Of a DNA stretch of 64,000 nt, positions 1 through 64,000 are shown in pieces. Origin of the DNA: Sclerotinia nivalis (Eukaryota > Ascomycota > Leotiomycetes > Helotiales > Sclerotiniaceae); NCBI GenBank assembly GCA_029531795.1, contig JAPEIS010000011.1, forward strand, positions 186,001 to 250,000. The letters are read 5' to 3'. The notes below the pieces were generated by a model that saw nothing but the letters and a program-made list of their open reading frames with translations, made no database searches and was not told where the DNA came from. A program made the position numbers and the translations under genes. Positions within the stretch are counted from its first letter, which is position 1, and each line of letters opens with the position of its first letter.

Positions 1-1
1 G

Positions 2-1012
2 GAGATTCCAAATAGTGCGAGCTCTATAGCTATTGAAGTTGTTCTGAGTCAACGGCCAAAGGCGATGCCACATACTGTCGGAACTCTAAGTAGCATATCG
101 GATGGCACTGCAACATCAGCTTCCATATCATCAGACTCCATAGGCTCAAATTTGTCTGGTTTTGACGAATCAAGTTCATCCGAAAGTATTAAAAATTTAC
201 GAAGCGCCTTGTCTAAGATACAAAAGAGGCGACGTCTGATCCATCCTGACAACGAACCTGCTCGCAAATCTCCAAGATTGAGCCCAGTATTCAACCTTCC
301 GTCAAAAGCAATAGAACCTTTCGCGAGATCGATATGCAATTCGAATCCAGTCACGGAGCCCAACTCCGCAAGACGTCCGGCTCCAAGAAGTAATTCGACA
401 CAAAGCGTTTTCGGGGGCAGACCAGAGCGAGCTTCTCCTGGCTTATATTCGGCATCACCGTTTCCAACCGCCATTTCTCCTGATCAAGCAAACACCCCTC
501 GCGCTAAAAACCTCACAAACGAGGACCCACCTTCCTCGCGAGACAAACCCTTCATCATAAACGATAGTGAAAGTGATAACGAAAACACCATGTCGGTAGA
601 ATCCGGACCACGCGCCTCTAATCTCTTACACCGAACTTCCCGCTCCCGCAACTCTAAACCCAAAACTGGCAACCTCAAAAACCCTTCAACAAGATCTTCT
701 CACTACAAAAAATCTTCACATGTCATCGATCTCACAAAATCTGATAGTGAAGATCATGCTACTAGTATCTCTTTATCTATACCACAATCCTCATTCGAAG
801 TCGTGATTCCAATCCTCAGCTCCAGCTCCAGCTCCAGCATTAAAATAAAAGAACGAAATAATACTACTTCATCCAACTTTCCATCTAGCGACCAAACAGT
901 AGAAGGAAATAGACTCAGATCTGCATCGAAGAGAAGATATGTCCCGGTTGATAATAGTCAGTTCAATGCGTATGCACAAACTAATCGCATGATGAGAAAT
1001 ATGGATAGATAA
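2..1012 (+). CDS. 3' end of a Ser-rich nuclear-type protein with SUMO-interacting-like motifs (5' partial)
   Basis: The frame is open from base 2 to the TAG at 1010-1012, so the gene starts upstream of the window; an internal ATG lies at 65 but nothing marks it as the true start. The visible 336 residues are low-complexity, rich in Ser, Arg, Lys and Pro. Two acidic-flanked hydrophobic motifs stand out: FIINDSESDNE (about 548-582) and HVIDLTKSDSED (about 718-753). The second matches the classic SUMO-interacting motif, V-I-D-L-T followed by Ser/Asp/Glu. A run of eight Ser lies near 820-840 and basic clusters such as KRRR are scattered through. No folded domain is visible. A nuclear, SUMO-linked adaptor or the tail of a larger chromatin protein is possible; the family is not recognised. 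Confidence 0.6.
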   Translation, partial: EIPNSASSIAIEVVLSQRPKAMPHTVGTLSSISDGTATSASISSDSIGSNLSGFDESSSSESIKNLRSALSKIQKRRRLIHPDNEPARKSPRLSPVFNLPSKAIEPFARSICNSNPVTEPNSARRPAPRSNSTQSVFGGRPERASPGLYSASPFPTAISPDQANTPRAKNLTNEDPPSSRDKPFIINDSESDNENTMSVESGPRASNLLHRTSRSRNSKPKTGNLKNPSTRSSHYKKSSHVIDLTKSDSEDHATSISLSIPQSSFEVVIPILSSSSSSSIKIKERNNTTSSNFPSSDQTVEGNRLRSASKRRYVPVDNSQFNAYAQTNRMMRNMDR

Positions 1013-3975
1013 TGGAAAAGTGGGGAGTGAGTGAAGATGGGATGAAGAGTTTTGGGCAATAGTAGGGGAGTTGATGGATTTGGTGAGGGTGAGGGTGGGG
1101 GAGGGGAGGGGGAGGATGTGTGATCAGTAGAGATTTCTTAGTTCAATGTAATCATATGGTAATTGGAAATTCCCAATATACATTCGGTGAGATGATAGAT
1201 CTTCAGTGCGATATCAAGATACGTAACCACTATACCATCATGGATATTGATACCCATCAACTCCGATCTCACGTATTAAGCTTACATTTCTCCAGTATAC
1301 CTATATGGAGCTTAAACACCACCGATGCTCGGGTACATGTGTATACGTACTAAACAACAACTTTATAACCAATCCATATTTTTCTGTCTTGCTCTTGCAA
1401 CATCCATTCTGGAAAACATACTCGAGTAGGTATCCTATCCATCCACTCTCTTCTATCATTAGTAAGTACTAGAGTTCAATTCGAGGACCTATGTAAGATT
1501 ACATCGAAAAATTCGTTATGAGATGAGTGTTTTCAAGGTGGAGAGTGGGTTATGTACCTAGTATATTATGGGTACTGGTACTAGTGCGATGATATGATGA
1601 TATGAGATGGGAATGTGTTGTTTTTTTGGGTAGGAGGCGAAGTGAAGTGAGTGGACTGAGGATTTTGGAGATGGAGATGAAAGTGCTGGAATGGAGGGGA
1701 AGGAGGGGGATGGGAGGTTGTTGGAGTTTGATCTGAGAGTTTAGATGTTGGGAAGTCTGGTTGAGAGAGAGAGATGTATGGGACAAGACCAAGACCATAG
1801 AGTTATGCGGATTTAGATAGAACGCGCTTCAGATATCCCACATACGTAAACCTATGAGATATCATTGATCTAACATCTACATTTAACTTTCCTTGTATAG
1901 CTTGTATAGCTTGTATAGCTTGTATAGCTCACTCCAACCCATCTACTATCCGCTCGACTCATCTTAATATTCAGAGATAATCCTGCAGGACCTATCTAAA
2001 CTCTTTCTCTCCCTAGCATTTTATCACAGGCCTAAATCTAAATACTCGAGGAGGGGTTTTGTACGCGGACTGTTTCTACGTAAGAATGTGCACCTGGATT
2101 TATATTTTATATCCACCATTCTAATTTTTAAATCCTGTGTATAAATAAACTTTACGCGTGCGTCAGAAATCATGCGAATGCACAGCTCAATCTCACATGA
2201 GATTTCACATGACATGACATGACATAACATGCCATCTCTGTAGTGCATACTTGACACCTAACACAACACCTCTCAACCTGTGTCACCCTCATTCCATCCA
2301 CTCAGATACTCACCTATATCAATCAATCTGTGTCACCCAATTCCATCTACTCAATACGCATACCCATCCACATCCACCAACATCTCCAAACCCAAAATCC
2401 CCGCAGAAAAATCCAACAGTAGCACAAAACAAAAGTAAGACTCGACCGATTTGATAAAACGGACATTTGCATACCACATATAGTGCATGCGCTCGAGCAA
2501 AAAAAACGGGTTTTGGCTTTTTGACGGGTGTCACTTGTTTGCTGTGTAACCAATGTAATGTACCGTACCATTGCATATTTCATTCTTGGAGTAGGTAAGT
2601 TGGGTGTAACTTTCAGATGAGTTGGAGATTAGATTAAAATTTCAAGATCCAGAGTGTTGAGATATTTTGAATCTGAGACATTGGTAACGTTTGCAACGTT
2701 TTTGTGGTACTTTATTTTGTATTTTGTAGTGGGAAAGTGGTATGTAATCGGACGTCGGCGTTGTTTCTTGGTCATTTGTGGATTTTTGAGGGATGACGGA
2801 TTCAGGATGAAATGGAAAGAAAGAAATAAATCCAACGCGAGAATCTTCAAAACAAACATAGAATCTAGAAGCACCAGATATCGGTTTTGATATCTGCTAC
2901 ATGTCTAAATCAGTACCCCGCAAAAACCTTCATGCGGGGTTTCCAGGTTGGTAACCACTTGCAGATCAAGCTAGGATAAAGATAACGTTGCATGCTTTGT
3001 ATGTCATGTATCCGCGGCCCCCACAAAGTTTGTGTTCCTTAGTATTCTGCTGCCGTTTCTTATATATATGAAATGTATTTTATTCTGTCTCTCCTTCTTA
3101 CCCCTGCCAATACTCATTTCCCAGGGCTTCATGCATATACGGTAGATGTAGATGCCGTTGGATATTTGCAGTTTGTTTGGCGATGATGAGGGAAGGGAAA
3201 TTGCTTTTGATGAGCCAATCGGTAGGTATATTTCTTGCAATGAACCCTTAGATACGCCCTATGCCATCCGAAACGAATCGAAACGAATTGAAAACCGCAC
3301 CATACGAGCAATTTGCAATCATGTAACGTCATACCAGTATATTACCTCGTGGCTCAATCGAGAAACATCCTATGAAGAGCCGTTGAGATGTCTCCACTAT
3401 ATGTATGATTCCTGTAGTATGAACGTTTGTCCCCAGAGAATCCAGCACTTGGCCATGTATATATTCGGTATGCCAGGTTCTTCATCCAATCTGATTTCTC
3501 GTTTCCTCTTATACTTCTGTCTATAATCTGCCGATCTTGTCCCCCCGCACCCCACGAAACTGACGTAGATACGTACATAGATATAGATATGGTGTCCCTT
3601 ACACCTTTCATTCTTTCATCATCATCTTTCTCATGTTCGAGATCAGGTTCCAAAACGCGCTCAAGAATCAAATCGAAATTGCCATCCAAAATTGCAGGAC
3701 GAACCTCATACACAACATACTGTGCACATAATACTTCTCGCGAACGACTTCTTGTTCCTTCAGATCACAGCCTCGTCGAACCTATTCAAGATTATCAAGA
3801 ACCTCGTCGATCATCACTTGGCCAGCATTGGTACTTTCCAAATCACTCGAAAAGTACGAAAGACGAGGCAGATAACTCAAATAAAGAATTCGGAGGATAT
3901 TATCTCCTTGCAGTGGCTTCAAGGCCCGCTCAGTCGACGGAAAGATCACCAACAGAAAGAAGAGATTCGTCAACC
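1013..3975. other. Intergenic, no supportable gene
   Basis: About 3 kb without a convincing coding region; short open frames here start on weak codons or overlap each other. It holds simple sequence only: G-rich tracts near 1020-1120, four copies of a 9-bp unit (cttgtatag) at 1892-1927, and a CATGA run near 2208-2230. The last 550 bases are open in the frame of the downstream small gene but look like leader sequence rather than protein. Confidence 0.5.
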
Positions 3976-4335
3976 ATGGCGTCAAATTTTCCACCTGCGG
4001 CCAACGGAAATACGAATAACATTTTTGGAGAGACTTTTGATTCCACACCCGCCGATATACAGGGTGAACGACGAAGGTCATATGGTATTGGAGGAGCGGG
4101 AAATATCCGTAAGTAATGTTCTTGTCGATTTGCTTGCGCGAGCAATTTGTTGAATCAATCTAACATTTATAAATGCATAGGCAAACCATCAGAGATGATC
4201 TACACTCCACGCGAGAGACGTAGATCCAGTGTCCTCGGCAGTACCTCGTTTTCTCCATCCACTTCACCTGATACGAAGAGAGGAAGCTTCCTGTCATGGA
4301 TTGGAATTGGAAGCGGTAAAAAAGATGAGAAATAG
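3976..4335 (+). CDS. Small GGAGN-motif protein (DUF3602/Par32-like)
   Basis: Two exons, 3976-4108 and 4181-4335, give a 95-residue protein. The 72-bp intron has donor GTAAGT, branch CTAAC (4160) and acceptor CATAG, and the phase-1 junction restores an Arg codon. The ATG sits in a good fungal context (CAACCATGG). The protein reads GIGGAGNIRKPSE, then basic/Ser stretches (RERRRSSV, SPSTSPDTKRGSF) and a Lys-rich tail. The GGAGN signature flanked by Ser/Arg recalls the DUF3602 family, which includes yeast Par32, a phosphoprotein linked to TOR and ammonium-transport control; members usually carry several such repeats, this one a single copy. The open frame extends upstream to 3427, so a longer N-terminus cannot be excluded. 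Function here is inference. Confidence 0.6.
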
Positions 4336-5068
4336 TGCGCAATATGGGGAATATTTGTTTTGGAATAAAGAGAGAATCAAATTGACGAATATGATGTGTA
4401 ATGATGATGAAGTTGTCCTGTGCAAGTGTTGGATGAAAGAGAACTCTACCGCAAAACAAATGAATATGTGGCAAGGAGGAATTCGATATCATACATATTC
4501 ACTATAATATGATCATCTGGATAGATGTGTTGACTTTGATAAATAAAATCAAGATGTTTGGATCTGTACAGTAGATATCCCCTAGTTCGCCACGAGGGAG
4601 ACTAACACGATCCTCAGCCTATTAATAGCAATGCCATTTTGGTGGCTTAGGTGAATCATGAATCATTAAGGTTTTACTCCGTACTCCGTAGTCCGTACTC
4701 CAATAGCATAGAACCCCAACTACCGAACCTCGACCTTGTTGAAGAAACCGCCTCCATCCAGTCCATTTGCCCTCACAAGTTCAACTCAGAACCATTCAAT
4801 AAAACCTATACCTTATATCAAAACAGCGACTTCGAAATCCACAGCGGAAATTATGATTAAGACTTGCAATCATTATTTCCCGTTTATTGTAGGTTTTACC
4901 CAACGACTGACTGACTACCTTTTGCCACGATACTTTCCATGAGAGCTGTCGGATCAGATCAAATCACTAACTTCAACCCTCTTCACAGTCTCAATTTCAT
5001 ACTAGCAACTATACCTAGAATAAATTCGACTTGCGCATATTTGCCAGGTCGATCCTCAAATTAATTAC
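4336..5068. other. Intergenic spacer
   Basis: About 730 bases between two same-strand genes, likely 3' UTR then promoter. Short TACTCCGTA-type repeats occur near 4678-4700. No gene or RNA is recognisable. Confidence 0.5.
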
Positions 5069-6700
5069 ATGATCGAGCCGCAAACCTCCCAACCATGGGA
5101 CCTAACTTCTGCCATCGACCTTTTTAATCGTCTCTCTACTTCGAGTTCAGGCCCCGATCTTCCATACTCCGATTGTCCAGTCAAGGATGAGCCCTCAAAT
5201 ACAGACGGAAGTGCTCGCGCCTTGGGTGATTTCAGACCAATATGGAATTACTTAGGTGTCGATGCTGAGAAAACTTCTAAAGGTTTTGATGTTGGTTCAT
5301 TTGAGTCTGCACCATATTCTTTTACTTCTGGGGGGCTTTTTTCTGATCTAGACAGTCCGCCAACTTCTGCGACGGATGATTCGGATATTCCGGATATCTA
5401 CGAAGCCTATGTTACGAAATCGAAAGAGGTACGATGGAAAGATGACGTTCACGGAACGAAATTTCCGAAGCTACGGCGCCGGAGCAAAAGGGAAAAGTCC
5501 TCGGAAGACCTAATATCTTTTCCGGAAGAGAACTTGGAAGAGCAATTGTCGCAATCGAAAACAGACAGTAGATCGCCCTTTGCTGCAGATCGTCTCTTTG
5601 ATATTCGATCGCCTAGGCCAGAGAGAAGACAGACACGGAGACAGGTGTTGTCTGATATTTCACGGACGGATGAGAGTAGCGGACTGGAATCAGAGGTAGA
5701 AAGACCTTCACCACCAAAATCTGCAAGACTTTTCAACCATTTATCTGTCATTGGTGCCAAAAAGAACTACGAATCTGTCGCCATACACCCTCTTTACAAT
5801 CTGACCTTGGAAGAGAAGAGAACCAAGATAGCCAAGAAGCTATCGGATCAATTAGGTATCGACAAAAAGACACTTTTGAATACTACCTCTAATCTTCAAC
5901 GTTCCAATGAACCTAAAGCCATTCACGTATTTGTTGATTGTAGCAACATTATGATTGGATTTCATCAAGCTTTGAAACTTGCACGAGGAATTCCTGAAGA
6001 GGCGAAGATGAAACAACAGCCTTTCTCATATCGATCGCTAGCATTCATCATGGAGAGAAATCGACCTGCTGCTAAACGGGTTTTGGCTGGATCCAGATCA
6101 AATCAATCGGACTTACCAATCCATTTCGCTGAGGCCGAGGAGTGTGGTTACGAAACCAACATTTTGGACAGGGTGTTGAAAGTAAGAGAGTCGACACCCA
6201 AAAAATTGCGGCGGGGGCGGGGCAATGGATACCTCACCGGACGATCGAATGGATCTGAAACTCCATCCACAAACATGTCCTCCGTATCATTCGTGGAACA
6301 GGGTGTTGATGAGCTTTTACATATGAAAATACTTGAGACTCTAAACGATTACCCAAAACCATCAACGATTGTTCTAGCATCTGGGGATGGTGCTGAGGCG
6401 GAGTACTCGGCCGGCTTTTTTAAAAATGTGCAGAGAGCACTTGAGAAAGGATGGAATGTTGAACTTGTGGCTTGGAACAGTGGTTTGAGTGGGGAGTATC
6501 GAGAATCGACATTTAAGCAACGATGGAGAAAGCAATTCAGAGTTATCAGGTTGGATGACTTCAGCGAGGAGTTATTGGCGATTTATAAGAAGCATGAAAC
6601 ATCACCGGAAACATCAGCGATGGAGTCGCCTTCGAACCCGAAAAAATCGACAAAATCAACCGAAGCTGACCTATTTCGTTTATTACACTCTCAGCTGTGA
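5069..6700 (+). CDS. NYN (PIN-like) domain protein, putative RNA nuclease
   Basis: A single exon of 543 residues starting at ATG 5069. Residues 1-280 are acidic/Ser-rich and disordered. The C-terminal half carries an NYN-type PIN-like fold: a first strand AIHVFVDCSNIMIGF (about 284-298, with Asp290 and Asn293 at the metal-site positions), an acidic turn HFAEAEECGYE, a helix VDELLHMKI, then IVLASGDGAEAEYSAGFF (Asp440) and KGWNVELVAW. Conserved Asp residues after the first strand and in the S-G-D-G turn match the family's nuclease centre. The tail (about 515-543) is Ser/Lys-rich. NYN proteins such as MARF1, and many fungal relatives, act on RNA; the substrate here is unknown. The downstream lipoxygenase is a separate unit. 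Confidence 0.85.
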   Translation: MIEPQTSQPWDLTSAIDLFNRLSTSSSGPDLPYSDCPVKDEPSNTDGSARALGDFRPIWNYLGVDAEKTSKGFDVGSFESAPYSFTSGGLFSDLDSPPTSATDDSDIPDIYEAYVTKSKEVRWKDDVHGTKFPKLRRRSKREKSSEDLISFPEENLEEQLSQSKTDSRSPFAADRLFDIRSPRPERRQTRRQVLSDISRTDESSGLESEVERPSPPKSARLFNHLSVIGAKKNYESVAIHPLYNLTLEEKRTKIAKKLSDQLGIDKKTLLNTTSNLQRSNEPKAIHVFVDCSNIMIGFHQALKLARGIPEEAKMKQQPFSYRSLAFIMERNRPAAKRVLAGSRSNQSDLPIHFAEAEECGYETNILDRVLKVRESTPKKLRRGRGNGYLTGRSNGSETPSTNMSSVSFVEQGVDELLHMKILETLNDYPKPSTIVLASGDGAEAEYSAGFFKNVQRALEKGWNVELVAWNSGLSGEYRESTFKQRWRKQFRVIRLDDFSEELLAIYKKHETSPETSAMESPSNPKKSTKSTEADLFRLLHSQL

Positions 6701-7289
6701 TATTAATGAAATTAGCAAAGGGCTGTACACAATTTCTTTAGCGAAATAGTAAGCAATGGAAACTTTATTGTTACTCAATAGGGAAGTTCGAAAGAATTTT
6801 TTTATGATACGAGCTATGTGAAATCGCGGCACACTTGGTGATTGATATCCATTGTGAGATACTCTGTCATTATTTGATAATTTTGCACATTTTTACATTT
6901 ACTACAGCCTGATATTAAGGCGTTATAAAACCGGGGCTTCAGCTGAACCATATGCTGACCTTCATCCCACTATAAACACCGAAAGGTAATATCTTAGATA
7001 AGTCAGCCCTGGGTATTGAAGCCGGCTCACCACACTGAACGGTATAACGGTATGCACCACCATGAATTTACTATATTTTGGTCCTTTCCCTCGTTCTCGA
7101 GAGGAAAAATGCCAACTAGTTTTTGTTGACATTCCCCAGACATCATACAATTATCCGTGCTGTGCCCTCTTGGCCTTTGTTCTATTGCTACTCAAGGCCT
7201 TCAACTTATAACTACTTCTACTTTCCATCGGACGAATGCTCACATTTGTTTTCAATTTGCTCATTTAGGTTCTTAATTATTTCTTCAGT
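6701..7289. other. Intergenic spacer before the lipoxygenase gene
   Basis: About 590 bases, AT-rich, holding the 3' UTR of the NYN gene and the leader of the lipoxygenase gene. Nothing else is recognisable. Confidence 0.5.
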
Positions 7290-9732
7290 ATGCCGGCGAT
7301 ATTCCAAAAAGTTGAGAATATACTACATCATGGACAACACAAGGGACGACTAGCCAAACCCTTGCCCATAGAATGGAATACAGGAGTTCTCAAGGCAGAA
7401 CTTCTTGCTCGTTCTATCTTCGCTGAAGAAGAAGATAAATTGGAAGAAGACTTCGATAAGACTAAATTTGCTACGGGTACATATGTTGGGACCAAAAGAG
7501 CGGTTTCAGAAGTTTATACTCTGATAAATAAAACGTACATGTCTCCCAAAACACAATATCAGCAGGTAAACTAACTAAGTGATGATAGATTTGCCTCATT
7601 TTTCGATGTTCATCAATTAGAATCTCATCTTCCCACGGCTCCCATGTCTCTCGCCGAAAAGAAAGAACGCTTTCAATTCCAAACTCCCGGTTCAGACGGC
7701 TACCCTCCTCATTTGAGTTTAAAGCCCAAAACCGATTTCCTCCACTCACTCAAAATCTTCCAAGCAGATCGTCTCTTTGCTACCGCACCTATCGTTCAAA
7801 AAGTCATTCCAGAAAAATTCTTAGATTTCGCTTACGATGAACCAAATCAACATTCTTTTGCACTCATCGAAAGTGTTAATAAGAAGCTCTTTGACGAAAG
7901 AAGAGATATTGGAAAAATGGCTAATATAGGGATGAGAGAGGATTGGTATTCGGATGAAGTGTATGCCCAACAGCAGTTTACCGGGGTTAATCCGGTGACG
8001 ATTCAGAAGGCTAGTAAGGAGTGGATTCAACAGTTTAAGGCGGCGGCCAGTGCACAGGGGAAATGGAAGTCTCTAACCGTGATTGAAGAGGGTGAGAGGG
8101 ATGGTGGGTTGTATGTGCAGGATTGTAGTTATTTTCGCAAGTTTGCGGGAGTGGAACCGGAGGAACCATTGGTGAGTGATGATGGGAAGAGGTTTGGCTG
8201 TGCGAGCGTTAGTCTTTTTCAGTAAGTGATTCGTTTCTTTCTCTCGTGTTTCTTGGACTTTACATTTTGTTTCGTTTCCCTGCGTTACGTTTCGTTGCGT
8301 TGCGTTTTCCCTCCCTTCGCAGTCCCACTCTTTACGTCGCGCGCGAGCTGCAAGCTATATCTCGTAAGCGCCGTCATTCTCCATAAGCAATCCTGGTTGG
8401 ACATAATACGATAAGCATGCATACGAACTACCCACGTACATAAGCTGGAAAGTTCTCAGCCCTGCAATCAGCCCAACCCGCCCCGTTACGCAAGGATGAG
8501 CGGAGCTAACCGTCATCTCTTCTCACTAAATGTCGTACCATAATTACTAAATCATCACTAACACATTCAGCCTCCTCCCAACCGGCGCTCTCCACCCCCT
8601 CGCCATAATCCTCGACTACAAAATCAACATCACCACATGCCTAACCCTCTTCAATAAACGCACCTCCCCTTCCTCGCCCAAAACCCACGAATCAACCGAT
8701 TGGCCCTGGCGCTACGCAAAACAATGCGCCCAAGTATCCGACTGGCACCTTCACGAACTAGGTGTTCATCTCACACACACACATTTAATCGAAGAAGGAA
8801 TAATCGTCGCGTCACACCGTACACTCCCTTCCTCCCACCCCGTCTTCAAACTCCTATCTCCGCATTGGTTGAAAACTCTCCCGTTAAATGCGGCTGCGCG
8901 CGCTAGTTTAATTCCCCAGGTTATCGTTCATATTAATGGATTATCGGAGAAGGGATCATTAAGTATGGTGAGAAATCAGTACGAAACATTTGATTTCGTG
9001 GGGAGTTATATACCGAATGATCTCGAAGCTCGAGGATTTCCACTCAAAGAATTAGATGGAAAGAGATTCCATAATTATGCCTATGCGAAAAATATGCACC
9101 TAATGTGGTTTGTCCTCCGGCGTTTCGTATCCGGAATGCTACGCCCTTCTTACCCCAACGATTCATCCGTCTCAAAGGATACATACATACAATCCTGGAC
9201 TTCAGAAATCCAATCCGACACCGGTGCAAATATCTCCTCCTTCCCATCTCTCACCACCTTTGAAGCATTGGTCGATGCGGTAACAATGTGCATCCACATC
9301 GCATCCACGCAACACACGGCCGTAAACTACCTCCAAGACTACTACCTCGCCTTCATCCCCAACAAACCCCCCGCCCTCTTCACGCCGCTCCCGCAATCCC
9401 TCTCAGAACTACAAGCCCTCACAGAACAATCCCTCATCGCCTCACTCCCCGTCTCCGAGCCCAGAATCTGGCTCCTGAGTAGCCATTTACCCTATTTGCT
9501 CAGTAGTGTGGTGGCGGATGATCAGAGTTTGTTGGAATATGCACTGAGCGTGAGAGGGGTGGCGGGGAGTAGTGATGGTGAGGATGAGAGGGAGAGGGTG
9601 GCGGGGATGTTTTATGAGGAGTTGGTTGCGTTGGAGGGGGTTTTGGATGGGATTGCGTTGGGGGTTGATGATGGGACGGTGCTTTATCGGGTTTTGGCGC
9701 CGGAGAGGACGGCGGTTAGTATTTTGATTTAG
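7290..9732 (+). CDS. Lipoxygenase (fungal Fe/Mn type)
   Basis: Three exons, 7290-7534, 7589-8221 and 8571-9732, encode 679 residues. Intron 1 (54 bp) has donor GTACAT and branch CTAAC 13 bases before its acceptor; it restores the frame as LINKT/FASFFDVHQ. Intron 2 is 349 bp with donor GTAAGT. Lipoxygenase hallmarks are intact: LLPTGALHPLAI opening the catalytic domain, the first metal-ligand helix WHLHELGVHLTHTH (His354, His359), the SHRTLPSSHPVFKLLSPHW signature, the second helix HTAVNYLQ (His541, Asn545) and the C-terminal Ile679 that closes the metal site in this family. The enzyme inserts O2 into polyunsaturated fatty acids. No signal peptide follows the chosen start, unlike secreted fungal MnLOX, so an intracellular enzyme or a missed upstream exon is likely. 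Metal (Fe or Mn) cannot be told from sequence. Confidence 0.9.
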
Positions 9733-10392
9733 GTGGGGGGGGAAGGCATGGAGTGAGAGGGGATTAGAGGGGGAGTATGAATTATCCTACACTGCCTTCT
9801 TTCTTTCTTTCCTCCTTCTATATAACAAACATCTCAAATCCCGCCAAATCAAGTACCTCAAAAATCTCAAGAACCCCAAATTCACAAAATCGCAAAATCG
9901 CAAGATTCAGGAAAAACATTTAGGAACCTATGAATTTGGAGCTAGCTATTTTATATTTATATTTATTTAGATTACATTACATTACATTAGACTATATTAG
10001 GTTATATTGCGATTTATTTGATTTTATCTAGCTGTTATATTGTTAGTACTTGAATTCTAGGAATTAGGATATCAATAGGTAAATTACTCGAGTAATTTAT
10101 AGAATTGATTGAAAGGGGTTTTAATTTTATTTCATTTTTATCGGGTTTGTTATTCATGGGTGATATCTGAGTCTCAGTGTGTTATCTGAGTAGATGTTGC
10201 TTTGGGTGAACGAGCTATAGTTAGATTCTTAGTTTTGAATTTCCTTTCCTTTGTCTTATAAACGGAAATGATTGATTTGATGATCATTGCACAGTAATCT
10301 ATGTATACATATTCCACCTTAACTATGCAAGCACCGACACCTATCAATCCATATAAATTTCCATAAACACTCTATCAACCTTCACTCTCCAT
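9733..10392. other. Spacer between convergent genes
   Basis: About 660 bases of AT-rich sequence between convergent lipoxygenase and glycosyltransferase genes, including TATTTA and ATTACATT short repeats near 9945-9985. Likely both 3' UTRs; no gene seen. Confidence 0.5.
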
Positions 10393-11588
10393 CTATTTCC
10401 CACCCTCATCATCCCACTGACCTCTAACCTTCTCTTGCATCAACAACTCCCTAACATTCATCCTTGCACTCCAAACCACATTTTCCGTCGTCCCCTTTTC
10501 CCTCACCTCTCCTTTGACACTCCCCACCTTCTGAATATCCGAATCGCCACCTATCCATCCTCTCGCTTTATGATGTTGAAATAACGCAGGTGTAACACTT
10601 ATACATCTCATTCCCAATCTCTTTTTATCGCGGCCCCATCGACATAGCCCTGCTAATGCATTGTCGAATGGTCCTGCTAGTTTATCGACACTTAGATCCC
10701 AGAGAACTTTCCTTGCTCCCTGTTGACTTAATGCATATGCAAATGTGCAAATTGGTCCTCCGGATGTGTGAACCCATCTCGTATATGGATTTTGGGTGGA
10801 GTTTTGGAAACCTTTGAAATGTGCTGGGGGTGGGACTGTGGGGTCCGAGGTTATGATATATTTTCGGGAGAGATGTGCCATTTGAGGGGAGGAAAGAGGA
10901 AGGGATTTATATTCATCGAGAGTCTCGGGAAATACTTCGCCACAATGGCCGAGCCAGAGTAAATCCCAGTCATCGCCATAGGGAGAAATGAAATGTGAAG
11001 GTGTCGTGGAGGGGTACTGGATGAACTTGGAGCCAGCTGCGAAAGTAAGGAGTTGAGATTTTAGACGAATGTCCCAATCCATATCATCTTCGAGTATTAA
11101 TGCGCTGGTAAGGTTTTGTTCGACAATTCTATGACGGCGGGATGATGTTAGCTTATGTTTCTGGCAAACCAACATTGAAAGAGGTGGAAGAGAAAAACAA
11201 ACTTCCGAACGGCATTCATGTGGCCCCTCCAACTCCCTAAATTCGACTCCCACAATTTTACTCTATCAGCACCATACGGCACAGCTTTATCTGTCACCGT
11301 TTCCCCCTTCACTCCATCTACCCATTCAATTTTGAATCCCGTCAGACTACTAATCAACGTAAGAGCATCTCTCTTATCACTTCGTTCCGGTAATCCCAAT
11401 GCGAAGATTTTCTGGAATCCAAGTGTACTATTCGCAACATGGGAAGATCCATGAGTGGGCCTGTATTTCTGGAGAAGGGTGGAGGAATAGTGCGTTAAGT
11501 AGGAAGGTGTCGAGGTATTGAGGAAGACGATAAAGAGGAGAATGCTAATACAGAGTATAGTGAAGGGAAATGCGCGGATATGTATCAT
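10393..11588 (-). CDS. Family 25 (LPS-type) glycosyltransferase, type II membrane protein
   Basis: Two exons on the minus strand, 11588-11203 and 11128-10393, give 373 residues. The 74-bp intron has donor GTTTGT, branch GCTAAC and acceptor CATAG; splicing joins HMNAVR to KIVEQNLTSALILEDD. An N-terminal hydrophobic segment (about residues 8-24) is the likely Golgi/ER signal anchor. The domain opens with KIFALGLPERSDKRD, typical of GT25, then GSWRGHMNAVRKIVEQ and ALILEDDMDWD (residues 138-146), the acidic metal/nucleotide-sugar site. HTSGGPICTFAYALSQQGA follows, also typical of the family. Fungal GT25 proteins are predicted to glycosylate in the secretory pathway; donor and acceptor are not known. 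Confidence 0.87.
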
Positions 11589-14060
11589 CGTGGTGATTTA
11601 CACGAGTAGTGGAAAAAATCAAAAAGTCGCAGATGTATAGAAAAGATTGGAGAAGAGAGAACCTGGTGCGCCGGTGGATCGTAATGACTGTATGACAATT
11701 TGTCTGATGTTTAAAAACAAATCTTAGAAACACATCGGAAATGTCAAGAAAACCTTGCAATCAGCTGAGATGGGATGATAATAAAAATGAAGTGGTGCAA
11801 TCTAGAGTACTAATAAATAAACCTCAAACGGAGAGATGCACCTTCCCGTCATGGCAATTCAAGAGTTCCAAAAATTTTGGGCCACAACTTGTGGAAATGA
11901 AAACTTAATAATTAGAAAAGAATAAAAATTGTCTCTGATTTGAAAAGATGATCTTGTCTACTAAATATCATGTCAAATCTGTTGTGGTTCTCAGGGTTTC
12001 TTTCATTCTCGACTCTACAATCAGCTTTTGTAGGTCGCAAATTCTTAAACACAACTTGATATCTCGGAATCTCGTCCCAAATATGCGGGAAGATACATGC
12101 TGTGCTCGACCATGGTAACACATAAATGCCCAAGTCCATAAGCTATCAGCCAAGAAGTAGTGCGAGGTTACATTATGAATTTATGTCGGGTCGTGTGTTT
12201 GACCAGAACTTCTTGATTAAGTCAAACACTCTGGTATGCATTGTGTTCTTTTGAAGTTTTTTGACTTTATTTCTCCCACTTACATGCAAGAAGTTCTGAC
12301 ATCCTGAATTCTCATGTTGTCTTGGGCTATTGATGACTTGAAATCTCAATCAAGATAATAAATAAGCCATGGTTATCTGAAGATAAATTGCTTCCCATCT
12401 ACCTCTTCAAAACCTCTAAAACACCCCTTTCCATGAGCCGAGCTTGTCTAGGCTCAAGGGAACGTAAGATACACTAAGTAAGCCCAATGCCGATTGCAAA
12501 TTGACTATTGGCCCGGCTCCGTGCAAATCACACTCGGATAATGGCGATAGACACGGGGATATTGTATAGGCTCGCAGAGAGCAAGTGTGTGAAAGCTATA
12601 CGCAAGATTGTCTGTCATTAGAAATCTCCTATCACTAGGAATATCATGGTTCTAATATTTTTCCTCGTTTTCAACAGCCTCTCGATTTCCCTAGCAGAAT
12701 GCATCATCCGCACCTCTTGTGGATCATTGACTAGAGGAGTGTATTGTGACATGATAACAGCCGATATTTGGTAATGACAGTCCTATAAGCAATCTCAAAG
12801 CATACTTTGCCGCAACTTTAACCCCGAGACGGAGCTACGCGTTTCTCCAAAATTCTACTAATGACAAAGGGGTAAAAGCGAGCTCCAGACTACCCATGCT
12901 TCGACTGCGAACTGATTACCTTCTAGAACCTTTCGTAGTCCATTTACTTTGCGTCAGCAGAAATGGGCTACTCGTATTTGACTTTAAAAAGGGCAGTTAT
13001 TTTGTGACCTTGGAAGTAGTGTCTGCCAAGTCTGGTTATATTGATGGCTTCAGAATTGAGATGGATGGACTGTCTTCTAGATCATTTCCAGAATCATTCT
13101 AGTAGTCCACTGTTTTCAGTCAGTGGACATACGTGTCCAATCTCCATTCCAATCTCCATTCCAAGATGTCGTTTAAACTTTGGAATGAATCAATCAGTTT
13201 GAATAGGTACCGTTGATTATCACAAAGTCGCTTCAAACGATCTGAGTAATCGATTAGGTGATATCCAACTGGCTAGCGCAAGGTACTAGACCCCTATTTG
13301 AGTAAGGGCGACACGCTGTTGAGGTTGGTAATCCCTTCTAAGATCTTACCCATGTAAGCTAACGTTCACACGCGGAAAGAAAGTTGTAGAGAAAATCCTA
13401 CTTGAATATCGATTTAAAACAAAAAATAAGGTATTTGAAATTGCTTCAAAGTCAATTAATATCACAACTTTTGATCAGTGAAATTCTGTTTTACGTGGTG
13501 TCATGGAGTGTAGAAAGGAGGTCTCCCGGCTTCTGGGGGCCGTTCGTACCCCTCTATCGCAGGATCGGCAACGATAACCCACTAAATGCAACCCTAGATT
13601 GATCCTCGTACATAAACATAGGCGCCATTTTCTTTATGGAATTTCCTGGCATAAATATTTGTGAGTATCAACCAACAGTATATAATAATAAACAATACGC
13701 AGTGAAGTTTATATTTTTGCACTTCTGTATGTATACTTTTCTCGCTCGTTCTAGAGTCAAGTAATCAACGAGTAGCGAGTAGCGAGTAGCGTTGAATGTG
13801 ATATTCATGTCAAACAACAATCTGAAAATCCAATCCCAGCATTGACATCTTGGCTACGTCACAGTGCGAGCCTTATCCACAAAGAGTAACACATGATTAA
13901 CACTTCTCGATTTATCGATTGCGAACTGCCAGAAACACGAGACCTCTCAAAAACAACACATCTATTGTAATCTTACAATTATTTTTGTAAAAGTAGTTTC
14001 TAATACGATTTCTACCAACGCCAGTATTAATGAACTGTCGCAGGAGCGAAACACTTTGTC
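11589..14060. other. Long intergenic region, no supportable gene
   Basis: About 2.5 kb of AT-rich sequence. A 68-codon ATG frame at 12896-13102 is open, but has no recognisable motif or splice partner. A triple CGAGTAG repeat lies near 13769-13791. No tRNA-like or element-like structure was found by eye. Confidence 0.45.
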
Positions 14061-16869
14061 ATGATGCGAAACAAACAATCCTCATCGCTGCAGAAGACGT
14101 ACGATGAATGCTATTTAATATGCTCGACTGCTGTATATTTTGAGGGGCAGGTTAGTACGGATAGTTATCTTCTGTTGGAAGATTTTGTGACTGGAGAGAG
14201 GAATTACTGACAAGTTTTCATACAGGGCAACGAGGCAGAAGCTTTACGATCATGGCGGTCGGCTTTAGATCAAATATATTATCACAATGCATATCGAGTT
14301 CCTGCGGGCTATGTACCCAAATCCGAAACCGAGAAAGCTTTGAAAGATAGTCTGAGGTCTATGGAAATGCAATGCAAAGAACGCGTCGATTTATTAGAAG
14401 CCCTAAAGGCCTCGCGGGAAGAAAGGGACAGTGGAGAAAAGACGCCACCAGATGAGGCTAGCAGCGGCGGCAGTGGCAGCGGAAGGTTCAAATCATTTTT
14501 GAAATCTGGACGAGCTTCTTCGGATTCTCTACCTCCTTCTACAAGCAATACCAGTAACACAATTGGCGAGGGCACAATTCCTGCGGTCAATTATGATGGT
14601 CTACCAAAGCCTACCCCGCCTCCGCTACCACAAAGACCGTTCTTGGCTGCAAAGAATAGCTCAGAGATGGCTGTTGTTGGTGGTGGTAGAAGTATGTCGA
14701 GCTCTTCTATTGCACCTCAATCAGCATCATCGAAGCCATCTGCTCAAACATTTCATCCATCAATACCTACACCACAACACAAAATGTCGAAAGATTCAAG
14801 AAGTCCAAGTCCCGAAAAAGGAGGAAGAACGATGCTTCAAACGTTGAGATCTGGCGATTCAAAGAAAAGTAAGAGTTCTCGATCAAGTCAAAAGAAGGGC
14901 GATAATTCTGTCACGAATAAGGCTGCTACTCTGGCTTGGAATACCATGGGTAGAAAGGGGAAAGATAAAGACAAATCGACCCGTTCTCAAGATCCAGAAA
15001 CTGATAACAGCACAACAAACCTACCAGGTAGTAGGCCTAGCTTTTCCGATCCATCCAAAGGGAAACCATTACCTCCGAACCCGGTTCGATTCGATAGCAC
15101 AACAAGAACTCTAGTGCCAGAAGCACGACCGCCCCGAAAATCACCAGTCGATTTACTAACTGGCATGAATGATTTGGTCGGAGCTACGGGTCGATCAAAT
15201 GGGTATCCCTTTCCTCCAACTGATCCAGGTCAACCAGGCGCTATTTCTGGACATTCTCTCACCACTGCCACTATGAAAGACTTGATTAGCCTTGATTCTC
15301 CACTTATACCACCACATGCTGAGCCTGACACTGGCCCGTCATCACAACCTTCACCGGTAGAGCCCAGCGCTACAACATTCGCACAGCTTAAGAAAGGACC
15401 TCCCCCACCACCACCTCACTCAAGACCACCAGGTAAATTTGAACCGTTAAAATATCCGACTTATCTCCAGGAGTACCCCGATACAATAGCCAAGAAGGGC
15501 AATCCGGACGGCATATTACTTCAGCGAAGGAGACCAAGTCCAAGGCTAGGCGCAGACGCGGGTCCCACAGGAACATCAAATCGCCTACAAAGAAAACCTG
15601 TGTCTGCGAATATTTCGTCAACAAGGCGTGTAGATGATAGCAAAAAGTCACGAGGCAAAGAAGTCAGGCGAGTAAAAGGGGATGACACTTCGTCTCAAAG
15701 TGCGAATGATGACACCAGTAATGAAGAACCACGAACTCGACATAAGAGAAAGCAAAAGCAAGTGTTAGCACCAATACTTGCTGATCCCACAACGCCAACA
15801 TCGGACGAATCCAACGATTCTGCCACTGACACAATCAAAAGTGCATGGGACGAGAAAGTAAAATATCTCATGAAACATCTTCCAAAAGGAGTCGATGAAG
15901 GGGCTGCCAAACAAATATTTAACGAGGTTGTAGTTCAAGGTGATGAGGTGCACTGGGAAGATGTTGCCGGTTTAGAGGTTGCTAAGAATGCGCTCAAAGA
16001 AGCCGTCGTTTATCCATTTTTACGACCAGACTTATTCATGGGCCTTCGCGAACCAGCTCGTGGTATGCTTTTGTTCGGTCCTCCAGGTACTGGTAAAACT
16101 ATGTTAGCAAGAGCGGTTGCCACTGAATCGAAGTCCACATTTTTCTCTATTTCCGCTAGTAGTTTGACAAGTAAGTTCTTGGGTGAATCTGAGAAACTTG
16201 TCCGAGCATTGTTTTCTCTTGCAAAAGCACTGGCCCCAAGTATCATTTTCGTTGATGAAATAGATTCCCTTCTTTCTGCGCGATCTGGTGGGGAGCATGA
16301 AGCTACAAGGCGCATTAAAACCGAATTTCTCATTCAATGGAGTGATCTGCAGAGAGCTGCAGCTGGTAGGGAGCAAACAGACAAGGAAAAGGAAAGAGGG
16401 GATGCCAGCCGAGTTCTAGTACTTGCGGCAACAAATTTGCCATGGGCAATTGATGAAGCGGCAAGACGACGATTTGTGAGAAGACAATATATTCCTTTGC
16501 CTGAGGATGAAACTAGAGGCAAGCAATTGAAGACTCTGTTGGGACATCAAAAACATAGTTTGAAGGACGAAGATATCGAAGAACTGGTTAGATTGACCGA
16601 TGGTAAGATTTCTTGTTCACATAATTGGGATATTTCTAACATATCTAGGATTCTCGGGATCGGACATTACAGCATTAGCTAAAGATGCAGCCATGGGCCC
16701 TCTTCGATCTCTTGGAGAAAAGCTATTGGAAATGTCCATGGATGATATTCGTCCAATGCAAATGCAAGACTTTGAGGCTAGCTTGGTCAATATTAGACCA
16801 AGTGTAAGCAAACAAGGACTTCAAGAATTTGAGGATTGGGCAAAGGAGTTTGGTGAACGGGGAGGTTAA
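14061..16869 (+). CDS. AAA ATPase of the Sap1/Yta6/spastin-like (meiotic clade) group
   Basis: Three exons, 14061-14150, 14226-16602 and 16649-16869, encode 895 residues. Both introns (75 and 46 bp) have good donors (GTTAGT, GTAAGA), and the second joins TDG to [14 protein letters not shown]. Residues 1-90 resemble an MIT-like helical domain ([19 protein letters not shown]). A long disordered Ser/Pro region follows (about 90-560) with polyproline ([11 protein letters not shown]). The AAA module then begins at [20 protein letters not shown]. Walker A GPPGTGKT is at 648-655, Walker B IIFVDEID at 703-710, and the second region of homology reads [18 protein letters not shown] Vps4-type C-terminal helix ends the protein. 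Such enzymes are ring ATPases remodelling microtubules or membrane complexes; the yeast relatives' exact role is unsettled. An insert around [17 protein letters not shown] lengthens the loop before the second region of homology. Confidence 0.9.
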
Positions 16870-17247
16870 GTTTACGACGCATTTTATCTGTATATATTAC
16901 TTTGTGTATAAATATTTTAGCTTTTGGTTTAACATGATTGATTTGGAGGCCCGCAATACAACGGATCATGGGGTTGGGAGGGCAATGAAAAGGTCCTCGG
17001 TACCTGGATGGGTTATGGTTGGGAGTTGGTTTTTGAGAATTGAGATTGAAACTCTTTACAGGATAAGAGCTGGTATGATGCCGTTATAAACACAACATAC
17101 GCAATAGATATATTACATGATGTGTGCCATGTCATTTTTTCCACATGATATTTATGATACAATCCCATCTTTATAACACACCCTGTGCAAAAAATGTATT
17201 ACACCTTAAACGCCAAATATGCATATCCGCCCACATCCGATTTCCTT
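16870..17247. other. Spacer between convergent genes
   Basis: About 380 bases between the AAA ATPase and the uS17 gene on the opposite strand; presumably both 3' UTRs. Nothing else seen. Confidence 0.5.
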
Positions 17248-17870
17248 TTACACAAGCCTTACTTCCTCACCATTTACACTTTCATCCGCCTTGACGGCCT
17301 CCTCCTTCCCCCACCCCTCCACGTACCACTCACCCCCCTCAATCCCCCTTGGATCCCTCTCAAATCCCCAACGACTCCACTGCCCTTTTCTAATGTCCTT
17401 CGCCATCAATTTGTGCTCTCGCTCAGCTATTCGTTCTTCCGCAGTTGGGATCGGGGGTCGCTCAGATATAGGTTTACCAAAGGGCGCAATGATGGAGGAT
17501 ACGACATGACGCACGGTTTTTGAGGTTCTCCAGCCCGGGGATATAGAGATTACGTCCCCGGTGTTGAGGGAGGAGTTAGGGTCATGGACGAGGAGATGCT
17601 CGGTTGCATTGAATTTCTGGGTGGGGGTTAGTGAGGGGCGATGTTTTGGCTGGGGGTTCTGTGGGGAAATGAGAGGAAGGATGGAATATATATGGCTGAA
17701 TAGATAAATGGGAGAAATACCTTTTGAAGATGCTTATTCCATACTTGTTTTCCAATTTGTACTTTTACTGTCTTTTGCATGAAGCCGCTTGATACCACTA
17801 CAGCATTGATCTGCCGCGACGCATGAGCTGCAGCCTTTGCAGCGGGCTTTATTGCTCTTTGTATGGGCAT
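17248..17870 (-). CDS. Mitochondrial small-subunit ribosomal protein uS17m
   Basis: Two exons on the minus strand, 17870-17721 and 17616-17248, encode 172 residues. The 104-bp intron has donor GTATTT, branch ACTAAC and acceptor CCCAG and joins NKHLQK to KFNATEHLLVHDP. The core is the S17 OB fold: VVVSSGFMQKTVKVQIGKQ (about residues 24-42), then HDPNSSLNTGDVISISPG and RTSKTVRHVV. The Ala/Lys/Arg-rich first 20 residues suit a mitochondrial presequence. The C-terminal extension (about 110-172, Glu/Trp-rich) is normal for fungal mitochondrial S17. An in-frame ATG 13 codons upstream (17909) exists; 17870 is preferred because the presequence-like stretch starts there. The gene is divergent from VID27 across about 410 bases. 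Confidence 0.88.
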
Positions 17871-18282
17871 TTTGAAATGGTTATCAGACCTGCAGGTTCT
17901 TTGGCGCAAATTGGAACTGAGGGGAAGACTAATCGTAATTTGCTACATGATATTTTGATGAAGCTGCCATTCAGATCCTAGACTTTTTTGAAATGTTTTT
18001 CCGTTTCCGAGACCGATTTTGCACAGCCACAACTGTGGCGTTGCTTTCCTCAAACCCCCACCATAAACATGACGTTTCTACCTTACCGTACAAAAAAATA
18101 CAAGAAACGGTCTTATCTTCTCTTTAAATTGGCCTTCTTGGTAAACGATTTCATATTTTAGAAATACCTTCTTTTGAGAGTTGAGCTACGAGAGTCAGTT
18201 GGAGCGTTTATGTGTTTTGCGACATCATTTTCTTTGAGCTTAGAGACAAACGTTCCTGATCGCAAACGAAAACAAAAACAAA
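17871..18282. promoter_or_regulatory. Divergent promoter region of uS17m and VID27
   Basis: About 410 bases between head-to-head genes, so both promoters must lie here. No TATA box or known operator is certain; an AAAACAAAAACAAAATG context immediately precedes the VID27 start. Confidence 0.5.
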
Positions 18283-20887
18283 ATGTTTATGTTAAGAAAT
18301 GGTATGTAAATAAATAGTCTCCACCCACCCCTCTCTCATTACACCTCCATCACAAGCTTTTCAAGAGCAAAGCGCAAATCAGATATACGATTTCTTTGCT
18401 GAACAATATCTAACATATAAAACAGTCGGCAAATTGATCTTTGGTGATACATCAAAAGAATCTTTGATCGAGCTACCCCAAGGCCAACTTTATCTCGTTC
18501 GACCTCTGTCTCCTAAAGGATATTCTGAACTCATATTTCGCGACGCAGCAGCGAGGATTAGAAGAACGGGCCAGGAATTTCAATACCAACTTGTGATTCA
18601 AAGAGCCTACGAAGAAGGCGAAGAGGAATTACTGGACGACGAGGCTGCGGAGGACGAAGACGGCACAACAGCTTTGAGCGGCGATCGCGACGAGAAAACA
18701 TTCCTCCTAGACGAAAGTTTACATTTTCGATCGGAGATTCGCGAAGGCGGTGAAAAGGTTCTTGCGTGGAGAGATCTGAGCGGTGACGCGGGCGACTTAT
18801 ACGAATTTGTTTGCGACGTTTCGATTGAGAATAGTCAGGTTCAATCATTTGAACTTACAGCTGTGCATTGTCAATTTGAGAGGAAGTTCAGGAGAAGTTA
18901 TTTGACAGCTACTGAAGGGGAGTTGAGTCAATTTGCGTTTGAGGAAGAAGAACCAATTCCGCATGCTAGTCCGCCTATAAGCCCTACAACTTTGAGTCCT
19001 GTGCAATCATTTCCGGCTATCGATCAAACGTTTACTAGAAGCACGGCAAATTCTGCGCTAAAAGGAGACATGAGTCCTGTTACAAGACGGTCGAGGGCGC
19101 CGGCCAGGACTCCATCGCCGGTTGATGAGGGTCCAACGAAGGCACCGGCTGTTGCTGCACACCCCGAGGCTATTTCTGTATTGGCAGAGGAGACCGCCGA
19201 ATTACATCTATTCGACTTCATTTCTGGTTCCTTTATCAAGCAGGACGATGAGGTTAAGGCAACTGTTACCGAAGTTGGGAAATGGCAATATTGGCTACAA
19301 ATAACCGGCAAGGACAGAGACTGGTTAGGTCAAGCTGTTATTGCGGATATCAATCCAGTCTTTAACTTCGAATATTCCTCGTTTATCTTCAATGCTTACA
19401 CAGCTGATCATCAAGCATATTCATGGCTTCTTCGATTCAAGGATCAAGAGACAATCACAAGATTCCAGGAAGGGTTGATGCAAGCTTTATGGGAACAGTT
19501 GAATGAGATTAAGTGGAACAAGAGTAAGGAAGATGAGAGAGATTATGTTCTTGAGGCGTTCCAGGATCTTACCATGGAGGACGCTCCGGATTTTGTTGAG
19601 GGTGAAGAGGAAGAAGAGGAACAGGAGGAGGAAGTGGAGGATCAAGATGACGGACAAAGAAGCGAACACTACGACTCTGATGAGGAAGAAGATGATGTGG
19701 TTACTCGGGACGATGATGGAAATGTCAACTCACAACTTGCGGTTGGATACAAGCATGATCGATCATTTGTTGTTAGAGGATCCAAAATTGGTGTCTTCAA
19801 ACATACACCCAACAACAATCTGGAGTTTTCGACCAACATTTCGAAAGTTCAAACGCCAAATGGCAAACTATTCAGTCCAAAAAAAGTTATGCTTCATGCT
19901 GAGGATACGAATATGATTCTTCAAGATGAGCGTAATCCAAATTCTCTCTATAAAATGGATTTGGAATATGGAAAGATTGTCGATGAATGGAAAGTCCATG
20001 ATGATATCCCTGTCAACACTTTTGCACCAGAAAGCAAATTTGCTCAAATGACAGGAGAGCAAACCTTCCTTGGTCTTTCACGAAATGCTCTTTACCGTAT
20101 CGATCCTCGTCTTGCGGGAAATAAACTTGTCGATTCCGAACTCAAACAATATGTCTCGAAGAACGATTTCTCAGCTGCTGCAACCACCGAAAAGGGGTAC
20201 ATCGCAGTCGCTAGTAACAAGGGTGACATTCGTATGTTTGATCGTCTTGGCATTAACGCCAAGACTCATATCCCAGCTCTTGGTGAACCTATCATTGGTC
20301 TCGACGTTAGTGCCGATGGTCGTTGGGTTTTGGCTACTTGCCGCACTTATCTTCTTCTCATTGATGCTCTCCAAAAAGATGGCAAAAATGAAGGCAAGCT
20401 TGGGTTCGAAAAATCATTCGGTAAAGATTCGAAGCCTCAACCTCGTCGTCTTGGTCTCACACCAGCTCACGTCGCTCAATTCCAACATGAGACTGGCGCT
20501 GCTCTCTCATTTACACCAGCTCGCTTCAATACCGGTGAAGGTCTTTCCGAAACATCCATCATTACAGCTACGGGTCCTTTCATCGTAACCTGGAATATGA
20601 AAAAGATCTTGAGGGGTAGCAAGGATCCTTATAGTATTAAACGTTACGCTGAAGAAGTCAAGGCGGATAACTTCAAATATGGTAGCGATAAGAATGTTAT
20701 CGTGGCATTACCAAATGAAGTTAACATGGTAGCGAAACAAAGCTTCAAGAAACCAACGAGAGAAAGTATTGCGACGCCAGTTAGAGTTGGGTGGAGTAAT
20801 GGGAGAAGGGATAGTGCCAGGATTGGTGGAAGAGATAGTGGGAGATATAAGTTGGGAAGGGAGGATGTGGTTAATAGTCCTTATTAA
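18283..20887 (+). CDS. VID27: VID27 family protein
   Basis: Two exons, 18283-18301 and 18426-20887, give 826 residues. The first exon is only 19 nt and encodes MFMLRN; the 124-bp intron has donor GTATGT and branch TCTAAC, and the junction yields MFMLRNVGKLIFGDTSKES, the characteristic N-terminus of Vid27. The N-terminal domain (about 1-165) is followed by a Pro/Ser linker, a central PH-like domain (ETAELHLFDFISGSF onward), an acidic run near 401-435, and a C-terminal beta-propeller region (DRSFVVRGSKIGVFKHT onward, with KGYIAVASNKGDIRMFDRL). Yeast Vid27 was linked to vacuolar import and degradation of gluconeogenic enzymes; its molecular activity is unclear. The Arg/Gly-rich tail is disordered. 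Confidence 0.93.
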
Positions 20888-23242
20888 GCGATTATTTTTG
20901 GGACTTTGGTTGGAGGCGGGGAGTGTTTATGCTAAGGGAGTGCGGGGAGTTTTCGAGGCATTTTGTGTTTTTTTTTCTGGGAGTGACGGATTCTTCTTTG
21001 AGCTTGCTTTGTTCTTAGCTTGCTTTAAGTATTTTGGGGGAAATGCTTAATTTGATTTTTTAAAGTGCGTGTAGTTTCATGATCGCTTTTTGACAGACAC
21101 TATAGCGGACAGGACACATGATTCAAGGATAGGAATAACAGAAGCGATACCATGCATGGGTAGATGGGTATTCATACTATTCATACTATAGAAAGATAAG
21201 TATGATTGGTGTGTGTAGTTGGGATTGTCGGCAGATGGAAATGGGAAAGGCATGGGAATAAGAAAGGCATGAGGATGTTTTTAGCAAGCAGATAAGCCGG
21301 CGAGGTGTTTAGCTTGTGGTTGGTTGGTAGTTAGTTAGGTAGTTAGTAGGTAGTAGGTAGTGAATGAATAGGATTAGTATTATTAGTACTGTGCTTTTTG
21401 TGAGTTGAGTTGTGAGTTGAGTTGTTAGTTATATTGTTTTTGAATTTAGAGGGAGGAGTTTGGGATGTTTGTTTGTGATGAGATGGATGGGGTGAGTTGA
21501 GATGGGATGAAATAAGATGAGATGGAATGAATGGATTGGATGGGATGGGTGGCATAGAATAGGATAATGAGACAGGAGTAAGATAAGATTAAGCGAAAGT
21601 ATATTCGTTCAAGATTCAAATACATCAGCTACCTAATCTTAAATGGCTACTTAATCTTAAATAACTGGCTATCTAATTGTATTGATTGTGAGGATTGTGA
21701 TGGGATATTGGGTAGGAATAGAATGGGGTTTGTGTTTATTGTGTTATATTTTTGTTATTTATAGTGGGAATTTGGTGAGTGGGTGTAGTTTGGTATATTT
21801 TAGTTTGATGGGGGGTTGGAAGGGGGTTGGGATTTGGGATATAGGGAATATTTAGGGATTTAGGTATTGGATATAAAATTGATTGTGGATGGGATGGTGG
21901 GTTGGTGGGATGGTTGAGATAAATAAAATAGTGGAATGGATGAATATATTATAAGGTTTATTATCTAATTAATAGCTAGTTATAGTATTAAACAAAATGT
22001 TTTCGATGGATTGATTGATGGAGTGTATATGGTGTATGAGAGATGTTGAGGATGTAGAATAAAGAATGTAGGATATAGAATGTAGAATATAGAATATAAG
22101 GGATGTGAAGAATATAAATGATGTTTAATAAGATAGATAGGTAGATAGGATATAGGATGTAGGATGTAGAATTTAAGGGATGTTTGTATAGGATATAGAA
22201 TATAAGCGATGTGAAAGATATTTGTATAGATAGGTAGGTATAGAGACAGAGAGCGGTATTTGTATATCTAGGTATCTAGAATAGGGGGGTATATATATAA
22301 GAGTTCGGGTAAGGGTATTTATATGAGTGTTTAGGGTGAGATGAGGATGAAGACGAGAATAAGGGTGAGGATGAGGATAAAAATGAGAAAATGATGAGTC
22401 CTGATAATTTTGATGTTCAATATGTATAAAGATAAATATATATTAGTCTCGTAGTAATAAGATTTATACTATTTCAAGTTTTCAAGTGCTCAATATATAT
22501 CGATTCAAAATATATAATAATCTAAATAAACGGGATGTTTTAAATATTCGAATCAAATTATAAATCTAATAATATACTTTTTAGATATATAAATCTTTTG
22601 AATATAAATCTTATATTTTGATTTAAGTAAGATGATTATTATATTGTATATTGTATATGAATAAGGGGGGTTTGTAAGTTTCGTAATCGAAATAATTACC
22701 GAAATGAATACTTCAAAATCTACAAGTGAAGAATATAGATGAGGGCTTAAGGCCTATCTATATATATGATTTGGAGAGATACCAGGTCTGAGAGAAAATG
22801 AAAGAAGAATGAATCATTATCCCAAGAATGACCGGTGTGCCAGTGACGGCAGAGAATAGACTCTTCCGTTACAGGTTTGGAGAGAGAGATAGCTATAGAT
22901 TTAGGTTTGTCGATTTTGAATATGTCGATGAATGTGAATAAATTTAATGAATAAATTACTATAGTTTGTTGAACTAGAAGATCAAAATACAACAGTGATA
23001 AAGTAATTATCAAGTAATTATCACGAGCGAAAGAAATGAGTTATTTTTCTAGGGTTATTCATCTATATATTGAGCTATAGAAGGGTCAACTGGGGTTATA
23101 AACATGAATTCTGATATTAATATCCCTCCATTTTAGAAAGTATTAAGTAGAATGCTTGTGGGTGGCTCAGATATTCAGATCAAGATCAATAAAGTTATTG
23201 AAAAGGCAATAAGTTGGAGTATCTTATCATTAATTATAAAGA
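20888..23242. repeat. Low-complexity, strand-asymmetric AT/G-rich region
   Basis: About 2.4 kb with no gene. From about 21150 to 22400 the plus strand is almost free of C and built from short words (GTTAGTTAGGTAGTTAGTAGG, GATGTAGAAT, GGATATAG). An imperfect longer repetition of TAGAATATAGAAT...AAGGGATGTGAA occurs near 22050-22230. From 22400 on it becomes strongly AT-rich. It reads as decayed simple sequence rather than coding DNA. Confidence 0.55.
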
Positions 23243-24238
23243 CTATTGTAGCTTCACACTTTTAGACAGACAATAGTGTGCAGAATTACAATCGTCACAA
23301 AATTTCTCCGTTTCCTCCTTCTCGAGCAATTTACGCCGTCCATCTGTTGTGGAATATATCCCCCATTTCTCCCAGAATGTCGTCTCGCAAATCATCTTTT
23401 GGATGGGTGCAATGATTACTCTTTTTCTCTCTTCTGCCAAGTCAAACGAATCGCTATCTTCCCTTAATATCCCTTCAATCCACCACTCCAGCTCTGCACG
23501 CTTGTTTTCGGTGACCTTATTTTGACCAATTCTCCCGCAGGAGTAACGAATAAATTCGGCCGTCCAACTCAGTCTCATGTTCCAGTCACTCCATAGACCA
23601 AATTGGAAATTTAAGAGATCCAGCAGGGTTATAAGGCAGGCGAAAGATGCAAGATGGTGAACATTTTGGTACGTAAAATACTCGAGGAAATCATGCCAGC
23701 TTTTAAATTCGGGGGCAAAAATTCGAAGAATACAGGTTTTTGTTATAAGCCATATCGTGAGAAGATAGAAGTTTTCACGATGAGACAGACAAGGCGGGAT
23801 CCCTTGTCGCGAACCAGATAGATAAATCGCGAGGCGTTCTTTTTGGAGTTGTATCTCTTTCTTTGCCTGTTCTGGTGTCCATGATTTCCTACGAAATGCA
23901 AAAGGAAATTTGGCACTTCTAGTCTCATCAAAAGACTCGAGAAGCACTCGAACTCGAGAAAGCTTCTCAAAAGGGGAGAAGTCTCTAGATATAATGTAAT
24001 CGTTATATCCCAATCCTCTCGGAGACCTTCGAAGTGAAGCAGAAAAAGAAATCAAAGAGATGTTCCAAAAACAAAGCCAGCAAAAGTGGTCGTCATTCAG
24101 GAAAGGGCTGTATCTTTGGCGTACGAAGTATACGAATGCCGAAAGACACAGAATAGGCAAGAGCCGGTAGATGATAAATGCAAGGGGATCTGGAATACGA
24201 GAACGTTTGTCCTCAGGTTCGAGTGTAGTAAACTTCAT
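23243..24238 (-). CDS. Orphan predicted membrane protein
   Basis: A single-exon ATG frame of 331 residues. Near the N-terminus two hydrophobic stretches follow a basic leader: LAFIIYRLLPILCLSAFVYF (about 19-38) and DHFCWLCFWNISLISFSAS (about 50-68). Two further hydrophobic stretches lie mid-protein (FYLLTIWLITKTCILRIF and FACLITLLDLLNFQF). The C-terminal third is charged and carries CDDCNSAHYC near the end. The layout resembles small lineage-specific fungal membrane proteins; no family is recognised. It sits in AT-rich, repeat-laden DNA, so it may be a young or decaying gene. Confidence 0.5.
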   Translation of the reverse strand: MKFTTLEPEDKRSRIPDPLAFIIYRLLPILCLSAFVYFVRQRYSPFLNDDHFCWLCFWNISLISFSASLRRSPRGLGYNDYIISRDFSPFEKLSRVRVLLESFDETRSAKFPFAFRRKSWTPEQAKKEIQLQKERLAIYLSGSRQGIPPCLSHRENFYLLTIWLITKTCILRIFAPEFKSWHDFLEYFTYQNVHHLASFACLITLLDLLNFQFGLWSDWNMRLSWTAEFIRYSCGRIGQNKVTENKRAELEWWIEGILREDSDSFDLAEERKRVIIAPIQKMICETTFWEKWGIYSTTDGRRKLLEKEETEKFCDDCNSAHYCLSKSVKLQ

Positions 24239-24907
24239 GAATGCGGTCGTGTTGTAAACTTAGGAGTTGGTGAATATCCAGAATATCCAGAGTGAGGTAT
24301 GTCGTATGCTTCCCTGGTGTGTGTGGGAGTTCGTCGGTTATATTCAATCGTTGATGTTAACTAAGGACTAGCGCTGCACTCTAGCCTCTCCATAACCCTA
24401 ACTGTCCTACGACTGTCCTCCCTTCATTTCCCCAGCCCAACTCGAATATGCTGAGGCTAAGCCTGATGTAGTTCCAATGTTTCCGTTCGTCCAGACTGCA
24501 GGCCGGACTTGAAAGTTTAGAATGTTTTCAATGTTTGGAAGTCTCTGCATGCTTGAATTTCTCCAAATATTTGACAACGCTTTAGTCCATCGAATATTCA
24601 AGTGATTCCATGATACAAGACGGTTTCAATGGAATACAAGTTTCGACGATGTTTCGATGATGATTCTTCTATGAACATTCGACGATTGCGGTTGACGATG
24701 ATTCAATGAAGATGATTCAATGACGATGATGATGGCTGTGACGCGATGCGATATTTCTGTTTTCGATTCGTAGTAGTTCGTTTGTTGGTTTGTTGGTTTT
24801 TTGAGTTTATTAGCTTCTTCGAGGTCGGTCTGAATTTTGGATATGTCCGAAAAGTCCTCGAGTACTGACGCCCAAGGCCATGCGAAGGCCAAACTCTTCT
24901 TGGGCTA

Positions 24908-25002
24908 CTCGTGCCTAGTTGGTCCATCCCAGACACCCACAGTCGTTCGGGAAAAGCCCTACTAATCCTGTGGGGCCGGTCAGAAACCTTCCAGACGACG
25001 AG
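24908..25002 (+). repeat. 95-bp direct repeat, copy 1
   Basis: Matches 25069-25163 over its whole length from CTCGTGCC to GACGACGAG with the same spacing and no gaps. The six differences seen by eye are all transitions. A shared core reads ACCCACAGTCGTTCGGGAAA. Confidence 0.85.
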
Positions 25003-25068
25003 CGGATTAACAATATATCGTCGTGTCATCGTTGTAAGTTCCATTAATCTCTTCCTACCCCCCGCCCC

Positions 25069-25163
25069 CTCGTGCCCAGTCGGCCCATCTCAGACACCCA
25101 CAGTCGTTCGGGAAAAGCCCTACTAATCCTGTGGGACCGGTCAGAAACTTTCCAGACGACGAG
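25069..25163 (+). repeat. 95-bp direct repeat, copy 2
   Basis: Second copy, 161 bases after the first. It has C where copy 1 has T near its left end and A or T at three positions where copy 1 has G or C. Confidence 0.85.
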
Positions 25164-25216
25164 TTCCACCACCCACTCGATCCTTCTTCGCCGATTACTA
25201 GTCCGATGGCCCCCAC

Positions 25217-25738
25217 CTAATCATGATACCTCCTGTTGTGTTTTTGTTTAACCTCCTTCGCCCAGGATTTCATGGTGCGAGCCCATGACCTTGGCTTGCA
25301 CAAATCGTACAAGCATAGAAGGACAGGAATAACGAGTCCAATAATGCCCACCGAGAGGGCAAGGCGGTTACCCCGGTTCCATTTATTTTTCCGTATATCT
25401 AGGCCAGTATTCGCCAGTGCCAATATGTTATTGACTATTCCTAGTCCGAATGTTCTATAGGCCAGAGTCTTATTCGAAAATCCAAATATTTCCGCAACCC
25501 AGAAAGTAATTTGGGCAACACACCCATGCAGCAGAAACGCCAGATCAGCACTCATCATTTGGTCGACCAATATTGATGGATGATTTATGAATAAAATGAT
25601 ATTCAGTCCAAAAATGAATATGGATATTCCCAGTTGAAACGCACGCAAAAAATCCCATCCCTCAACAGCGAAACCAATAAAAGCAGGAATGAAACCAGCA
25701 ATTGAGATAAGGATAACGAAGTAGATTGCGAGGTTCAT
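25217..25738 (-). CDS. Orphan predicted four-helix membrane protein
   Basis: An ATG frame of 173 residues with about four hydrophobic segments: AIYFVILISIAGFIPAFIGF, FQLGISIFIFGLNIILFI, ADLAFLLHGCVAQITFWVA and LALSVGIIGLVIPVLLCLY. It ends in a basic tail (KEVKQKHNRRYHD). No family is recognised. Its start codon directly abuts a 240-bp CAA/CAG-type repeat that reads as Gln codons in the same frame until a stop. This could mean that the gene once began further upstream or that the repeat now forms its leader. Confidence 0.45.
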   Translation of the reverse strand: MNLAIYFVILISIAGFIPAFIGFAVEGWDFLRAFQLGISIFIFGLNIILFINHPSILVDQMMSADLAFLLHGCVAQITFWVAEIFGFSNKTLAYRTFGLGIVNNILALANTGLDIRKNKWNRGNRLALSVGIIGLVIPVLLCLYDLCKPRSWARTMKSWAKEVKQKHNRRYHD

Positions 25739-25741
25739 GAT

Positions 25742-25895
25742 TTGCTGTTGCTGTTGCTGTTACTGTTGCTGTTGCTATTGCTGTTGCTATTGCTATTACT
25801 ATTATTGTTGTTATTACTATTGCTATTGTTGTTGCTATTGTTGTTGCTGTTATTGTTGCTATTACTATTGTTATTGCTATTGTTATTATTGTTGT

Positions 25896-25951
<56 letters not shown>

Positions 25952-25981
25952 GTGCTGGTGCTGGTGCTGGTACTGGTGTTA
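25742..25981. repeat. (CTGTTG)n / (CAACAG)n microsatellite
   Basis: About 240 bases of trinucleotide-phased CTG/TTG/CTA/TTA units on the plus strand, ending in a pure CTGTTG run followed by GGTGCT units. On the minus strand one frame reads poly-Gln interrupted by TAA/TAG, another Ala/Thr. The degenerate CTA/TTA units are concentrated in the middle. Confidence 0.95.
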
Positions 25982-26174
25982 TTTTTACTGAAGGGATATT
26001 CAAAAATATAATAAATACCTTGCTCTATATCTATTGTTCCTTCCCCTTAATCCGGACAACTATACCATTTTGTTTATTGCGAATATGCTGTCGTTCTTTC
26101 CCCTTTCATGTCCATCCTTAGCGAGAATAGCTCAATCTCAACCAACGAAACGATTACATGCACTGACTTCATAT

Positions 26175-26336
26175 GTGACATTGAATCCGCTTAATTTATT
26201 GAAACTGCTTGGAACACTGAAACCACTTGGGACATTGAATTCGTCTAGAAAATTGAAATCGTTTAGAACATTGAGCCCATTTGGAACATTGATACCATTT
26301 GAGACACTGTTATCGCTTGGTTCATCAATTCTGTTC
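26175..26336 (+). repeat. 18-bp degenerate minisatellite, about nine units
   Basis: Nine 18-bp units in register, consensus close to GGAACATTGAAACCRTTT, with point differences but no length change. In one frame it would read as a six-residue repeat of the GTLKPL type, but no ATG opens that frame convincingly. Confidence 0.8.
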
Positions 26337-26385
26337 TGTATATTGAGACTCCCTCAAAGGTTCTAATCATTGAATACATTTGAAT

Positions 26386-26800
26386 GACTTCAATGTCTTT
26401 GTTCTTGTGGTATACTAACTTTGTATAGAACATTGAAGTTGTTGGAGATATTTGCGTAACCTCAAAGTCTCTATTCCTTTGGTACATTGATTTTGCATAG
26501 AACATTGAATCTTCCTGGTATGTTGAAAGTGTTTAGAAGCTTGTAATCATTCGATACATTCGAGTAGCTTCAAAGTCTCTGTTCTTTTGGTACATTGACT
26601 TGATGTGAAATAATTCACATGGTTGAGAGATTGCCATCAATTGATCTGTTTGAGTAGTTTCAAAGTCTGAAGATCATGATCATTTTGAATATTATAGCTA
26701 CTTCAAAGCCTCATATCCCTTAGATATGCTGGCTTTGGATGAAATGCTGAAATAATTTCAAAGTCTCTAATCTTCGGTACATTGTAGTGGATGGATTAGT
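26386..26800 (+). repeat. Longer degenerate repeats (TTCAAAGTCTCTGTTCTTTTGG core)
   Basis: Five or six copies of a block whose core is close to TTCAAAGTCTCTGTTCTTTT then GGTACATTGA, spaced by about 65-110 bases and increasingly diverged. It shares the ACATTGAA word with the neighbouring 18-bp repeat, so both may come from one expansion. Confidence 0.65.
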
Positions 26801-28932
26801 ACAAACGAACCCCTAAAGTTTCCTTTCATACTCAAATAGCCGAACCGGGCCAATTATCTCCAGTCCCAAGTACACTAGTTTTCTCTTGGTGCAAGCGATC
26901 TTATTAAAGTTATTGAAATGGGAAAAGCATACCCAATGGCTTTATATTATGAATGGAAATCAAATTCTCCTTTGAAAGCTTGGTATAGATCCTAAGGAAT
27001 CTTACACTGACACTCACACTTTCATATTGACACATAAAGGGAACAATATAAGGAAGCTTTATTGAGCTCTCTAAAATTAGAACTAGTTCTTCACTGAACC
27101 ACCACTCTACTGTGTTTCCCTTTCCATCCTATCCACACTACTACTCGCACTCCAACACCAGAAGAGAATCTCCCATTCTCTCTTCTCCTCGATTAAAAGA
27201 GAAGAAGAGCTTCAACTAAGAGTATTACGCAGGTTAGAAGAAGGAAAAATCCAAAAAGATAACAAGAGATTTTAAAGTTGAGAAGAGGAGGGAAGAAACA
27301 ATTTGGTTTTTTTGGAGGATCTAAATAAGCTTATACAAAAGACCCCGATTCGACTACAAATATATTTCTTTAATCAGCATTATCCGATTTTTATCATCCA
27401 AAAAAACATTGAAATTATTTTAAAGGATAAATTGGAATATATGAAAGATATCAAACATTATATTAGATCGGAATTGAGGTTAGAGAAGCCCAAGCAAGCC
27501 TAGTCATTTCGGTCTCTGCATACCCCCCCGCCTCCTCCCTCTCAACAGCTCTATTTTTATCAAAAAGATCCCTAAGTATCTTAACAAAATTCCTTTGAAA
27601 CCAACCAATTTGTTCGAGGTAATCTTCACACAAAACAAAAAGAATATCAAACAATTATCACAGATTTATATTAAACTGATCCTTTTCGCTAATCATCTAT
27701 CCTCTAGCTTTTAAACCACAGAAATTCTATTCCGCAATCCAACTTGATCTCAATAAAGAATATTACAGTTATTGGGATCAAGAAGATATGGACTTATACA
27801 AAATGAAAACCTTTGTGATTAGGTCTGTGAATAAGGGGTAAGAGAAGTGAGGGTAATGCCGTGTTATATACCAGGCAAAGAGCTGGACAATGCATGATAT
27901 AATGCAGAATTACTACTACGGTAATGAATGGGTCCTAGAATCGATTAAGTACAGTACTTAGATCTTCCTTTAGTATTTGAAGGCCGGTTCCAAAGTATAA
28001 TGTCTGATTCTCGAGTCCAAGTCTCTTCGCACTCACTTCCATTGCTTTTCACGTAGTTGGTACATTCAAGCGGCCAGCAACCAGTCACAGTAAATACTTT
28101 TTCTGGAGGTCAACGGATAGACACAGTGCTTCTATTGATGGCTTGAATCATTGCGAGAGGACTCAGTACCGTTGTCAATCTGCTGCGTATCAAGCAGGTG
28201 TGCGGCTCCTGATCTCTGATATCATTGATCAGTGTTAGCGTGTATTTCGAGTGATCACTAACACGTATATGATCGTACGGATTACTTACACAGGTTCTAT
28301 TTCTCTTGATTAATCTAGCTACAGGTGCGTGTGGGATTTGGCTCTTATGGAACCCTAAGGACTATACAGAGGTATTTGAGGGTATTCGTCCCAACACTGA
28401 GGAATATTTATATAAAGTCCCCCTGAAGAAAATCCCAAAAACCTCAAGGGGCTAAAAAAAAAAGTCTCCTTTCAAGTAGCCCAGGTTCTATGATCCTATG
28501 GTGTTTCATCAGTGCCATCTGTAGACCTTAGAAAGCATTTCAAGTGGTCAATTTTTGTTGTAAAAACAATGTTCAGCTCGGTGGTAATCTTAGTTTTCAA
28601 TCTGATGCCACTCCGCTGGTTGAGTGTTATTAGGCTCAACCTTCCTCCTCCAAACCAAGCAGCACCCCCTGTTTTGTACCCGAGAATCGGAAAGATATCG
28701 GCCGTTGACAAGTTTGAGCGTGAGAAGACCGTTATAGTAGAGGTCGTTCCGAAGGTTTCGAGCGTGTATCGGTATGTCTATCAAGGCTTACCGACGTGGT
28801 TGTGGCCACGTTGCTACTACTGCTTGCGCAGAGCAGAGGTAGATTTAATCGTCGAGTCGAGGATTGCGTTCTACTACTGTTGACCTCTCAGCTGGTTCAC
28901 ATCTGTAAGTTTACAAGACTTCAAACCTTGAC

Positions 28933-30242
28933 TTAGAGCAAGAATGCTAAAGCTCCAACAGCGTATGCTTCCGTAGCAACAGTGAGAGTAGGCTGAATAG
29001 CTATTTCGAAAAGGGGGCTATGATTACCTTGAAAGATTATTAGCTTTTGATGTTTAAGGTGAGGCTCATGATCATACCTGCAATCTCAGCAAGCTTACCG
29101 GCCCTTTCAGCTTCGTCCCATCGTTGTGGATCAATTCCTCCATAATTCCAGAAGCAGGAAGGCGTCGAGATAGCCAAGTTCGCAAAATCCTCGCTGCCCA
29201 TCGAGACTGGCCCATTTGAGGAAAAGTTCTCCCCAAAATGTTTCGTCATCGCTTGGGAAATAGTGTCAGTGGCTGTTTCATCATTGTATAGTAATGGAAA
29301 CGAGCTCGTCTCCTCGATAAGCGGTGGTTTGGGAGAATTGGAGGCGATGCACTCGGCGCTGATAATACGCTCAATCGCTGCTTTGACACGATTTCGTGAG
29401 TCGGCGGTAAAAGTTCTAGTATTGATACGCAGTAGTGCCTCTGAACTAATAACATTCTCTGTCGTGCCCGCCTGCAACGCTCCAACAGTCACGACAACCG
29501 CCTCCTGCGGGTTCGTCTCCCGACTCACAATCGTCTGCAATTTCATCACTGTGCTGCATGCCAGTACCACTGGATCCACTGTCGTATGTGGACGACTTCC
29601 ATGTCCGCCTCGGCCAAAGAGCGTCGCTTGGTAGCTATCTGCTGCGCTACCAAAGATCCCTTTTCTTGTGTTGAGCATTCCTGCCCTCATGGGCATAACG
29701 TGGGCACCAAGGACTACATCCGGTCGTGGAACCGCGTGCCTCTTCTCATCGTATAATCCGTCATCAACCATAGCTTGTGCACCAGCGCCACGTTCTTCGT
29801 TTGGTTGGAAAAGTAGCACGACCGTACCATTCCAACTATTCCGGCATGTGTGTAGGAGTTCTGCAGCAGCAAGCAAAGACGTAATGTGCATATCATGACC
29901 GCAAGCATGCATAACCGGCTTCTCAAAATTATCCGTGGTATCTATCATTCTTTTGGTGCTTGCGTATGGTAAACCAGTCTGCTCTTGTAAGGGCAATGCA
30001 TCGATATCGGCTCGGAGAAGGACGGTCTTCCCTGTGCCGGACCTGAGGATTCCAACGATCCCATGCCCGCCAATGTTCGGCCGGATTTCAACTCCTTCTA
30101 GTAGTTTCAACTTATCGTGAATCATGCTAGCTGTTGCGCTTTCTTGGAGAGAGAGCTCTGGGTTGGCGTGAAGTGTGCGAAACAATGATTCATAAGGAGC
30201 TAGATTTGGCAGGGCCTGAGATATGAGCGTAGAGATATCCAT
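28933..30242 (-). CDS. M20D amidohydrolase (aminoacylase / IAA-amino acid hydrolase type)
   Basis: Two exons on the minus strand, 30242-29078 and 29027-28933, encode 419 residues. The 50-bp intron has donor GTATGA and branch GCTAAT; splicing replaces a premature stop with GNHSPLFEIAIQPTL, the expected family C-terminus. M20D features are in order: LHANPELSLQE, GIVGILRSGTGKTVLLRADIDALP, the metal motif MHACGHDMH (Cys114, His116), LLFQPNEERGAGA (Glu149/150), GAHVMPMRAG, GRGGHGSRPHTTVDP in the dimerisation domain, and MGSEDFA. Such enzymes hydrolyse N-acyl or amide bonds of amino acids (hippurate, auxin conjugates, N-acetyl amino acids). No signal peptide is seen. It lies on the same strand as the synthetase paralogue and oxygenase and may process an amide intermediate; that role is inference. 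Confidence 0.93.
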
Positions 30243-32183
30243 GGCTCCTGAGTCGGCGGAAGCTGCTGAATTGAGTATTATAAATGCTTCGAATGTGGCA
30301 CAGAAAGCAGCTTGAGTAGTAGTATGAATTAAGAATTTGGGAAAGTGGGATGCGAATTGACTATATCAAACGTTTTTTGATGCCTAAGGCACGTACACTA
30401 GTAGTGGGTTATCGAGAAGAAACAGCAGATAGTGCTGCTGGCCTGTCTACAACTTCATCACCCCCGATTACACTGTAAACGGACTCCAAAGTTAGATTAT
30501 TATCAGCGACGGAGTAAGAGTACTGTGTAATGGATCACAAGATAATTAACATATTCAGAATCGCCAGAGCAAGATGAGCTTCATAATGTAAGTTGCATAC
30601 TCGAGTGTCTGCATAATTTTTCTCGCACCTCTTACAACATTTGACTGATGAAGTGTCTTTTTCTGCACATCTCCAAGTAATTGATTGACTGATTCATTGA
30701 TTTGATTGACGTCCTTTCTCATTTCAAGACTATATAGGTCTTCCACTTCCAAATTGCCACGACTCCATCAAATGACTCGAACTCAACTTTGCAGATCATC
30801 TCAGCGCGACTTGGTTGAATAACCTTCTCTACGGAGGTTGATGGGGTAAGTAATGTAAGACATTTTTTTACCCACATATTGCTGTTTTTCCTGTCTTTTG
30901 ATATTGAGCTGTTCCCCTCAAATTTCGAATTTTGAAGGTTTCGATAGAATTTTGATGATTTTGATGAAATTTCAACAACCTTATAATTTTGAAGCTTTTG
31001 AAGCTTGTGTAGCCTTTTTTTAATGAATCCAAAATAGCTTTAAAATAGATTCCCGAAATAAATATTAATGATTTTGAATGATTTTATTAGTAAATTTTGA
31101 AATTTACAATACTTTAACCATCTAGATTTCACCATACAAATTTTCAATCAGCGTGACGATGTGATTGGTTAAAGCCCCTATTTGTGGAACAAGCACGGTC
31201 ATTTTTTGATGTGTCTTACAATACTTTCCCCATCAACCTCCGTACACATTTTTCAATCTAATCCTCCTGCCCTCTGCGGCCAAAAAGCCTACAACACATT
31301 CCTATTGCGGTTTAGATTTTGCGGGTAGGGTATAGATCCTACAAATTTATACTAGATACAGTAACTTTTTTGGAGTAGATTTGCTGTTTTTTTCATATTA
31401 ATAAAAGTTAAATAGAGGAAATAAATATTCGATTGGTTAAATTAAGGTTATTCCCCGCCAATTCTAAACCAGAATAGGAATATGGTGTAGACTTCTTGGC
31501 TGCACGACTCACGAGTACTCGCGCTGCCAGAAAGTCTAAACTCCGACGCTAAAGAAATTAGGTTATTCTTATGGAACGTGCATGTTTTCTGGGCTGCGAA
31601 TATCACCCATAAGGCAGTGCGGAGCGTGCCGACCCACCCTGAGTCTGTGCACTCCATCTTGGCACTTCGTATTACTACTATAAAATAAGGTTTAGTTAGA
31701 TACCTAGTTGGATGGATCATGAAAATGGATTGACAACTTTAATTTTTTCGATCCACTTTACTCTGTGTTGATTCTTTCACCCGGAAATAGAATAACCTTA
31801 TTTAAAGTGGCGTTTTAGTGTGATACGAGCTACCTGACGTTTATCCATTGACATTTGACATTTCCGAAATTCGGTTAGAAGCGAGAAAGACTAGAGCTGA
31901 ATCGGGTTAAGCAGAATGCCAGTCTGTCCTTCGCCTTGTAAGCACTAATCGAATCCTTTTCCAAAGTGTATTTACCGCTGACCCTCCAAAACTTAGGATT
32001 GCTCGTGGTATTAGATTAATTTTGCTTTATTGATCGATTAAACAGTACAATTATGATAGAGATGTGATGCTGTAAAGTATGAAATAGCAGGGTCAGGTTA
32101 CTCTCGGTATTCGTTTCGGTATTTTAAATATGAAATTTGCGACAAAAGAAACTATGGAGTACTAATAATACATGGTCTCAGTC
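30243..32183. other. Intergenic with MITE-like elements
   Basis: About 1.9 kb. Besides the TA-flanked element at 30832-31242, a near-palindrome at 31485-31533 joins two outward ends of the CTCGTGCAGCCAGAAAGTA repeat family. TTAAGGTTATTC near 31440 and its complement GAATAACCTTATTTAA near 31790 form a wide inverted pair. No gene is supportable. Confidence 0.5.
30832..31242. mobile_element. MITE, about 411 bp, TA target duplication
   Basis: Ends read CGGAGGTTGATGGGG at the left and its exact complement CCCCATCAACCTCCG at the right. Pairing continues, with a few mismatches, for about 30 bases (TAAGTAATGTAAGACA against TGTCTTACAATACTTT). Each end is flanked by TA, as for Tc1/mariner-type insertion. 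The AT-rich interior has no open frame for a transposase, so it would be non-autonomous. Confidence 0.8.
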
Positions 32184-33524
32184 TCAGGCATCGACAGGAT
32201 AAGCTAACTTTGTCACTGCTTGCCACTCTTCGTTCTCCTCATACTTCTTTCGAATAGTGTCTAGCAACTGATTGAAGGCGCCAGAGACGGCGGTATTTAT
32301 CTCCTCAACAGTGATCCGGCCATCAAAAAGACTCTTTTCAACCTCTTCATAAGAGCTGTAGTGCTCTTCCCCGCTTTTCACTTTCACAGAGAAGACTGTG
32401 CCGTCCGGGGAATTAGCTCCGGAGAATGACTTTTGACCCTCGGTAATTCCTATCCTGGCTCGAAGGTGACTAATCGGAATCAAGATGTCCCTGAGAGAAG
32501 CCATGACACCGTTTGTCAAGGCACTTTCAACTTTGGTATTCGCTCCGAAGATCTTCTTGGTAACTGTTTCAGCGTCGTCAAGGAACGCGATCTTCGTATT
32601 GGGAGGGTGCGATGATGACATTTTCCCTCCTAGGAGGTTTGGAAGCATAGGATTCATAAGATGGCCACGCTTCTTGAATCCAAGCTGCGGCATGAATCGG
32701 TCCGAGAATCCGAAGATGCCAGCCTATGGGGTAATTTGGTAATCAGGAAAATGGCCACTATCAAAGTCAGGGGTTGCTTACCTGGTCCGCGCCACCAAAC
32801 TGAAAATCAATGTCGAGATATTCCTCCGCCAAGGACTGCATTCCAGGACAGAACATTGGACTCAGCATATCGGGGTTGTAGCTCCGATCCCAGGCGTCTT
32901 TGACCGCCTGCTGGGGAACGATCGTACAAAGTCTCCATTGGTCCCTGGTGAATTCAGGTGTGTTTACATAGGTCGATTCCTGAACAAACTGCACCTTGCT
33001 CGCGGGAATCCCGATTGCCTCGATCGCCGCACTTATGACGAACTTGTAGTAGTGCATGCGCTGTAAGACTTGTTCCATAGGATAGTTGACATTGTCAAGG
33101 AATGAGTAAACATCAAGCAAGCCAGCCACAACCTATAATAGTTCGATTAATTAAGGTCAGGAAGGGAAATAGCAGTTGACAATTTACATCGACGCCTGCT
33201 TCTATGAAATCTGCGAATTTCAAAATTGGAATGAAATATCCGATGTGTGCTATTCGATCAAATCAGCGCTTGTCCAATTTGATTTGACTGCCATTTTCTT
33301 GCTCACGTTTTCCCGTTGGTGATGTTGCTATTCAGAATGTTAGCCCGACTATAATGTATTGATGATATGTGAATTGACTTACCCCAGAAGCATCTTGGGT
33401 TCCTGCCCTCAGCTTTCAGAGCAGCTTCGATCAGCTCTAGGCCTGAAATATTCTGCGCAGGTAGTCTCTGCGTAATGAGATCCAATCTTGCTGCTACGGT
33501 ATCGTTTGAGGGAGCCATTTTCAT
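32184..33524 (-). CDS. Divergent tyrosyl-tRNA synthetase paralogue
   Basis: Five exons on the minus strand (33524-33383, 33327-33307, 33249-33188, 33132-32782, 32723-32184) encode 371 residues. All introns have standard donors and acceptors; exon 2 is only 21 nt and carries most of the ATP-site loop. Class I motifs are intact: PTGKPHIGYF (51-60) and KMSSS (226-230), with MNPMLPNLL before it. Overall alignment is with eukaryotic cytosolic TyrRS without the extra C-terminal domain. The amino-acid pocket is altered: Phe46 replaces the conserved Tyr (human Tyr39), Cys170 replaces Tyr166, Ala177 replaces Asp173 and Tyr84 replaces His77, while Gln174 and Gln192 are kept. The R-K after the last Gln is A-G. 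It probably does not select plain tyrosine. Possible roles are activating another amino acid for biosynthesis, or resistance to a tyrosine analogue. An ATG two codons in is an alternative start. Confidence 0.88.
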
Positions 33525-33750
33525 GAAAAAGTATCTAAAGAATCAATAGAAAGCCAAATGCTACTTGATGGCTCTTCCACATAACACTTTGGATTAATGA
33601 TATAGTAAAGAGCCACGGCGAGCACGGAGGCAGTCTTTCTTACCCCGTGCTCACGTACCCCTTGATCTACCCGCCTGATCCGCGACTGAATCGCAGCTTA
33701 CTCTGCGTTGTCAAAACCAATATCGAAGAAAAATATACTTTAGTCGATCT

Positions 33751-34052
33751 GTTGCATATTAGCTATTATTGCAGGATCCCCAGTCTCAGCGGTAGTTAAT
33801 CTGCAACCAAGAGACCAAAGCTTATTTCCATTTGCTTCTACTGCAGGATCCCCAGTCGATATGCAACAAATAAGCGAGAACCAAATTTTGTTTGATATGC
33901 AAGATACGGTTTTAGCGGGGAAAGTGTATTCTGTTTGTTGTTGGTGCAGAATACCCAGTTTTAATAGTAGCTAATATGTAACAGATTGACTGAGGTATTT
34001 TTGCTTACTATTATTGCAGGGTCCCCAGTTTTAGCAGTGGTTAATGTCCCTT
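33751..34052 (+). repeat. Four degenerate copies of a TTGCAGGATCCCCAGT block
   Basis: Copies centred near 33776, 33849, 33957 and 34023 share TATTATTGCAGGATCCCCAG and, in three of four, AGTAGTTAATATGCAAC after it. Spacing varies (about 65-110 bases). Confidence 0.7.
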
Positions 34053-34350
34053 AAAGGCTGAATAAGATTTAGCATCGTGCCACCCCTGCCAGATAGCAAG
34101 CTCTGGACGTAGACTTTAGAGCGGTCTCTGGGTGAAATCCGATATGCAATTACGAAGGCACCATTTTTTAGGTTCATTACTCATAAGGGTGGAGTAGTAT
34201 TTCGCCCAGCGTGGCTATGTTGGCACACGTAAGCGCATAATGTAGTCTTACATACCCACCTCCATGAGGGGAAACCCCCCTGCTGAGGTGAAAGCTATTA
34301 GAGCTCGGCTTGTAGAACTTCAGCTACATGGTACAGAGCAAATGAAACTC

Positions 34351-34370
34351 ACTCGTGCGGCCAGAAAGTA
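34351..34370 (+). repeat. Solo end of the CTCGTGCAGCCAGAAAGTA family
   Basis: ACTCGTGCGGCCAGAAAGTA, one base from the consensus of the paired ends at 48388 and 50594, with no partner nearby. Confidence 0.6.
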
Positions 34371-34396
34371 TATCACAGTCCGGAGAAGAGTGCACC

Positions 34397-34580
34397 TGCC
34401 AACTGAAGGCCCTGGCTAATTGAACGGTCTAACTTAATTAGGTCACCGATTTAATACATTCAGGGCTCGTTAGCCTATATCAATTTAAAAATACCTTGAT
34501 GATGAAATTTTGCTGATGTATCGCCTAATTAGAAATTAGACTTAGGCGTTCAGTTGGCCGGTTCCTTCAATTAGTTGGTA
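34397..34580. mobile_element. MITE-like inverted repeat, about 184 bp
   Basis: The left arm (CCAACTGAAGGCCCTGGCTA onward, about 45 bases) pairs imperfectly with the right arm, whose complement begins ACCAACTAATTGAAGGAACC and ends CTAATTAG. The middle is AT-rich. No clear target duplication was seen, so an old foldback element is the best reading. Confidence 0.5.
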
Positions 34581-34915
34581 GATTCTTCTAAGCACGTACC
34601 ACAAGATGGTAAACTAAAAATGGAATATTAGCCTCCAATTAAGAAATTATGCTATACGGAGTACTTTGTGGCTGCATGAGTGTCTATGTCCGCAAGCCAA
34701 AATGGTGGGGAGGTGGAACATGGGTCTGTGCATTGGTGTCTTTTCGGGGAATGCAGCTATTGTCCCCACGCGCGGCTATTGTCGGGATTTCTGTCACTGT
34801 CTCACAAAACTAATCACAAATTGTATACACAGAAAAACATTGTAGATTGAGGGTCCTGTGACCCCGATTCTCATCTCAGCTAAATGACTGTCCGCTGTCC
34901 AGACTCCAGAAGACC

Positions 34916-35854
34916 TCAAAACTTAATCGCCTTCTCGGGTCTCAAAAAGTACACAACATAATATCTCTTCTCAAACCCATCCGACGGCTGAGTAACCCGA
35001 TGGAGAGGGGAATGGAGCTTGCCCTTAGACATAGCCTGTAGCGAATCGGCAACATTAACGAGCACATGCCCTTCTTTTGGCACCACAAAGCCCCATTCCT
35101 TCGTCTCGGGCATTTCAATTTCGACGCCCCACTGATCACTGAAAACTAACGTCAAGGTACCCATGTCATTGTGCTTATTGTCGACCACATCAGCCTTCTT
35201 GTGTTTGAGGGGCTCGTAGACCAACTTGAGGCCAGTGCCACTGGGCTCGCCCTCACGGTGGAAGTTCTCAAATCGATTGTCGGAGTTCGTATTGAGAGCA
35301 CCTGACAAGCAAGAGAGCATCGTGTGCACAACGGAGTAACCAGTTGAAGAGAACTGCTCAAGAAGTTGAGATCGTTCGCCCAAGACTCCGGGAAGAGCGC
35401 GCTGCTTCTTGACAATATCATCGCGGAAAATCTGGGCAAGTGTTAATACAAGCTTAAGGAGGAAGCAATTGAAGAGCTTGCCTCGAAAGTTTCTTCGTGT
35501 TCACCCGGTTTGTAGCTAGAAATTGAATTAGAATATACCATGAGACTTGGGCGCTAGAATAGTAACATACCCACCATCATCCTCCTCATCAAAAGTCTTC
35601 ATTTTCACTTCTTTCGCCTGGTCAAAGTATGTTTCTGAGACAGCATACAACTCCTTCAACTCCGCGAGCCACTCCTTGGTTGGCTCATCCCGGAGATCAA
35701 GCCAGAAGATTCCAGGTTTCTGGCAGACCTGAACGAGTTTTTCAATCTCGAGCGGGTCTTTGCTGGTCAGGCGCGCGTAGTTGATGCTCTCGAGAGGAGC
35801 AACGTCAACTTCACGACCGCCTACTGTGACGGTTTGCAGAGTATTGTGAGGCAT
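34916..35854 (-). CDS. 2-oxoglutarate/Fe(II)-dependent dioxygenase
   Basis: Three exons on the minus strand, 35854-35571, 35515-35482 and 35431-34916, encode 277 residues. Intron 1 has donor GTATGT. Intron 2 begins GCAAGC and ends CCCAG, so it is a GC-AG intron; no usable GT donor keeps the frame EHEETFE/IFRDDIV. Residues 1-100 are the DIOX_N domain (PGIFWLDLRD, YFDQAKEVKMK). The oxygenase core has KHNDMGTLTLVF, giving His193 and Asp195, the distal HSPLHRV His250, and KRYYVVYFLRPE with Arg262 as likely 2-oxoglutarate anchor. All three iron ligands are present. It is somewhat shorter than many plant/fungal relatives (300-350 residues). It is divergent from the HDO gene across 1.5 kb, next to the synthetase paralogue; oxidation of an amino-acid-derived substrate is a guess. 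Confidence 0.92.
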
Positions 35855-37323
35855 AGTGGATGGTAGAATGTAACGGATAAAATCTGACGAGAGTGTAAAG
35901 GGTGTAATTACACAAGAAAAGAAAAAGTGAGAGATATGCTTTGCAAGCGATTCTCTACAGTTCAGCCGGCGGGGTTTTTTTTAAACCACGACCTCCTTCT
36001 CTGCCGATCTTGATTGCAGATTGCAGTGGTCATCAGACCTTTTCACACTACGCCCATTAAATGATCACCAAACTGCATAAAATAGTAACCGCATGAACCG
36101 ACGTGAAGCAGGATTATCACTAAACCCCATTGGAGTCCGCACATCAGCCATGTTGTGATCCCCACAACGGGCAATACGGCTGTTCCGAATGCAGGGGTTG
36201 AGCTCCTACAATTTTGGTGAGCGAGGAGACTAATCGACGATCGTAGGCTGAGCCTGCCCCCTCCCCACTCGATCCACCCACGTGCACCGTTTATCACCGC
36301 GCATCGAGAAGGTAACAGAGCGTTGAAGAAATTTTAACTTACCCCAGTAGCCCTAATGCCGGGGGGTCTCATCGACGATCGTTAATCTTACGATCGTTGG
36401 GGATTATCATTGGGCGACGGACATCTTATTCGATCAGGAAATCGAATTTATCCTGCGGATGCTTGGCGCCTGCCGGGCGTCATTCATAACGATATGCGCG
36501 TTGCTGCTGCAGATGTTTTACCGTGGTTTTTGCAGACCTATTGGTCAGAGTTTATTCTTCCTTCGTATATCACACTGAAGTGGGAGGTGGGGCAAAGACG
36601 GGTGGCCAGACTTACTCGTGCTGACGGAAGGTATCAAAACCCCGAAACGCTAAATCGGTCCTAAAATTGAAAGGGAAAAGCTTAAAAATAGGACAGGTTG
36701 GCCAATAAGAAAAACTACTCCCTAGCGTTCGGAGGTTTACAATTTTGGAAGTTTTACACTTTCGGGCTGCTTGAATAGCCATGATTAGTCTTATTTTGCC
36801 GCTTAGCCAATAGGGGGGACTGCTCGTGTAGGTCCGATGCTTGGCGAACTTGCCTACCCCAACTTCATACTTAGTCCTTATTTTTTTTTAAGGTTGTGCT
36901 CGCCCTGCCAAAGTTCGAACCACGGGCGTTGAAGAAATCATAATTTTCTCTGGTACTTTACCATCTTGCGGTGTATGCATAGAGTTTCGGCATTTGTAAG
37001 CTTTCTGATCGCGCGAATCCATTTATTCCGAAAATAAGGCGCGATAGTATTGCACCCAGGTCGCACGACTTGAGACACGTGAGTCGCGCCACAGTTACAT
37101 TGTTTCTACAAAGTAAGATGAAGAGTGTATTTTAGCTTTTAGATGCTAGTATGATTGCTGTGATTGGTGCGGGTTACGGAGTCCGACATCTCTTTTAGAA
37201 TTATATGACGCTTACATGTTGTGAATATATATTGATATTGATATAAATATAATTCCGTCCTGAATCTAGTCTTTATTTTTGTTGAGTTGTACATTGAATT
37301 CCAACAATAAGACTTTTAGAATT
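35855..37323. other. Divergent intergenic region upstream of oxygenase and HDO genes
   Basis: About 1.5 kb holding both promoters. A 12-base word ATCGACGATCGT occurs at 36233 and 36371, and ACGATCGT returns inverted at 36389-36396. An open stretch at 36410-36664 lacks an ATG and a recognisable motif. TATA-like ATTGATATAAATAT lies near 37237-37250, upstream of the HDO start. Confidence 0.45.
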
Positions 37324-39612
37324 ATGGAAGGTCTACACTTTGCTGTGAATGCTGATATCAGTATGGATATACTTCTGCGAGCGTTCTTCGCTGTCTGTTC
37401 CGTTATACTTGTAATCTCATTACTTCGGATGCGCCTGATGACAGCAAGCCTACCTTTTGAAGGTAGAGCAATGGAAGGAAAAGGTATGTTCTGCCACAGT
37501 CAGAATTTTAGCCGAGTTTTATTTACTAACATTGCCTCTATAGCATCTCTCCCTGTGTCTGAGAAAATACAAGACAACGCTCAGGTTGAAGAACAAATGC
37601 AACTGCATAAAGAACTTTACTTCAAGCTTCAAAACCTCGAAGACTACCCCGAAGTATTGCCACAATCTCGAGACCTGTTGATCTCACTGTTCTCGGAGAC
37701 CCTTACAGGAGCGCTCCAGAACCCCAGACGCGGGATTTTGGCCGTTGAACATTACACTCGTGACGCGGTAACGAAGTTCTTACTTGGCGAGCATGACAAT
37801 ACAGTACAGCTCTGGGAGCAATACTTAAAAAGGAGGGAAGCCGGACAGCCAATGGAGATGTTCAGGAATCGGGAACAGGCTAAATTGTGGCTAAAGCAAA
37901 ACGCACCAGTGAAATACGTTGATGGCGCTTGGCTGGGTCATATCCACAAAGTCACGACTCCGTTTGCTTTGCGCAGGACGACAAAAGACACTTGGCAGGT
38001 GTTGTCCGAGGAACTTGGCGACGGAGAATTGGATAAAAACCACGTCTACATCTACCGTGAGCTGATGCGGGAAATTGACTCTAGCCTACCAGACGGAGAC
38101 AGCCCTGATTTCATACATCCAAGGCACCAGCTCAACAACCCAAACGTCTGGAAAGCAGCTCTTAGTCAATTACTGATATCTCTCTTCCCACACGAGTTCT
38201 TGCCCGAGATCCTCGGCTTCAACATGCACTTTGAGCTCCTCACCATGGGCACGATGAAAGCTGCCAAAGAACTTGAAGAACTAAAGCTCAATAGCTACTA
38301 CTTCTACCTACACATATCCATCGATAACGCAGACTCAGGCCACACGGCGATGGCTTTACAATCGGTCCTTCGATACGTCGAAGACATACGCGCATCAGAG
38401 GGGGAAGCGGCTGCACAACACATTTGGAAACGCATCCAAGCAGGCTATATCCTCTCCGAGAGCGTCCTTGACGCAAACGAATCCCATAGCCATGCCCGCC
38501 CGGTCACAGTCGACGTAATGTTCCCTTCCAACAAGCGCGAAGAGGAAGTTCTCGATATCTTTAAAGCCAAAGCGTCAGTGGCGCACAAGATTCACTGCAG
38601 CAGCAAAGCGATGATTGGGCGCCGGTCACTGATCGACTGGCTTGCCCCGGAAGCCTTCGTATCGAAGCAGTGGCAAATGGAGTTTTTGAATGATCTAGCC
38701 AACGCGAAAAGGTGGGTGTGGAAGGGGCATAGTAGCAAGAGCTCACTGGTACGGGAATTATCTTGGAAGGGCAAGATGTTCGGAGCCTTTACACAAAAGG
38801 AAGTTGAGGTCCTCAAGGGATGGATTGATTCCCTGGGAACCCCGGACTCGGCGATGTACTGGCGATTTGTTGGCCGAGAAGCGACAAACTCGACCCAGGT
38901 TCTCCAAAACCTAGACATCGCCGTCGACTATCCAGTGTTCTCACAGCAGCCCACAGCGTCTGCCAACCCAATTTACTCGATTCCCTCCCCTGTTTTCGCC
39001 TTGGCCACGGTCCAATTCACTCCCAAACCCCTCTTCTCCACCGACTCACAGCCCCGTCTCTCCATCCTTCTTCCCCTCTGGTTCACCCACCCCTGTCTCC
39101 TTGAGACCACCATCGCCACGCCTGCGAAAACTACCAACGCTACCTCTGCCGCTACCCTGCGCCTCCTACGAGCCCAATCCGGCTTCTCTGCCGAAACCGC
39201 TATCGTCGCCGGCATGGATGAGCTACGATGCACTGAGCAACCCGGTCTGATGGAGCTTGGCCAAGAACTCATGCGACGTCACGGCCTTCCGGAGCCGAAG
39301 TGCCTCAAGGACGTATTGCAGGACAGCACTGACGCTGAGTTTGCGCATTCCATGCTAAGCTGGGCGATGCGGCCAGTAGCGAATTTAGGGTTGCTGCTTG
39401 GGTTGACAAAGGCGTTTGTCGAGTTACACGTTTGGGTAGCAGGGTCGGGGATGCTTTCTGAGAGTGGTGCACAGTCGCTACGGACCATCGTCGCAAGGGA
39501 GGAAGATTGTTTGGATATTTGTTTGAAGGAGCTGGCGGGGGACGAAATCCGCCATGGGGAGTTTTGGAAAGGGTATGCACTTGGAAGAGCGGAAATTGAG
39601 AAATGTTTTTAA
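37324..39612 (+). CDS. Membrane-anchored haem-oxygenase-like diiron (HDO) protein
   Basis: A long open frame from ATG 37324 gives 762 residues. A hydrophobic segment (about residues 14-34, LLRAFFAVCSVILVISLL) suggests an N-terminal membrane anchor. The centre is an iron-containing redox enzyme/HDO domain: FLPEILGFNMHFE supplies Glu295 and His302 with the typical Glu-x6-His spacing, and YFYLHISIDNADSGHTAMAL supplies His330, Asp334/Asp337 and His340. HDO enzymes use O2 for desaturation, C-C cleavage or N-oxygenation of amino acids and fatty acids. The C-terminal third is unassigned; it ends in KELAGDEIRHGEFW (Asp740-His744), resembling a helical metal motif. Near 37463-37543 sequence resembles an intron (TACTAAC, CTATAG); an 81-bp removal from GTAGAG keeps frame, while the stronger GTATGT donor at 37494 would shift it. 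Hence the N-terminus is uncertain. Confidence 0.82.
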   Translation: MEGLHFAVNADISMDILLRAFFAVCSVILVISLLRMRLMTASLPFEGRAMEGKGMFCHSQNFSRVLFTNIASIASLPVSEKIQDNAQVEEQMQLHKELYFKLQNLEDYPEVLPQSRDLLISLFSETLTGALQNPRRGILAVEHYTRDAVTKFLLGEHDNTVQLWEQYLKRREAGQPMEMFRNREQAKLWLKQNAPVKYVDGAWLGHIHKVTTPFALRRTTKDTWQVLSEELGDGELDKNHVYIYRELMREIDSSLPDGDSPDFIHPRHQLNNPNVWKAALSQLLISLFPHEFLPEILGFNMHFELLTMGTMKAAKELEELKLNSYYFYLHISIDNADSGHTAMALQSVLRYVEDIRASEGEAAAQHIWKRIQAGYILSESVLDANESHSHARPVTVDVMFPSNKREEEVLDIFKAKASVAHKIHCSSKAMIGRRSLIDWLAPEAFVSKQWQMEFLNDLANAKRWVWKGHSSKSSLVRELSWKGKMFGAFTQKEVEVLKGWIDSLGTPDSAMYWRFVGREATNSTQVLQNLDIAVDYPVFSQQPTASANPIYSIPSPVFALATVQFTPKPLFSTDSQPRLSILLPLWFTHPCLLETTIATPAKTTNATSAATLRLLRAQSGFSAETAIVAGMDELRCTEQPGLMELGQELMRRHGLPEPKCLKDVLQDSTDAEFAHSMLSWAMRPVANLGLLLGLTKAFVELHVWVAGSGMLSESGAQSLRTIVAREEDCLDICLKELAGDEIRHGEFWKGYALGRAEIEKCF

Positions 39613-40580
39613 AAGGACTCATTGCAGTACGAATTCGGAGTAAATCAGGTTGAACATGGGGGACAAAATTTGGAGCAAATGTTATTAAAATTGAAAAGTA
39701 GCTGTAGATTTATGTATACCATTGTATCTAACTATGTGTACCGTAAAATATAGAGAGATTCGGACTTTTGGTATTTGTCAAGTCTTTGTGTGGAAGATCA
39801 ATGCAGCAAATTGTAACTGTACATAACTAGACAGACAAAAATCTCCAACCACCATACCATTGTTAATCAATGAGGTTATTGAAGGGATTTAATATTTATT
39901 TGATTGAATTCAAGTTGAAGGTTTAATTATTCTTCACCATAGACACTTGACATGAACACAGCTCGACGTTACTATTCTTCCCCTCCTCCCTCTACGGGGT
40001 ATTTTCCAATACATTCGGGCAATTTTCCCACTGCATCCTTCTCACCCATTTGTGGCTTCGCAAGACACTCCCAGAGCGGTAGAGCCCTAGTCTACGCATT
40101 TGCCAAGGAACGTCAGCCTTCAGATCCTTTTCCGTCATCTGACCCATCAGCCCTGATCCTGGCGGTGGCACTCTCAACTGCCATTCTTGGGAATCGCTGT
40201 CGACCAGCCTCCAAAGCCAATCAATCATAGGAAGTGTGGTGGGAAAAGGATCGGTGGGGAGGGATATCGAGTGGGGATCGCAACGAACGTGCAGGAAGGA
40301 TTGAGGCATTATTTTGCCATGTAAAAAGGAAACCATGCAAAAGGAAACCATGCAAAAAGGAAACCCATACAGAAAGAAAAAGCCAACCCATCAAAAAATT
40401 CAACTTTGAACAACTCAACATAGCAAACTCACCTTTTCTACAAATTCTTACTAGTCCTTGCTTGGCTTATTAATATACAGGTTCAATTCAAATCCAAACA
40501 CCCACGATTACCCCTCGCCCCCCTCCTCTTCACCACCCAATCAACCAAGTCCGTTGAACCACCAAAGTTCATCAGCTACA
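39613..40580. other. Intergenic spacer
   Basis: About 970 bases. Opposing ATG-type frames overlap at 39952-40351, neither with a known motif. Three copies of a 15-bp unit close to CATGCAAAAGGAAAC lie at about 40318-40366. Confidence 0.45.
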
Positions 40581-41444
40581 ATGGAATCTCTGTCTGCTAC
40601 AGCCATAGCTCATATATTCAGGCTACCATTGGAGTTGCGGGAGCAGATTTACAGCTATGTGCTTCCTGACCAAGAGGGAGCATTTTCGAATCCAACCTCG
40701 CTATCGATAAGCGATCCTCATTACTGCATATTGAACGTTATATGCTGCAATCAACAAATTTATGCCGAAGTCCGCGACATTCTACATCGCCGGACGATTT
40801 CCTTCTCGTCAAGTCCTGATCAGGAACACCTCATTTCCAACATTCCTTGCCTCCATGGGTTGGATTTCTCGCAAGTACCGCGCGTCAACTTTGAACTCAA
40901 TCCATTCCAATACACGACGACCATCCCAAAGCTGTGGAAATCGCTGCTCTTACTCTGCCAAGCCTTGAGAAGATTCCCCGGCATCCCGCATTTACAAATC
41001 GAATGCGACGGCAGACTCCCACGCACAAAACCGCCATTGTATCTTGACGAGACAGACCTGGATCGTGGCCCTTTAATCACCGCCCTACTGCTACAACCTT
41101 TCAACCTACTTCACAACATTGGCCACGCGAAGATCAGTATTCTCGGTGGCCCCTTGAATAACCTTTGGTCCAAAAACATCGCCTTACAAAATTTCGCGAT
41201 CCGTCTCACAGAGCAACTCGAAGCCTCCGAGACGCCTCACGGACACCATGTCATAAGTCTCCAGCGGCTGCAGCGTCAGTTGCGTCGAAATCCCGAAGTT
41301 CTTTGGTATAGACATTCCTACGAACATACCTTCGCGGGTCTCGTCCTGCCACCATATACAAATGAAGATGCAGAGGAGAGCTATGGTTTTTCCCGGCCTA
41401 TCCTTCCCTCGACAAACAACGGCACAAATGAGGTCACATCATAA
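40581..41444 (+). CDS. 2EXR / F-box-like fungal protein
   Basis: A single exon of 287 residues. The frame is open further upstream, but 40581 is the first ATG, after a pyrimidine-rich leader. The motif FRLPLELREQIYSYVLPD (about 13-30) is the hallmark of the 2EXR/F-box-like family expanded in filamentous ascomycetes, followed by CILNVICCNQQIYAEVRDIL, the second conserved helix. The remainder is variable. Members may be substrate adaptors for ubiquitin ligases, but most are uncharacterised, and they abound in accessory regions. A link to its neighbours is not shown. Confidence 0.7.
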   Translation: MESLSATAIAHIFRLPLELREQIYSYVLPDQEGAFSNPTSLSISDPHYCILNVICCNQQIYAEVRDILHRRTISFSSSPDQEHLISNIPCLHGLDFSQVPRVNFELNPFQYTTTIPKLWKSLLLLCQALRRFPGIPHLQIECDGRLPRTKPPLYLDETDLDRGPLITALLLQPFNLLHNIGHAKISILGGPLNNLWSKNIALQNFAIRLTEQLEASETPHGHHVISLQRLQRQLRRNPEVLWYRHSYEHTFAGLVLPPYTNEDAEESYGFSRPILPSTNNGTNEVTS

Positions 41445-43508
41445 ATGCATTATCCTATTCCTCCGCAGGTTAAATGTCCAGTCATTATCCTATCCCTCGC
41501 AGGTTAAATTTCCAGTTCCCACCTCTACACCGCCAAAAAAAAACCAGAATTCGAAATTTTCAACAACCCACCCATCGGCACCGAAATCCCCGACCTCGAA
41601 AAACGGCATTCTAGTCCCCTGCCACAGCTTGCTTCAAAGCATGCTAAATCTAGGAGAGATAAGCTATAATCAATATATACAGGGCTGGGAGAATTGTGTA
41701 GATATGGCCATAGTAGGGGATTGAGGTATGGGAATCGGATTTCGAGGGGAGTAAAGCCGGACGAAAGCGATAGGTGTTCATGGAGGTGGATCGGGAGGAA
41801 ATCTTGACGGATAAGGGCAATAGGAGGGGCCAGCTGAGACAGATGCTAAGAAGTTGCAGCAAACCACCATTGAAGCGGGGGGTCATTCTACCAATACATA
41901 GAAAAAATACCAAAGTAAAACAGTTCCTGAAGGCAGAATTGCAGAGAAGTCTTATAGACATGTGAGGAGATAGCCGATTAGTAAAGCTCTTTATAATATT
42001 GGTTAACTTTATCTACAATGTCCGAGCCCCATACTTAGGTATGCAGTCTATCCCCTCATGGGATAGCGATAGCGACAATGGTACGATACCCCTCCATACC
42101 GGTCCTTGGTCCCTTTCAACTTCACTCTGCTTATCGGCATCTTGATTTACACATTCGAACGTTGAAGCTTTTTAAATTTAAATCACAATCATATTGCTTT
42201 GCATAGGATGTTCTATCGCGCTGTGTGAAATTATAAAAGCGTTTACGAGTGTAGTGCAGTACAGTATATGGAAGGGAGGGGAGAAGACTAAGGGGACAGT
42301 GGATTGAGAGATTGATTTCAATAAGTGTACAAGGGCTCAGGGACTAGAACGCCGGCTACACACTGCGACAATGCAAGCAGATAAGCAGATAAAGCAGACA
42401 ACGTATCCTACCATGGCTCTACATACAGTAACGTAGATTAATATTGTGAGAAGTAGAAAGAGTATATAAACACTGATTAATGTTGCATTACTAATACATT
42501 CATTCAATTGGTATACTCTAACTCTATACTCCGTTCAGAGAAATCAATCTTACCTATCTTCTGAGCGCGTTGATCCTTCTCCAAACGAAAGTTAAACCAA
42601 CACTGTCCACTTGTTGGTCTCAAGTTCTAGGCACTTAGGCTTAGACTCACCTAGCTGTGCCCCCATCTCTGAGAAATTCGGATAAACAAGGAACGTCTCT
42701 AGAAAATCGGGCAGGTATTTGCGATCAATGGTGATATTGTGTATGTGAAACTCCCAGGCTGGCTCCAGAGTGGTCGAACAAACAATCAACGATTCAGCCA
42801 ACGATGGTATCACTCTTGCTTGGTTTACAAGTCTGTCTTACGTATACAAAATGTGTAATCCAAATAATCCAATCCTCGTCGACGAGAGAAAGGGATAACA
42901 TGCTGTACTCTGTGACCAAAAATGTTCATCTTCCCATTTGGGCAGTTCTATCCGACCCGCCTAGTAGTGCGCGACTCATGACTCACAAGCAAGGATAACT
43001 GTAACGTCCTTGTTGGCGTCGATTGCGATTAGGTCTCGAAAACATGGGAAATATCGGCATGAGTCAATGCGTGACTCGTGACTCGTGCATCATGGGCAGC
43101 AGAGAATTATGGAAACTTCTTGCGTGTTCACTAGCGTCGGGATTATCGTGACACCAACACCGATATGGCATTAATGTACCCATTGCTGTTTTCCCCCTCT
43201 TTTGATGCTGCTTTAAGAAATCCGAATAGATATTGAGCTGTTCCCCCTCCCAACTTTAAGTTTCGAATTTGGAGTTTTGAATCACGAAGATTTGCAAGCT
43301 TTAATCCGCAAATACCGAAGTCACCATCAGCGTAATTGCCTCTAATAAAGCTTTAAGCTAGAAGCGATCGCTCAGCAAACCGTGCGAATTTCCTTGAATA
43401 AGTGGATTGTGGGGTTCTGAACCACAAGCCAAGACTTGGAATATCCGCCCATCAAAACAAATCCCTACCTTTAATTCCTCTCAAAATCAACACCCAACGT
43501 CGTCGACC
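41445..43508. other. Intergenic, with a relic of the 30.8-kb MITE
   Basis: About 2.1 kb. An open stretch on the minus strand at 42592-42813 starts on GTG and may be a fragment of a 2EXR/F-box-type gene, but that is weak. The block at 43182-43270 matches the interior of the 30832-31242 element. Confidence 0.45.
43182..43270 (+). repeat. Diverged internal segment of the 30832-31242 MITE
   Basis: ATTGCTGTTTTCCCCCTCTT then TTGAT, and after a small insertion ATATTGAGCTGTTCCCCCTC and TTTCGAATTT, match 30878-30935 in the same order. The terminal inverted repeats are not preserved here. Confidence 0.6.
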
Positions 43509-44373
43509 ATGAGTGACGAAATCTCGCCAACCTACCCGGTGGTGGCCGATAATGCCATCAACAGGCACAAAGAAAGAGGTTTGTCAACCTAAAAAAGAGC
43601 CTATTATACTCTTGCTAATGACTCTATGTTTAGGCGATTATGATGTCGAAACCGTCCACTCCATCTTTAACTCGACGCCCGTTGCACACGTCTCTTTTAT
43701 TCCCGACCCGTCCAACCCTCTGCCTGTGGTTCTTCCCATGATTGCACGCGTTGGCCAATTCCCCGGTGATGAAAGCCCCGCTTGCTATGTCCACGGCTAC
43801 GTATCTACGAGGCTTTTCAAGGTTGGCCAAAAGACTGGACAATCTGATGGTATTCCCATCTGCATCGCCGCGACCAAAGTCGTGAATCTTGTCCTCGCTC
43901 TTACACCCTTCAATCACAGCTACGACTATCGCTCTGCCATAATTCATGGTCGCGCTACTCTTCTCGACCCGACTGAAAATACCGAAGAGAATATTTGGGC
44001 GATGCAGCTCATCACGGATGGTATAGTACCAGAACGATGGGATAACTCCCGCGTCCCACCAGACAAGGGCGAAATCACATCTACACGAATCTTGAAGGTT
44101 CATATCGAGAGCGCAAGTGCCAAGATTCGCAATTCTGGTGTAAAGGATGATAAGAAGGACTTGAACAACCCAGAGGTCAGAGGCAAAGTATGGACCGGAG
44201 TCATCCCGTACGTTGAGACGCTTGGGGCACCTATACCAAATGAGACGAACTTGGTCACGACTGTCCCTGCATACATTACAGACCATATTAGGGAGCACAA
44301 TAAGAAAGCGGGAGGTGGAGATACTGGAAATAGTTTCGTCTCCAGAGTCGTTGGGACTATGTTTGGGGCTTGA
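43509..44373 (+). CDS. FMN split-barrel (pyridoxamine-5'-phosphate oxidase-like) protein
   Basis: Two exons, 43509-43578 and 43634-44373, encode 269 residues. The 55-bp intron has donor GTTTGT, branch GCTAATG and acceptor TTTAG. The fold signature is DYDVETVHSIFNSTPVAHVS (about 25-44) with LPVVLPMIAR, then YVHGYVSTRLFK and IPICIAATKVVNLVLALT, and NHSYDYRSAIIHGRATLL. These match the Pyridox_ox_2/flavin-nucleotide-binding family (NimA-like), which binds FMN and often reduces small molecules or F420/FMN-linked substrates. The later part (GKVWTGVIPYVETLGAP) is typical of fungal members. The substrate is unknown. The ATG context CGACCATGA and intron position support the start. Confidence 0.85.
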
Positions 44374-44679
44374 GGGATTCAAATAGCTTTAGTGTAAACT
44401 CTAAACTGAGTGCCGGGATTAACAATGGAAACTGTTGCACTACTACCCTACTTGGTCACATTCTAAACTATAATTCGGGCCGCGCCTTTCCTCCTCGTTA
44501 ACCGGAATAGTTTAATTACCCGTAAGCGAGGAGACGATCACTTGGAAACTTTATTATGATCTTCCCCTCCTAAATAGAGTAATAGTTTCATCCAAAACCC
44601 AGACGGGCGTACATCACATCTCCCAAGCCCAAAAGAAAAGCCAAAAAAAAAGCCCCAAAAGGCCTCAAACACACTCACC
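44374..44679. other. Intergenic spacer and dUTPase promoter
   Basis: About 306 bases; no gene. An A-rich leader (AAAGCCAAAAAAAAAGCC) runs into the dUTPase start. Confidence 0.5.
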
Positions 44680-45153
44680 ATGACAACCTCACCTACAGCC
44701 ACTCCTTCTACCGAAGAAACCCCTCGTATTGAAATCCAACTCCTCTCCCCCAAAGCACGCATCCCAACCAAAGGATCCGCCCAAGCCGCAGGCCACGATC
44801 TCTACAGCGCGCAAACCATCACGATACCCGCCCGCGGGCGCGCCTGCATCGACACAGACATCGCCATTTCATTACCGATCAACACCTACGGACGCGTAGC
44901 GCCACGGTCCGGCCTGGCCGTCAAGCACGGCATTGAGACGATGGCTGGGGTCATCGATGCGGATTATCGGGGGCAGGTCAGCGTTATCCTGGCGAATTTT
45001 TCGGATGTGGATTTTGTGGTCAACGAGGGGGATCGCTTGGCGCAGTTGATTGTGGAGAGGATTTTTATGCCGCGGGTGGTGGTTGTGGAGGGACTGGCGG
45101 GGACGGGGAGGGGCGTGCGGGGGCATGGGAGTACGGGGGGCTTTGGGGGGTAG
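44680..45153 (+). CDS. DUT1: dUTP diphosphatase (dUTPase)
   Basis: A single exon of 157 residues with ATG in ACTCACCATGACA. The five trimeric dUTPase motifs are in order: AAGHDLYSA (motif 1), [12 protein letters not shown] (2), [13 protein letters not shown] (3), [12 protein letters not shown] (4) and [14 protein letters not shown] (5). It hydrolyses dUTP to dUMP and pyrophosphate, keeping uracil out of DNA and feeding thymidylate synthesis. Length and motif spacing are normal. The GC-rich coding strand contrasts with AT-rich flanks. No targeting signal is seen; a nuclear/cytosolic enzyme is likely. Confidence 0.96.
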
Positions 45154-45949
45154 GTGGATTTTATTTGTTTGGAGACTGGTGGATACTTGGTTATTTTTGT
45201 TACTCGGTGAATTCGAACGGAGTGAATTTATCACGAATATGGAATTAGAGTTTTATGAGTTGAATGCTTGAATTGCATTGCGTAATGGTAATGGAGTATA
45301 ATTTCTACAAAACCCATAAAACCCATAAAACTAGAGTACTCCGTAGAATTAAAGTAAAATCTAACTGAGGGCATTTCTCCCAATCAGATATATCAGATAT
45401 TCCTTGCTTTCGCCTTGTGGGGAAGGCGATTCACTTACCGAATTAGTGATAGCGTATCTTCTCCCAGTTCACCGAGTACCTACGTAGCAGGTGAGACAAC
45501 GCTGCAGGGGTAAGCGGAACGCATGTTAATAGAGGACAGTGAACAGTGGATAGAGATGGTTGGTGGTAAAACACTGATCGTTGGTAAAACAAGATCGATT
45601 GTAGATTGGCTTGCCCATAATTATTTTCGATCGATCTTTGTTATTGTTGGATCGACCGGTACTTGTGAATATTATGACGCGGTTTTCTCATGTCTTAATG
45701 GCTGGGTACTTTTTCTGCCTGTCTAATTGTTGTTCATTGCCTCTGTCTAATTGCTGTTCGTTGCCTCTCTCTAAATCCTGTTCATTATCATCATTCATAG
45801 CCCATCCCAAAATCCAAATCCAAATCCAAATCCAAATCCAAATCCAAATCCAAATCCAAAGCCAAAGCCAATTCCAAATCCAAATCCAAATCCAAAATAA
45901 TATAAATCTAAAATTTTAAACCCAAAAACCTCATAACCTAAAATCCATC
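45154..45949. other. Intergenic with CAAATC microsatellite
   Basis: About 800 bases between convergent dUTPase and MFS genes. The main content is the hexanucleotide repeat listed separately, next to the transporter's 3' end. Confidence 0.5.
45811..45896 (+). repeat. (AATCCA)n microsatellite
   Basis: About 14 near-perfect hexanucleotide units (AATCCA, with two AGCCA variants and one ATTCCA). Confidence 0.95.
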
Positions 45950-47674
45950 CTAGGAAGCACCCGAATGCCTCGTAGCCCTAAAAAACACCAAAACCAAAAG
46001 AAGCGTCGCAGCCGCTAACCCAACATTAACCCACTCCCCCGCTCTCAACCCCTTCAACATCGACGGATCTCGATGAATTTCCGATCCCCCTGTGCTTCCT
46101 ACCGCTCCCTGCACGGCCGTTGCAATCGCCAGACCTAGAGATCTACCGACCTGATTCGAGGTATTTAGCAGCGCGCCTCCAAGCGACTGATCACTTTCGT
46201 CGAGACGGCGTACCACGAAAAGATTAATTGTCGGTGATAACATGTCCGCGCTGATGCATAGACACATGGCTGGAAAACCGTAGGCCCAATACGTCGTGTT
46301 TGGGGAGATGGGCAATGCGAAGAGAAGCGGGGATATAATGCCGCAGATGGTCGAGAAGACGAGGACGTAGAAACCCGGGAAGATGGTTAGAGCTTTGGCC
46401 GTTACGAAGGATACGAGCACTATTACTATTTAGCCATTTTGCCCAGATATGAAATTTAGATTTATACTTACGGCCTGCAACTCCAGCTGGGAGGAAGCGT
46501 ACTGTTGTTTCGATAACTCCTAGTCCGAGGAAATCCTGATAACTAGATTTAAAGTATTAGCTTTGTGCTCGGAGGCGAGAGAATATCTTCAAACTTACAA
46601 ATAGGTCGCAAAGATCAAGTAGCTATTGTAGGATGCGAAAAAACAGCCGATAATAGCAAATGCAGATGTGAATTGCGCATTTCTGAACATGGAAACTTTC
46701 ACAAGTGGACTGCGGTCGGTACGCTCCAAATGTCGCTGCCAAAAGTAAAAGACCACCATTAAAAGGAGCGCTACTACAATGAGCACAGGAATCCAAGGGG
46801 TACTCCACCCAATCCCACCACCCTCCGTGAGAGCGAACAAAAGCGTAATCAAGCTTGTCGATATTAGCGCTCCTCCAATCCAGTCGACATCTAATTTACT
46901 GTCAGGGTCGATAGTTTTCACCGGAGGCCGAGGGATAACAATAATCCCAGCCACCGTGGTGAAAGCGGCAAGAATAGCAATGATCCAGAAGACCCATTTC
47001 CAGCTGAGGTAAGCGCCGATAATCCCGCCCATAATATTTCCCATGACGGATCCCAGCGCTGAAGTGGCGGTATAGGTGACGAACGCGTAAGTTCTCTTCT
47101 TACCGGGTGGAAAGGTGGAGCTTAGGATTCCGACCGCGGACGGAACCGTTGCGGCGCTACCGAGCCCCTGCAGCGCCCGTAAGATGTCAAACACAATTTC
47201 GCCGGGGGAGAATGGGATCGTGACGGTAATAATGGTGACGAAGATGGAACCATATATGAAAAAGATTCGCCGGCCGTAGATATCTGCGAGACGACCCCAG
47301 AGAAGTAGAACGCAGGCAAATGCTATATTGTACGATGACGTGATCCATTGTTGGCGGTTCGGAGGTATTCCGAGGGCTTCGCTAATGGATGGCAACATAA
47401 TCACAGCAGATTGCACAAAGATGATCTTTTTTAGTAGGAAATTAGTATTACGAAATGCAGAGGATAGGTAGCAATTGAGCTACAAACGTACATTAAGGAA
47501 GCCAGCTCCTGCCAATGTTAGCACCAAGGCAATTTCTCTCGCTGTGGATAATAGTTGTGCCGGTGGCTGATCGCTGAGCTCTTCCTCGCTCGTTACAGGT
47601 CTGACTATTCCTCTGGCAGGCTTCTTCAGCTCCAGGTTGCCAGCAGGGCTGTCTGGTCTCTGCTGTTCAAACAT
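45950..47674 (-). CDS. MFS drug/metabolite exporter, DHA2 type
   Basis: Four exons on the minus strand (47674-47492, 47425-46599, 46542-46472, 46419-45950) encode 516 residues; all three introns (66, 56 and 52 bp) have GTACGT or GTAAGT donors. A cytosolic leader precedes about 12-14 hydrophobic segments. MFS motif A reads GRLADIYGRR (105-114), and ITSSYNIAFACVLLLWGRL before it is typical of DHA2 drug:H+ antiporters. ALQGLGSAATVPSAVGILS is the next conserved helix. The C-terminal part includes GRSLGLAIATAVQGAVG. Such pumps export antibiotics and fungal metabolites. Its place beside the synthetase/oxygenase group suggests product export, but nothing in the sequence shows the substrate. The upstream 3.3 kb is gene-free, so its promoter is isolated. 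Confidence 0.92.
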
Positions 47675-48009
47675 ATCTACCGACGTAAAAGAATGCGGCA
47701 AGGAAAGAATGTGCTGTGCAATGCCAATGTGTCTATGTTTATCTTCATATTTGGGGAAGAAACTAGATATATATAATTCCTCATAGCCATAGTTTTGCGA
47801 CAATCTCTTTTGAGTCAAGCACCTCGTCATCAACGACAAAAGGCTTTTAGATTGTACATTTTGAAGGCATACTAATGGTCAACTTTAAGTGGGAGCCTCC
47901 ATTATCACGAGTCCCTTAGTCTGGGCACTGCCAAGTTAGCGTTTAAACGGCCATATACTTACATGCATATCGTGATAACTTCCTAGCTTACTGTCTAGGC
48001 TCAAGTTTG

Positions 48010-48095
48010 TCTCACCGTCTTGAACTTCGAGGTCGATATTATGTGAGTAAAATAATTTGACTGGTGGCAAAATCAAAGCGGTGAGACAGACTTCA
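48010..48095. promoter_or_regulatory. Inverted GTTTGTCTCACCG / CGGTGAGACAGAC pair
   Basis: Two 13-base arms, one mismatch apart, separated by about 60 bases and lying about 340-420 bases upstream of the MFS start. They could be paired binding sites of a dimeric regulator or ends of a small foldback element. Confidence 0.35.
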
Positions 48096-48387
48096 CAGCA
48101 TACGCAGACCGGTATTTAATGAGGTCCGGGCTAATTAAGTGACTGCATCAAAATTACTATGGGAGTTCAAAAACCGAATATAATTTTTCCATAACATGGA
48201 TTGAAATCAATTCTAAGGAAATGCATTATTTTCTAATTGAATATCTAGAAGTTTTTCCAAATTTGAAATGAAAATATTGAATGATTAAATTTACATTGAA
48301 TTTCGAAATGATTAAGTTTTGCTAGGTTTTGACGAGGAGATCCCTTAGGTTTCTAGCCCAGACCTCATAGAATACCCGCACCTCCGT

Positions 48388-48626
48388 ACTCGTGCAGCCA
48401 AGAAGTAAACAACTCCTGCCCAAACAGAGTTGAATAACTGCGGGGAAATATTCAAGAACGTTAAAGGGCATAGATCCCTCAAATCTATACTAGATATGAT
48501 AGTAGATTGCCTTGAATCCCACTTTAATAAAGTGAAAATGATGAGAAGTAGTCAATTTCACCGGCAAAATAAAAATTTAAGCGCCGATATAGCGTCGGAG
48601 TTGTGGTACTTTCTGGCCGCAGGGTA
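48388..48626. mobile_element. MITE of the CTCGTGCAGCC family, about 239 bp
   Basis: The left end ACTCGTGCAGCCAAGAAGTA pairs with the right end, whose complement is TACCCTGCGGCCAGAAAGTA. TA flanks both ends, consistent with Tc1/mariner-type target duplication. No coding capacity. Confidence 0.65.
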
Positions 48627-50023
48627 GCAATAGGTACAGTAGTACTAGGTTGGCCAAAGTCCCTTGTTGTAGGATGCTCAGGAGTTGCACGGACGTAAAA
48701 GTTTAACATATTATGTAATTTAACAATCATCTTTCATCAATGCTTGTCTTCTCTGTTGGACGGACGACGGATTGTATAAAACCCCCGAATAAATGTTTGT
48801 GATAGTAATTATGCCGGAAGAAACCCGAAGAACTTAATTCACTCGACGTTTTTTAAGCTTTGCTTAGATATACCCGGTGGTGGGGCCAGCGCGTAGGTTA
48901 CTTGGGCTGGACGATTACTTCTGCTAGACGACAGGTTTGCAAACGTAAATTCAGGTCAATTCCCTGTCAAGGAAAAAAGGATAAACAAGTCCCTGATGCT
49001 CTTCGAAAATCTTCGTTTAAAATGTAACTACTAGTTGCACTTCTAAGGCCCGGGACCGGAGAGTTGAGTAAGCGAGACTTCCGGCGAAGCTTAGTTATTG
49101 CCAGGTCAGGTCAAGGGCTGAAGACTGACTCTTGCAAATGGGAGAATACCTTCTAGAAAGTCGGGTTTTCAACTGTCAAAAGATATCAACAGGCTTATGA
49201 GAGTATAAGGCATTATAGCTCTTTATTTTTCTTCATCTTACAAAGTTATCACTCCTATATCTATGTCTCCACTTCACTATCTGTTGACCCTCCTGGGATC
49301 CTGATAGTGTGCTATATATATAGTCTGCTAGCTAAAGCAGTCAGAGATCTTACATAAATTCTCTGATTTCACGTGAATAATTCATATACTTAAAGCAGTA
49401 GAACTTTAGAATGTTTTGGTAGCTATTCAGCTTTAAATATACAACTATGGAAGTAGCGATATAAAATAGAAAACTTTTAATTTTACTTCACTAATAGAAC
49501 TACTCATCGAATAGTTTTGTTCTTGTTATCACTAATTGGATTATAACACAATTGCGAAGAACAAAACTTCAAATACTAAACATCAACGATTAAAAAGTAC
49601 TATATTCCAACTACAATTCTCAATAATTATGTTCAAAGACTAACCATTTAACTCTATTATAAAGATCAAGTAGAGATAATAAACGTTTTTAAAATGATGA
49701 GAGATTAGTTATAGAATCTCACACCCATCCAACCGTTTGAAACTCCACTAAAATAATATCTACCCCATAGTAAGCTGGCTGGGTAATAATCCGACAGGTA
49801 CACTAATACATCCCCCAAAATAACCGATAAGCATTCTAGATTGTCAAATCCATACAACTCCGGATATATCAAAATTTTCAGGATCCACACAGGTAATGTA
49901 TCAGATCGCCCCCCGGCTAGGTGTCCGGATACACGGCTAATCTTATCAATCTTTTAAAAATAGAATGAAGGATTTGTTTCTAGACCATAATTACGCTTCT
50001 GCTATACGATATGGATAGAACTG

Positions 50024-50167
50024 TTGTTCGCTCTTTTGCTTACATGTTGTTCGCTCTTTTGCTTACATGTTGGTCGCTCTTTTGCTTACATGTTGGTCGC
50101 TCTTTTGCTTACATGCATGTTGGTCGCTCTTTTGCTTACATGCATGTTGTTCGCTCTTTTGCTTACA
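50024..50167 (+). repeat. 23/27-bp minisatellite, six units
   Basis: Six units of TTGTTCGCTCTTTTGCTTAC followed by ATG; units 4 and 5 carry an extra CATG making 27 bases, and units 3-5 have GG instead of GT at the fourth position. The array is otherwise almost perfect, so it is recent. Confidence 0.95.
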
Positions 50168-50593
50168 CTCGTGCTGATTGCGTTGATGATAATAATAATA
50201 AAGTTTTCTATTATCTGCCTTGAACTATCAATCCTTGTATTGGTAATATAATCAAAGCTTTCTATAGCATGAGAGAAATAAAAGCCAAATCCACTACTGC
50301 AGTGTTTTACATGGCATCATCAAGTTGGAAAATTTTCCTTGAAAGTTTTATTTGTCTCTCATCATTATTCTTTTAAAGCGACGGAAAAATTCCTTCAGGT
50401 TATAGCGGGTGTCGATGCTCCAACTCTGTGCATCGAGTGCTCCCTCCTGCGGATCAGCCGGAGTGATTTGATTATAAACATAATGCAAAAGATCCACCGC
50501 ACTGAGAAATTTAGGGTTTGGTAGGGGATCACTGCCGTTGTTGGTGTATAAACTTTGTACTCCATATTAATGTAGATTAAAGTTTTGCATCCA

Positions 50594-50697
50594 ACTCGTG
50601 CAGCCAGAAAATACAACTCCAAAACTCTATGCACATACCAGAAGATAGTAATCTTCAAAAAGAATAATCTAGTTTCATACTTTCTGGTAGCACGAGT
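50594..50697. mobile_element. MITE of the CTCGTGCAGCC family, about 104 bp
   Basis: 21-base ends ACTCGTGCAGCCAGAAAATA and, as complement, ACTCGTGCTACCAGAAAGTA, three mismatches apart. The interior is about 60 bases of AT-rich sequence. The right flank is TA, the left AA. Confidence 0.75.
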
Positions 50698-51003
50698 AAA
50701 TTTCCGGGAAAAAGATTAATTGGCTTTTCAGTTCGAGGCACAATTGTGCGACGTACTGCCAGAGATAGCGAGCTTCAATTATCGAAAACAATAGCAATAA
50801 CAATGTAGAATTAAGGCGATTCGACCCTATTTGACTATTTGGCCGACCGTGTTGAATCCACTTGGAATATCGTTTACACTTGGAGCATTGAGTACAATGC
50901 ACGGATGGTACAGGGAAAGAAAGAGTGTGAAATGTGTAAAGAGCCAATACCTTATAATTCTCTATGTAATCTTCAATCTTCAAATTTTGAACATATCCAG
51001 ACC

Positions 51004-53128
51004 CTACGACAATAAAACCCTAATCTCTCCCCCAGTTCTCGGATATAACGCTCGTAATGGCTTCAGCTCTCCATCCTCTTCATCCAGACTTTCCTCCAGT
51101 TCTTCATCGGCCTTCATAAGTCTCTCTTCCACCTTCTCGAAATCGTCACAGAATTTCTCCGCCGCCTCTTCGGTAATTTGTCGCACCAACATACTATTTT
51201 GCAGATCCTTGAGATTCTCCATCGCGTCCATTAATGCCGAAGGTAGGAAATCATCTAGGGTTTGAGAGGCTTGGATTAAAGATGCAGGTTGGAATACTGG
51301 GTGGTCTCTAATGTCCGTGGTGGTGGATAGGGCTTGTAGGAGCGGCTGTAGAGCAGACTTTTCGACGAAGAAGGTATATTGGTGGTCTATGAGAGTGGTG
51401 GCGTGTTCTTCTATTGTATCTTTGATTTCTGAAACGCGGGAGATAGTGAAGTCGAAGGGAGCGAGGGTTGCTCTGGCGGATAGGAGACAATTTATTGTGA
51501 AGATTGTACTTCTAGGAGCCGAGAGATCCTTTGCGACGTTTTCGCTGCCTTTCATAAAAGGGTCGAATGCTTCGGTGAGAATGAGCTCGAAGTCAGCTTC
51601 TCGTGTCTCTGGGGATGTGAAGGATGTTTCATATGTTTTCATGATGGCAGTTAGTTGTTTCAAGCCTTCATGGAGGAAATCGGGTGGACTGAGATCAGGA
51701 GGGGCAACCTGGGTTTCGGCTTGGAGACTGGTGATATGATCGCGCATTAAAGCCCGGAATTGGCGTAATGCCGACTCTTCGAGGGTCGCAAGAGAGTCGA
51801 GAAGAACTGAGTCGTCTCCGAGCAATCTTTGGAATGTACCGCGGTAGAAATTTAACAGGTTTGCTATTTTGTATGCCATTATTGTCTCTTCGTGACTTTG
51901 TATCACTTGGCCAATTCTTTGGCGAAGAACCCGCGCAACACCTGCGACATCCCGATCTACTAATTCGTTAAGAGCTTTCAAACCATCAAAATGGCCGATC
52001 TCGTCCTCGTTTTCAGCTATGCGATTCCAGGGCTCACTATCTAGCCCTGCTTGTATCCCCTTTGCGATCTCATCGCCATCTGAGATGAAGAGGACTTCGA
52101 GAGCTTCTCTCTCACCTACTGTAGCAGAATGAGTCCAGGCCAGCATGTCTCCTACATAACGTAGTGGATCATGAGCTACTAATTCAATTGGCTTTATTGA
52201 AGGGTCCTCATCACCTCCAACGGTGGTCCCAGTCAATGCAGTATAAAATCCATCCGAGAGTATATTCTCTCTTGCTTCAGCGAAGAAGTCAAGACAACTT
52301 TGGAATAGCGATGGTCGTTCTGCTAGTACGCGAAGGGCGCGGCGGATTGAAGAACTTATCTGTGGATTTTCCAGATTGAGTGTCTTAAACTCTCTCTGTA
52401 TCCAGCGATAAAGTTTCTGAAAAGCACCATTAATATTCTTTGAGGTTTGTTCCATAATTTCCAATCCCAAGCGTTGATTCTCTGTCCCAAGTAAAATTTC
52501 ACAATCATTTTGAATTTTCTTCGCTCTACTCAGAATGGAGAAGAATCTATCATTCACAGGCTCGGCCGTTGAAGTAAGTATTGCAATATCATCATCTGAC
52601 ATAACAAAATGTGCATTAAAAGCATTTAACAATTCCTGCTTTGCTTGCATCTGTTCCTGTTGCTTCATGAGCTCGGAAGCTTCCTGTATGACTGGAGCTG
52701 TTTCTTGATGAGCGGCTGAAATGTGCCGCTTCATTTCTTCACATCCTTGATTGAGAGTAGCAATGGTAAGGCCAATGCGTTTAAGTTGCTATATTTGAAT
52801 GAGATGAGAGTTCTGAACAACAGGAGGAGAAGCCTCATACCTCAGCAACATGGCCAAATTCACGAATTATGTCGCCATTACTTTCAATAACCTCCCTCTG
52901 AACATCTAACCTCAACTGTCGTCTAGTCTCAGCAGTATTTTGTACACCTCGTTTGTCTAATAAGGACAGAGCATCTCTGATATCTGAATCGGCATAAGAT
53001 GCGGAAAGAACACTCGTGACTTTTGAAGATAATGGATTGGTTCTTGATGCCAGAGGGCTTCCAGGAGAATCTGTCCCATCACTAAACCCTGAATATGATT
53101 GTTTGCGAGTGAAATAATCAGCCGTCAT
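51004..53128 (-). CDS. COG6: Conserved oligomeric Golgi complex subunit 6
   Basis: Two exons on the minus strand, 53128-52841 and 52788-51004, encode 690 residues. The 52-bp intron has donor GTATGA and acceptor TATAG and joins GHVAE to [13 protein letters not shown]. The N-terminal Ser-rich leader is followed by a coiled region ([40 protein letters not shown]). The core motifs of COG6 then follow: [57 protein letters not shown] and [23 protein letters not shown]6 belongs to lobe B of the COG tether, which captures retrograde vesicles at the Golgi. Length is normal. It is divergent from ATG9; in yeast, COG subunits are also needed for Atg9 traffic, so the pairing is biologically suggestive but may be chance. 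Confidence 0.93.
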
Positions 53129-53628
53129 GATTCCCGCGAGATTTGTGTTCAATTTTTCTCTTATCTTCGAGATTATTTTTAAACATTCGTCGTTTTTGAT
53201 TGTCTCGAACACAAGTTCCAAGATCTCCAAGATCTCTCGTGGCTATAAATGCGCTAAACCATTTTAAGTTGATAAGAAAGCGGTCAAACCGGCAGATAAT
53301 CGAGTTGCCATATCGCCCTGGGGTGGGCGTCATTCACCTACTATCTCGTGCTCTTTATTCTAACTACCATTTTGAAACCATCGACATAATTCAGCTGACT
53401 TGGAGATTTGTTGACCGTATGCCTGGATTTTGCCAGTCATGTATCATATTTAATATTGTATTTGATCTTACAATCACTCGCAAGGTCATTTTACATGTTT
53501 GACCGTTTTCAGCCTACATCTACAGCTCATTGCAATCTTCACTAGAAGCCAAAAAGTCTATCTCGCATGCATTCACAGAACAATCTTGTACATACATAGC
53601 TTGGCTAATATAGGTGTCTCTTCTCACA
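53129..53628. promoter_or_regulatory. Divergent promoter region of COG6 and ATG9
   Basis: Exactly 500 bases separate the two start codons, so both promoters and leaders are here. No TATA box or known operator is clear. Confidence 0.5.
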
Positions 53629-56572
53629 ATGATGGCCTCCAACCTTATTTCACGGCTCCTACCATCAAATACTCAAGGACGATCGATATATGATTCATTA
53701 CGTGCTCACGACGAGGCATCCGAATCGGATATGGATATAGAGGAACGAGCGGCAATGGCAATCGATGAGGAGAATCTAAGATTTCAGGATGATGAGTTGG
53801 GAAATCCAGCAGATGTAATCGGCGGCGAATCTGTCACAGAAAGTACGGCATTTCTGTCTGATCAACAACAAACACCTCAGAAGCAAGAATATAATCGCAA
53901 GGGGAAAGGCAAAGGTCGCTCACATAATTTGGCAGAATCGCCAAGGTTACTTGAAGAAGATCCAGATGATGATGTGCCTGCCTCATTGTTGATCGAGGGA
54001 AATAATCGACATGCTGATCCGGAGACTCCAAACCACATCCGAGCAAGGCAGACGGCGCTGCCAAAGAGAGCACCTGCAGTACCGGGACCATCCGCACAAC
54101 AGATAAAAGAAGAAAGAGATAGGGCCCATTGGGAGATGACGCAGGAACAACAGAAATTACATGAAGATGGCGGAAATAGGGCGACTGTTGTGCCGCATAC
54201 ACCACAGTCTATCCCTCAAAATACTGGGTTCTACTTGACAGGTAGTCCGAAAGATAAAGCTATGTATCGATGGGTCAACGTAACAAATCTAGATAATTTC
54301 ATCGGAGATCTATATGCTTATTTTGAGGGGGCAGGAATTTGGTGTATAGTTCTCGCCAAAGTCATTGACATCCTGTAAGTCCATCCCTCTAAGGTGAAGG
54401 CAGCCCAAGCTAATTTTTTTTTGGCTAGCACACTTGTTTTTGTAGCAGTATTTACGACTTTCCTTACACAATGCGTCGACTATAAAAAGATCTATCGTGG
54501 TGACGCTCGCAGCTTGGAGTACGCGTTGGTTCCACAATGTACAAAGAAGATATCCGGAATGTCGAATGTAGCAATTTGGCTAGTCTGCCTATTTGTACTC
54601 TATAGAGTATATCAGCTTCTGACGGATCTCCCGAGGCTTATGAAAATGCGTGACTTTTTTACCTATCTCCTTGAGATACAGGATAGCAATATGCAGACTG
54701 TATCTTTTCAAGATGTTATCGCCAGGTTAATGGCTCTGCGAGACGCAAATCCTATGACAGTGGAGAGAATTTCGCCGGATAATCGGAAATTTGTCTTGGG
54801 TACTCAATCAAAACAACGACTTGATGCCCATGACATAGCCAATCGTCTGATGCGGAAAGAAAATTACCTCATTGCCCTGTTTAACAAGGAAATTCTGGAC
54901 CTTACTCTACCACTGCCTTTTCTGCAAGGCCGACAGCTATTTTCAAAAACTTTACAATGGAACTTAGAGTGGTGCATATTAGACTTTGTCTTCAATGACT
55001 ATGGTCAGGTCAGACAATTGGTTCTGAAGGATTCTCATCGGCGAGAGTTGAGCGATGGGTTGCGAAATAGATTCCTTTTCGCTGGTTTAATGAACGTTAT
55101 CTGTGCTCCGGTCATCGTCATCTATGTGGTGATTGTGTATTTCTTCAAATACTTCAATGTAAATTTTGCTCTATCTTCGAAACTTGAACGCCAGCTAACT
55201 AGAGATTTAGCAATATCATAAAAATCCCGCGGCTCTCGGCTCACGGGGATATACGCCTCTCGCGGAGTGGAAATTTAGGGAGTTCAATGAGCTTCATCAT
55301 TTATTTAACAAGCGGTTAAACATGTCATACCCGTTTGCATCACGGTACCTCGATCAATTTCCAAACGTCAAAATGGCCCATATGGCTAAATTTATAACAT
55401 TCATGGCCGGAGCCGTTGTTTCCGTTTTGATAGTTGCCACGGTCTGGGACTCTGAAGTTTTGGCTGGATTTGACATTACCTCGGAGAGACCGGTATTATT
55501 CTATATAGGAGTCTTTGGATCGCTCTGGGCTATCACAAATGGTATGATACCAGAAGAAAATGAGGTTTTTGACCCCGAGTACGCACTCCGGCAAGTGATA
55601 GAATATACTCATTACATGCCCAACCACTGGCAAGATCGACTCCACAGCGATGAAGTCAAGCGAGAGTTTTCCACGCTCTACCAACTTAAACTCATGATTT
55701 TCATTGAAGAAGTCTTTAGCATCATAATTACTCCATTTCTGTTATGGTTCAGCTTGCCAAAGTGCGCCGATCAGATCATTGACTTCTTCAGAGAATTCAC
55801 AGTTCATGTTGATGGTGTGGGATATGTTTGCTCATTCGCCGTTTTCGACTTCAAGAAGGGAGATGGTAGAGCTCCGACACAAGGTAAAGCCAAGACCGAT
55901 ATGCGAGAGGATTATTATTCCACGAAGCATGGAAAAATGGCCGCCTCATATTATAACTTCCTGGACAACTATTTGCTCAATCCAAAAACAGGTGTACCAG
56001 GACATAATCCACCGGGATTGCAACAACAATTCTACCCTCCTCCAGCCTTTCCAGGTTTGATGTCGTCTCCCATATCCGGTGCGGATTTGCAGAGCTCAAG
56101 GACAGGACGGAGTGATGCAAGACCGATGAATAGAGCACCTTATGGTCCACAGCAAGCAGTTCGGACACCTCGATTCCCATCTAATACTACTGCTACTGGA
56201 TCTCCTATGGCCTCCATTCTTTTGGATCCACGTCATCAACCGCCATCATCTGAATTGGGAGCTCGTAGCGTTAGACGAAATTCTCGATCCCGTTATCAAG
56301 GTCGTAGAGGAAACAATATTATTGAAGATCCGATGGAGGACGAGGATGGACCTGGCCGACCCGTCGTTCAACCTGGAAGATCTTATGCAGTCGATGAGAC
56401 GGTTGCGAATCTGGGTGAATCAACTTGGGAAGTGTCTCCAGCAAACGCAGACACTGGGGATAAGGATGAGGAGGAGGACGGTGATGGTGCTGGGGGAGGT
56501 GGAGTCTTGGGACTTGTGTATCAATTTCAGAAGGCGCAAACGAATGGTAGACCCGGCGTTAGCATTTGGTAG
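53629..56572 (+). CDS. ATG9: Autophagy-related membrane protein 9 (lipid scramblase)
   Basis: Three exons, 53629-54374, 54429-55158 and 55211-56572, encode 945 residues. Introns are 54 and 52 bp with donors GTAAGT and GTAAAT and branches GCTAAT and GCTAAC. The acidic, disordered N-terminus (1-210) precedes KAMYRWVNVTNLDNFIGDLY. Core signatures then run in order: RVYQLLTDLPRLMKMRDFF, RMKxx-type helix ANRLMRKENYLIALFNKEIL, WNLEWCILDFVF, and after splicing YHKNPAALGSRGYTPLAEWK, FRELN-type FREFNELHHLFNKRL, then FPNVKMAHMAKFITFMAGA. DGVGYVCSFAVFDFKK closes the core. The C-terminal 280 residues are disordered. ATG9 vesicles seed the phagophore and the protein scrambles phospholipids. Two adjacent ATGs (53629, 53632) both fit. 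Confidence 0.96.
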
Positions 56573-58357
56573 CGAGGGAATATGAAGGTTATGGAGTCTA
56601 AGGTTTTTTGGCGAAAGGGGAGATATATGCATGGTATCGGCCGGAGCCCCTGGGTTTGAAGCGAAGCCACTTGTAATAAGAGCATATTTTTAGAATGTAA
56701 TTTTGATATCAATATCATGTCATTCAACATTATTTAAAGAAATGAAGGTGCTTTGATCAGTATCAAGTATATACACAATTGAGTAAACATGATGGCTACT
56801 ACTAATATTGATTGAGGTCGTTGAGAAGTTGATTCACAATAGTACAACCCAGGTCTCATCATAATAAGTACTAAGTACTGAAAATGCCGTAACAATAATC
56901 TTACAATTTGTCACGGAAAAACCCGAATACATAATACAAAACACCAAAGTCGAGGTTTCAAGCCTCTTTCTTCAAGCCAGCTCCACAATTCAGCCTTCAA
57001 GTACTAAAACGCTAACGATTTCATCAGCATTCTCGAAATCCCAGTGAGGTTATGATGGGGATTTGCCAAAATGGCATTCTGAAATGGTATTCTGCAGGAA
57101 TGGCATGATGAAAGTTTTAGGTTAAGAAGGTGTTGGGGGAAATATGAAATGTCGTACGATGATGGTGACGATGATGCCATGGGCATTGATAAGGCTGGCT
57201 CCCGCGGGTTGGCTACCCAGGGATCTTTCTATTTTCGGGACCGTGCTTGGGTTTGTTGCCTTTCTGTCGGTAAATGGATGTTCCCTTTTCTTCCACGCCT
57301 TGTTTGCTGCGAACTTGATGCGCGAGCTGTGAAAGGGGAAATGCCCTAGTAACCGATGGTTGAAAGATCTAAATCTAAATCTAAATTGTATTGCTACCTA
57401 CATACTTAGATACCAAAATAACCGGATCGCTTCGCAATTAGTTTAGGAGAGAGGAAAAGAGAAAGGTCTTTCTAGATATATTTACTTATACAGCCGCAGA
57501 ACCCGAAAACTATTGCTTACCTTTGGCAAGCTTACCTTCCTTCTTGACAGATAAAGTGGTATCTTCACTCGGTAGAGGGGATCCGAGAAGCATTCAACCA
57601 ACAGTGAGCAAGGCGGGCAAGCAATAAGCAGAAAATCCGATCAAAGGCTGCGAAAGCGGAGGTAGAAAAAGACAAAGACAAAGAATTGGGGTTTTCAATG
57701 GCGATACGTAATATTTAAATGCATATTAGGTATATTTCAATTGTTCTCTACTTATCTAGATCAATGTTTTGTGAAATTTGATATGTAATCTTAATGAAAG
57801 ACTTTAGTCAAATTTTCAAATTTATCTAGCTGTCTTGATTCACTCACTGCTCCATACAAACCTTTACCTCATTCACATTTACATTTTACTTTCCGTTGTG
57901 ATTGTTGTTTGTTGTTTGGTTTCAAAGACCAGAAAATCCTATCAAGGTCTTTGGAAATTTATTCTTTCTATCTTCAATTGTTGTAAGATAAATTTGATTT
58001 CCTTTTATAAATAATATAAAAGCCGTTTCTTGTTTCTACAAAGCTCTTTCGGTCCCGATTTTGTTCCAAATAACCCCTGTTCATCTAAGAGACAAACACA
58101 GCATCAAGCATCAACCACTTTTTTAATTTTGCTTTCAACTTTCAACCTATATCTACCAATCAATCCGCCACCCCTCCTCTTCCCCTCAACCTCAACCACA
58201 ACTCAATCGCAGAAATATTCTATTAGATTAGAAGTTTCTCAATTTCGATACTTTGGATCCTCATCGAACCGCGACGTTCATTGTTGATTCTACGGAAGTC
58301 GACAACCTGGCTCTTCAATCAGCTCAAGTTGGAGGAGGATCTGCGGTGTTAGCCCAA
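56573..58357. other. Long intergenic region upstream of the carrier gene
   Basis: About 1.8 kb. A 62-codon ATG frame near 57144 has no motif. TCTAAATCTAAATCTAAAT occurs near 57367. The last 350 bases are pyrimidine-rich leader sequence; a further 5' exon of the carrier gene could hide here. Confidence 0.45.
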
Positions 58358-59693
58358 ATGGCTAAGCCGGACGCAGAGCCTTTGGAGGCATTTGATGAGT
58401 ATGTGTTTATGCTATGGAAGCAATTAGATCTTTTCTTACATCTGCTTGCAGGCGCAAAATACTGATACCGTGTTGGCTAGTTATGAATCTCTCCCACCAA
58501 ATTTTTCGTTGATTCAGAATATGGCTGCGGGCGCCTTTGCCGGAATTGCGGTACGCTCATTAGACCTGCAGGACTCTATTCAATTGATACTGATGGACCT
58601 ATAGGAACATACTGTTATGTATCCGATCGATGCAATCAAGGTATACATGAATTGCCCCTCGGATGAAGGCGAGAAGCGATATTGACATGACGCAGACCCG
58701 AATGCAAATCCTCAACCCTACCCCATCCGCCGTCTACAATGGTATGATACAAGGAGGATACCGGATAGCTACTGGAGAGGGGCTTCTCAGTTTATGGCGG
58801 GGCATGTCAAGTGTGGTTGTGGGAGCTGGTCAGTTTCGGCCAAATCGGATAAGCGCGGAAAAGTACTGATAACATTTTAGGTCCCGCACATGCTGTTTAT
58901 TTTGCTACTTATGAAGCTGTGAAACATCTCATGGGAGGAAACAAAGCTGGTGTTCATCATCCTCTTGCTGCTGGTTTGTTTTTGTGAAGGCCTAAATTTG
59001 TTATAATTTCCTAACAATCGATAGCTACTAGTGGAGCTTGCGCAACCATAGCTAGTGATGCCCTCATGAATCCTTTTGATGGTATGATATACATAACGCA
59101 TCCTCTACGAGTTTATTACTGATATTCTATAGTTATCAAACAGCGCATGCAAATGCACAACTCGAAAGTAATGTACAAATCAATGTTCGATTGTGCTAGA
59201 TACGTCTATCGAACCGAAGGTCTTACCTCATTCTACGTTTCCTATCCTACTACACTCTCCATGACAGTTCCTTTTACTGCTCTTCAGTTCCTCGCATACG
59301 AATCGCTGTCGACCGTCATGAACCCTGCCAAAAAATATGACCCATGGACTCATTGTACAGCAGGTGCGATTGGAGGGGGTTTTGCTGCTGCGCTTACAAC
59401 CCCTATGGATGTGGTTAAGACTCTATTACAAACCAGAGGAACGGCTAGGGATGCAGAACTAAGAAATGTCAGTGGTTTTGTGGAAGGATGTCGAGTTATT
59501 CATCGAAGAGCAGGTTTCGCTGGATTTTTCAAGGGTGTTAAACCAAGAGTGATTACTACTATGCCTAGTACTGCTATTTGTTGGTCTGCATACGAGGCTT
59601 GCAAGTAAGTGTTTCCACGATTTGGAATTTTTAACTTATACTAACGAACCTATAAGGGCTTATTTCATTAGGCAGAACGACATGGATGTTTAA
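58358..59693 (+). CDS. Mitochondrial carrier of the mitoferrin (Mrs3/Mrs4) type
   Basis: Eight exons: 58358-58402, 58452-58550, 58605-58640, 58696-58828, 58881-58973, 59025-59081, 59133-59604 and 59657-59693, giving 323 residues. Three carrier repeats are present with their signatures: HTVMYPIDAIKTRMQI, SDALMNPFDVIKQRMQM and AALTTPMDVVKTLLQT, each the PxD/ExK/R motif. QNMAAGAFAGIAEHTVMYP and NPFDVIKQRMQMHNSK are typical of mitoferrins, which import Fe2+ into the matrix for Fe-S and haem synthesis. The first intron is least certain: the better donor GTATGT (58399) breaks the frame, so GTGTTT at 58403 is used. The frame is open to about 58253 without an upstream ATG. The last short exon adds AYFIRQNDMDV. 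Confidence 0.88.
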
Positions 59694-62039
59694 TATGCTT
59701 TGTTTTTAAAATCGCCTTTAGCATTCTCTCCTAGGTTCTCCTTAATGAGCGAGATGCGATACCACACACTACCAAAAATTTCGAATTTTAGCCCGAAAAC
59801 TGCTTCAACATCAATCACATGATATGATCTTGTGGCTGTGGAAGCGATCGAACGCTTGATACCAGTTGATTTTCATACGATAGCTTAACATACCGCCATG
59901 TCAAGATTAAAGTTTATTGTTGCGAGTAGCGATGGACGATCTGTACATAGAATACCTTTCCTTTTTTTTCTTTTTTTTGCTTAGATTCTCTTTTTTTTTT
60001 TTAGGTATGATGACATACGTGCATGTATGGAATATTTTGAGATGATATCTTCTGAGAAAAGTCATCGGAGATGAAGATGACATTGAAGGGGATGTTTGTG
60101 AACGAACTTTCGCTGGCGTTTCATCTAGCGATGGATTTATATGCTAGGTAGAAGGATGGATTTGCACTGAGTGGAGAAAAGAAAGGATGGGAGGTCTGGC
60201 GCGAGGTGTAGTGGACAGGGCGTTGCTGGAAGTTGAACCGCCTTAGAATGGATGGATGGCCGAGCGTGCATTCATGTGTGATGGGATAATTATGATGGGC
60301 GATGTGTACTATACCAAAACAAAACTCAAGTGAAGTGAGGACAGAGAAAAAAAAGGACAAGAGAAAAATTTCTGTGGCTTTGGTGTGAAATGTGACGTCA
60401 TGTTATAAGGATGTGCTTGCAGTTGTTGTTTTCTTTCTTTTATTTTTAGAATTGTACAATGAGTTTAGTGAAGATGATCTAGATTCTCGACCTAAGGCAA
60501 AATGGTAAGGAAAGGGGGATATGGAGGAAAGGCAATGTGGAGGAAAGAAAAGGAGAGGAGAGGCGGTAGAAAATATTCCGACCCCGAATTCTTCAGCAAA
60601 GTAAAGTGTGAAGTTGGTCGGTTGGATGTGCAAGTGTTCATTGTCCAAGCAGAGTGTATTCTGAGAAGGGTCCCAAGTCTTCCGAATTGCGCATTTGTAT
60701 TAGTAGTTATGTGGTTGTGGGGGGAAAATGGACCTGCAGTCAGGTTTGGGGGTTGGTTGTGGATGAGAGAGCTGTGGATTTTTATCATAGATGGTTTGTA
60801 TTTGGGAATTGTGGGTTGTGGGGATTGTGGAGATTGTAGGGATTGTAGGGATTGTAGGGATCTGGTTTGCGAACTCGTGTAGATGTAATACAGCTGCATG
60901 ATTTTTTATGAATGGTTTAGGGTCTATTTATATTGATGTAAATGTGGATTTTGGGACTTAGAGTTGCAGTCTGGGGTTGTGAGCAGGGGGGGAGGGTAAG
61001 GGGAGGAAGGGCAAGGGGAGGGAGGGTGTTAGGTTCAGAGCGGTGCGAAGACGAATCATTAGTCTGAGGGATTTATGGGGTTGTGGAATTTATAGGTTTA
61101 TGGATTCGTAAAGTTGTTATTATAAGATCATCGAGAAGAGAGACCAATCTTCGAGTCAACCGCGTATTTTTTGCGGTGTCTTTTTTTTTCCTTTTTTTTG
61201 GCGATTATGCATATTTGGTAGTGATTTCTGAGTGGATGGATGTCAAGGACTCATAGCTGTAGTTGTGAAATCTGCGGTTTGAGGTTTTATTCTGGGGTCT
61301 GGTGGATGCGATGATAAAATGTTATTCAGGATGTATGTTGTTGGGATGTGGAGGATATGTGTGTTTGGTGGTTTATGACGCGGAGCTGTGATGGGGGGTG
61401 GGAGGGGTGTTGTGATGAGGAGATTGTATGTGAATAATGCGGATCTTAGAGTTATGTTATGAGTATGGGTTGCGAGGTTGAACTGTGGTTATGAACATTG
61501 GGAGTATGAGTGAGCGCGGGTTTAGGGACTTATTGTATCGTTTATTAAGAAGTATTCAACGAGGCAAGTCAGCGGTAAAGCCACTCGAGTCAATCGTAAT
61601 TTTTCTGATGATGTTTATGATTCTTCATATGAGGGATTGTGCGTTCTGGGGATTCAAAGAGCGCGGAGCTTGTTTATCTGGGGTTTAATGAAGACTTTCC
61701 TTGTTTGTATTGTTGGTTTTTTGTTTCTTTTTGTCGATATACTTATGAAGGATGATGAGGTATTTAGACCTAGAAACTATAATCGATAATGTTACATACC
61801 CTACGACTTTCGAGTCATCTTTCGAGTGTTATTTAGAAATTATGAGTTCGACTCATAATGACTCATGTGTCTTCCACATTTTGTCTACTTAAGAGTTCCG
61901 CTTCTTGTTAATTTCTACGTCCCTTTCCAATATCAACATCAACATTGGAACTCCATCAGTATTCAACTTTTCCATCAATATCAAAATTTCTAACAAACAT
62001 CACCATCGGAGTCGATTTTCATTCACTAACAACCCAAAG
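59694..62039. other. Long intergenic region, no supportable gene
   Basis: About 2.3 kb. Poly-T runs lie near 59960-60001 and 61188-61199, and a four-unit GATTGTAGG tandem near 60827-60858. Frames on both strands at 60490-60900 overlap and look like composition effects. The last 280 bases are the promoter of the next gene. Confidence 0.45.
61761..61818 (+). promoter_or_regulatory. Shared promoter block, copy 1
   Basis: Contains TATTTAGACCTAGAAACTAT, then ATCGATAATGTTACA and TTTCGAGTCAT, 220-280 bases upstream of the ATG at 62040. The same ordered words occur at 63151-63207 before the paralogue. Confidence 0.6.
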
Positions 62040-63053
62040 ATGTCTCGCACCGGGGACTTCGTCGAAGCATTGGACCATCATGCCTATCGGACCGGACAAC
62101 CGGATTTCGCTGGGGAAGATCAACCACACCGAGGCCCAGGACGTGCTTTCGTCGATCCAAATCCTGATATACCCGATACTCCCGATACATATACGGATAC
62201 ATTTTCCGATACTCCATCTCGAACTTCATATGTCGGGAGTGCTACTCAGTATTTAGACCCTCAGAAGGAATATCAACAAGCCCCATCATATTCACAACTA
62301 CCCCGGCATGCGCCCATAAGCTATACCTCATCTCATAGTTCATATTCCGCTACTGCACATCGACAAGACCCAGCACGTTCACGCTCACCATTTCGTGTGA
62401 ACCATGTACGTGACATCCGTGATCCACATCCTAGAGCCGGTTATCAAAGAAATACATCACGTTCACGCTCACTTCTTCCTGTGCACAATAGATCTATTTC
62501 ACCTCCTAGTTCATATTCTGGTACCGCACCTCGACGAAGGCCAGCACTTCAAGCCTCACCTTCTCAAATGAGCAACAGATCTACCTCTCGTAATTCGTAT
62601 TATGGAGCCGGATATCAAGAAAATCTACCACGTATAATTTTAATTCCACCTCCACGCTCACCTCCACCTCTTCCTCATCCGGCTCCTCTTCCAGTCATTA
62701 CACCCCAATCTTTTCCGTATCCAGTCGATCGTACTACTCCTCTACGCGGTATACTCCGAACAGAGCAGGTTCCATCCCCATCATCTGTGCATTATACTAG
62801 TAGCGGACCATCAGCCCCGTATGCCGCTACCCAGGAAACTCGAGGAATTTTGGGTAGCGTCGACTATTATGAAAATGATGCGTTTACAAGGCACGAGAAA
62901 GCTCAGGATGCAGAGGCATCATACGCCTGGGCACAGAAGATGAAAGAACCGGAAATGATACCACTTTTGAGAGATTTAGAACGTATGAAGATAAGTCCCG
63001 GAAAGGCCGTAAGAAGAGGGGAACAAGGGTATGGAAGATGGGAGAGCAAATAG
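62040..63053 (+). CDS. Disordered Ser/Pro/Arg-rich protein, tandem paralogue 1
   Basis: A single exon of 337 residues. The frame is open upstream, but the first ATG is at 62040. The protein is low-complexity, rich in Ser, Pro, Arg and Tyr. It reads GRAFVDPNPDIPDTPDTYTD and SRTSYVGSATQYLDP near the N-terminus, Arg-Ser stretches (ARSRSPFRV, SRSRSLLPV), a Pro run (PPPRSPPPLPHPAPLP) and PLRGILRTEQVP. The C-terminus is more ordered (YAWAQKMKEPEMIPLLRDLE), possibly helical. No known family. The downstream gene shares AFVDP...RTSY-type sequence and promoter words, so the two are tandem duplicates. A nuclear or RNA-linked role is only suggested by the SR-like composition. Confidence 0.65.
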   Translation: MSRTGDFVEALDHHAYRTGQPDFAGEDQPHRGPGRAFVDPNPDIPDTPDTYTDTFSDTPSRTSYVGSATQYLDPQKEYQQAPSYSQLPRHAPISYTSSHSSYSATAHRQDPARSRSPFRVNHVRDIRDPHPRAGYQRNTSRSRSLLPVHNRSISPPSSYSGTAPRRRPALQASPSQMSNRSTSRNSYYGAGYQENLPRIILIPPPRSPPPLPHPAPLPVITPQSFPYPVDRTTPLRGILRTEQVPSPSSVHYTSSGPSAPYAATQETRGILGSVDYYENDAFTRHEKAQDAEASYAWAQKMKEPEMIPLLRDLERMKISPGKAVRRGEQGYGRWESK

Positions 63054-63485
63054 TAAAGCTGATAGGAGAGAAGGGCATATGACGATAGGTCAGGGATATT
63101 TATCATATTGGTAGCTACCAAGGAATGTGTAAATGAAGGTTAATGAATAATACTTAGGCTTAGAAACCGAAATCGATGAGATTACAGCTCCAAAATTTCG
63201 AGTCATTTTTTGTGTCAGATCCGCTCACATAGTAAAATATGGAGAAATATCAAAGACTCATAAACCGCCTAAGTTTTGTCTATAAAAAGCCCAGCTTCTC
63301 CTTGTTTTCGGTGTTCATTTTCCTTTCTCTTCACCCATCATAATTCTAGAACTTTATCAATATTAAAGCTTCACTTTGAAAAATATATTTGTATTCGAAC
63401 TTACATCTTATCAACTCGAAACTCAAATCACTATTCAATCAGTATTAAATCCCCCCCCCCAAAATAACCAGAAACAAAACAAAAA
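63054..63485. promoter_or_regulatory. Spacer and promoter of the second paralogue
   Basis: About 430 bases. The block 63151-63207 repeats the words of 61761-61818 (TACTTAGGCTTAGAAACC, ATCGATGAGATTACA, TTTCGAGTCAT). A TATA box, TATAAAAAG, is at 63281-63289, about 200 bases before the ATG. A run of ten C lies near 63449. Confidence 0.6.
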
Positions 63486-64000
63486 ATGTCTGGCGCTGTT
63501 CAACTGTGGAGACCAAAGGGTGAATATGAACTTCCTCGCGATGATGAAATCGAGGTGGAAGAGATTGTTGATGATGAAAATGAACAGCATTCAGCGGTGG
63601 GAAATGATGAAAATCATTCTGGCCAGGGTGCTGCATTCGTTGACCCACGTTCCGATACCAGAACTCGAGCTTCATATACCGAAACTGATACACGAAATGC
63701 AGACGGACGGCAGGAAGATCAACAAGAGCCTCTGTATTCATTCCCACGTCCTCGAGTTCATATCAGACGTAATTCGTACGGTTCATACACGGAAGCCTCT
63801 GCACAACGAATGCCACCACATCTTCGAGTTCATATCAGACGTACCTCGCATGGTTCTTACACGGAAGCCGCGCCACCACGAGCATCACCACCTCCTCCTA
63901 CCCGTGCACGCACTACGCCTATAAACTACCTGGAAAGGCCGATGCGTTACTTTGACCATCACGAGGGAGGAAGGCAAACTCGGTATTACTTCCATCATTA
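63486..64000 (+). CDS. Disordered protein, tandem paralogue 2 (3' partial)
   Basis: Starts at ATG 63486 (AAAAAATGTCTGG) and is still open at the window end, with 171 complete codons. An acidic N-terminus (DDEIEVEEIVDDENEQ) precedes GAAFVDPRSDTRTRASYTET, which matches the AFVDP...SRTSY block of the gene at 62040. An internal duplication follows: RVHIRRNSYGSYTEA and RVHIRRTSHGSYTEA, 24 residues apart. The rest is Pro/Arg/His-rich. Unknown family; the shared promoter block and protein motif support tandem duplication with fast divergence. Confidence 0.65.
   Translation, partial: MSGAVQLWRPKGEYELPRDDEIEVEEIVDDENEQHSAVGNDENHSGQGAAFVDPRSDTRTRASYTETDTRNADGRQEDQQEPLYSFPRPRVHIRRNSYGSYTEASAQRMPPHLRVHIRRTSHGSYTEAAPPRASPPPPTRARTTPINYLERPMRYFDHHEGGRQTRYYFHH

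Follow-up and report, generated by a model that had tools for sequence, protein, structure and literature searches.

The window, that is, the whole stretch of 64,000 nucleotides of the Sclerotinia nivalis genome that was analyzed, contains on its minus strand a gene resembling those of tyrosyl-tRNA synthetases (TyrRS). According to the splice model it spans 33524-32184 and consists of five exons that join into an open frame of 371 amino acids ending at 32184; the four introns (55, 57, 55 and 58 nt) are all of the GT-AG type. Exon 1 (33383..33524), defined by the splice model and by homologues, starts with the ATG at 33524 and contains Phe46; exon 2 (33307..33327) has only 21 nt and encodes the bulk of the HIGH-region stretch ATSPTGK; exon 3 (33188..33249) starts with PHIGYF; exon 4 (32782..33132) encodes Tyr84, Cys170, Gln174, Ala177 and Gln192, as well as Asp154 in the place of human Lys147 (yeast Arg151); and exon 5 (32184..32723) starts with Ala-Gly, where the housekeeping proteins have Arg-Lys after DQ, and continues through KMSSS and a C-terminal domain with apparently altered anticodon-side positions to the stop codon. 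As the relatives P0001-P0003 found in the protein search have 369 amino acids, translation may actually begin at the second ATG, two codons downstream. The related protein P0005 of Glutinoglossum americanum reads, as annotated, LKCLWAHIGY without the TSPTGKP stretch; since most of this stretch is encoded in the window by the 21-nt exon, the public gene model of P0005 probably skipped the tiny exon.

Next to the TyrRS-like gene lie the genes of a 2OG-Fe(II) oxygenase resembling isopenicillin N synthase (34916..35854, minus strand, 277 aa; the PF03171 match was obtained with a larger ORF) and of an HDO (37324..39609, plus strand, 762 aa; PF14518, E 4.7e-36). The former is modeled with exons 35854-35571, 35515-35482 and 35431-34916, the second intron being read as GC-AG. 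The search with this protein yielded 27 proteins in total, 26 of which have the HxD motif; its nearest other relative in the S. nivalis genome is 29% identical over a part of the length. The HDO, which alone matched PF14518 when the 50.3-Mb genome was searched, is composed of a predicted helix (residues 14-41), the HDO domain (approximately 85-391) and a C-terminal region (approximately 400-762) that yielded no confident match. Residues Glu230, His240, Glu295, Glu304, His330, Asp334 and His340 are invariant in all 37 aligned proteins; these putative ligands share the E-x9-H and H-x3-D spacing with the metal ligands of SznF, as named in PMC11705231, but the final His is spaced differently. The structural model of the HDO is nearest to the N-oxygenases RohS, HrmI and SznF, although the Foldseek matches are weak (the best at 3.5e-02, none at E 0.001 or better). 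On the other side of the TyrRS-like gene is the gene of an M20D-type amidohydrolase (29043..30242, minus strand, with the start taken at the Met of MDIST), a possible further member of a gene cassette. A gene of an MFS transporter (45953..47479, minus strand, two ORF pieces), approximately 12 kb from the TyrRS-like gene, may encode an exporter and is likewise a candidate member. No NRPS or PKS domains were found in the domain scan, which took in 30 of the 127 window ORFs of at least 90 codons.

The TyrRS-like protein matches PF00579 (E 3.3e-30) and retains the whole class-I synthetase fold, including the C-terminal domain, with the HIGH and KMSKS-type motifs. Alignment with the human (1n3l) and yeast (2dlc) enzymes assigns Phe46, Tyr84, Cys170 and Ala177 to the positions of human Tyr39, His77, Tyr166 and Asp173, respectively, and Gln174 and Gln192 to those of Gln170 and Gln188, so the pair reading the tyrosine hydroxyl, Tyr39/Asp173, is absent. 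All six residues had been listed in the initial annotation, at the same numbers as in the spliced frame, and the alignment with the human and yeast proteins places the pocket changes at the positions named there.

The genome harbors a second TyrRS gene with the normal residues on a different contig (C1:3927753-3928496), and a bacterial-type TyrRS-like gene on contig C15. The window gene is thus not the only cytosolic TyrRS but a paralogue, as had been proposed, and the explanation as the housekeeping copy was rejected given the normal gene on C1; the explanation as a mitochondrial copy was rejected given the bacterial-type gene on C15, and that as a pseudogene was rejected given the intact frame and splice sites and the 92% identity to P0001. 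Directly upstream of the housekeeping gene on C1, on the opposite strand, there is an ORF of 395 codons, which we take to resemble pogo/Tc1-type transposases.

The protein search retained the best 120 of 292 relatives, to which all family counts refer; with the window, human and yeast proteins, the aligned set comprises 123 rows. Asp173 is present in 79 rows and absent from 44, which share the changed pocket and are hereafter referred to as the family; the changed pocket is thus neither a chance feature nor peculiar to a single fungus. With rows gapped at a column omitted from its count, the family has Leu (17), Phe (6), Gln (6), Ala (3) or four singletons, one of them Tyr, at position 39 (n=36); Tyr (40) or Phe (1) at position 77 (n=41); Cys (29), Thr (13) or Ser (1) at position 166 (n=43); and Ala (33), Gly (5), Ser (5) or Met (1) at position 173 (n=44). 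Tyr39 thus occurs in 1/36 family rows versus 77/78 comparison rows, the latter also having His77 in 78/79 and Tyr166 in 79/79 cases; hence, the pocket residues of the family are nearly absent from the Asp173 rows, whereas their presence in proven housekeeping enzymes would have spoken against the proposal in the initial annotation; the proven housekeeping enzymes among these 79 rows are the human and yeast ones. Pocket sets differ by subclade: some rows combine Leu39, Cys166 and Ala173, while a second subclade has Gln39, Glu or Asp72, Thr166 and mostly Gly173 (for example, Q39/E72/T166/G173).

As the groups were divided on residue 173, this column is circular; however, a tree built on all kept columns reproduces the split. 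In this tree of 61 rows, 38 family rows (including the window) form one clade with SH-aLRT 100; the other 23 rows include the human and yeast enzymes and the S. nivalis housekeeping copy. The clade groups with basidiomycete TyrRS and not with the branch on which the S. nivalis housekeeping copy and the yeast enzyme lie. This tentative placement, obtained in a quick tree search with some long end branches, may reflect an ancient transfer, an ancient duplication, or fast change of the ascomycete housekeeping TyrRS. An organism name is available for 36 of the 44 family rows, all of which we take to be Pezizomycotina; the remaining eight are the window and metagenome proteins.

Conservation along the alignment separates two kinds of sites. 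Among 178 columns with a conservation of 90% or more in the 79 Asp173 rows, 55 hold the same residue in at least 90% of the family; these include the HIGH region (Thr45, Gly46 and His49 each kept in at least 90%), KMSSS (Lys and Met invariant in 44/44, the serines kept in 42 or 43), GG and DQ (both invariant in 44/44), and Gln170 (40/44). Gln188 is likewise retained in 44/44 family rows. At the other extreme, 32 of the 178 columns are kept in less than 10% of the family, and these comprise pocket positions 39, 41, 74, 77, 166 and 173 as well as putative tRNA-contact positions. The strong divergence at pocket and tRNA-side positions could be explained by a catalytically dead protein with the TyrRS fold in a binding or regulatory role, but such a pseudo-enzyme would be expected to shed the ATP motifs first, and their retention makes this explanation hardly probable. 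The pocket rebuilt throughout a clade that keeps the ATP motifs also bears out the proposal that the gene is neither a spare housekeeping copy nor a decaying one.

The positions of Lys147 (yeast Arg151) and Lys190 and those in the C-terminal domain are presumably contacts to C1-G72 and to the anticodon of tRNA-Tyr. The first of them is occupied in the family by Asp (32) or Glu (6), with neither in six of the 44 rows; Lys190 is replaced by Gly in 41/44; residues 153-155 are deleted in 44/44; yeast position 318, His in 73/77 comparison rows, has His in 0/44 family rows; and yeast Asp321 is retained in 10/44. The window protein, with Asp154 for Lys147/Arg151 and Ala-Gly for the Arg-Lys after DQ, appears to lack the basic residues taken to read C1-G72. 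The net charge of the family is -10.9 (42 rows) versus -1.1 for 78 comparison rows, which are mostly basidiomycete and glomeromycete; within the S. nivalis genome the gap is small, -5 for the window protein (331 residues) versus -3 for a part of the housekeeping copy (311 residues). The literature describes C1-G72, A73, G34 and U35 as the eukaryotic tyrosine identity set and Glu152 of a bacterial TyrRS as warding off wrong tRNAs (PMC9976931), and reports an Asp286Arg change made in archaeal TyrRS to boost charging of a tRNA with the CUA anticodon (PMC9499402). Judging from the changed tRNA-side positions, the TyrRS-like protein has likely lost its translational role. The initial annotation had mentioned neither these changes and the likely loss nor the neighboring oxygenase genes.

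Nevertheless, charging could persist in another form: a dedicated synthetase would load tRNA-Tyr or another tRNA with a non-tyrosine amino acid, and a pathway enzyme would then remove the residue from the tRNA, as for VlmL, the SerRS paralogue of valanimycin synthesis. Both VlmL and SbzA are bacterial precedents (PMC9437257 and PMC2922099). The complete fold with its C-terminal domain is consistent with this scenario, as is yeast Arg193, the Arg of DQRK, which is Ala in the window but remains Arg in 30/44 family rows, so that this presumed tRNA contact survives in a part of the family. However, the Asp or Glu at position 147 (38/44), the Gly at position 190 and the loss of Asp321 argue against it, and the search for a linked tRNA gene was negative: neither ARAGORN in its bacterial mode nor Rfam gave a match within the window. 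The 30 scanned ORFs contain no aminoacyl-tRNA transferase domain either, although such an enzyme could be encoded elsewhere. Overall, we consider this scenario unlikely.

The initial annotation had also suggested that the pocket was changed to refuse an antibiotic analogue. The protein would then be a self-resistance TyrRS that still yields Tyr-tRNA but avoids a tyrosine-like toxin made by the adjacent enzymes. Second synthetase copies shield the producers of albomycin, mupirocin and indolmycin, according to PMC9437257, and the gene does adjoin oxygenases, with the MFS transporter not far away. But a resistant spare needs to read tyrosine and tRNA-Tyr, whereas the tyrosine-reading positions 39, 77, 166 and 173 and the putative tRNA-Tyr readers appear to be altered jointly and clade-wide, so this suggestion is not favored. 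Moreover, the variation of pocket letters by subclade suggests several substrates rather than one drug, and we regard self-resistance as very improbable.

Two or three of the TyrRS-like, 2OG and HDO genes occur on one contig in Sclerotinia, Stromatinia, Lasallia, Glutinoglossum and Xylona; in fungi other than S. nivalis, linkage was read from locus tags and equal sizes of contigs rather than from contig-spanning sequence. The TyrRS-like and HDO genes share a contig in Stromatinia (EAF04_010233 and EAF04_010235; contig size 662216) and Lasallia (112195); the TyrRS-like and 2OG genes do so in Glutinoglossum (FGG08_005305 and FGG08_005304; 80876) and S. trifoliorum (2491066); Xylona has all three on one contig (3318606); and the 2OG and HDO genes occur together on two further contigs (49514 and 12715). 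The contigs of Xylona and S. trifoliorum are large, so co-occurrence there is weak evidence of linkage; stronger evidence comes from the consecutive or near locus tags and from the 112-kb contig of Lasallia. In Endocarpon the family TyrRS (345316) and the HDO (255698) are on separate contigs, and in Cladophialophora immunda the family TyrRS and a distant relative of the 2OG enzyme (38%) carry locus tags of different series. Most other named family members have no HDO or 2OG partner among the matches listed (for HDO, the best 120 of 854). Two HDO relatives from Orbilia oligospora, P0232 and P0236, are annotated with a class I/II aminotransferase domain (PF00155); these are either true fusions or merged gene models, and they hint at a further enzyme of the pathway.

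The ATP machinery is constrained, in contrast to the tyrosine and putative tRNA-Tyr sites, and the partner genes encode oxygenases; this combination is most simply accounted for by an amino-acid-activating ligase of small-molecule metabolism. We therefore favor, with a probability of about 0.62, the explanation that a former TyrRS has left translation and serves a pathway conserved in fungi by adenylating an amino acid other than tyrosine, similarly to the bacterial MetRS-like ligases. Using the retained HIGH region, KMSSS and GGxDQ, the enzyme would convert ATP and an amino acid to an aminoacyl-adenylate; the substrate would not be tyrosine but an amino acid suited to a pocket without the phenol-reading pair; and the acyl group would be handed to a small amine or hydroxylamine instead of tRNA-Tyr, with the adjacent N-oxygenase-like HDO and the 2OG-Fe(II) oxygenase as pathway partners. 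The window subclade has a non-polar para end of the pocket (Phe or Leu39, Ala173) and Cys at position 166, which presumably touches the substrate amino group. This makes tyrosine less likely than a hydrophobic amino acid that is larger or altered at the para position, or than one altered at the amino group. The subclade with Gln39, Glu or Asp72 and Thr166 probably accepts a different substrate.

Compared with eukaryotic cytosolic TyrRS (yeast 2dlc, human 1n3l), the family lacks the tyrosine-hydroxyl pair, His77 and Tyr166, has Lys147 and Lys190 reversed or lost and 153-155 deleted, and has mostly lost the C-terminal Asp. Many structural matches of the TyrRS-like protein are laboratory-evolved archaeal TyrRS variants, in which, as described in PMC9499402, Tyr32 and Asp158 (human 39 and 173) were changed to admit larger tyrosine analogues. 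Those enzymes are engineered and charge tRNA, whereas the fungal change is natural, family-wide and accompanied by changes on the tRNA side. The CysRS-like MshC of mycothiol synthesis, which couples an amino acid with a small amine in an ATP-dependent ligation (PMC9437257), is likewise a synthetase paralogue acting as a ligase, but differs in the parent synthetase and the bacterial host. The same logic is seen in bacterial systems with a MetRS-like protein, a cupin and an N-hydroxylase, predicted in 2010 to be a peptide-ligase system (PMC2922099); the MetRS-like/cupin systems are now described as hydrazine synthetases, joining amino acids and N-hydroxy-amino acids in an ATP-dependent manner (PMC11705231 and PMC2922099). 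By analogy, the fungal cassette may work in a similar way. However, the window protein has no MetRS-like domain, its fold and ancestry being those of TyrRS; the partners are a 2OG enzyme instead of a cupin and an HDO instead of a flavin N-hydroxylase; and the fungal set consists of separate genes and belongs to fungi rather than bacteria. Being TyrRS-derived and accompanied by 2OG and HDO enzymes, it falls outside the hydrazine synthetase family. For MshC, we know of no oxygenase partners.

A more specific version, which we consider speculative and rather doubtful, is that the cassette is an ancient eukaryotic counterpart of the hydrazine synthetases: the HDO would N-hydroxylate an amine, a tRNA-free TyrRS ligase would couple this amine with the activated amino acid, the 2OG-Fe(II) enzyme would drive a rearrangement or oxidize further, and N-O or N-N metabolites of Pezizomycotina would result, subclades with distinct pocket letters yielding distinct products.

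A literature search on this family and on synthetase paralogues accompanied by fungal clusters, HDO or 2OG enzymes, in which subscription journals were thinly covered, turned up no account of the family or the cassette, although a report may have gone unseen. A 2026 HDO review places the superfamily in bacterial species and, in a term search, returns no fungi as organisms and no eukaryotes. If our explanation is correct, the locus would be a eukaryotic parallel to the bacterial pathways with retired-synthetase ligases, and would include an HDO superfamily enzyme from a fungus. How synthetase specificity changes can seldom be read from natural enzymes whose pocket has been rebuilt; this clade supplies dozens of them, with pockets varying by subclade. 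The data also point to a biosynthetic cassette conserved in fungi, of a kind that could be missed by cluster-finding programs built around NRPS and PKS.

Several other features of the window were observed. At 33720-34070, 5' of the TyrRS-like gene, inspection by eye showed several diverged GCAGGATCCCCAGT-like motifs with GTTAAT or GCTAAT close by; the tandem repeat finder made no call for these copies at score 40. The ORF at 8551-9729 has a lipoxygenase domain (PF00305, profile positions 290-583 of 673). The GC skew is strong relative to the rest of the window at 20001-24000 (0.36, 0.23) and 60001-62000 (0.45). Finally, approximately 38 TTGCTG hexamers are located at 25742-25978, where ORFs overlap on both strands.
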